Shown: positions 1 to 27,112 of the stretch, one piece after another
Layout of the letters: every line of letters begins with the position of its first letter
How positions within the stretch are numbered: position 1 is the stretch's first letter
Virus record (IMG/VR): IMGVR_UViG_3300006990_000125
Coordinates: 1 to 27,112 of that record
Reading direction: 5' to 3' (one strand)
Length of the DNA: 27,112 nt
Source of the DNA: a virus
Translations under genes and position numbers: made by a program
The notes under the pieces: model-generated
Seen by the model: only the letters and a program-made list of their open reading frames with translations
Databases searched by the model: none
What the model was told of the DNA's origin: nothing

Positions 1-1797
1 AAATTCAGAAATATCTAGGTCGTTGTGACCAAAGACTTGACCACCAGGATACTTCTGATAATATATCGACAAGAACTTTTCAAGAGTTGTGAACTGCTCT
101 CGTGTGAAAGATTGAGCAGAACGCAGTTCACTAGGATTTTTTACACCCGATGATGCATTAATACCACCAACAAGAGCGACACCAAGTGACCTTGTGTTAT
201 GATTGTTCGTAGATGTATGTTCACCCACTTTATTCGGCGGGCGTCCTCTCTGAAGTCTACCATCTCTTCTAATTATATAGTGATAGCCAATGCCATCGTG
301 TCCAAGTTGATTGTGTATCTCATTGATTTCAACAGAACCGACATTCTTGTTTGTAAATGTATCTGTTGCATGAAGAACGACTTCAGTAATTTCACGACGA
401 ATTAATGTAAATTCGGTTTCAAGTTCCTCAACAGATGCGATATATGTAAACAAATCGCTTGATGTGTTTGCACCTGACCACTTCTCATTTAGTTTAGCAA
501 TCAGGTCTGGTTCATCAAAGAGTGGGTCAACAACAACAGAACCTGAGATTGTTGAGTTGATAACATCAGTTAAGAGTGTATCACCAACACTATTATATCT
601 GTCTGTTATCGTGGCAATTTCAGAATCAGGAATACCATTCTGTTTTAATACCTGTGATGTCTTATTGATTAACTCTTTAGTCGTCGAGCCTTCTACCTGA
701 GAAGCAAGTTCAATCGCTCGAGGCGATACAGAAACATTCGATAGTGAAACCTCTTGCACAGACTGTGTGAAGAGTCGTGTATTACCACTCACTACATTCT
801 GTAATATAGTCTGCTTTTTCGCATCAGGGAAAATAGATATGCCACCTGTGAGAGAATTGAGAACTTGACTGGCTTCTCGTGTTACTGTTTCAAAAACATC
901 ACCAAGAAGACCTTTTCCTAGCAGACCCGATGAGACACCTTCAAGAACATTTTCTTTTAAATTTTCTGCCTGAGAGACCAAGTTATTGATTGTTCCAGTA
1001 GCGTCTTTTACTGTGCTAACAATATCTTTTGCACCATCCAGTGCATCGAGAGAGTTCTTTGCGCTTGTTACACCTTCGCTCAATGCACCAATTGATGTTA
1101 CATTACTCACAGTATCTTTGAGTCCTGCTACACTGTTGATGCTATTTACAGAACTTACACCTTTGACGACATCTGTTATATTTCCAAAGTCAGCGACTTG
1201 ACTTATTTTACTGACATCCGCGAGTTCGCCTACTGATGCGCCTAAATCTGTGAATGATGATGTCAGGTCACCTGCTAGACTTGAAGCACCTGCTTTAGCG
1301 GCGCTCATCACACCATCGATGCTAGGAATGCCTCCACCTGATGTGAGTTTTGCACCCATATCAGAAATAGAACCCAGACCCGTTAGAAGAGAGACGATTG
1401 AAGCAACAGTGTCAGCTATTCCGCCACCTGAAATGCTTGTTGCAAAACCACCAGCGGCAGAATCATATGAGACAAAGCCACTATCATTTAGATTTGCGTT
1501 GATTGTTGCTGTTGAATATGGCATAGTGATTGCTGTCGGATCTAATACACCTGAAAGATTAGGAACACCATCAGTAATCTCACAAAGACCTTCACCTAAG
1601 AGAACATCGTTTGGTGTCATCTGAACACCGTCTAGACTTTTGATACCAGCGTTGATAGCACCAGCTTTCTCACCAACGAGCGTTGCGGCTTTACCATATA
1701 CTTCATCTTCAGCAATAGGAGCGAAGCCGAACTCTTTTTTTCTGTCGGCTGCAATGAGTCGAGTATTCAGTTCATCTTTTGTAAAAGTTCTTGCCAT
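1..1797 (-). CDS. Tail-associated protein with C-terminal T7-lysozyme-type amidase domain (partial, 3' end outside window)
   Basis: The frame stays open from the ATG at 1797 to the window edge, giving 599 codons without a stop. It starts MARTFTKDELNTRL. Residues about 60-440 are rich in Ser, Ala, Gly, Val and Thr and look like an elongated repetitive structural region. From about residue 465 the sequence follows T7 lysozyme (N-acetylmuramoyl-L-alanine amidase, PGRP fold): LHATDT with His476 as first zinc ligand, GYHYIIRRDG with Tyr505 matching the catalytic Tyr, SLGVALVGG, and FGHND with His591 as second zinc ligand. The third ligand and catalytic Lys would lie beyond the edge. The family cleaves the amide bond between MurNAc and L-Ala in peptidoglycan. 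Its ATG overlaps the TAA of the gp5-like gene by one base, so the two are probably co-translated, and a role in cell-wall penetration by the tail tip is inferred. A holin-dependent endolysin is less likely given the length and context. Confidence 0.85.
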   Translation of the reverse strand, partial: MARTFTKDELNTRLIAADRKKEFGFAPIAEDEVYGKAATLVGEKAGAINAGIKSLDGVQMTPNDVLLGEGLCEITDGVPNLSGVLDPTAITMPYSTATINANLNDSGFVSYDSAAGGFATSISGGGIADTVASIVSLLTGLGSISDMGAKLTSGGGIPSIDGVMSAAKAGASSLAGDLTSSFTDLGASVGELADVSKISQVADFGNITDVVKGVSSVNSINSVAGLKDTVSNVTSIGALSEGVTSAKNSLDALDGAKDIVSTVKDATGTINNLVSQAENLKENVLEGVSSGLLGKGLLGDVFETVTREASQVLNSLTGGISIFPDAKKQTILQNVVSGNTRLFTQSVQEVSLSNVSVSPRAIELASQVEGSTTKELINKTSQVLKQNGIPDSEIATITDRYNSVGDTLLTDVINSTISGSVVVDPLFDEPDLIAKLNEKWSGANTSSDLFTYIASVEELETEFTLIRREITEVVLHATDTFTNKNVGSVEINEIHNQLGHDGIGYHYIIRRDGRLQRGRPPNKVGEHTSTNNHNTRSLGVALVGGINASSGVKNPSELRSAQSFTREQFTTLEKFLSIYYQKYPGGQVFGHNDLDISEF

Positions 1798-2672
1798 TAT
1801 ACTATCCTATCAAGAAAATCTTTTGCTTTTGCTTGAATACCAGATGATTGACTTATATCGTTCAGATAATATCTTGCAAAGATTTCAGCAGTGCCTTTCG
1901 GTCCTTCGACCTTGTCTGACTGAATCAAAAGAATATTTGCTTGTGCTTTCTCATTATTTAGTTCATATGCAACGAAACGTAATTGAGTCGTAAACAACTC
2001 ATAATCGTTTGAGAAGTTCTGAAGTTTTCTATAGCGGTCTGTATTGAAATTACCAATGCCTTTACCATCTTTACCCGTAACACCTGTTGTCATCTGAGAT
2101 GCATTTGATAGACCTGCAACAATTGACACACTTTGCTTGATTGTATAACCCAGGTTAAGAAAGAACTTAACAGCAACCTTTTCACGATTATTTTGTGTAG
2201 TTTTAGAGGGTACTGTGATGAGTTCGTTCTCAATTGGTCTATCACCTTCAGTAATCACATCAAATCCTAGATTAGTAACTTGGTCCGCTTGATTACTTTT
2301 CCTCAAATCAAATACATTCTGATTTGTCTGAACTTCTGTTGGTGTCTCGATGTGTGGTAAAGAACCAAGCACAATTGGAACTTGTGAGTTTACGCCATCA
2401 GCAAAGATTCCGAATACAAGCGCATTTGCTTGAATGTTTGGACTACGACCAATACCTGAAATGCCACCTTCTGTTGTTGGAAGCATACATTGCGCCCACG
2501 GCAAATCATTCTGAGGAATATCTTTTGTTGACTCTGTGTGAATACCATGAACACGAATCTTCACACGACCTTCCAGTCCGTATGGTGGAGTTGAGTCAAT
2601 CACTGTAGCAACAAACCAACGAGTGTTATCACCATAGTATTCTGACGAGATTGGTTTCATTTCATAATTCAT
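1797..2672 (-). CDS. 5: gp5-like baseplate hub spike protein with OB fold and degenerate lysozyme domain
   Basis: The 291-aa product has two parts. Residues about 15-110 match the T4 gp5 N-terminal OB-fold domain (GLEGRVKIRVHGIHT, DLPWAQCMLPTTEGG, GIGRSPNIQANALVFGIFAD), which sits on the gp27 trimer. Residues about 166-275 resemble the phage tail lysozyme family (Phage_tail_lysozyme type): KFFLNLGYTIKQSVSIVAGL, GIGNFNTDRYRKL, TTQLRFVAYEL. Where that family has a catalytic Glu in an AES motif, this protein reads SNAS (Ala191), so the domain is probably inactive. No C-terminal beta-helix needle repeats are visible, unlike T4 gp5 (575 aa). The start ATG forms an ATGA overlap with the stop of the gp27-like gene. 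The OB-fold assignment is firm; the lysozyme-fold assignment is by eye. Confidence 0.85.
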   Translation of the reverse strand: MNYEMKPISSEYYGDNTRWFVATVIDSTPPYGLEGRVKIRVHGIHTESTKDIPQNDLPWAQCMLPTTEGGISGIGRSPNIQANALVFGIFADGVNSQVPIVLGSLPHIETPTEVQTNQNVFDLRKSNQADQVTNLGFDVITEGDRPIENELITVPSKTTQNNREKVAVKFFLNLGYTIKQSVSIVAGLSNASQMTTGVTGKDGKGIGNFNTDRYRKLQNFSNDYELFTTQLRFVAYELNNEKAQANILLIQSDKVEGPKGTAEIFARYYLNDISQSSGIQAKAKDFLDRIV

Positions 2673-4081
2673 GATTGTCTCTCAAGTTTACACACATTCA
2701 TGCTGACTGTATGTTCAGTTCCTACAAATGTATGACGCACATCATAAATAAGTGCTTTACCGGAACGTTCTTTGTCTGTCAAGTCGTCTTTGTCACCATC
2801 ATCTGTTCTTTCTACATCATCACTTGATATTTGAAGAGAGATGACATCGCCACAACCAGCGCCACTAATAAAGAAAGTCTCGCCCGCAACAGAAATATTG
2901 AACATATCTTTCAATAAATGATTTCTGATTGCTCGTCCCTCAATCTTCTTCTTAAATTTAGATGCATCATATTCGTCGTGATAACTCTTGTCTTCACCAT
3001 AAACGCCACTGGACGTAAGTGTGTGATAGCCAATTGAATTATAATCGTCCATGAATATTTCATCAAACTTAGCAAGCGGGTCAAAAACGTTCTGACGTTT
3101 TATATCGATTGTAGTTTCTTCGCTAAGATTTTTCAATGTATCACGAATTGAATAATGGCTCTTTGTAACACGACCTGTATTTAAATTTGTGTTTGCGTAT
3201 TCAGCACCAATCGAACCTGTCTTGATAAGTGCAAGAGTGTTTGACATCTCTACATAGTTAAGGTCTTTGATAATAGATGCTCGTTCAAGACCCGTTGCTT
3301 TTTCAGCCGCAGAGATGTTAGATGGATTATATGTGAATGGAAGTTTGCTATTCCAAGGTTCTTGTCGTAACATTGCGTCAAGATTACCAAGTCTTAGTCT
3401 ATCGTCATGGATTGATGCCCAGACGAAGTATGGCGAACCAGTAACGGTTGTTGCTCGTTTCAAAAGCCAGTTTACTGCTTTGAGTGGAGATATTGTTGGA
3501 ATAATAACTTTCATATCTTCTTGTAGAGCCGCATTTTCTGTAAGTTTACCATTCGTGATGGTTGCGTCTGTGTAAGACGCATCAACAGATTTCTTGAGTT
3601 CAGAAAGAATAATCTTTGATAGAATGTTTGTGACTTTACCTTTATATGACTTACTCACTTCTTTGAGGTTGCTCAGAACTGCATGTTCGTCAACAAAGTT
3701 GATTACATACATGCTTGCATTGCCAGCACCTGCTCCTTTGATACGCTTCTCAACTTCTGTAAGAATGAATGTTCGCTGTTCGTTGGTTGCTTCTTTGTTG
3801 CCTGGAGGAAATACTTCTACTGGTTGTCCTGCTTCATCTGTTGTGACACCCGCAATAACGAGCCGCAGTTTCTCGGTACCCTTAAACGACATCTTCTCAA
3901 AAATACCTTTATCATCAAGAAGCACTAAGTTTCCTGTGACAAATGGTTTGTCAAGACTTTCAAATAGACTTAGTTCAGCAATCATTGTTTTGACATCAAC
4001 ACCTGTTGTGTCAAATCCACCGAGTCTATCAGCAGATATAAATGCTTGCTTAATTACATACTGTTGTCCAGGACCTGCCAT
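2669..4081 (-). CDS. 27: Baseplate central hub protein, gp27-like
   Basis: The 470-aa product starts MAGPGQQYVIKQAF. It is placed between gp53 and gp5 and forms an ATGA overlap with gp5, the position expected for the trimeric hub that carries the gp5 spike. The N terminus (ELSLFESLDKPFVTGNLVL) and the C terminus (ALIYDVRHTFVGTEHTVSMN) look like the beta-barrel and closing strand of gp27/VgrG-type hub proteins. The internal segment around residue 190 (ISPLKAVNWLLKRAT) is typical of marine T4-like hub proteins. It is longer than T4 gp27 (391 aa). The call rests on context and these weak motifs; an alternative is a fused or extended hub protein specific to this phage group. Confidence 0.65.
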   Translation of the reverse strand: MAGPGQQYVIKQAFISADRLGGFDTTGVDVKTMIAELSLFESLDKPFVTGNLVLLDDKGIFEKMSFKGTEKLRLVIAGVTTDEAGQPVEVFPPGNKEATNEQRTFILTEVEKRIKGAGAGNASMYVINFVDEHAVLSNLKEVSKSYKGKVTNILSKIILSELKKSVDASYTDATITNGKLTENAALQEDMKVIIPTISPLKAVNWLLKRATTVTGSPYFVWASIHDDRLRLGNLDAMLRQEPWNSKLPFTYNPSNISAAEKATGLERASIIKDLNYVEMSNTLALIKTGSIGAEYANTNLNTGRVTKSHYSIRDTLKNLSEETTIDIKRQNVFDPLAKFDEIFMDDYNSIGYHTLTSSGVYGEDKSYHDEYDASKFKKKIEGRAIRNHLLKDMFNISVAGETFFISGAGCGDVISLQISSDDVERTDDGDKDDLTDKERSGKALIYDVRHTFVGTEHTVSMNVCKLERQS

Positions 4082-4084
4082 TGA

Positions 4085-4831
4085 CTATTGTCCTCTATGA
4101 AACTCAAAGAACTCCGACACAATAGAGCCAATAACGTCTGGATTGAACACACTGATTTCTCTCAAACTATCATTGGCCGCCTCGAGGCGCTCTCCCCATG
4201 TCACCGGAACATAATCAGAAGGAATAGCATAAGTGTGTGGGTCAATATCTTGAGTAACTCCGCTTGCATCTTCGTAGTGATGCACAGAATTATATTGTAA
4301 ATAATCTGCTAGAACACTAGCTGTAACTTGCCCAAACTCAGCGTCAAGATATGTGATTGTCTCACCACTGTTTAAATTATTACCGCCACTGTCATATACA
4401 ATCTGACCCAAGTCTAGATTACGCTTGATAACTGTCCCTGTCGTGCCGCTTGTCGTTCCTCGGAATACATCACCAGGAGTGAAGATGTTTGCTATCTCAG
4501 TTGTTGTTACCAGTGTGCGATACGGATACTTACTCTTTTTCATATTAAGAACTTCGGTTGACGATATTGGCCAACCTTCTCGTCTTACATTGTCGTTCAA
4601 TAGAAAAAATGTCCAGTAGTAGTCTACTGTTCCATAAAGACGATAAGATAGAGTGTCTGGTCGCTCACCTGACTGAATAGTATACTTGTTATAAAAAGCA
4701 GTATTCTCTTTCAATTGGTCAATCAAGTCAACATACTGTGTGATGTTGTTAAACAGAACTGGGTCTTCGGCATCACCAAAGCGATATTGAATAAGTGGTA
4801 TGTCGTTGAAATAGTTTGTAATAGCAGTCAT
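4085..4831 (-). CDS. 53: Baseplate wedge subunit gp53
   Basis: The 248-aa product matches T4 gp53 in its N-terminal third. SGERPDTLSYRLYGTVDYYW followed by LLND aligns with the T4 segment containing RPEELANAIYGNPQLYW and ND. This is the LysM-like part that binds neighbouring wedges when six wedges join around the hub. A middle insert (about residues 105-190, PGDVFRGTTSGTTGTV) is beta-rich and absent from the shorter T4 protein (196 aa). The C-terminal stretch WGERLEAANDSLREISVFNP resembles the end of T4 gp53. Its ATG overlaps the gp48 stop codon by one base, and it lies 3 bases upstream of the hub gene in one late operon. Confidence 0.88.
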   Translation of the reverse strand: MTAITNYFNDIPLIQYRFGDAEDPVLFNNITQYVDLIDQLKENTAFYNKYTIQSGERPDTLSYRLYGTVDYYWTFFLLNDNVRREGWPISSTEVLNMKKSKYPYRTLVTTTEIANIFTPGDVFRGTTSGTTGTVIKRNLDLGQIVYDSGGNNLNSGETITYLDAEFGQVTASVLADYLQYNSVHHYEDASGVTQDIDPHTYAIPSDYVPVTWGERLEAANDSLREISVFNPDVIGSIVSEFFEFHRGQ

Positions 4832-5850
4832 TAGAAGCCCTCTTTAATGTCTGTTTTGCTCAGTGTTCTAATTTCAACAAACGAGAGCGTCATATCAATT
4901 TCAGTGAACTTACCATCCTCATGAAAAGACATGTTGGTAGGATTGTAGTTTGTGGAGATGTCACGCAAGTGACATGGTAAAATCTTTGTTCCAATCTGTT
5001 CTCCATCATATTCAATCTGAATGCCAAACTTCTTAGGAAATCTATAGCCAATAGAGATTGACTGTTTTGTCTCACCACCCGAAACAATAGCATTGATTTC
5101 TTCGGGATACAACTCTTCTCTGAAGAATTGAATAATCTTTTCAATCTCGACTGCTTCTTTTCTACTTTCAGCGAAGAACTTGAATGTGAAAGAAAACTCA
5201 CGAATACCTACTTTTTCAAATAGTGTTCGTGTGTTAGGATTGATAGTCACACCCACTCCGAGTTTGAATGCGGCACTACCTACTGCCGCCATGCTTCCAC
5301 CAAACTTGTCAATGATACCAACTGCGGCGGCTGTAGCAACATCTCTGTCAGCACTCGTGTTTGCAAGAGCATCTTTTATTGTAGAAATACCACTCGTGAT
5401 ACCACCGCCAGCACTCATTGCCGCACCAGTCACTCCTAAATCGAAGTTACTATAAGATGCATTATCACGATACTGAAGACCAACAGGTAGATAAAGAAGA
5501 CATTGCCTATTCGAAGGACTAAATCTGGACGCACTGCGACGAGGCTGTTGATTTGCCTGTTGACCTCGTGCCGCAACTTCGTCACGCTTATTTCTAGGTG
5601 GGTCACCCGAGGTAATTTTTTCTAAGTTTTCTGCAATATTAAGAGCGCCTTCTTTGTTCTTTCCAAACAGAGTGGCGGCCGCTCCACCGATTTTATCAGT
5701 CAACTGGTCAAAGGCTTTTCTATTACTATTTTCTTCGTTGAGAACAGTAAAACGAATATGACCCTTATAATTAGGCTCGCTTAGAGGATATCTAAGTTGA
5801 GTATCACCAAGTTCCTTATAAGGATTGTATAGTTTGTTGAATTCAGCCAT
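4831..5850 (-). CDS. 48: Baseplate tail-tube cap protein gp48
   Basis: The 339-aa product is close to the T4 gp48 length (364 aa). Its C terminus (KILPCHLRDIST, DMTLSFVEIRTLSK) aligns with the end of T4 gp48 (FGPCQIQSIRFDKTPNG, LEITMREIITLNRASLY). A segment around residue 215 (REFSFTFKFFAESRKEAVEI) has the tail-tube-like fold signature followed by a helix, as in gp48/gp54. The region at about 130-200 is small-residue rich. gp48 caps the baseplate hub and, with gp54, nucleates tube polymerisation. It is the first gene of the minus-strand late operon and has a consensus late promoter at 5888-5895, giving a leader of about 30 nt. The Shine-Dalgarno is weak (GAGAAA). Confidence 0.82.
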   Translation of the reverse strand: MAEFNKLYNPYKELGDTQLRYPLSEPNYKGHIRFTVLNEENSNRKAFDQLTDKIGGAAATLFGKNKEGALNIAENLEKITSGDPPRNKRDEVAARGQQANQQPRRSASRFSPSNRQCLLYLPVGLQYRDNASYSNFDLGVTGAAMSAGGGITSGISTIKDALANTSADRDVATAAAVGIIDKFGGSMAAVGSAAFKLGVGVTINPNTRTLFEKVGIREFSFTFKFFAESRKEAVEIEKIIQFFREELYPEEINAIVSGGETKQSISIGYRFPKKFGIQIEYDGEQIGTKILPCHLRDISTNYNPTNMSFHEDGKFTEIDMTLSFVEIRTLSKTDIKEGF

Positions 5851-5859
5851 TTGTTTCTC

Positions 5860-5867
5860 AATAAATA
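5860..5867 (+). promoter_or_regulatory. T4-type late promoter for the gp4 operon
   Basis: Plus-strand AATAAATA matches the relaxed NATAAATA late motif of marine T4-like phages. The predicted start is near 5874, about 29 nt before the gp4 ATG. It points toward the minus-strand late promoter at 5888-5895, so the two transcripts would overlap at their 5' ends. Confidence 0.65.
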
Positions 5868-5887
5868 AGTGTAAACATTACTTTTGT

Positions 5888-5895
5888 TATTTATA
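5888..5895 (-). promoter_or_regulatory. T4-type late promoter for the gp48 operon
   Basis: Minus-strand TATAAATA is the exact T4 late consensus recognised by sigma gp55 with gp33 and the gp45 clamp. The predicted start is near 5881, about 31 nt before the gp48 ATG. The motif overlaps the ribosome-binding site (AGGG, 5895-5898) of gp4 on the other strand. Confidence 0.8.
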
Positions 5896-5902
5896 GGGTT
5901 TT

Positions 5903-6379
5903 ATGGCATATTCGGGCAGATACACAGTAAAAAATCCAAAGAAGTATAAAGGTGACCATACAAACGTCACTTATCGCTCTCTTTGGGAAAAACACGCATT
6001 CAAGTGGTGCGACAACAACTCTGACATCATTGAGTGGTCAAGCGAAGAGGTTGTCATACCATACTTATACGAGGTCGACAAAAGATATCATAGATATTTC
6101 ATGGACTTGAAGATTAAGTTTCAAAATGGCAAGACTGTGCTTGTTGAGATAAAACCAGATAAAGAGACACGTCCACCCGAGGGCGCGAAGCGAACAAAGC
6201 GATATATCAACGAAGCATTCACTTATGTTAAGAACCAGAACAAATGGGAAGCGGCTCATGAATACGCACAGGATAGAGGTTGGGAATTCTGGATATGGAC
6301 AGAAAAGAAAGAACCGTTGAAGTCTATTATTCCCAAATCAACAAAACAGTTAAAACCGTTCAAGAGGCGTAAGAAATGA
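5903..6379 (+). CDS. 4: Head completion protein gp4
   Basis: The 158-aa product aligns along most of its length with T4 gp4 (150 aa): MAYSGRYTVKNPKKYKGD, YRSLWEKHAFKWCD, WSSEEVVIPY, RYFMDLKIKF, LVEIKPDKET and NEAFTYVKNQNKWEAA. The family has an endonuclease-like fold (E in WEKH, D in YFMDL, E-x-K in VEIKP) and acts on filled heads before tail joining. The start is fixed by AGGG at 5895-5898 and the conserved MAYSG N terminus. It is the first gene of the plus-strand late operon, and its stop overlaps the next ATG by four bases. Confidence 0.93.
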   Translation: MAYSGRYTVKNPKKYKGDHTNVTYRSLWEKHAFKWCDNNSDIIEWSSEEVVIPYLYEVDKRYHRYFMDLKIKFQNGKTVLVEIKPDKETRPPEGAKRTKRYINEAFTYVKNQNKWEAAHEYAQDRGWEFWIWTEKKEPLKSIIPKSTKQLKPFKRRKK

Positions 6380-7038
6380 GTGATTTTGATATATGGATGA
6401 TAAGGGTCAAAGATAATGACAAGTCCGAGACATATGCGAAATATTGTGCAAAGAGTTGGACAGATGCTGGCTTTGAAGTAAACTTCTTTGATGCTGTGAC
6501 TCCTGACACACTACACCTTGGTAAGCATTTAGACTTTGACAAGAAACACAAACCCGCAGAGAAGGGTTGTTTCATCAGTCAGTATCTTCTATGGAAGAAA
6601 TGCTATGAAGAAGACCGACCTATTCTCGTTCTTGAGCATGATGCATATCTTGAAAATCCTGAGATGATTATCTACAATCCAGGTCTTGCAATGCAGTATC
6701 TAGGTCAGCATTGCATGGAAGCAGTTCTCTATAATCCATGGTGGGCAAAGGAGATGTGCAAACTTGCAGAAACTCTGTCAGACTTGAGAGGACCTTTCGG
6801 TATGGTAGAGCATTTTCTAGGCATTCCTGTCTCGGGTCATAGTCGATATGGTCTTCTATCTAGACATGGAGTTCCTCATACTCGCTTTCTAGGACCTAGG
6901 GCTCCTGTCAAGCATGTCATCATACCTGAACTAGGAACATCACTAGAACACAGTAAAGGTAAGACTTCTGACAGAATTGTGACAGAGCAAGCAGATTTAT
7001 TTAAAATAGTTCCATTAACAGTCGCTCTAAAAGCATAA
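6376..7038 (+). CDS. GT25-family-like glycosyltransferase
   Basis: The 220-aa product resembles the GT25 (LPS-type) family: an N-terminal strand DIWMIRVKDNDKSETYAKYC, then a conserved core KGCFISQYLLWKKC, and RPILVLEHDAYL where EHD stands in for the usual acidic EDD metal-binding motif. A late segment HSRYGLLSRHGVPHTRF may bind the acceptor. The family transfers a hexose from a nucleotide sugar to lipooligosaccharide or protein. It has an ATGA overlap with gp4 and precedes a virion-type gene, so it should be made late with virion proteins. Two relatives (19618-20271 and 20268-21005) carry the same VFEHD-type core on the other strand. Confidence 0.72.
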   Translation: MSDFDIWMIRVKDNDKSETYAKYCAKSWTDAGFEVNFFDAVTPDTLHLGKHLDFDKKHKPAEKGCFISQYLLWKKCYEEDRPILVLEHDAYLENPEMIIYNPGLAMQYLGQHCMEAVLYNPWWAKEMCKLAETLSDLRGPFGMVEHFLGIPVSGHSRYGLLSRHGVPHTRFLGPRAPVKHVIIPELGTSLEHSKGKTSDRIVTEQADLFKIVPLTVALKA

Positions 7039-7041
7039 ATA
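7034..7041 (+). promoter_or_regulatory. Possible late promoter motif abutting a start codon
   Basis: CATAAATA ends 5 nt before the ATG at 7047 and overlaps the stop of the upstream gene. A T4-type start site 5-7 nt downstream would make the mRNA leaderless or nearly so. The same bases also supply an AAGAG ribosome-binding site for read-through transcripts, so the promoter reading is uncertain. Confidence 0.3.
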
Positions 7042-7046
7042 AGAGC

Positions 7047-7631
7047 ATGGCAAGTAATATATTCAATAGACTAGAACTACAGGCATTTCGTGCTGGTATC
7101 ACTCCACGCACTAAAGAAAGTCGTGCATGGTTTCAAAAGAAGGCATCTAATCTACGCTCTATCAATCGTGAAGCGTTGATGAAAGAAGAGCCACTGAAGC
7201 GTGGTCGTAAAGAAATCATTGGTTCGATGCAGATGTTTACCTACGACCCAAAGACGAAAGATACACTACCTTACTATGATGCGTTTCCTCTTGTTGTCGT
7301 AGTTGGTCCTGCAGAAGGTGGATTCTATGGACTTAATCTTCACTATCTACCACCAATTCTTCGTGCAAAGATGCTTGATGGTCTGATGAGTATTGCTACA
7401 AGTAAGAATAGCGACGATGCAAAGTTTAGACTTTCATATAGTATGCTACAGCGAAGCACCAAACTTAAATACTTCAAGCCATGTTTCAAACATTATTTGA
7501 ACAAACATGTGACAAGTCAGTTTGCTGAGGTTCTTGCACCCGAATGGGAGATTGCTACATTCTTACCGACTGCTGATTTCCGTAAGAGAAATAGAAATAA
7601 GGTATATTCAGATAGTAGAGAGATGATTTAA
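7047..7631 (+). CDS. Conserved T4-superfamily late protein, possibly gp2-like DNA end protector
   Basis: The 194-aa basic product has a core I recognise as conserved in T4-like phages but cannot tie firmly to a T4 gene: MFTYDPKTKDTLPYYDAFPL, GFYGLNLHYLPPILRAKMLD, KHYLNKHVTSQF and EWEIATFLPTADF. The N terminus (ARGITPRTKESR-like basic helix) is rich in Arg and Lys, compatible with DNA or portal contact. It lies between the gp4/glycosyltransferase pair and a tail tube-type gene, which suggests a virion or head-completion role. A gp2-like DNA end protector is my best guess from memory of marine phage annotations. The stop overlaps the next ATG by one base. Confidence 0.5.
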   Translation: MASNIFNRLELQAFRAGITPRTKESRAWFQKKASNLRSINREALMKEEPLKRGRKEIIGSMQMFTYDPKTKDTLPYYDAFPLVVVVGPAEGGFYGLNLHYLPPILRAKMLDGLMSIATSKNSDDAKFRLSYSMLQRSTKLKYFKPCFKHYLNKHVTSQFAEVLAPEWEIATFLPTADFRKRNRNKVYSDSREMI

Positions 7632-8350
7632 TGGCATTCGAGATAGACACATTAAAAGCCGAGATTAGTCAAGGCAGTGGAATGGCTATTGGTAATCTGT
7701 ATCATGTTCAGTTACCTACCTTCACTGCTCAGAATCTTGACATTACGGTTCCTTCGATGAGTCTGCTATGTAAAGCGGCTACACTTCCCGGCAGACAAAT
7801 TCTGTCAGCAGATAAACAGATGGGTATCTACAACACAAAGATTGCATATGGCTTTGCGGCTGAAGATGTAACTCTTACGTTCTATGCTCTGAATGACTTT
7901 GAGATTCGTAAATATTTTGAAGTGTGGCAAGCCGCCGCAGTCAATCATCTGACTGGCGAAGTAGGCTATCTAGACGAGTATACAGCACCGGTTACAATTA
8001 GTCATTTGAAGAAAGAGGTCGCGTTTCCTATCTTCAAAAAGAAATTGTTTGATACTTCAAAGGTACCTGCTTTCATTCGTGGTAGATTACCACGCATCGG
8101 TCCTCTCGACTTAGCACAAGGTGAGTTTGACCTTGACTTATTTGCGGGCGGTGGAATCACTTATTCTTTGACACTAAATAAAGCGTATCCGACGACACTA
8201 CAAGCGATTGAGTTGGGAAATGAGGGACAACTGTTAGAGATTACAGTTCAGTTGTCTTATAAAAATTGGGAGAGTAAAACAAAAGGAAGACCAAGTCTCA
8301 CAGAAGAGATTACGGGAAGTCTTCTTGGCGAGTTGCTCGGCAGATTATAA
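7631..8350 (+). CDS. 54: Tail tube-fold protein, probably baseplate tube initiator gp54
   Basis: The 239-aa product has the gp19-like tube fold signature. NLYHVQLPTF and SLLCKAATLPGRQIL correspond to the T4 gp19 segment with CKATALP; DVTLTFYALNDFEIRKYFEVWQ is followed by a closing strand LLEITVQLSYKNWES. It is longer than tail tube gp19 (163 aa) because of an insert at about residues 120-185 (DTSKVPAFIRGRLPRIG, DLDLFAGGG), and single-copy placement beside the hub assembly genes favours gp54, which starts the tube on the baseplate. A second gp19-type tube protein cannot be excluded. The N terminus overlaps the upstream stop by one base. Confidence 0.68.
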   Translation: MAFEIDTLKAEISQGSGMAIGNLYHVQLPTFTAQNLDITVPSMSLLCKAATLPGRQILSADKQMGIYNTKIAYGFAAEDVTLTFYALNDFEIRKYFEVWQAAAVNHLTGEVGYLDEYTAPVTISHLKKEVAFPIFKKKLFDTSKVPAFIRGRLPRIGPLDLAQGEFDLDLFAGGGITYSLTLNKAYPTTLQAIELGNEGQLLEITVQLSYKNWESKTKGRPSLTEEITGSLLGELLGRL

Positions 8351-8362
8351 TTGGAGTAAATT

Positions 8363-9067
8363 ATGGCATTACCAAAGTTAAATGAAAATTTAAAATATGA
8401 AATGACTGTCCCTTCGTCTGAAAGGGCAGTTACCTATAGACCTTATCTGGTCAAAGAAGAGAAAATTCTTTTACAAGCGTTTGAGTCACAAGACCAGAAA
8501 CTTGCTATGAGAGCAATGGTCGACACGATTGTGGCGTGTGTAAATGAACCGATTAGTTCAACTGACTTATCGACATTTGATGTTGAATATATGTTTACAC
8601 AAATTCGTGCAAAGTCAGTAGGTGAAAAATCACAACTAGAGTTCAAGTGTGAGAAGTGTGAAGAGATGACTCCAGTGTCAATTGACTTGACATCTATTCA
8701 GATTGAAAAAAGTGATGTGAGTAATATCATTGAGGTTACTGATAACATTAACATCGAGATGAGATATCCAACATATGATAGTTTTGTCAAGAACTTTAAA
8801 GAAGGTATGAGCGAGTCCGAGTTTGGTTTTCTTATGCTCGAAGATTGTATTGTAGCAGTCATGACAGAAGACGAGCGATTTCTTGCATCTGATGTGAGCA
8901 ACAAAGAATTGAATGACTTTATCAACTCAATGACAAATGCTCAGTTTGAAAAAGTAGGAGAGTTCTTGAGAACTGTTCCTGTAATGAAAAAAGAAGTTGA
9001 GTTTACATGTGCGTCCTGTCAGCACGAAAATACAATTACGCTAGAAGGACTCCAAGATTTTTTTTAG
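8363..9067 (+). CDS. 26: Baseplate hub protein gp26 / tail assembly chaperone, zero-frame product
   Basis: The 234-aa product belongs to the T4 baseplate gp26 family (MALPKLNENLKYEMTVPS, VKEEKILLQAFESQD, AMRAMVDTIVACV, LSTFDVEYMFTQIRAKSVGE). It has two CxxC pairs (CEKC near 95, CASC near 216), a likely zinc ribbon. The start is set by GGAG at 8352-8355. The reading frame ends D-F-F-stop on a run of eight T at 9058-9065, immediately followed by an open -1 frame with a conserved-looking domain (see 9064-9252). In T4, gp26 and gp51 assist hub assembly; here the gene directly precedes the tape measure, the position of tail assembly chaperones in other tailed phages. Confidence 0.85.
   Translation: MALPKLNENLKYEMTVPSSERAVTYRPYLVKEEKILLQAFESQDQKLAMRAMVDTIVACVNEPISSTDLSTFDVEYMFTQIRAKSVGEKSQLEFKCEKCEEMTPVSIDLTSIQIEKSDVSNIIEVTDNINIEMRYPTYDSFVKNFKEGMSESEFGFLMLEDCIVAVMTEDERFLASDVSNKELNDFINSMTNAQFEKVGEFLRTVPVMKKEVEFTCASCQHENTITLEGLQDFF
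9058..9064 (+). promoter_or_regulatory. Probable -1 ribosomal frameshift site (T TTT TTT)
   Basis: In the gp26 frame the codons are GAT TTT TTT TAG. The heptamer T TTT TTT allows both P- and A-site tRNAs to re-pair after slipping back one base. The next zero-frame codon is a stop, which slows the ribosome. An SD-like AGAAGGA lies 8 nt upstream (9043-9049), similar to the stimulator in E. coli dnaX. I see no strong downstream hairpin. Confidence 0.75.
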
Positions 9068-9252
9068 TATGCCTCTCACATGATACATTGGTCAATCACT
9101 TTAAGACCAACTTCGCGTTGATGCAACACTTTAATTATTCATTGTATGATATAGAGACAATGATGCCGTGGGAAAGAGAGATATACTTAGTATTATTACA
9201 AGAATATCTTAAAGAACGAGAAGAAGAAGCCAGAAGACAAGAAATGGGATAA
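9064..9252 (+). CDS. -1 frame extension of gp26 (gp51/GT-like chaperone domain)
   Basis: After a -1 shift at 9058-9064 translation would continue for 62 codons, making a 296-aa fusion. The extension reads LVCLSHDTLVNHFKTNFALM then QHFNYSLYDIETMMPWERE and a charged C-terminal helix. SHD-L, NF-LMQ, a SL-dIE-MMPWERE-IY segment and a terminal EEEARR helix resemble the second domain of tail assembly chaperones and gp51-type proteins of marine T4-like phages. No plausible independent start exists: the only upstream ATG (9007) would translate the gp26 zinc-ribbon region in a nonsense frame. The stop is 3 nt before the tape measure ATG. Confidence 0.72.
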   Translation, partial: LVCLSHDTLVNHFKTNFALMQHFNYSLYDIETMMPWEREIYLVLLQEYLKEREEEARRQEMG

Positions 9253-9255
9253 CCA

Positions 9256-10875
9256 ATGGCCGAAGCAACAATAGGACATCTAATCGAAGAATTGAAAATG
9301 TCTACTCAGGCGCAGATAAACTTTGCGGGCGAAGATACACGGGAAGTTGTTAATTCTGTTAATAATCTAACCGATGTCTTCACTGATTACTTCAAGATAT
9401 TGAAAGGTCAAGAAGGCGATAAACTCGAAAAAGAGCGTGAAGAGAAGAAGCCAAAGGCCGCTGCCGCAGAACTTCCTAACTTTGGTTCCATGGTTAAAGA
9501 CGCAGGTGGTTTTGGCTTTCTTGGTATTGTCGGTGCTATTGGCGCGGCACTTGCTGGACTTGCTGTAGGCTTTCTTGATGGTATTCGTGATACTTTCAAA
9601 CTCATTACACCTACATTCATAAAGAAATTATTTAGAAGTAAAGTATTTCAACCAGTAATACGATTCTTCGATGCGTTTGGAGATATCTTCCGTAAAGCAG
9701 GAACCGGTCAAATACTGAAAGGTGACACTTTCAAGGTGTTTGGTAGATTTACTGCTACAATGCAGGATATTGCTACAGGGATTACTAAATTTCTTAAACC
9801 ACTTGTAACAGCAAAAGATGCTGTGTTCAATGGTTTTGCTAGAATGGGAAACTTCTTCTCTTCATTAAAGCGACAGTTCAAATTATTCTTTTTAGCCAGT
9901 GGTGTTATTCGTTCTCAGATTAACAATCTGAAAAGTATATTTTCTATATTTGGTTCAACCGCACAAACAGGCGGTAAGATTTTTCAAGGACTGTTCAGCG
10001 TAATTAAACCATTCTTTGGTATATTTGCAAGATTAGGTAAATTTCTTGGCGGTCCAATTACAGTTGCTATATTCGGTATCATTGATTCTTTCATGGGAGC
10101 ATTTCAAGGCTTCAAAGAAGAAGGGTTTCTTGGCGGCATTCTTGGCGCAATTGGTGGTCTTGCTCGTGGTATTATCGGTATGCCTCTTGACTTGTTGAAA
10201 AGTGGTATAAGTTTCATTGCAGGCAAACTTGGATTTGAGAACTTCTCGAATATGCTTGACAGTTTCTCATTCAGTGATATGATTTTTGGTATGTTTATGA
10301 AAGTTGCGAACATAGGCAACGAAATCATCAGTAATCTGTTTGGTGGATTTGAAGATGGTTTTGGCGCTGGTATGAAACAGATGCTCAAAACATTGATGAT
10401 TTATGTTAAGAGAATGTTGTTGTTTCCTGTTGCAATACTGGCTGGTGGTGTTGCGGCACTTGCGGCTGCATTGCCTGGCGGTAAGAGTCCGCTAGAAGCC
10501 TTCAAAGAAACGTTTAGTAAAGTTATTACAGTGGGTGAAGGTTCTGCCCCTACAGCAGTACCTAGTGAACAGACATCTGGCGGCGGCGAAGAAGGTGAAG
10601 TGCCTCAGACGAAAAGAAAAAGAGTTAGTCCACTAGAGTTCAACAAAGCGAGAATTGAACGACTAGAAAGAATGTCACAAAAAGGTGACCTTTCTTCAAG
10701 ACAAGCAGACGAACTTGAGAGAAGAAGAAAAGAAGTCGAGAGAATGGAAAAACAGCAGACTGGTGGTATGACTGCTGTGAATGCTCCTACAACAAACAAC
10801 AATACTACGACCAACAACAATACAACCGCATCAGGTTCTTCGTCAGCAACAGACCGCAAAGCACCCGAAGGATAA
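9256..10875 (+). CDS. 29: Tail length tape measure / baseplate hub protein, gp29-like
   Basis: The 539-aa product is close to T4 gp29 (590 aa), the tape measure that also sits in the hub. An N-terminal charged helix (to about residue 72) is followed by long hydrophobic helices (GFLGIVGAIGAALAGLAVGF, GGILGAIGGLARGIIG, LLFPVAILAGGVAALAAALP) typical of tape measures that may enter the host membrane. Residues about 460-505 form a basic coiled coil (KARIERLERM, ERRRKEVERMEK). The tail of about 25 residues is a low-complexity Asn/Thr/Ser stretch (NNNTTTNNNTT). The upstream gp26 frameshift gene fits the usual chaperone-then-tape-measure order. A terminator begins 3 nt after the stop. Confidence 0.78.
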   Translation: MAEATIGHLIEELKMSTQAQINFAGEDTREVVNSVNNLTDVFTDYFKILKGQEGDKLEKEREEKKPKAAAAELPNFGSMVKDAGGFGFLGIVGAIGAALAGLAVGFLDGIRDTFKLITPTFIKKLFRSKVFQPVIRFFDAFGDIFRKAGTGQILKGDTFKVFGRFTATMQDIATGITKFLKPLVTAKDAVFNGFARMGNFFSSLKRQFKLFFLASGVIRSQINNLKSIFSIFGSTAQTGGKIFQGLFSVIKPFFGIFARLGKFLGGPITVAIFGIIDSFMGAFQGFKEEGFLGGILGAIGGLARGIIGMPLDLLKSGISFIAGKLGFENFSNMLDSFSFSDMIFGMFMKVANIGNEIISNLFGGFEDGFGAGMKQMLKTLMIYVKRMLLFPVAILAGGVAALAAALPGGKSPLEAFKETFSKVITVGEGSAPTAVPSEQTSGGGEEGEVPQTKRKRVSPLEFNKARIERLERMSQKGDLSSRQADELERRRKEVERMEKQQTGGMTAVNAPTTNNNTTTNNNTTASGSSSATDRKAPEG

Positions 10876-10877
10876 AA

Positions 10878-10903
10878 AAAAGGAAGACCGAAGTCTCCCT
10901 TTT
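10878..10903. terminator. Bidirectional intrinsic terminator between the tape measure gene and gp32
   Basis: An 11-bp stem with one mismatch (arms 10878-10888 and 10893-10903) encloses a four-base loop. On the minus strand the hairpin has the very stable cUUCGg tetraloop common in T4 terminators and runs into eight T, so it should end the gp32 transcript. On the plus strand the loop is CGAA and the 3' arm ends CCTTTT, a weaker stop for the late operon. Confidence 0.85.
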
Positions 10904-10926
10904 CCCACATACAGTTTTCTTAGTTT

Positions 10927-10960
10927 CTAATAGGACATCGTATGTGTCTCAACCTATTAG
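10927..10960. repeat. Inverted repeat at the gp32 stop codon
   Basis: CTAATAGG (10927-10934) and CCTATTAG (10953-10960) are perfect 8-bp inverted arms around 18 nt that contain a smaller ACAT-CGT-ATGT hairpin. One arm includes the gp32 TAA stop, followed at once by TAG. No T-run follows, so a role in 3'-end stability of gp32 mRNA is more likely than termination. Confidence 0.55.
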
Positions 10961-11880
10961 TCTTCGGCTGCCAACTTAGCAAAGTATGACAGCGTATCGT
11001 CATCGTCATCTGTCGATGCGATATTTGGCTGAGGTGCAGAAGCAATCACTTCTGGTTCAGCAGTCTTCAGAGGAGCGGACTCAGCAGACTGAGATACTGC
11101 TTCGTTCTTCATAGTAGAACCAGCACCAGTTGCAGAACCTAGAACCGTCTCAAGACGGGCTTTCAATTCTTCGTAAGACTTGTATGAAGAGATATCAGTA
11201 AACTCATTCACATCATGAAGTTGATTGTAAGTTGCTTCGAGTTTTGTCTCATCAGCATCGAACAATGATGTCTGTGCTTTGAACTCAGACTTGTCATAGT
11301 TACGATAGCCAGCAACATTACGAATCTTCAGTTGGAAGTTTGCACCAGCCCAGAAGTCGAACGGATTGATAGGCTCTTCACCAGGAAACTCGGGTTGCAT
11401 TTTATCCATAATCTTGTCAAAGATTTTTTTACCGAAGTCATAAAGAAAGACTTTACCTTCGTTAGCAGGATTAGCAGGGTCGCTTACGACAAGGATGTTA
11501 GCAACATAATGCAAACGGCGCTTCTGTGTGCGGGCTACATCTTTGTCGCTTTCTACACCAGAGTTCCACAAACGAGAGTTGTATTCAGACACAGGGTCAT
11601 TCTCGTTCAGTGTTGTGCGAGACTTTTCAATATACCATTGACCAGTCGGACCTTTGAAGAAGTGGTCAAAGTAACGGATCCAAGGAAGTTCTTGACCTTC
11701 AGCGGCAGGCAGAAAGCGAACCTCTGCATAGCCATTCCCAGACTCATCAACAGATGGCTTCCAGAAACGAGGGTCATCATACTTGTTTTCGGTTTTCTTG
11801 GTACCAGAAACTTCTTGTGCGGCTGACACCAGTTTACTGATATCAGAACCACGATTAGATTTTAGATTTGCAAAAGACAT
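10957..11880 (-). CDS. 32: Single-stranded DNA-binding protein gp32, zinc-less form
   Basis: The 307-aa product matches T4 gp32 (301 aa) across the OB-fold core: GNGYAEVRFLPA, WIRYFDHFFKGPTGQWYIE, DPVSEYNSRLWNSG, LHYVANILVVSDPANPANEG, KVFLYDFGKKIFDKI, PFDFWAGANFQLKI and GYRNYDKSEF. The C terminus is acidic (DDDDD near 292, ending AAED) like the T4 tail that recruits replication proteins. T4 holds a zinc through His64, Cys77, Cys87 and Cys90; here His73 is kept but the whole protein has no cysteine. It coats single-stranded DNA in replication, recombination and repair. Start MSFANLKSNR follows GGAG with good spacing. It has its own sigma70 promoter (11920-11948) and a strong terminator. Confidence 0.96.
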   Translation of the reverse strand: MSFANLKSNRGSDISKLVSAAQEVSGTKKTENKYDDPRFWKPSVDESGNGYAEVRFLPAAEGQELPWIRYFDHFFKGPTGQWYIEKSRTTLNENDPVSEYNSRLWNSGVESDKDVARTQKRRLHYVANILVVSDPANPANEGKVFLYDFGKKIFDKIMDKMQPEFPGEEPINPFDFWAGANFQLKIRNVAGYRNYDKSEFKAQTSLFDADETKLEATYNQLHDVNEFTDISSYKSYEELKARLETVLGSATGAGSTMKNEAVSQSAESAPLKTAEPEVIASAPQPNIASTDDDDDTLSYFAKLAAED

Positions 11881-11919
11881 TTGTATTTCTCCGTATATTT
11901 GCGTTTCGTATATTTTTGT

Positions 11920-11948
11920 ATTGTATCACAACATGATATATTAGTCAA
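11920..11948 (-). promoter_or_regulatory. Sigma70 extended -10 promoter for gp32
   Basis: Minus strand: -35 TTGACT (11943-11948), 17-nt spacer ending TGA, -10 TACAAT (11920-11925). The start is expected near 11913, leaving a leader of about 33 nt with GGAG before the ATG. The -35 overlaps the end of the gp33 gene, so gp32 can be made both from this promoter and by read-through. Confidence 0.8.
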
Positions 11949-12180
11949 GAGGTAATGTGTTACCTTTAGGCAAGAAGTTTAAATTCATTGCCTCTGCTTC
12001 AATCCGCTCTTTGATATTGAGCGAAATGAATTTCTTTACGTCTTCCAACTCTATGCTATTCTCATCACAGAGATGGACGACAGCATCCATATAAGTTAGA
12101 CCCTTAGTTCTAACAGTAGTCTCAATCATTTTTGTAAACTTCTTCTTAGATAGAAAATTATTCTGTGAACTATCCATCAT
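11941..12180 (-). CDS. 33: Late transcription accessory protein gp33
   Basis: The 79-aa product is shorter than T4 gp33 (112 aa) but matches the form in marine T4-like phages: FLSKKKFTKMIETTVRTKGL, TYMDAVVHLCDENSIELEDV, KKFISLNIKERIEAEAMNLN, then FLPKGNTLP. gp33 binds the flap of host RNA polymerase and links it to the gp45 sliding clamp so that gp55 can fire TATAAATA promoters. The ATG overlaps the upstream stop (ATGA) if the first Met is used; a second Met follows at once. Its location in the early block upstream of gp32 is the usual cyanophage arrangement. Confidence 0.85.
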   Translation of the reverse strand: MMDSSQNNFLSKKKFTKMIETTVRTKGLTYMDAVVHLCDENSIELEDVKKFISLNIKERIEAEAMNLNFLPKGNTLPLD

Positions 12181-12440
12181 ACAATTGCATCAAAAGTTTG
12201 TAGACTATTTAGTCGAAAACTACGCCAACCTTCTACGTCAAGGTCATAGACACGAACAGTTTCTTTCTTCTCGTTAGCAACAACCTGAGTAGGTTTTTGT
12301 TCTTCGGGAATGAACTTGTCATTCAGTGTTGCCCGCATATTACGAACTTGACCATCTTTCAATTTAACGAAAGAAAGTTTCACAATACCCTCACGCAATG
12401 TTTGGGTTACATTATCATAATCAAAATTAGTTCCAGTCAT
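12177..12440 (-). CDS. Small SH3-like beta-barrel protein (DUF2693-type)
   Basis: I place the start at the ATG at 12440, seven bases after a GAGG site, giving an 87-aa product beginning MTGTNFDYDNVTQTL. It has the pattern of the phage DUF2693 family: a KLSFVKLKDGQVRNMRATL barrel strand pair, DKFIPEE, a charged linker, and VRVYDLDVEGWRSFRLNSL at the C terminus. Function of the family is unknown; nucleic-acid binding is often presumed. A 49-residue upstream extension is open but reads as the shadow of the preceding small gene. It sits between that gene and gp33 with short overlaps on both sides. Confidence 0.7.
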   Translation of the reverse strand: MTGTNFDYDNVTQTLREGIVKLSFVKLKDGQVRNMRATLNDKFIPEEQKPTQVVANEKKETVRVYDLDVEGWRSFRLNSLQTFDAIV

Positions 12441-12594
12441 CATCAAACCTCGTTGTTTGTCGGTATGTATCACCGAAGTGTTCATTAGCGTATTTAGCCT
12501 CATCAGACCAATACAATTCTTCACGATAGTCTTCGTCATAGTTGCCTTCGAACAGGTCTTCAGCAACTTTCTTTTTACGGCGGTCAATCATCAT
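12427..12594 (-). CDS. Small acidic protein, unknown function
   Basis: The 55-aa product begins MMIDRRKKKVAEDLFEGNYD. A strong AAGGAG site lies five bases before the first ATG at 12594, which forms an ATGA overlap with the upstream gene. The basic N terminus is followed by an acidic, Tyr-rich body (YDEDYREELYWSDEAKY) ending in FDDDWN. I do not recognise the family. It is part of the early operon leading to gp33 and gp32 and lies downstream of the internal promoter at 12772-12800. Confidence 0.6.
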   Translation of the reverse strand: MMIDRRKKKVAEDLFEGNYDEDYREELYWSDEAKYANEHFGDTYRQTTRFDDDWN

Positions 12595-13130
12595 GCACAC
12601 TCCTTCCACCAATCAGGGCTTTCACGATTTGTCCATTTAGCAAATGAACGTTTCTCATTCAAGTAGTAGAAGCGATATGCATCTACTGGGTCTTCGCGTT
12701 TGCAATAGTCAGGCATTGCTTGAGCGAATTTGGTCAATCCCACTTTGGGGATTTTCTTAGGTATGTTGAGTAGTATATCAGATAAACGAGTATCTGTCAA
12801 GTGATATTTTCCATATCTACGAGTATATTCTTTGCAACACTCACGGAAGTGACGATACAACCAGAAGTAGTTCTCGTCGGACTCACGCACCCAAATGTTT
12901 GACGGATGGTTGACATGAGATGCTTTGTAGAGAAAACCATGATAATCAGGATGCGCCCAACGTTTGATTTTGCGACCATTCGCGGTCTTGTCGATATACA
13001 AAGCACCATCAAGCACACGGTGTGCGGTTGACATCAGTTGAGCATACTCAACAATCATCTTGACAATATGCTTGTCGCACATCGCCTGGGCTGCCTTGAT
13101 AGGGTCATTGTCTAAGTGGAAAATATTCAT
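12591..13130 (-). CDS. Conserved phage protein of unknown function (possible DNA glycosylase-like)
   Basis: The 179-aa product has a pattern common in phage genomes: MNIFHLDNDPIKAAQAMCDK, HIVKMIVEYAQLMSTAHRVL, YKASHVNHPSNIWVRES, NYFWLYRHFRECCKEYTRRY and GKYHLTDT. The conserved D-P...CDKH-VKM...E core and NHP motif suggest an enzyme. It has been likened in annotation to pyrimidine dimer DNA glycosylases (Pyr_excise), but I cannot confirm that link. The ATG overlaps the upstream stop (ATGA). A good sigma70 promoter for the following genes lies inside it (12772-12800), and a weaker one lies just upstream (13152-13180). Confidence 0.6.
   Translation of the reverse strand: MNIFHLDNDPIKAAQAMCDKHIVKMIVEYAQLMSTAHRVLDGALYIDKTANGRKIKRWAHPDYHGFLYKASHVNHPSNIWVRESDENYFWLYRHFRECCKEYTRRYGKYHLTDTRLSDILLNIPKKIPKVGLTKFAQAMPDYCKREDPVDAYRFYYLNEKRSFAKWTNRESPDWWKECA
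12772..12800 (-). promoter_or_regulatory. Sigma70 extended -10 promoter inside a coding region
   Basis: Minus strand: -35 TTGACA (12795-12800), 17-nt spacer ending TGA, -10 TATACT (12772-12777). It lies inside the 12591-13130 gene and would transcribe the 55-aa gene, the DUF2693-type gene, gp33 and perhaps gp32. Confidence 0.7.
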
Positions 13131-13390
13131 GCCAAACTCTCAATCTCTGTCAATAAATCAGCGACTTCTTGAAAGGTCAAGTGACCAATCACATCATCAG
13201 CGATAGTTGTATTGTAACACAACTCTCCGTTGATGTCAAGCACTGCCACTTCGAAAAGTCCATCAGTGTTGCCATACGAACTCTGATTACAAATCACAGA
13301 TGCACCATACCCATTATCAAAAGTATATATTTTCTGATATTGATTACGTTTCCGTATCGATACATGTGATACATTACGCTCCGACTGCAT
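13127..13390 (-). CDS. Small protein, unknown function
   Basis: The 87-aa product begins MQSERNVSHVSIRKRNQYQK. I chose the ATG at 13390 because GGAGG lies about nine bases upstream and because longer in-frame starts fall inside the preceding gene. The protein has a basic N terminus, a beta-rich middle (YTFDNGYGASVICNQSSYGN, LFEVAVLDINGELCYNT) and an acidic C-terminal helix (TFQEVADLLTEIESLA). I do not recognise it. The end overlaps the next gene by ATGA. A possible weak promoter of the local type is embedded near its 3' end. Confidence 0.6.
   Translation of the reverse strand: MQSERNVSHVSIRKRNQYQKIYTFDNGYGASVICNQSSYGNTDGLFEVAVLDINGELCYNTTIADDVIGHLTFQEVADLLTEIESLA
13152..13180 (-). promoter_or_regulatory. 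Possible weak sigma70 promoter of the same design
   Basis: Minus strand: TTGACC (13175-13180), 17-nt spacer ending TGA, TTTATT (13152-13157). The -10 matches consensus at only four positions, but spacing and TGn equal those of the stronger promoters nearby. It would serve the 12591-13130 gene. Confidence 0.4.
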
Positions 13391-13622
13391 TGTAGTAACC
13401 CTCCGCTTTGACACGAAACTTCGGTTCGTTTTCAAGTTGTGACACAACATAAAGTTCAGAACCAGTAAACCACGCACACGCATCACGCATGTCATTCAGT
13501 TCGTTTACAGGAATAACTGTATCGATGGGCATCTTCCAGTTATCCATACCATCGGTAAGAACATCAAACTTCTCTTTGAGAACATCAAGACGTTCCTGTG
13601 TTGCAAATGTAAGTAATGCCAT
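13374..13622 (-). CDS. Small protein, unknown function
   Basis: The 82-aa product starts MALLTFATQERLDVLKEKFD and contains a helical N-terminal half and a beta-rich C-terminal half (CAWFTGSELYVVSQLENEPK, VKAEGYYNAVGA). I do not recognise the family. The ATG overlaps the stop of the upstream gene by one base, and the 3' end overlaps the following gene by 17 bases including that gene's ribosome-binding site, so the genes are probably translationally coupled. Confidence 0.6.
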   Translation of the reverse strand: MALLTFATQERLDVLKEKFDVLTDGMDNWKMPIDTVIPVNELNDMRDACAWFTGSELYVVSQLENEPKFRVKAEGYYNAVGA

Positions 13623-13837
13623 TATATCGCCACCTTTACCATCTTCTCGAAGTTCTCCAGAGGAATGTCAATCTCCCAATCGTAGTAACCTTCAATGACA
13701 CAATAGTCACGGCGGTCACTGCCAGGCCCATCTAGAATGCCTTTCAGAGTGACAATCTTCTCTACTTGTTTGCGTGTCTTCAAGCAGAGACCCTCAACGA
13801 TAAACTGTTTTCCAACCATGTTATAAAATTTACTCAT
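13622..13837 (-). CDS. Small protein, unknown function
   Basis: The 71-aa product starts MSKFYNMVGKQFIVEGLCLK and ends PLENFEKMVKVAI. The ATG has a good GAGAGGAA site about seven bases upstream. The sequence reads as a small beta-barrel (KIVTLKGILDG, DYCVIEGYYDWEIDIP) closed by a short helix. I do not recognise it. A sigma70 promoter of the local type lies just upstream (13868-13896), so this gene heads a transcription unit of small early genes. Confidence 0.65.
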   Translation of the reverse strand: MSKFYNMVGKQFIVEGLCLKTRKQVEKIVTLKGILDGPGSDRRDYCVIEGYYDWEIDIPLENFEKMVKVAI

Positions 13838-13852
13838 AATAAAGTTCCTCTC

Positions 13853-14017
13853 TCAATCTGTATTACCATTATTACATACTTCTTCGAAAATGTCAAGCAA
13901 AAACTTTTCATTATTCGAAAGATAATCTTCGTAGGATAGAACAGCGTCTTTGTAACCTTCACGCTCCTCACAGTTTCTTAAATACATTTTGTGACAAAAT
14001 TCATCAAACGTTATCAT
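13853..14017 (-). CDS. Tiny acidic protein, unknown function
   Basis: The 54-aa product starts MITFDEFCHKMYLRNCEERE and ends EEVCNNGNTD. AAGGA lies about seven bases before the ATG. It is helical and acidic with three cysteines. The ATG lies inside the end of the preceding tiny gene in another frame (overlap 14 bases). The last third of the gene doubles as a sigma70 promoter for the next gene. Confidence 0.5.
   Translation of the reverse strand: MITFDEFCHKMYLRNCEEREGYKDAVLSYEDYLSNNEKFLLDIFEEVCNNGNTD
13868..13896 (-). promoter_or_regulatory. Sigma70 extended -10 promoter inside a tiny gene
   Basis: Minus strand: -35 TTGACA (13891-13896), 17-nt spacer ending TGT, -10 AATAAT (13868-13873). The start is expected near 13861, 24 nt before the ATG at 13837. 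Confidence 0.65.
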
Positions 14018-14108
14018 CAGCAAATCCTTTCTTTATTGCTTCCCAGTTTTCAACGCATATCTCACCGATACAATACCTCTCATAATATGTCCACAGTAAA
14101 CTATGCAT
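14004..14108 (-). CDS. Tiny protein, unknown function
   Basis: The 34-aa product starts MHSLLWTYYERYCIGEICVE and ends KKGFADDNV. The ATG overlaps the upstream stop by one base (TAATG), with GAGGTGAAC supplying a ribosome-binding site. It is aromatic-rich with two cysteines. Support is the coupling, the site and its place in a row of similar tiny genes; it is too short for a family call. Confidence 0.4.
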   Translation of the reverse strand: MHSLLWTYYERYCIGEICVENWEAIKKGFADDNV

Positions 14109-14263
14109 TAGTTCACCTCACGGAATTGATATAGGAACATCTCTGCATCACGCAAATGCATGAACCCTTCGATATACGTTTCTTGTTGAAACGGATATAC
14201 CTTGACTTCATACAGACCGTCTTTAGTCTGACCCAAAAATTCTGCCATAGTTTCAGTATGCAT
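14108..14263 (-). CDS. Tiny protein, unknown function
   Basis: The 51-aa product starts MHTETMAEFLGQTKDGLYEV and continues with a beta-strand KVYPFQQETYIEGF and a helix RDAEMFLYQFREVN. GAGAGG lies about ten bases before the ATG at 14263; the in-frame ATG at 14248 (MAEFLGQT) is an alternative without a clear site. The start lies inside the end of the preceding CxxC gene in another frame. The short strand-helix layout suggests a compact single-domain protein. Confidence 0.5.
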   Translation of the reverse strand: MHTETMAEFLGQTKDGLYEVKVYPFQQETYIEGFMHLRDAEMFLYQFREVN

Positions 14264-14408
14264 CGTTCATATCCTCTCCAAATTCTTCAATCAAAGCATC
14301 GTGTTCAGGCGTTCCTGCATAATACTCACAGAAACTATCGACACAGTGACCACTGATATCGTTGTCTTCACCACAGTAATCACACTGTCCATAATCAAAT
14401 TCATCCAT
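14253..14408 (-). CDS. Tiny CxxC protein, probable zinc-binding
   Basis: The 51-aa product starts MDEFDYGQCDYCGEDNDISG and continues HCVDSFCEYYAGTPEH. Cys9, Cys12, His21/Cys22 and Cys27 form a compact C-x2-C-x9-C-x4-C pattern that could hold one zinc. It is strongly acidic. GAGG lies eight bases before the ATG at 14408; an ATG at 14414 is in frame but too close to the site. It is the first gene after the 14438-14466 promoter, so it should be expressed strongly and early. Small acidic zinc proteins of phages often bind host proteins, but that is inference here. Confidence 0.6.
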   Translation of the reverse strand: MDEFDYGQCDYCGEDNDISGHCVDSFCEYYAGTPEHDALIEEFGEDMNDAY

Positions 14409-14437
14409 AATCATTTCCTCTCTCTTGACTATATCTT

Positions 14438-14466
14438 AATATACCACATAAATAATCTTTTGTCAA
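14438..14466 (-). promoter_or_regulatory. Strong sigma70 extended -10 promoter heading the small-gene operon
   Basis: Minus strand: -35 TTGACA (14461-14466), 17-nt spacer ending TGG, -10 TATATT (14438-14443). The start is expected near 14431, with a leader of about 23 nt carrying GAGAGAGG. It overlaps, on the other strand, the late-type motif at 14447-14454. Confidence 0.82.
14447..14454 (+). promoter_or_regulatory. Possible late promoter motif
   Basis: Plus-strand CATAAATA lies within the spacer of the minus-strand early promoter. It would give the 14503 gene a leader of about 40 nt. If used, late transcription machinery would occupy the early promoter and shut it off. Evidence is the 8-bp motif only. 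Confidence 0.35.
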
Positions 14467-14489
14467 GTCTTTTTTTAACTTTTTTTTAA

Positions 14490-14497
14490 TATAAATA
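14490..14497 (+). promoter_or_regulatory. Consensus late promoter five bases before a start codon
   Basis: TATAAATA is the exact T4 late consensus. It ends 5 nt before the ATG at 14503. A start 5-7 nt downstream falls on or next to the ATG, so the mRNA would be leaderless. No Shine-Dalgarno is visible before the ATG. Confidence 0.65.
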
Positions 14498-14502
14498 ACA
14501 AT

Positions 14503-14772
14503 ATGACAGACGAAATATTCGATTTTGGATTTACAATTGTAGATGAAGCTGAACTAGACGCAGTTCAAGCGGCTCAACAAAGTGTTGCGGCTGTCTCTAC
14601 ATCTGTAGATGAAACAAAAGAAAAACTAGATAAACTCTATAATGCGATACAACCATTATTGAATAATCTAAAAGCCAATCCTGATAAAGACTATATTCTT
14701 TGGCCGAATCGTCTTGAGAAAGTAGAGTCTTTTGAAGACTTCATTCAAGACATTTATACAGGTAAGAAATAA
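14503..14772 (+). CDS. Conserved T4-superfamily small protein, unknown function
   Basis: The 89-aa acidic product starts MTDEIFDFGFTIVDEAELDA. It has a central coiled-coil helix (TSVDETKEKLDKLYNAIQPL) and ends with DYILWPNRLEKVESFEDFI. This layout, especially the FDFGFT N terminus, the LDKLYNAI-PLLNNL helix and the WPNR-EK motif, is familiar from small conserved proteins of marine T4-like phages. Its role is not known to me; a virion or assembly role is inferred from the late promoter and the late operon it heads. There is no visible ribosome-binding site. The stop overlaps the next ATG by one base. Confidence 0.7.
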   Translation: MTDEIFDFGFTIVDEAELDAVQAAQQSVAAVSTSVDETKEKLDKLYNAIQPLLNNLKANPDKDYILWPNRLEKVESFEDFIQDIYTGKK

Positions 14773-15590
14773 TGTATCTATTTCCTCAGCCCAGAGAATT
14801 TGTAGAAAAGGGTGTTCTCAGTAAGTATATTCATGGTGAGAGTATTACCGAGTTTACAGAAGAACTCAGTGCGGCTATGGGCAGAAGAAGTTTTGAAGAG
14901 TGGGTATCATTGCTATCATATGGTGGTCAAGTAGCCGCACATATTACTTGTTCTAAGTATGAGAACATACTTGTCTGCACGAGTTATGATAATTCCAAAT
15001 CAACTGTTATAACAGACAAGAATGACAACTACAACATATCAAGCGATGCGGGAACTCATATGTTTCCTATAGTCTGGAAACGTATGGAGTGTGCAGGTAA
15101 CGTATATGTTACTAAGCCTTCTGTTACTAGTTCTATATTTGAAAAAGGATATGAAGCACTTGGCGTAAAAACTCTTCGAGTAGACGATTACTATCATATA
15201 GACCATCCAAGACCTTATAACATAATCAATGCTCCCGTGGCTAAGTTTGATGCTGTTATCTTGCTGACACCTAAAAAGATTAATCCTAATAACAATAAAT
15301 TCAAAATTGAAGAGATTAAAAAAGATTTTGCTAGATACTGTAAAGAAGATTTCGATATCATTACATTATTCGAGCCAGATTATAATACACAAATTGTAGG
15401 AAGTAAAAAGAAAAAAACCAGTGATGTTATTCAATTTACTTCTGCACAAATTAACCCAAACAATTATGAAGATAAATATAGAGAAATTAAATATGATGTG
15501 ACAGGCAAGCGTCATGTCGTTCAATCGATAGGATATTTTAATCTTCAGAGATTTTACAATAAAGTTGTAAATCAATTTAGGATTTTTTAA
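14772..15590 (+). CDS. Unrecognised protein, related to its downstream neighbour
   Basis: The 272-aa product starts MYLFPQPREFVEKGVLSKYI. I do not recognise a family. The N-terminal half contains HITCSKYENILVCTSYD and MFPIVWKRMECAGN. The stretch at about residues 155-200 (AKFDAVILLTP, then KIEEIKKDFARYCKEDFDI) lines up with the next protein (VTFDAVYFHGI, SIEEIRQDFSAYI). The C terminus ends NLQRFYNKVVNQFRIF. Placement behind a late promoter suggests a virion or assembly protein. Base composition is more AT-rich than its neighbours. Confidence 0.55.
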   Translation: MYLFPQPREFVEKGVLSKYIHGESITEFTEELSAAMGRRSFEEWVSLLSYGGQVAAHITCSKYENILVCTSYDNSKSTVITDKNDNYNISSDAGTHMFPIVWKRMECAGNVYVTKPSVTSSIFEKGYEALGVKTLRVDDYYHIDHPRPYNIINAPVAKFDAVILLTPKKINPNNNKFKIEEIKKDFARYCKEDFDIITLFEPDYNTQIVGSKKKKTSDVIQFTSAQINPNNYEDKYREIKYDVTGKRHVVQSIGYFNLQRFYNKVVNQFRIF

Positions 15591-15592
15591 GC

Positions 15593-16519
15593 ATGACAGA
15601 TACATCAAGACAAGTTATTGAAGAAATTATAAGTTCTACTGACTCATCGTTCTCAACGCGAAATCGTGTTTTGGGTAACACCGAAATGAAAAATATTTCA
15701 ATCAACATATTTCGGACATTAAAAAATCATGCACTGCTTTATGGAAAAGACTATTCTTATTTCGAAGCGGTGAATGTCTGGGGCTCGTTTATGCATGTTG
15801 CTCATGGTGTGTTAATGAGAAACATGATGAAACTCAGAGGTCGTAGAAACGTTTTGTATGTTCATAACTTTGCTGAAGCATCGGGTGACGACGACCCAGC
15901 ATTCTATGATACGATAGGGCAGTTTCAGCCACTAAATGTCAATAGAGTTCTTGCTCCCGCAATCTCAAATCATCTTAATTATTCAGATTTAAATTTTTAT
16001 CCAGTATATTCTGGAACTGACACAAACTTTACTAAAGCTGTATTTGATGAAGCGGGTCTTACTAGCGTCTCTGCGACAGGTCAGTATAGACTTGGAGACA
16101 ATATCGTATTATCAAATATTCCCGAAGGTGTAACGTTTGATGCTGTGTATTTTCATGGTATTGAACGAGCCGAAGATAGACTATACTCTATCGAAGAAAT
16201 TCGTCAAGACTTTTCTGCTTACATTACAGATAATTGTCAATTCTACGATTACTATGAACAACAAGCGGCTCGGGAAGCAATGTTAAACGCAAGCACATCT
16301 GATTTCGAAGTAGAGGCTAGATGGTCAAGCACACCTAGAAATAATAAAGAGATTTTTGAATATGCATTTAGGGCTGTTGCTCCTACAGGTGACGTTGATG
16401 CAACTGTTGCGACTGCAAGAGAACTTCAAGTTGATATTAAAGAACAATATGTAGAAAACGTAAAATTTCTTCACGGTCAAGCAAAAAATCTTGGCGACAA
16501 AATTCTTAAGGTATTCTAA
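15593..16519 (+). CDS. Unrecognised protein, related to its upstream neighbour
   Basis: The 308-aa product starts MTDTSRQVIEEIISSTDSSF. The N-terminal region (SINIFRTLKNHALLYGKDYS, HGVLMRNMMKLRGRRNVLYV) is helical and basic. Residues about 180-225 share FDAV...IEEIR-DF-AY with the upstream protein. The C-terminal helix reads DIKEQYVENVKFLHGQ. I do not recognise a family. It follows the upstream gene by 2 nt and ends in a one-base overlap (TAATG) with the kinase gene, so the three are probably made together late in infection. Confidence 0.55.
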   Translation: MTDTSRQVIEEIISSTDSSFSTRNRVLGNTEMKNISINIFRTLKNHALLYGKDYSYFEAVNVWGSFMHVAHGVLMRNMMKLRGRRNVLYVHNFAEASGDDDPAFYDTIGQFQPLNVNRVLAPAISNHLNYSDLNFYPVYSGTDTNFTKAVFDEAGLTSVSATGQYRLGDNIVLSNIPEGVTFDAVYFHGIERAEDRLYSIEEIRQDFSAYITDNCQFYDYYEQQAAREAMLNASTSDFEVEARWSSTPRNNKEIFEYAFRAVAPTGDVDATVATARELQVDIKEQYVENVKFLHGQAKNLGDKILKVF

Positions 16520-17199
16520 TGCTAAAGTTTAAACAGTTTCTCAGCGAGGGTGTAGATGACCCCGCAATCTTCAAAGCAGTGTTTCTTGCTGGCGGACCTG
16601 GGTCTGGTAAATCGTTTATCGTAGGTAAGACTGGTCTTCCTGTTCTCGGAATGAAAGTCGTCAACTCTGACGATGCATTTGAGAATGCGATGAAGAAGGC
16701 TGGTAAAGCAATGACTCCTGATGAAATCTTCTCTGATGAAGGTCAAGAGATTCGCGGTAGAGCAAAAGCGTTGACTGGTAAGAAACAAGCAATGTATATC
16801 ACAGGTCGTCTTGGTCTAGTCATTGACGGAACTGGTAAGGACTTTGCAAAGGTTAAGAAACAAGTCAAAACGCTTCAAGATTTAGGTTATGATACCACAA
16901 TGATTTTGGTGAACACTGACCTTGATACTGCAATCGAAAGAGATAAACTGAGGTCACGCTCACTTGGTAAGAAAAAGGTCACCGATTACTGGAAAACAGT
17001 TCAGAGCAATATCGGTGCTTTTCAAACCATGTTCGGTAAAAAGAACTTTATAGTGGTTGACAACTCAACTGGTAAAGATTATCAGAAAGAAACGCTTCGT
17101 GCGTATCGTGATATCAAGAAGTTTATAAGTAAAGAACCTGATAATCCACTTGCAAAGAAATGGATTAAACAAGAGCGGGCAAAGAAAAAGAGAACCTAA
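16519..17199 (+). CDS. Zeta-toxin-like P-loop kinase with capsid-targeting-like N terminus
   Basis: The 226-aa product has a Walker A loop (AVFLAGGPGSGKSFIVGK, about residues 20-37), then KVVNSDDAFE as in zeta/PezT-type kinases where the Asp activates the substrate, VIDGTGKDF as the following strand, and RDKLRSRSLGKKKV as an Arg-rich lid. The family phosphorylates UDP-sugars or related small molecules; the substrate here is unknown. The first ten residues, MLKFKQFLSE followed by Gly, match the pattern of the T4 internal-protein capsid targeting sequence (MKTYQEFIAE) and the prohead protease rule L/I-x-E. This predicts packaging in the head and trimming to Gly11. The C-terminal tail is highly basic (KKWIKQERAKKKRT), fitting storage with DNA. 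Confidence 0.78.
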   Translation: MLKFKQFLSEGVDDPAIFKAVFLAGGPGSGKSFIVGKTGLPVLGMKVVNSDDAFENAMKKAGKAMTPDEIFSDEGQEIRGRAKALTGKKQAMYITGRLGLVIDGTGKDFAKVKKQVKTLQDLGYDTTMILVNTDLDTAIERDKLRSRSLGKKKVTDYWKTVQSNIGAFQTMFGKKNFIVVDNSTGKDYQKETLRAYRDIKKFISKEPDNPLAKKWIKQERAKKKRT

Positions 17200-17207
17200 G
17201 TTCTCTT
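17188..17207. terminator. Terminator-like hairpin between convergent genes
   Basis: AAGAGAAC (17188-17195) and GTTCTCTT (17200-17207) are perfect 8-bp arms around a CTAA loop. The loop holds the TAA of the plus-strand kinase and overlaps the TAG of the minus-strand gene. On the minus strand the hairpin is followed by TTTCTTT, a fair intrinsic terminator; on the plus strand the downstream run is weak. Confidence 0.65.
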
Positions 17208-17381
17208 CTCCAATTCTTCAACACGCTTTTCTAGTGCATTAACTCTATCTAGCAAAGATGGAGTTTTATTCTTACTTTCTTTATACATCCGATACATGTA
17301 ACGGTCATAAGACTCTCGCGGACCTTCGTTATTCTTTGCATATGTTTCCAATAAAACTTGACCTACAGACTTATCTGACAT
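17196..17381 (-). CDS. Small coiled-coil protein, unknown function
   Basis: With the ATG at 17381 the product is 61 aa, starting MSDKSVGQVLLETYAKNNEG. The C-terminal third is a heptad-patterned helix (LLDRVNALEKRVEELEKRT). The middle is Tyr- and Arg-rich (RESYDRYMYRMYKESK). An ATG at 17399 is in frame, but the later one fits the 11-base overlap with the upstream gene better. I do not recognise the family. It is convergent with the kinase and shares a terminator-like hairpin with it. Confidence 0.55.
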   Translation of the reverse strand: MSDKSVGQVLLETYAKNNEGPRESYDRYMYRMYKESKNKTPSLLDRVNALEKRVEELEKRT

Positions 17382-17553
17382 CAGACAGTTCTCTCTCAAA
17401 ATATTGAAGACCTTCTCCTAGAAGAAGAAACACGCCTGCAACAACACCAATAGCACTGAATTCAACCAAGTTGACACCTATCAGTGCGCCACCTATACAG
17501 ATACCAACAAGATTTGATGCTGGCGTTTTAAAGAATGCTTTTACTTTTTTCAT
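17371..17553 (-). CDS. Small membrane protein
   Basis: The 60-aa product starts with a basic MKKVKAFFKTPASN, followed by a hydrophobic Gly-rich region (LVGICIGGALIGVNLVEF, IGVVAGVFLLLGE) long enough for two short membrane passes, and ends ERELSDVR. The basic N terminus predicts a cytoplasmic start. I see no holin-type family match. It sits in a group of three small minus-strand genes after the tRNA and is probably early. Confidence 0.55.
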   Translation of the reverse strand: MKKVKAFFKTPASNLVGICIGGALIGVNLVEFSAIGVVAGVFLLLGEGLQYFERELSDVR

Positions 17554-17556
17554 ATC

Positions 17557-17760
17557 TTAATCCTCAATGTAAACAATGTTTGAGTCTTGAACGACAACCA
17601 ACTTGTCGTTTTCAACGAAGTTGTTGACACGCTTGTAGTAAGCGAGGTCAGTGTCAGAGAATTGCTCCATAGAGAAACCCTCATTCATCGCAAACATGCG
17701 ATAGTTGTTGTCATCCTCAGGATAACCAAGGTCTTTCAGAATGTCGTTTACAGTAACCAT
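17557..17760 (-). CDS. Small acidic protein, unknown function
   Basis: The 67-aa product starts MVTVNDILKDLGYPEDDNNY and ends VVQDSNIVYIED. AAGGA lies six bases before the ATG. The N-terminal half is helical and acidic, and the C terminus is a beta-hairpin-like stretch. I do not recognise it. It lies 16 nt downstream of the tRNA-Arg and probably shares its promoter at 17866-17894, making a tRNA plus mRNA transcript that must be cut after the CCA end. Confidence 0.6.
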   Translation of the reverse strand: MVTVNDILKDLGYPEDDNNYRMFAMNEGFSMEQFSDTDLAYYKRVNNFVENDKLVVVQDSNIVYIED

Positions 17761-17776
17761 TTTAATTCCTTATGTT

Positions 17777-17852
17777 TGGCGAACTCACCAGGACTCGAAC
17801 CTGGAACGCAAGATTAGAAGTCTAGTGTGATATCCAGTTTCACCATGAGTCC
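17777..17852 (-). tRNA. tRNA-Arg(UCU)
   Basis: The 76-nt minus-strand sequence folds as a full cloverleaf: acceptor GGACTCA/TGAGTTC with one G-T pair, D arm GTGA/TCAC with GG in the loop, anticodon loop CTTCTAA with anticodon TCT, T arm CCAGG/CCTGG with loop TTCGAGT, and an encoded G-CCA end. The anticodon stem has a single T-T mismatch at the second pair. It reads AGA codons, which are abundant in the window's genes and rare in many bacterial hosts. A consensus promoter lies 14 nt upstream. Confidence 0.95.
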
Positions 17853-17865
17853 CGATTGTCTTTAT

Positions 17866-17894
17866 ATTATATCAGGTAACTACTCTTTTGTCAA
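17866..17894 (-). promoter_or_regulatory. Consensus sigma70 promoter for tRNA-Arg and following genes
   Basis: Minus strand: -35 TTGACA (17889-17894), 17-nt spacer ending TGA, -10 TATAAT (17866-17871). All hexamer positions match consensus and an extended -10 is present. The start is expected near 17859, 7 nt before the tRNA. Most of the promoter lies in the last codons of the 17872-18510 gene. Confidence 0.88.
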
Positions 17895-18510
17895 TACTTA
17901 TTTCGACATTTTCGGGTATTTCTATCTTAATATCTTTGTGATGGTGATGCAGAACAAACTTTGTGTCTTTGAACTCCTTGAACATATTCGGCCAGATTGG
18001 GCGCCAGTTGTTTGCAAGACGATGTGTGTTGTGAACACCTCTATCGCTCTCAAGCAATACATCAGTAAAACTTGTCAAGTCCATATCGAAAATACTATCA
18101 AAGCCATATAGATGAACTTCGGTTGCTTTCATTTTCTTACAAGCAAAGTGTGTTGCCATGTGTCCACACGAGAAGTTTGTAGCGGCTTGTCCGGGTGACT
18201 GATTGGGAAGTTGAGCGTATGATGGGATGTCAGTATGAAATGTTCTTACACAATGAGAATACTTCATATAAAAAGTTCCTTGATTTTCCATCCATAGTTT
18301 TGGACGCATACCAAGAATCCAGTCATACATATCAAGTTGAATCTCACCCTTTTGTAGAGCCGCCATCATTTTGAAGTCAACCATGCAAGTAGCATAGACT
18401 TCGCTTTTAGGCAATGAGAAAGGAGGAAAATTACAAATCAGTAACTTACCTTTTGTGCCTCTTTTAAATAGACCTGACGAAGGTCCGTTACCTAATACAT
18501 TTACTCTCAT
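17872..18510 (-). CDS. GNGPS-motif protein, possible DUF115/sialyltransferase-like enzyme
   Basis: The 212-aa product starts MRVNVLGNGPSSGLFKRG. The opening strand plus GNGPS loop is typical of the DUF115/MptE-like and bacterial sialyltransferase-like nucleotide-binding folds. Further motifs are VYATCMVDFKMMAAL, CGHMATHFACKKM and TEVHLYGFDSIFDMDLTSF, where GFDS follows a strand as in that superfamily, and a His-rich FVLHHHHKD near the C terminus. A nucleotide-sugar or pterin phosphate substrate is possible but not shown. It is the last gene of the glycan operon, which supports a sugar-transfer role. Its final codons double as the tRNA promoter. Confidence 0.5.
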   Translation of the reverse strand: MRVNVLGNGPSSGLFKRGTKGKLLICNFPPFSLPKSEVYATCMVDFKMMAALQKGEIQLDMYDWILGMRPKLWMENQGTFYMKYSHCVRTFHTDIPSYAQLPNQSPGQAATNFSCGHMATHFACKKMKATEVHLYGFDSIFDMDLTSFTDVLLESDRGVHNTHRLANNWRPIWPNMFKEFKDTKFVLHHHHKDIKIEIPENVEISIDKRVVT

Positions 18511-18512
18511 TA

Positions 18513-18929
18513 TTAACTTTCAAGCGATACAAGTTTTCGATTCTCTAAGTGCTGTTCAGCAATTGCATCTTTAGACTGACCCATATAACGAACAGCATGA
18601 TGCTTCTCAATCATATATTCGTTGATAGATTGGTCTGCATAGTCTGTTGTGCGCCAGAGTTCACCCAGAATGCGTCCAAACTTACCTTCAGCGTCTTTTT
18701 GTGTTTTGAGAACAATACCACCTTTGTCGTCTAGCATCTTTGTGATAAATGCTTTTGCGGCTAATCCATACTTCTTCTCTTCGAGGTCGCGTGTGCGTGA
18801 CTCAGGCGTATCGATACCATACAAACGAATACGCTCTTTCTTTAACCAGACACCAAATCCTAAATCAATGTCTACATCAACAGTATCACCGTCAATAATC
18901 TTTACTACTTCACATCTATATTCATACAT
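18513..18929 (-). CDS. Thermonuclease (staphylococcal nuclease family)
   Basis: The 138-aa product is a complete SNase domain: VVKIIDGDTVDVDIDLGF at 9-25, RIRLYGIDTPESR at 33-45 and GKFGRILGEL at 82-91. Arg35, Glu43 and Arg86 match the catalytic Arg35, Glu43 and Arg87 of staphylococcal nuclease, and Asp21, Asp40 and Thr41 fit the calcium ligands. No signal peptide is visible, so it should act in the cytoplasm, perhaps on host DNA or RNA. Many marine T4-like phages carry such a gene. The ATG overlaps the upstream stop by one base, which places it in the glycan operon although its function is unrelated. Confidence 0.9.
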   Translation of the reverse strand: MYEYRCEVVKIIDGDTVDVDIDLGFGVWLKKERIRLYGIDTPESRTRDLEEKKYGLAAKAFITKMLDDKGGIVLKTQKDAEGKFGRILGELWRTTDYADQSINEYMIEKHHAVRYMGQSKDAIAEQHLENRKLVSLES

Positions 18930-19621
18930 TATTGGGCTCCTATATCGTGCCAGTTTTCTTTTATATATCTTAAATTTTCCAACTCATGTGGCTTTGGTCG
19001 ACCACCACAATCAACAATCTTGATATTATTTGGAATATATTCAGGAAACTTCCACTGTCCCATCACCTTTTTACCCAAATCAAACTTCAAATTCTTTTTC
19101 CACTTGTCACCTAGTTCTTCGTCCAGATAGCAGATGTCGTTGTCTCTCAGAAACTTACCTGTCCATACCTGGTCACCACCATCAAACTTGATGAGTTTCT
19201 TCTCGTTAGGAAGAAACAACTCATAGATGTCTTGCATACGACCCGTTTCATATATCATCATTGAAGAACAAAACTTATTGTTCATCCATCCAATCGAATC
19301 AGCAAGACACGCCATCTTACTATTTTTGTTAATAGCAAAGTCTATTACTTCATCAAAGTTCTTCAGCAGAACATTGTCGATGTCTAGATATACATTCCAA
19401 CCTGCAGGCATCTCGTTACTATAACAATACATCTTGTTCCACCAAGTCTTGAATGGTGCGGCAATTGGTGTTGCAAGGTCATCAATCTGATTAGGTCTAT
19501 CAGTAATGCAGTAAGGGTCAACGATGTAATCAGATAACTCTGTAAAGCGTTGAATTAACTTTCGAGCATAGAGCATCGAATACTTTTCTGTGCAGACTGT
19601 AATTAAATTAATACGGCTCAT
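18929..19621 (-). CDS. GT8-like glycosyltransferase
   Basis: The 230-aa product starts MSRINLITVCTEKYSMLYAR. The pattern is that of GT8-type retaining transferases: an N-terminal nucleotide-binding strand, FKTWWNKMYCYSNEMPAGWN, the metal-binding DxD in VYLDIDNVLLKNFDEV, ACLADSIGWMNNKFCSSMMI as the acceptor segment, and FDGGDQVWTGKFL in place of the usual GDQD motif. The family uses UDP-sugars. It has an ATGA overlap with the upstream GT25-like gene, pointing to sequential sugar additions to one glycan. The acceptor is unknown. Confidence 0.75.
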   Translation of the reverse strand: MSRINLITVCTEKYSMLYARKLIQRFTELSDYIVDPYCITDRPNQIDDLATPIAAPFKTWWNKMYCYSNEMPAGWNVYLDIDNVLLKNFDEVIDFAINKNSKMACLADSIGWMNNKFCSSMMIYETGRMQDIYELFLPNEKKLIKFDGGDQVWTGKFLRDNDICYLDEELGDKWKKNLKFDLGKKVMGQWKFPEYIPNNIKIVDCGGRPKPHELENLRYIKENWHDIGAQ

Positions 19622-20271
19622 GGTTCAATAATCTCAAATTTCTCGTTAAACTGATGCTTTGCAACACAACCATCGGGTCTCTGAATCGTAGAGAACGTAT
19701 CTAACACCATAGCAATAAATGGATTATGTTCTTGAAGCCATGGCATATTTTTAAGATTTAAAAAGATGTCTGTTGGTTGTGCTGTGACAGTAGCCTCGTC
19801 AAGCAACCTCTTTGCTCCACTAGGCTTCAGCAAATATGCATGAGCGCCAGGGAAGTATTCTTTTGTTGAAAGACGATTGACGCCAAGTTTAGGTGGATTC
19901 TTCCAGTCACCATAACTTGGTTGACCAATATTAATCATGTGTGTATACGGAATATAATCAGGCATAGGCTGAATAAACACAACATCATGCTCAAAGACAG
20001 CAATCTCTTCGTTGTTCTCTGCACAGTATCTCCATAGAGAGTGATGTGATAGAAACGTTGACAAGCAAGGCTTGAAGCGAGAGAACTTATTGTCCTTGAA
20101 TGTTCGTGTTCTAATGTTATGTTCTTCTGCGATTGCAAGGATATCATCACGCGGTGTTGTGGCTTTCCAATGCTCGATGTCAAATCCAATCTTTTTACCT
20201 GAAGCGATACAACGCTTTGCGGCTTTGACAGACTTCTCATTTTCTTCGATTGTTATTACAAATGCTTTCAT
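19618..20271 (-). CDS. GT25-like glycosyltransferase
   Basis: I choose the ATG at 20271, which makes an ATGA overlap with the upstream gene and starts the product (217 aa) at MKAFVITIEENEKSVKAAKR, the expected first strand of the GT25 family. The core reads KPCLSTFLSHHSLWRYCAEN then EIAVFEHDVVFIQPMPD. The C-terminal half has FPGAHAYLLKPSGAKRLLDE, the conserved GT25 segment that closes the donor site. The upstream 22-codon extension would overlap the neighbouring gene and adds no conserved sequence. It is related to the genes at 6376-7038 and 20268-21005. Confidence 0.78.
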   Translation of the reverse strand: MKAFVITIEENEKSVKAAKRCIASGKKIGFDIEHWKATTPRDDILAIAEEHNIRTRTFKDNKFSRFKPCLSTFLSHHSLWRYCAENNEEIAVFEHDVVFIQPMPDYIPYTHMINIGQPSYGDWKNPPKLGVNRLSTKEYFPGAHAYLLKPSGAKRLLDEATVTAQPTDIFLNLKNMPWLQEHNPFIAMVLDTFSTIQRPDGCVAKHQFNEKFEIIEP

Positions 20272-21005
20272 CGTGTTGTGGTTGATTTCAACCCCTTCTG
20301 TATCTCTGTGTAGTATGGATATACAACTTGAAGCCATGGGAAGAACTGCTTACACATCACAGCATCATTCGGCCACATTCCTACTTCTCTTACTTTATCT
20401 AGCAGTTTCTTAGCGGCGGTTGGAGTAATCAGGTATGCGCTGTTTCCAGCAAGACCTTGAGGTAAATTAGGGTCACTCGGTCCATCAACAGAAGGAACTT
20501 GAGATAATCCATCTTTAGTTGATATCTTCTCATGAAATACACGAGACTTTCGTGTAGCACCAATCGGATTGTTAAGCCCTATTATACCACCTTTGAACTC
20601 ATTTGTCAAGACATCTTTTTCTTTGAACTGGCGTATCAACTTCGCATCATGCTCAAATACAACGATTGGTTCGTCTCTACTAATAGTCTCTTGCCAGCAT
20701 CTCATATGACTTACCATACACGCAATGCGATTAGAAAGATTTTCTGTCTTATAATGATGTAGTGTCATTCCACTTTTCAAGTCAACACCATCTTGAGACG
20801 CTTTAGTTGGATAAGTCCATGCTAGACCTGTCGTATCAATATGGTCAATCTTCTTTAAGTCACTCTCAATTGTTCCTGGAACTGTTGCAGGAAAAACAAT
20901 TGGCTCAATCTCAGACTTTGTTGTTTTAATTGATTCGATGAGACTTCGAGTTGCAATCGTAGATTGATGATGATTGATAAGTGATATGATATAGCCGCGA
21001 ATCAT
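20268..21005 (-). CDS. GT25-like glycosyltransferase
   Basis: The 245-aa product starts MIRGYIISLINHHQSTIATR. Family signals are NRIACMVSHMRCWQETI, EPIVVFEHDAKLIRQF and NSAYLITPTAAKKLLDKV, the same three blocks as in the following gene. The EHD motif again replaces the usual EDD. A P-rich segment near residue 165 (VPSVDGPSDPNLPQGL) may form the acceptor loop. The ATG overlaps the upstream stop (ATGA). A perfect sigma70 promoter lies inside the gene (20581-20609) and would transcribe the downstream half of the operon. Confidence 0.8.
   Translation of the reverse strand: MIRGYIISLINHHQSTIATRSLIESIKTTKSEIEPIVFPATVPGTIESDLKKIDHIDTTGLAWTYPTKASQDGVDLKSGMTLHHYKTENLSNRIACMVSHMRCWQETISRDEPIVVFEHDAKLIRQFKEKDVLTNEFKGGIIGLNNPIGATRKSRVFHEKISTKDGLSQVPSVDGPSDPNLPQGLAGNSAYLITPTAAKKLLDKVREVGMWPNDAVMCKQFFPWLQVVYPYYTEIQKGLKSTTTR
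20581..20609 (-). promoter_or_regulatory. Consensus sigma70 promoter inside a GT25-like gene
   Basis: Minus strand: -35 TTGACA (20604-20609), 17-nt spacer ending TGG, -10 TATAAT (20581-20586). All twelve hexamer positions match consensus. It lies mid-gene and would drive the second GT25-like gene, the GT8-like gene, thermonuclease and the GNGPS gene. Confidence 0.78.
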
Positions 21006-21583
21006 ACAGTCCTCTTTAGAACAGTTACCCCTACATTATCTGTGCGATGGTCTACAATCTCCCAAGGATTGAGTTGAGCAACAAACTGCTTGAGAACTTG
21101 ATACAGAGCATCATTTGCTTTACCATGCAAACGACTTGTATCGTGACATACAAGGTATTTTGCTACATACTGTGTATGCAGATTTAGTTCTTGAATCAGA
21201 TGCTTTGGTGAATGCAGACTGTCAATGACAAGCAAGTCTGTGCGTGACACAGAGCGAGGACTTGTGCTGTCCATCTCACGAACAACAAGTTCGATGTTAT
21301 GCTTCTCACAGTATGCCTCAAAGAGATGCTTGCTCTTGTTGTATTTCTCCATGCTAATATCAACAAGGTCAACTTTCTTTGGCTTCTGCATCAATGCACA
21401 CGCCGCAGTTCCGCCTTGATGTGTGCCGAGTTCTTTATAAGTCTCACACTCATTCCAGAGAAGTTGCTTAATGATATCGTGCTGTTCACAATACTTGTCG
21501 CCATGTGCTTCTTCTTGCTGTCTGCGAATTTCTTCATAGAACTCTTCAAGAGTTTCGCAATGGTCTACTTTCGAGTTAATCAT
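21002..21583 (-). CDS. Class I methyltransferase-like protein (Methyltransf_24/CmcI type)
   Basis: The 193-aa product has a Rossmann pattern: CETYKELGTHQGGTAACALM (motif I), KKVDLVDISMEKYNKSKHLF with an acidic residue ending strand 2, TDLLVIDSLHSPKHLIQEL (the D-x-LH motif), and YVAKYLVCHDTSRLHG. The DSLHS and HDT elements are shared by Methyltransf_24 and cephalosporin hydroxylase-like (CmcI) proteins, which methylate or hydroxylate sugars in polysaccharide clusters. It lies between GT8-like and GT25-like genes with one-base and ATGA overlaps, consistent with sugar O-methylation. Confidence 0.7.
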   Translation of the reverse strand: MINSKVDHCETLEEFYEEIRRQQEEAHGDKYCEQHDIIKQLLWNECETYKELGTHQGGTAACALMQKPKKVDLVDISMEKYNKSKHLFEAYCEKHNIELVVREMDSTSPRSVSRTDLLVIDSLHSPKHLIQELNLHTQYVAKYLVCHDTSRLHGKANDALYQVLKQFVAQLNPWEIVDHRTDNVGVTVLKRTV

Positions 21584-22248
21584 CAGAACACTCCTTGTTC
21601 TTTTAACATATTATAGTTATCGATTTTAGGTGCTTTTTGTGGCTGACCTAGTTTGATACGAGGACGAATGTGAATCATCTTAGCACTCTTTGGATTTGGT
21701 TTGTAACTACAGTAACACCACTCAGCAGGAATTGGCTCTGGCTCAAGTGGTAATTTTGCAAGCATAGCCAGACGATGAGTATAGAACTCATCATGAAACT
21801 TGTAGTTGTGTGACTGTCTCAAGTCGTCATCGCTGATATGCGCTCTCAGCATTTGGCGCAACTCACGACTCATCTTATAGATTGCACCACCCCAATATGC
21901 ATAGCGTTTGTCAGACATATGAGGAATGCGAACTTGATACTTCTGAAAGATTTCTGTCTGATATGGTGTGTGCATACCAATACCCGGTAGTTCAAACACA
22001 TCATCTTTCAGGTCTTTAACACAAACCATGTCAGTGTCAACCATTAATGTTGTATCATACTCATCAAACTCTTCATTGAACATTGCAAGTTTTTGGAGTT
22101 GACTACTCAGCCCTCGCTGAAAAGGATGTCCTTCAAGCAGACGATATTCTACGCCGAGATAACTCGCATAGTCTTTCATGCTCTGAACAGAAATTTTTTC
22201 CATCTCACGCATCGGTCCATTCCAATGCTGTAGAATAATTTTCTTCAT
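21583..22248 (-). CDS. GT8-like glycosyltransferase
   Basis: With the ATG at 22248, which gives an ATGA overlap with the upstream gene, the product is 221 aa and starts MKKIILQHWNGPMREMEKIS. It has the N-terminal strand, SSQLQKLAMFNEEFDEYDTT, the DxD in TLMVDTDMVCVKDLKDD, YAYWGGAIYKMSRELRQML as acceptor segment, and FHDEFYTHRLAML where HDE stands near the family's usual GDQ site. It is most similar in layout to the next upstream gene. The family transfers sugars from UDP donors with metal help. Confidence 0.72.
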   Translation of the reverse strand: MKKIILQHWNGPMREMEKISVQSMKDYASYLGVEYRLLEGHPFQRGLSSQLQKLAMFNEEFDEYDTTLMVDTDMVCVKDLKDDVFELPGIGMHTPYQTEIFQKYQVRIPHMSDKRYAYWGGAIYKMSRELRQMLRAHISDDDLRQSHNYKFHDEFYTHRLAMLAKLPLEPEPIPAEWCYCSYKPNPKSAKMIHIRPRIKLGQPQKAPKIDNYNMLKEQGVF

Positions 22249-23057
22249 GGTAATATCCACTCACTTGTTGGTCGATTCGCAATAGTGCGATGCCATTCAT
22301 AGTCTTTATTATCGGCGTTTCTCAACTGCACATGAACAAACTTCGTGTGTTTTGTTCTACAGTCCCAAACAGGTCTGACTCCTGTGATGCCTGCTTGACC
22401 GTGATAATGAACATAACTGTTCCAGCCTTCGTTCATCTCAGTATAATTTATATTGGCAATATGTAGCATCGCATGGAGGTAGTTCTGGTCAATCGAATAA
22501 AAGCGATTGAGACCTTGCATATTACCAATATATTCTCGAAAAGGCACAAAACCCTCTCGTGCTTTCTCCATGCCTTTTTGTGTATAGAGAACAACACCAG
22601 AGTTGAACACTTTGAGTTTTTTCTCTTCGTTGCGTGGCATGTCTGTCTTCCAGACATCTTTACAAATGTTAGCCCATGCTTCGTCGCCTCGTGAGTTGAT
22701 GCCGCCTGTTGCTTCATGACGCAACTTCTCTTTGTGTATCTCTCTACAGATACCAATCTCTTCGATGTCTTGTTCAAAGATATTTTCTGTTAAGTTGTCA
22801 ACTGGTATAATATCAAGGTCACAGAATAAGATGTTATCATACTCTTCGTAATACTCTGGATTGTAAATAGGTTCAAACGCATTATAGTATTCTGGAATAT
22901 TACACTTATCTTTTGCCCATGTCGGATTGAGATTAAACTTGTAATCTGCTCCAATACTCTTTGCATAGTCGCTCATGAATTGTTTACCGACTTCGACACC
23001 ATTCGGCATCTTCTTGCCAGGCATCACTGTCCAATACTGATAGATTAGATTTTTCAT
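22245..23057 (-). CDS. GT8-like glycosyltransferase
   Basis: The 270-aa product starts MKNLIYQYWTVMPGKKMPNG. It has the DxD in NILFCDLDIIPVDNLTENIF, the acceptor segment KVFNSGVVLYTQKGMEKARE, and YSIDQNYLHAML equivalent to the GT8 GDQD-x-LN block. The C-terminal half has NEGWNSYVHYHGQAG and KFVHVQLRN with His residues that could bind metal as in GT8 enzymes. This is the most canonical of the GT8-like genes in the cluster. It overlaps genes on both sides by four bases. Confidence 0.8.
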   Translation of the reverse strand: MKNLIYQYWTVMPGKKMPNGVEVGKQFMSDYAKSIGADYKFNLNPTWAKDKCNIPEYYNAFEPIYNPEYYEEYDNILFCDLDIIPVDNLTENIFEQDIEEIGICREIHKEKLRHEATGGINSRGDEAWANICKDVWKTDMPRNEEKKLKVFNSGVVLYTQKGMEKAREGFVPFREYIGNMQGLNRFYSIDQNYLHAMLHIANINYTEMNEGWNSYVHYHGQAGITGVRPVWDCRTKHTKFVHVQLRNADNKDYEWHRTIANRPTSEWILP

Positions 23058-23689
23058 GATACTTTCTCGTAAAACTTATCGATACGACCTACTTGAGCGA
23101 ACTCTTTATAACCAAGTTGTTTCATCTTCTTATAAAAACGATTATTGTAATTCTCATCAGCCGCAATCTCAATCTGCATGATTGGTGAATAACGCTCTAG
23201 CAAGTTCTTCATACCATCAAGAACGGGCAGATTGTAGCCCTCAACATCAATCTTGATAAAGTCTACATCCTGAAAGTCAAACTCATCGACTGCACGACAC
23301 GGAAATGATGTTGTTGGAACAAAGTCATTCTTACGATACAGATAGTCAATGATGCCTTCGTGAACAACTGCACAACCACCAGAGTTATTCGTATTGATAA
23401 ACATATCGACTGTTCCTGTCTTATCAGACACAGCATATGGATATAAAGTTACATTGTCTAACTCAGCGGTGTTATGCTCAAAGCAATCGATATGAATAGG
23501 CTCAAATGTATGAACTTGCTCAAAGTGTTTCGAAAAACGAATTGATGTGATACCGATATGTCCACCTAAATCAAGACAAGTGCGATAGTTTTTGATTTTC
23601 TTTTGCGCTGTTTCGAAGTGTTCTTTGTCCCATTCAAGACCATTACGAAACTTCCATGAGTTGTCACCTTGAGGATATTTTAAATTCAT
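23054..23689 (-). CDS. FkbM-family methyltransferase
   Basis: I place the start at 23689, an ATGA overlap with the upstream gene, giving 211 aa beginning MNLKYPQGDNSWKFRNGLEW. Motif I is TCLDLGGHIGITSIRFSKHF, followed by VHTFEPIHIDCFEHN, NVTLYPYAVSDKTGTVDMF and the FkbM hallmark VDFIKIDVEGYNLPVLDGM. The family O-methylates sugars and other small molecules using SAM. Together with the other methyltransferase-like genes it suggests a multiply methylated glycan. Confidence 0.88.
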   Translation of the reverse strand: MNLKYPQGDNSWKFRNGLEWDKEHFETAQKKIKNYRTCLDLGGHIGITSIRFSKHFEQVHTFEPIHIDCFEHNTAELDNVTLYPYAVSDKTGTVDMFINTNNSGGCAVVHEGIIDYLYRKNDFVPTTSFPCRAVDEFDFQDVDFIKIDVEGYNLPVLDGMKNLLERYSPIMQIEIAADENYNNRFYKKMKQLGYKEFAQVGRIDKFYEKVS

Positions 23690-24225
23690 GTTCTTTCCCA
23701 TTTTACATACATTCTGTTCTTGTCTGGCATAAACTCAGTAACTTTGTAACCTGTTGCCTCTGAAAGCATTATATGATAATTTATATGCCAATTAAAGAAC
23801 GGAACCTGACTAACTTTGTCATTGCCGTGGTCAGGAAATCCAGGATTACATCTCCAGTAGATACGCGACTTATCTTTCATGCAGAACTTAGTCAAGTTAT
23901 CGATTTGTTCTGCAACATCTGTGAACTCACCAAAGTTAATACTACCTAGACAGAACGCAACATCAAACTTTTCGTCAGGTCGATAGTCTTCTATCGCCAC
24001 CTGTTCGTCTGACCCAATGTCTGTAATATCGATACCGTGTAAGTTTTTAATGTGTCTCTTAAAAGGATTGACCCCACAACCAACGTCAAGCACAGATTCT
24101 CTATCATTAATTTCATTTATCAATCTCCATCCGGTCCAGTGATAACCATCGAGTCCTGCGGTTCGAGAACTTGGCCAATCATATGTAAAATAATCTTTTA
24201 ACCATTCTCTGTCGTAGGTAACCAT
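23686..24225 (-). CDS. Class I SAM-dependent methyltransferase
   Basis: The 179-aa product has ESVLDVGCGVNPFKRHI (SAM motif I), LHGIDITDIGSDEQVAIEDY (acidic end of strand 2) and KFDVAFCLGSINFGE (post-I/motif II). The C-terminal part is short (RIYWRCNPGFPDHGND, FFNWHINYH), so the substrate domain is minimal. The start overlaps the upstream gene by 28 bases. The substrate cannot be inferred beyond the glycan context. Confidence 0.82.
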   Translation of the reverse strand: MVTYDREWLKDYFTYDWPSSRTAGLDGYHWTGWRLINEINDRESVLDVGCGVNPFKRHIKNLHGIDITDIGSDEQVAIEDYRPDEKFDVAFCLGSINFGEFTDVAEQIDNLTKFCMKDKSRIYWRCNPGFPDHGNDKVSQVPFFNWHINYHIMLSEATGYKVTEFMPDKNRMYVKWERT

Positions 24226-24734
24226 ATGTAGTAATCTCTTTTTCCGTCATTATGTTTTTCGAGTTTGTTTTCGCGAACAAATTCCATGATGAGAAGGTTC
24301 TGCATCTGTATCTGTTCTATTATATTGTCATCGTCTCGATACCATTTGTAGTTAGGATACGAGATATTCCAACCACCACATTCGTGCCACCAATCAAAGC
24401 ATTCTTGATTAGTTCTATATACCAAATGAATAGGACACCCAAAGCCCGTAAGATATGGTAAGTGATACGCAAATGTGTGAGACTTGATTACGCGAATGCC
24501 CTCACCACTGAAAGGCTCGTCCCAGTATTTCTCTTCATTTCGAAACTCCATGCCGGGGTCAAAGTATGCACCTCGATGCATCAAGTTCTTACAACCATCA
24601 CGACCACGCCAATACTCACGTTCAGATGACATATCTGTCTTGTCAAGGTCATCACGAGTGTATAGGTGGTCTTCCACATATCCACTCCAACGTGAACCTG
24701 GCGCACCTGTTACGAAGATATACTTATCGTTCAT
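24198..24734 (-). CDS. Sulfotransferase-like P-loop protein
   Basis: The 178-aa product opens with a strand and 5'-phosphosulfate-type loop (KYIFVTGAPGSRWSGYVED). RVIKSHTFAYHLPYL resembles the catalytic K-x-H strand, and HLVYRTNQECFDWWHECGG fits the 3'-phosphate-binding Arg region after the P-loop core. These enzymes move sulfate from PAPS to sugar or protein hydroxyls. Aromatic richness (Trp, Tyr) is unusual and may reflect a sugar acceptor. It overlaps its neighbours by 11 and 28 bases. Another P-loop transferase (kinase) cannot be excluded. Confidence 0.65.
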   Translation of the reverse strand: MNDKYIFVTGAPGSRWSGYVEDHLYTRDDLDKTDMSSEREYWRGRDGCKNLMHRGAYFDPGMEFRNEEKYWDEPFSGEGIRVIKSHTFAYHLPYLTGFGCPIHLVYRTNQECFDWWHECGGWNISYPNYKWYRDDDNIIEQIQMQNLLIMEFVRENKLEKHNDGKRDYYIWLPTTENG

Positions 24735-25362
24735 TCTTTGGTCTTATCCCTTGCCAGACTTGTTCATCAAGCCAGTGAGTGTCAACATGCTTTACATACT
24801 TCTCGTTTTGGTTCTCACTGATTGTCTTATTTATTCGTTCATCATCATATGCAATAGGAAAGTCTAGAACCTTTGACAACCACTTCAGGTATGCACTACC
24901 ATAGAGATAGAGCGACTCATGAGATAGGAAGTGTAGGTCTGCATCTAGATTGTAGTAGTATTGTAATGCAGTTGGCATCGTGACTTCTTTTCGGACTCGT
25001 CTCTGTTGTTCTCGATTGATATTCTCTTCTCTTACAACGACACAGACTTTCACATCATACCCTGCGTTCTTTGCCTCGTTCACGACTTCTTGTATCTTCG
25101 GAACTTGCTTCACTCCATCATACACAAAAGGCACACTGACGTTTGCGACAATAGCAGAACCTTTCAACATACTCTTCGTCTTTGACGGGTCGACCCAACA
25201 CTCTGCAAAGGGTTCTTCGTCACTTGGAATCCAATACTTGTCACCGAAGTCCCACCCACTTACATATGGATGATAGCCAAGCACCTTACTGAATAGATGA
25301 TTACCCGAACCTTGTGGTCCTGTAACTATCAGTAATCGTTTATACTCTTTGTTGCCCGACAT
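24724..25362 (-). CDS. Sulfotransferase-like P-loop protein
   Basis: The 212-aa product starts MSGNKEYKRLLIVTGPQGSG. The loop GPQGSGNHLFSKVLGYHP resembles the PAPS-binding loop of sulfotransferases, where the usual Lys is replaced by polar residues. VKVCVVVREENINREQQRRV occupies the 3'-phosphate Arg/Ser position. AFAECW-type Trp/Pro motifs (IPSDEEPFAECWVDPS) lie between. It neighbours the second sulfotransferase-like gene, so the pair may act on one glycan or one may be a structural partner. The start overlaps the cupin gene by 23 bases. Confidence 0.6.
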   Translation of the reverse strand: MSGNKEYKRLLIVTGPQGSGNHLFSKVLGYHPYVSGWDFGDKYWIPSDEEPFAECWVDPSKTKSMLKGSAIVANVSVPFVYDGVKQVPKIQEVVNEAKNAGYDVKVCVVVREENINREQQRRVRKEVTMPTALQYYYNLDADLHFLSHESLYLYGSAYLKWLSKVLDFPIAYDDERINKTISENQNEKYVKHVDTHWLDEQVWQGIRPKNER

Positions 25363-26020
25363 ATGTTCTCACTTTCAATGGGTTGACTTCATCTGTAGGA
25401 CCTGTTCCTGAGTCAGGACTGAATACAAATAGCGTTACGTCTTCGCCTTTATTACACATGAAATTGTGTAAAACATTTCTTTCCATGACCCAGCAATCAC
25501 CTGCTTTGATAGGGAACATTACATTGTTGTCGAGTTCAATCTCACCTTTACCTGAGAGAATTAATCCGATGCGTTGACTTGGATGTGTGTGAAGTGTCTG
25601 CTTCATCCCTGCGGGGAAGTGAACATAGTTGATAACAGGCAGTCCAAGACGACCTGGGTTCACCGCTGTCGTATTCGTGCCGCCATCCATGTAAGACAGA
25701 TTGCCTTTTGGATTATCGTGTGGTATAAACATGCGGTCATCGTTGAGGTGTAACCCATAGAACTTGATGTGAGCAAACACAGATGTCTCGTTGTGTGTCT
25801 CAACAGTGAACTCATTATCTGTCTGTCCTGCGAAACTATTTGTCTCAACAGACCAGCCATTCTTCATATGGACACTACAATCTTTGCCCATGATATAACT
25901 TGTTCCAATAGACTCGTGATTGTTGAGATAGGTCGTGCTGGTGCCTTTCACAACTTGAATGTCATAGTTCCATATATCAGTGATTTGATATATTTCACCA
26001 TTCTTTATTTGTTTCATCAT
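25340..26020 (-). CDS. Cupin-domain protein
   Basis: The 226-aa product has a C-terminal cupin: HFPAGMKQTLHTHPSQRIGL with His-x-His, ILSGKGEIELDN, and GDCWVMERNVLHNFMCN with the second-motif His. Three histidines plus a polar residue could bind a metal. The N-terminal 110 residues are beta-rich (YQITDIWNYDIQVVKG) and may be a second, degenerate cupin, making a bicupin. Cupins in sugar clusters are isomerases, epimerases or oxygenases. The ATG makes an ATGA overlap with the amidotransferase gene. Confidence 0.78.
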   Translation of the reverse strand: MMKQIKNGEIYQITDIWNYDIQVVKGTSTTYLNNHESIGTSYIMGKDCSVHMKNGWSVETNSFAGQTDNEFTVETHNETSVFAHIKFYGLHLNDDRMFIPHDNPKGNLSYMDGGTNTTAVNPGRLGLPVINYVHFPAGMKQTLHTHPSQRIGLILSGKGEIELDNNVMFPIKAGDCWVMERNVLHNFMCNKGEDVTLFVFSPDSGTGPTDEVNPLKVRTYVGQQRV

Positions 26021-26568
26021 AATCCTGTAACTTCTCTAATTTCACTAGGGATAAAGGGTCTTGACATTCTTTCGGGATGCCAGACAATAGCACAGATGTT
26101 ATCTTTAATCCAAGACTCTGTGTTACCTTCATCATCAATATATAAGTATACACTATTTGGTGGTAGTTTGTCAATACAAATATCGTGGAAACTGTTCACT
26201 TTTATGTGAGTAGGTGCATCGCCATAGATTAGATGCTCAGTGCCATAATGACCCTCACATTCTTTTGTTGTGCCGTTGAGCATCTCCGTCAGCAGAAACG
26301 CACCATGACAGATACCGAGCATAGGTTTGCCCAGTTTTGACATTTCAGTTATGAGAGATACTTCTGTAATGATGCGAAGTTTGTCATTGTCCCCACCCGT
26401 AATGATGAGCAGGTCAAGAGACTCCGCAAGAGATTCATAATCTAAGTCTTCACGATTTGGAATTGGGATAAGTTCATGACCCTTTAGAAACTGATACCAG
26501 TTGTGGTCTAGAGAGTCATGAACTTGTCCGTTGTGCGTGAGGACTCTTTGTGTGAGTCCTACTTTCAT
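26017..26568 (-). CDS. Class I glutamine amidotransferase-like protein
   Basis: The 183-aa product has the triad of the GATase1/peptidase C26 family: Cys87 in KPMLGICHGAFLL and His164-x-Glu166 in AIVWHPERM. LDLLIITGGDNDKLR is the GG-containing oxyanion region and KVNSFHDICIDKLP the family's VNS-H segment. The start MKVGLTQRVLTHNG is that of amidotransferases found in surface polysaccharide clusters. It may supply ammonia or hydrolyse a gamma-glutamyl bond. The ATG directly abuts the upstream stop. A possible promoter lies inside it (26145-26174). Confidence 0.82.
   Translation of the reverse strand: MKVGLTQRVLTHNGQVHDSLDHNWYQFLKGHELIPIPNREDLDYESLAESLDLLIITGGDNDKLRIITEVSLITEMSKLGKPMLGICHGAFLLTEMLNGTTKECEGHYGTEHLIYGDAPTHIKVNSFHDICIDKLPPNSVYLYIDDEGNTESWIKDNICAIVWHPERMSRPFIPSEIREVTGL
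26145..26174 (-). promoter_or_regulatory. Probable sigma70 promoter inside the amidotransferase gene
   Basis: Minus strand: -35 TTGACA (26169-26174), 18-nt spacer, -10 TATACT (26145-26150). Unlike the other early promoters in this window the spacer is one base longer and no TGn is in place. It would serve the cupin and the sulfotransferase-like genes. Confidence 0.5.
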
Positions 26569-27112
26569 TTACCAACCGTAGGCTGCGTTCACAAGTTCGC
26601 GTGAACCTTTTGCTTCGACTGTGTTTGCACATGAGATTTCAAACAGGTCTTTACGCATCGCTTCGATGATACGAAGAACACGGCTCTGTGTTTTCTCGTC
26701 TGTTGCTACTTTGCGTAGTTTGTAGCCACCGATGCCACTGTGAAAGCCTTCGTCCTTTGCAATCTCACGATAACGACCAGAGATGAAACTATCTTCGATA
26801 GTGTCAGCCATCTGATTCCATACTGCTTCTGCACGACCCTCAGCAACGAGTTGGTATGCAGCCAGGGCTGCCTCGTCATTCTCTGCGTCATACTTCTCAA
26901 GCAGTGATGCGCCTTTTGCTGTATCCATTTCACGTTCTTTGCGAATGGCAGTGACTGCATCGACTTCTTCACCAGTGATATGCTCAATAACTTCTTTGAC
27001 CATACGATAGTGTTTTGCTTCATCGGCTGCTTGTTTTGAAAGCAATTCTAATTCTCTTGGGTCTGCATCATCTTCTGCACTTGCAATCTGTGCAGAGATT
27101 TCAGACATATTC
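26569..27112 (-). CDS. Ferritin-like di-iron protein (probably partial, 5' end outside window)
   Basis: From the first visible ATG (27108) the product is 179 aa. It carries two ExxH iron-ligand motifs, KQAADEAKHYRMVKEVIEHI and REIAKDEGFHSGIGGYK, and a Glu-rich helix between them (WNQMADTIEDSFISGRY), the four-helix layout of ferritin-like oxidases. The helix with the first Glu ligand should lie about 30 residues before the first ExxH, the frame is open to the window edge, and no ribosome-binding site is seen at 27108; the gene therefore probably starts outside. In the context of a glycan cluster an oxygenase is more likely than iron storage. Confidence 0.7.
   Translation of the reverse strand, partial: NMSEISAQIASAEDDADPRELELLSKQAADEAKHYRMVKEVIEHITGEEVDAVTAIRKEREMDTAKGASLLEKYDAENDEAALAAYQLVAEGRAEAVWNQMADTIEDSFISGRYREIAKDEGFHSGIGGYKLRKVATDEKTQSRVLRIIEAMRKDLFEISCANTVEAKGSRELVNAAYGW

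Follow-up and report, generated by a model that had tools for sequence, protein, structure and literature searches.

A probable −1 frameshift linking a gp26-type tail chaperone to a gp51-type domain in a T4-like marine phage

Introduction

In a stretch of viral DNA of 27,112 nucleotides, here called the window (IMG/VR virus record IMGVR_UViG_3300006990_000125, positions 1 to 27,112), a gp26-type gene ends on a run of T, and a second reading frame, displaced by −1, crosses its stop codon and continues towards a candidate tape measure gene. The question raised by this locus is how the second frame comes to be translated. A preliminary description of the DNA, made from its letters alone, read the arrangement as a probable programmed −1 frameshift that joins gp26 to a second chaperone domain. 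This reading is supported by the recurrence of both the slip site and the −1 frame in relatives, by the dN/dS of the extension, by the lack of a conserved start codon and by the exclusion of a sequencing error, and we consider it very likely that a single locus in this T4-like marine phage encodes a tail chaperone of the lambda G/GT type by way of −1 frameshifting.

A conserved −1 frameshift in the tail assembly chaperones of long-tailed phages was reportedly described by Xu, Hendrix and Duda in 2004. This work is summarised in a paper that presents G–GT frameshifting as widely conserved in long-tailed phages, with T4 as the exception (PMC5009743), and a review of the T4 tail places gp26 and gp51 among the hub assembly chaperones (PMC3004832).

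Results

Layout of the locus and fold of gp26

The short, G-like form of the chaperone, a protein of 234 residues with two CxxC pairs, is encoded on the plus strand at 8363–9067. It matches the Pfam profile PF12322 (T4_baseplate) with E 8.1e-58 and 196.1 bits against a curated cut-off of 24.5, and the PHROGs family phrog_150 with E 2.3e-59, covering profile positions 5–232 of 282. This is the one PF12322 match within the 27-kb record, which may be a fragment. The clear upstream neighbour of gp26 is a tail tube family protein (7631–8350, plus strand; phrog_45, E 8.3e-29). On the other side, 3' of the TAA that ends the −1 frame, an ATG at 9256 opens a candidate tape measure protein of 539 residues (9256–10875, plus strand), which matches the tape-measure profiles phrog_3827, phrog_4200 and phrog_305 only weakly (E 0.003–0.04) and has its best match in phrog_27688 (E 8.4e-14), a family of no known function. 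The annotated putative tape measure of HTVC008M occupies a similar place, one small gene further downstream.

Elsewhere in the window, two family 25 glycosyltransferase genes (PF01755) are found at 6376–7038 and 20268–21005, and one of them is flanked by the head closure gene and the DNA end protector gene. An ATPase resembling AAA_33, Zeta-toxin and polynucleotide kinase proteins is encoded at 16519–17199, and the two open reading frames before it (14772–15590 and 15593–16519) match no PHROGs or Pfam family at E 0.001. A single tRNA-Arg gene with anticodon tct lies on the minus strand at 17777–17852, beside the right-half gene cluster.

An AlphaFold model of gp26 was built from 45 sequences and has a mean pLDDT of 90.2. 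The two best alignments of its N-terminal domain, each over 85 residues, are to 3fgx (Z 8.1, rmsd 3.4) and to 2ob9, the HK97 tail assembly chaperone (Z 7.4, rmsd 3.6), where a Z below 8 can, for this structural alignment tool, reflect a common arrangement; the next-best row has Z 3.2. With Foldseek alone, 2ob9 ranks eighth (E 0.31, probability 0.96) and no row reaches E 0.001, and a search of PDB chains by sequence gives no match to gp26 at E 1. The case for an HK97 chaperone-like fold in the modelled N-terminal domain is good without being overwhelming, and such a fold agrees with the position of gp26 upstream of the candidate tape measure gene.

A conserved heptamer at the end of gp26

Direct reading of the 3' end of gp26 gives GAT (9056–9058), TTT, TTT and the zero-frame stop TAG (9065–9067), as the preliminary description had it, with a run of eight T at 9058–9065. 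The slippery heptamer T_TTT_TTT occupies 9058–9064 within this run, and the stop codon, likewise borne out by the sequence, abuts its 3' end. A −1 slip on the heptamer would lead into an extension at 9064–9252 (62 codons, followed by the stop TAA at 9250–9252); recomputation of the product gives the same 234 + 62 = 296 residues and the same junction, QDFFLVCLSH, as had been proposed.

The comparison drew on 184 loci: 160 from IMG/VR, 23 from named phages, and the window. Six loci that are cut short were left out (the heptamer is visible in five, and the sixth stops before the end of the gene), and the remaining 178 were collapsed at 90% nucleotide identity to 122 non-redundant loci. A slip site was scored where T_TTT_TTN occurs in the phase of the zero frame (in-phase TTTTTT) within the last 15 codons of gp26. 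Such a site is present in 176 of the 178 loci and in 120 of the 122 non-redundant ones, so that the T run is conserved across relatives; the two without it are Vibrio phage K493 and Salmonella phage Mansal. As a control, we took other ATG open reading frames from the same contigs, called mechanically on both strands with a minimum length of 150 codons; 3 of 434 carry such a site at their end. Within the rest of gp26 it turns up at 9 of 26,993 codon positions.

The seventh base of the heptamer varies (T in 74, C in 38, A in 7 and G in 1 of 120), a freedom that the X_XXY_YYZ rule permits; one of the loci scored as A, L162, has a run of nine T in which the later of two heptamers was taken. The zero-frame stop follows the heptamer immediately in 71 of 120 relatives and after 3 nt in 46, together 117 of 120. 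In all 120 the codon before the two Phe slip codons ends in T, and in all 120 the first Phe slip codon is TTT. Elsewhere in the same genes, GAT makes up 70% of Asp codons, AAT 64% of Asn codons, AGT 79% of AGT/AGC codons and TTT 67.5% of Phe codons. The slip codons are thus frozen, in genes that otherwise make frequent use of synonymous alternatives. As the sequences are related, counts are quoted here instead of probabilities. The codon, dN/dS and folding statistics count related sequences as independent.

The −1 frame as a protein

The −1 frame is open from 57 nt 5' of the heptamer, through the gp26 stop, to the TAA at 9250–9252. Its product, searched as 9067–9252, matches phrog_634, the gp51 "hub assembly catalyst" family, with E 1.8e-24 at positions 59–116 of 121, and phrog_150 with E 2.2e-6 at positions 236–281 of 282, just after the part of that profile matched by gp26. 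The proposed gp51/GT-type domain is therefore recovered, with the qualification that it corresponds to the C-terminal (T) domain of T4 gp51 only. A Pfam match of the extension to Stealth_CR2 (E 0.0057) lies under the cut-off of that family and was taken as chance.

Among 519 pairs that are 70–97% identical, the extension has a dN/dS of 0.11 in the −1 frame; with the other frame applied to this DNA, the value is 1.05. The differences are distributed over the codon positions as 6174/2843/10982. Judged from this pattern of substitution, the −1 frame is evolving as protein, and the conservation of the frame in relatives accords with selection at the protein level.

Alternative explanations

If the C-terminal domain were instead a separate small protein, its translation would be coupled to that of gp26 or would begin at a weak start that overlaps the 3' end of the gp26 gene. 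An open reading frame of its own is annotated in this frame in 18 of the 23 named phages (four of the others list no gene for the domain, and one lists an open reading frame in another frame), but the annotated starts in these 18 scatter over 12 offsets, 2–89 nt downstream as counted from the first base of the gp26 stop, and many fall inside the conserved domain. A joined gene is annotated in none of 29 annotated regions. The claimed lack of a start for the extension holds in so far as no conserved start is found: the open −1 stretch 5' of the heptamer is without ATG, GTG or TTG in 115 of 122 relatives, no −1-frame ATG lies within 60 nt after the heptamer start in 72, and no start of any kind lies upstream or in the first 30 nt in 58. 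As a statement about the window itself it fails, since an ATG at 9007 opens an 81-codon open reading frame on the plus strand (9007–9252) that overlaps gp26, with a TTG at 9088 inside it; neither start is conserved in relatives, and the frame opened by the ATG is regarded as incidental. Entry from upstream is impossible in 31 of 122 relatives, where a stop in the −1 frame directly adjoins the T run on its 5' side. An ATG overlaps the gp26 stop in five of the 23 named phages (S-CRM01, BUCT608, RHph_I1_9, Cr30 and AIR2), where coupled initiation may add to or replace frameshifting. A separate protein would leave the frozen T_TTT_TTN unexplained, and in T4 the two domains are fused. We consider this alternative very unlikely.

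Slippage of the polymerase on the T run, producing mRNAs in which the two frames are fused, finds some basis in the eight-T run of 62 of 120 relatives (the window included), which is long enough for some polymerase slippage. However, 45 of the 120 have only six T, the seventh base being C, A or G, and as such runs keep the phase of the heptamer and the proximity of the stop, tandem tRNA slippage fits better; the transcriptional explanation appears extremely improbable. Homopolymer runs are also generally error-prone, and the true gene might in principle be one continuous frame split by a sequencing or assembly error. The same split is seen in isolates and in many contigs, and runs of six, seven and eight T all keep the frames apart; because the T run recurs in independent contigs and isolate genomes, we regard such an error as excluded for practical purposes. 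The −1 frameshift remains the preferred reading. Against it weighs the lower shiftiness of U_UUU_UUU compared with A_AAA_AAG in E. coli constructs (PMC5009743).

Possible stimulators of slippage

The Shine–Dalgarno-like AGAAGGA noted in the preliminary description is confirmed at 9043–9049 on the plus strand, 8 nt 5' of the heptamer, and is a possible stimulator. Of 120 relatives, 85 carry an SD-like 5-mer in the 26 nt that precede the heptamer, and in 81 of these 85 the spacing is 8–10 nt. Pairing with the anti-SD sequence is stronger than the average over synonymous shuffles in 89 of the 120 (mean −6.5 versus −5.2 kcal/mol). The signal is partly a consequence of a conserved Leu-Glu-Gly sequence; the Glu codon at the motif is GAG in 42 of 61 cases.

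Downstream of the heptamer, 51-nt windows that start at +9 to +24 fold better than their synonymous shuffles across the 120 relatives (mean z −1.3 to −1.5). The effect falls to z −1.0 at +30, about −0.4 at +36 to +60 and −0.3 to +0.2 from +72, and control windows in gp26 give −0.2 to −0.4. The downstream fold of the window itself is unexceptional against dinucleotide shuffles (z −0.96 to −1.36). It includes a predicted 6-bp hairpin, TTGGTC/GACCAA (9088–9110, plus strand), as another possible stimulator; this begins 23 nt after the heptamer, and downstream frameshift stimulators usually lie 5–9 nt after the slip site. A small and weak possible hairpin directly 3' of the gp26 stop (9068–9082, plus strand) is seen in close relatives, with two-sided changes in one of its five pairs (4 cells) and the innermost pair broken in 8 of 18.

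The register of the downstream hairpin differs between clades, and RNAalifold finds no structure common to all relatives among 114 gap-free sequences; a search of 8900–9300 against Rfam matched nothing. In the 114 sequences a 9-pair hairpin beats slid registers, and its covariation score is reached by 8 of 500 shuffles; it thus beats shuffles modestly and fits only some clades. A pairing between the SD-like motif and a downstream CCTCT, suggested by 18 close relatives, was also considered; native partners pair barely better than swapped ones across 120 relatives (mean −8.46 versus −8.28, sd 0.22), and the pairing is therefore not claimed. In the same test the downstream side pairs better than its own synonymous shuffles (−7.19).

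A separate observation concerns codon choice at the beginning of the extension. Of 108 relatives, 95 use CTC or CTT for the Leu of the conserved −1-frame Leu-Ser-His (9073–9075 in the window), although TTA or TTG is in the majority at four of the five other mainly-leucine columns among the first 40. This bias may reflect a constraint at the RNA level.

Comparison with T4 and copy number in named phages

T4 gp26 and T4 gp51 are both PF12322 proteins. T4 gp51 aligns over 172 columns with the profile of the marine gp26 proteins (E 1.9e-6) and continues in one frame into the C-terminal domain (phrog_634, E 1.2e-23). T4 gp51 thus consists of a gp26-like domain followed by the C-terminal domain, and the window would encode G and GT from one gene where T4 uses two. 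The suggestion that a T4-like gp26/gp51 pair uses frameshifting here is accordingly right about the signal and needs correction about the genes, as there is not a pair but one gene that would give both forms.

Of 29 named complete records, two have two PF12322 copies (T4 and Aeromonas phage ZHF) and 27 have one. In T4 and ZHF the heptamer is absent and the C-terminal domain is fused to the second PF12322 gene. T4 gp26 encodes Phe-Phe at the slip position as TTC TTT, without a heptamer, and ZHF gp26 has no such site. Of the 27 single-copy phages, 24 carry the heptamer. With the two-copy phages lacking it and most single-copy phages carrying it, frameshifting and gene duplication look like alternative routes to a short and a long chaperone, a pattern and not a proof, given only two two-copy genomes; by the same comparison, T4 looks like a derived lineage. 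phrog_634 is found in 25 of the 29 genomes, being missed at E 0.001 in K493, BUCT608, Mansal and bering.

The single-copy phages without a heptamer are Mansal and bering (both Ackermannviridae) and K493 (unclassified in its record); the regions concerned are L178:1001–1804, L187:701–1507 and L175:983–1723. All three keep a C-domain-like open reading frame in the −1 frame after gp26, without the T6 heptamer, and they are counted against the frameshift. Their gp26 genes end in ATT TTC ATT TAA or CTT TTC AAG TAA.

Discussion

The proposed frameshift is supported by the conservation of the heptamer, the selection on the −1 frame, the lack of conserved starts, the likeness of the gp26 fold and the mirror arrangement in T4. 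In the proposed mechanism, most ribosomes would stop at the TAG at 9065 and release the 234-residue gp26, the G form. A minority would slip back by one base on T_TTT_TTT and read on to the TAA at 9250, giving a 296-residue fusion, the GT form, that carries the gp51-type C-terminal domain. Slippage would perhaps be helped by the adjacent stop, by the SD-like motif 8 nt upstream and by the downstream hairpin. On the lambda model, coating of the tape measure protein would fall to the G part, and recruitment of tail tube subunits to the T part. We infer the occurrence of slippage, as well as its efficiency, its stimulators and its role in assembly.

As for lambda gpG/gpGT, a short form and a rare −1 fusion would come from one gene with a heptamer near its 3' end, placed before the tape measure gene (here a weakly matched candidate). 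The heptamer T_TTT_TTN and the PF12322 sequence family set the present system apart from that of lambda, as does the extra C-terminal half of gp26 with its CxxC pairs. With T4 gp26/gp51 the locus shares the same two domains, gp26-like and gp51 C-terminal; in T4, however, the short and long forms are two paralogous genes without a heptamer at the end of gp26, whereas here one gene would suffice together with a −1 signal. The −1 signal of the dnaX type combines an internal SD about 10 nt 5' of the heptamer A_AAA_AAG with a strong and close hairpin. The present site is similar in having an SD-like motif about 10 nt 5' of a slippery heptamer, but it is a U-run, and the hairpin is clade-specific and more distant.

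For phage Adele (Vandenendeviridae / Andersonviridae), a −1 frameshift has been proposed on a poly-T motif with which the short chaperone gene ends (PMC12846349). The two systems have in common the poly-T at that position and a C-terminal domain hitherto annotated separately; the one in Adele differs in phage family and in its GTTTTT motif, and the available part of that paper makes no mention of PF12322 or gp26 (PMC12846349). PRFect cites Vladimirov, Gautam and Davidson 2022 for T4-like phages with a short gene and a fused long gene (PMC10274946, PMC10885494), and a 2025 paper refers to Vladimirov 2022 on poly-T slippery sequences in the chaperone genes of T4-like phages. Frameshifting in T4-like phages generally is possibly already covered in print. 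With the signal in 24 of 27 single-copy named phages, the putative mechanism is neither unique to this phage nor strongly novel.

A wider reading can also be put forward, with about even confidence. The T_TTT_TTN frameshift would be ancestral in a wider T4-like group, taken here as Kyanoviridae including pelagiphages, together with Rhizobium, Stenotrophomonas, Caulobacter, Acidovorax and several Straboviridae phages, and the separate 'gp51' genes of cyanophages would be artefacts of annotation. In T4 the 26/51 pair would be derived, a duplication having taken the place of frameshifting before the slip site decayed (TTC TTT in T4 gp26), while clade-specific hairpins and the constrained CTC/CTT Leu codon would tune the ratio of the two forms.

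Most single-copy relatives examined, marine cyanophages and pelagiphages included, keep a canonical frameshift signal, and public records split or leave out the long chaperone. The conserved cassette is short and can be tested directly in a reporter. The interest of the locus lies in the generality of the frameshift signal and in T4 as the seemingly derived case, more than in the window alone.
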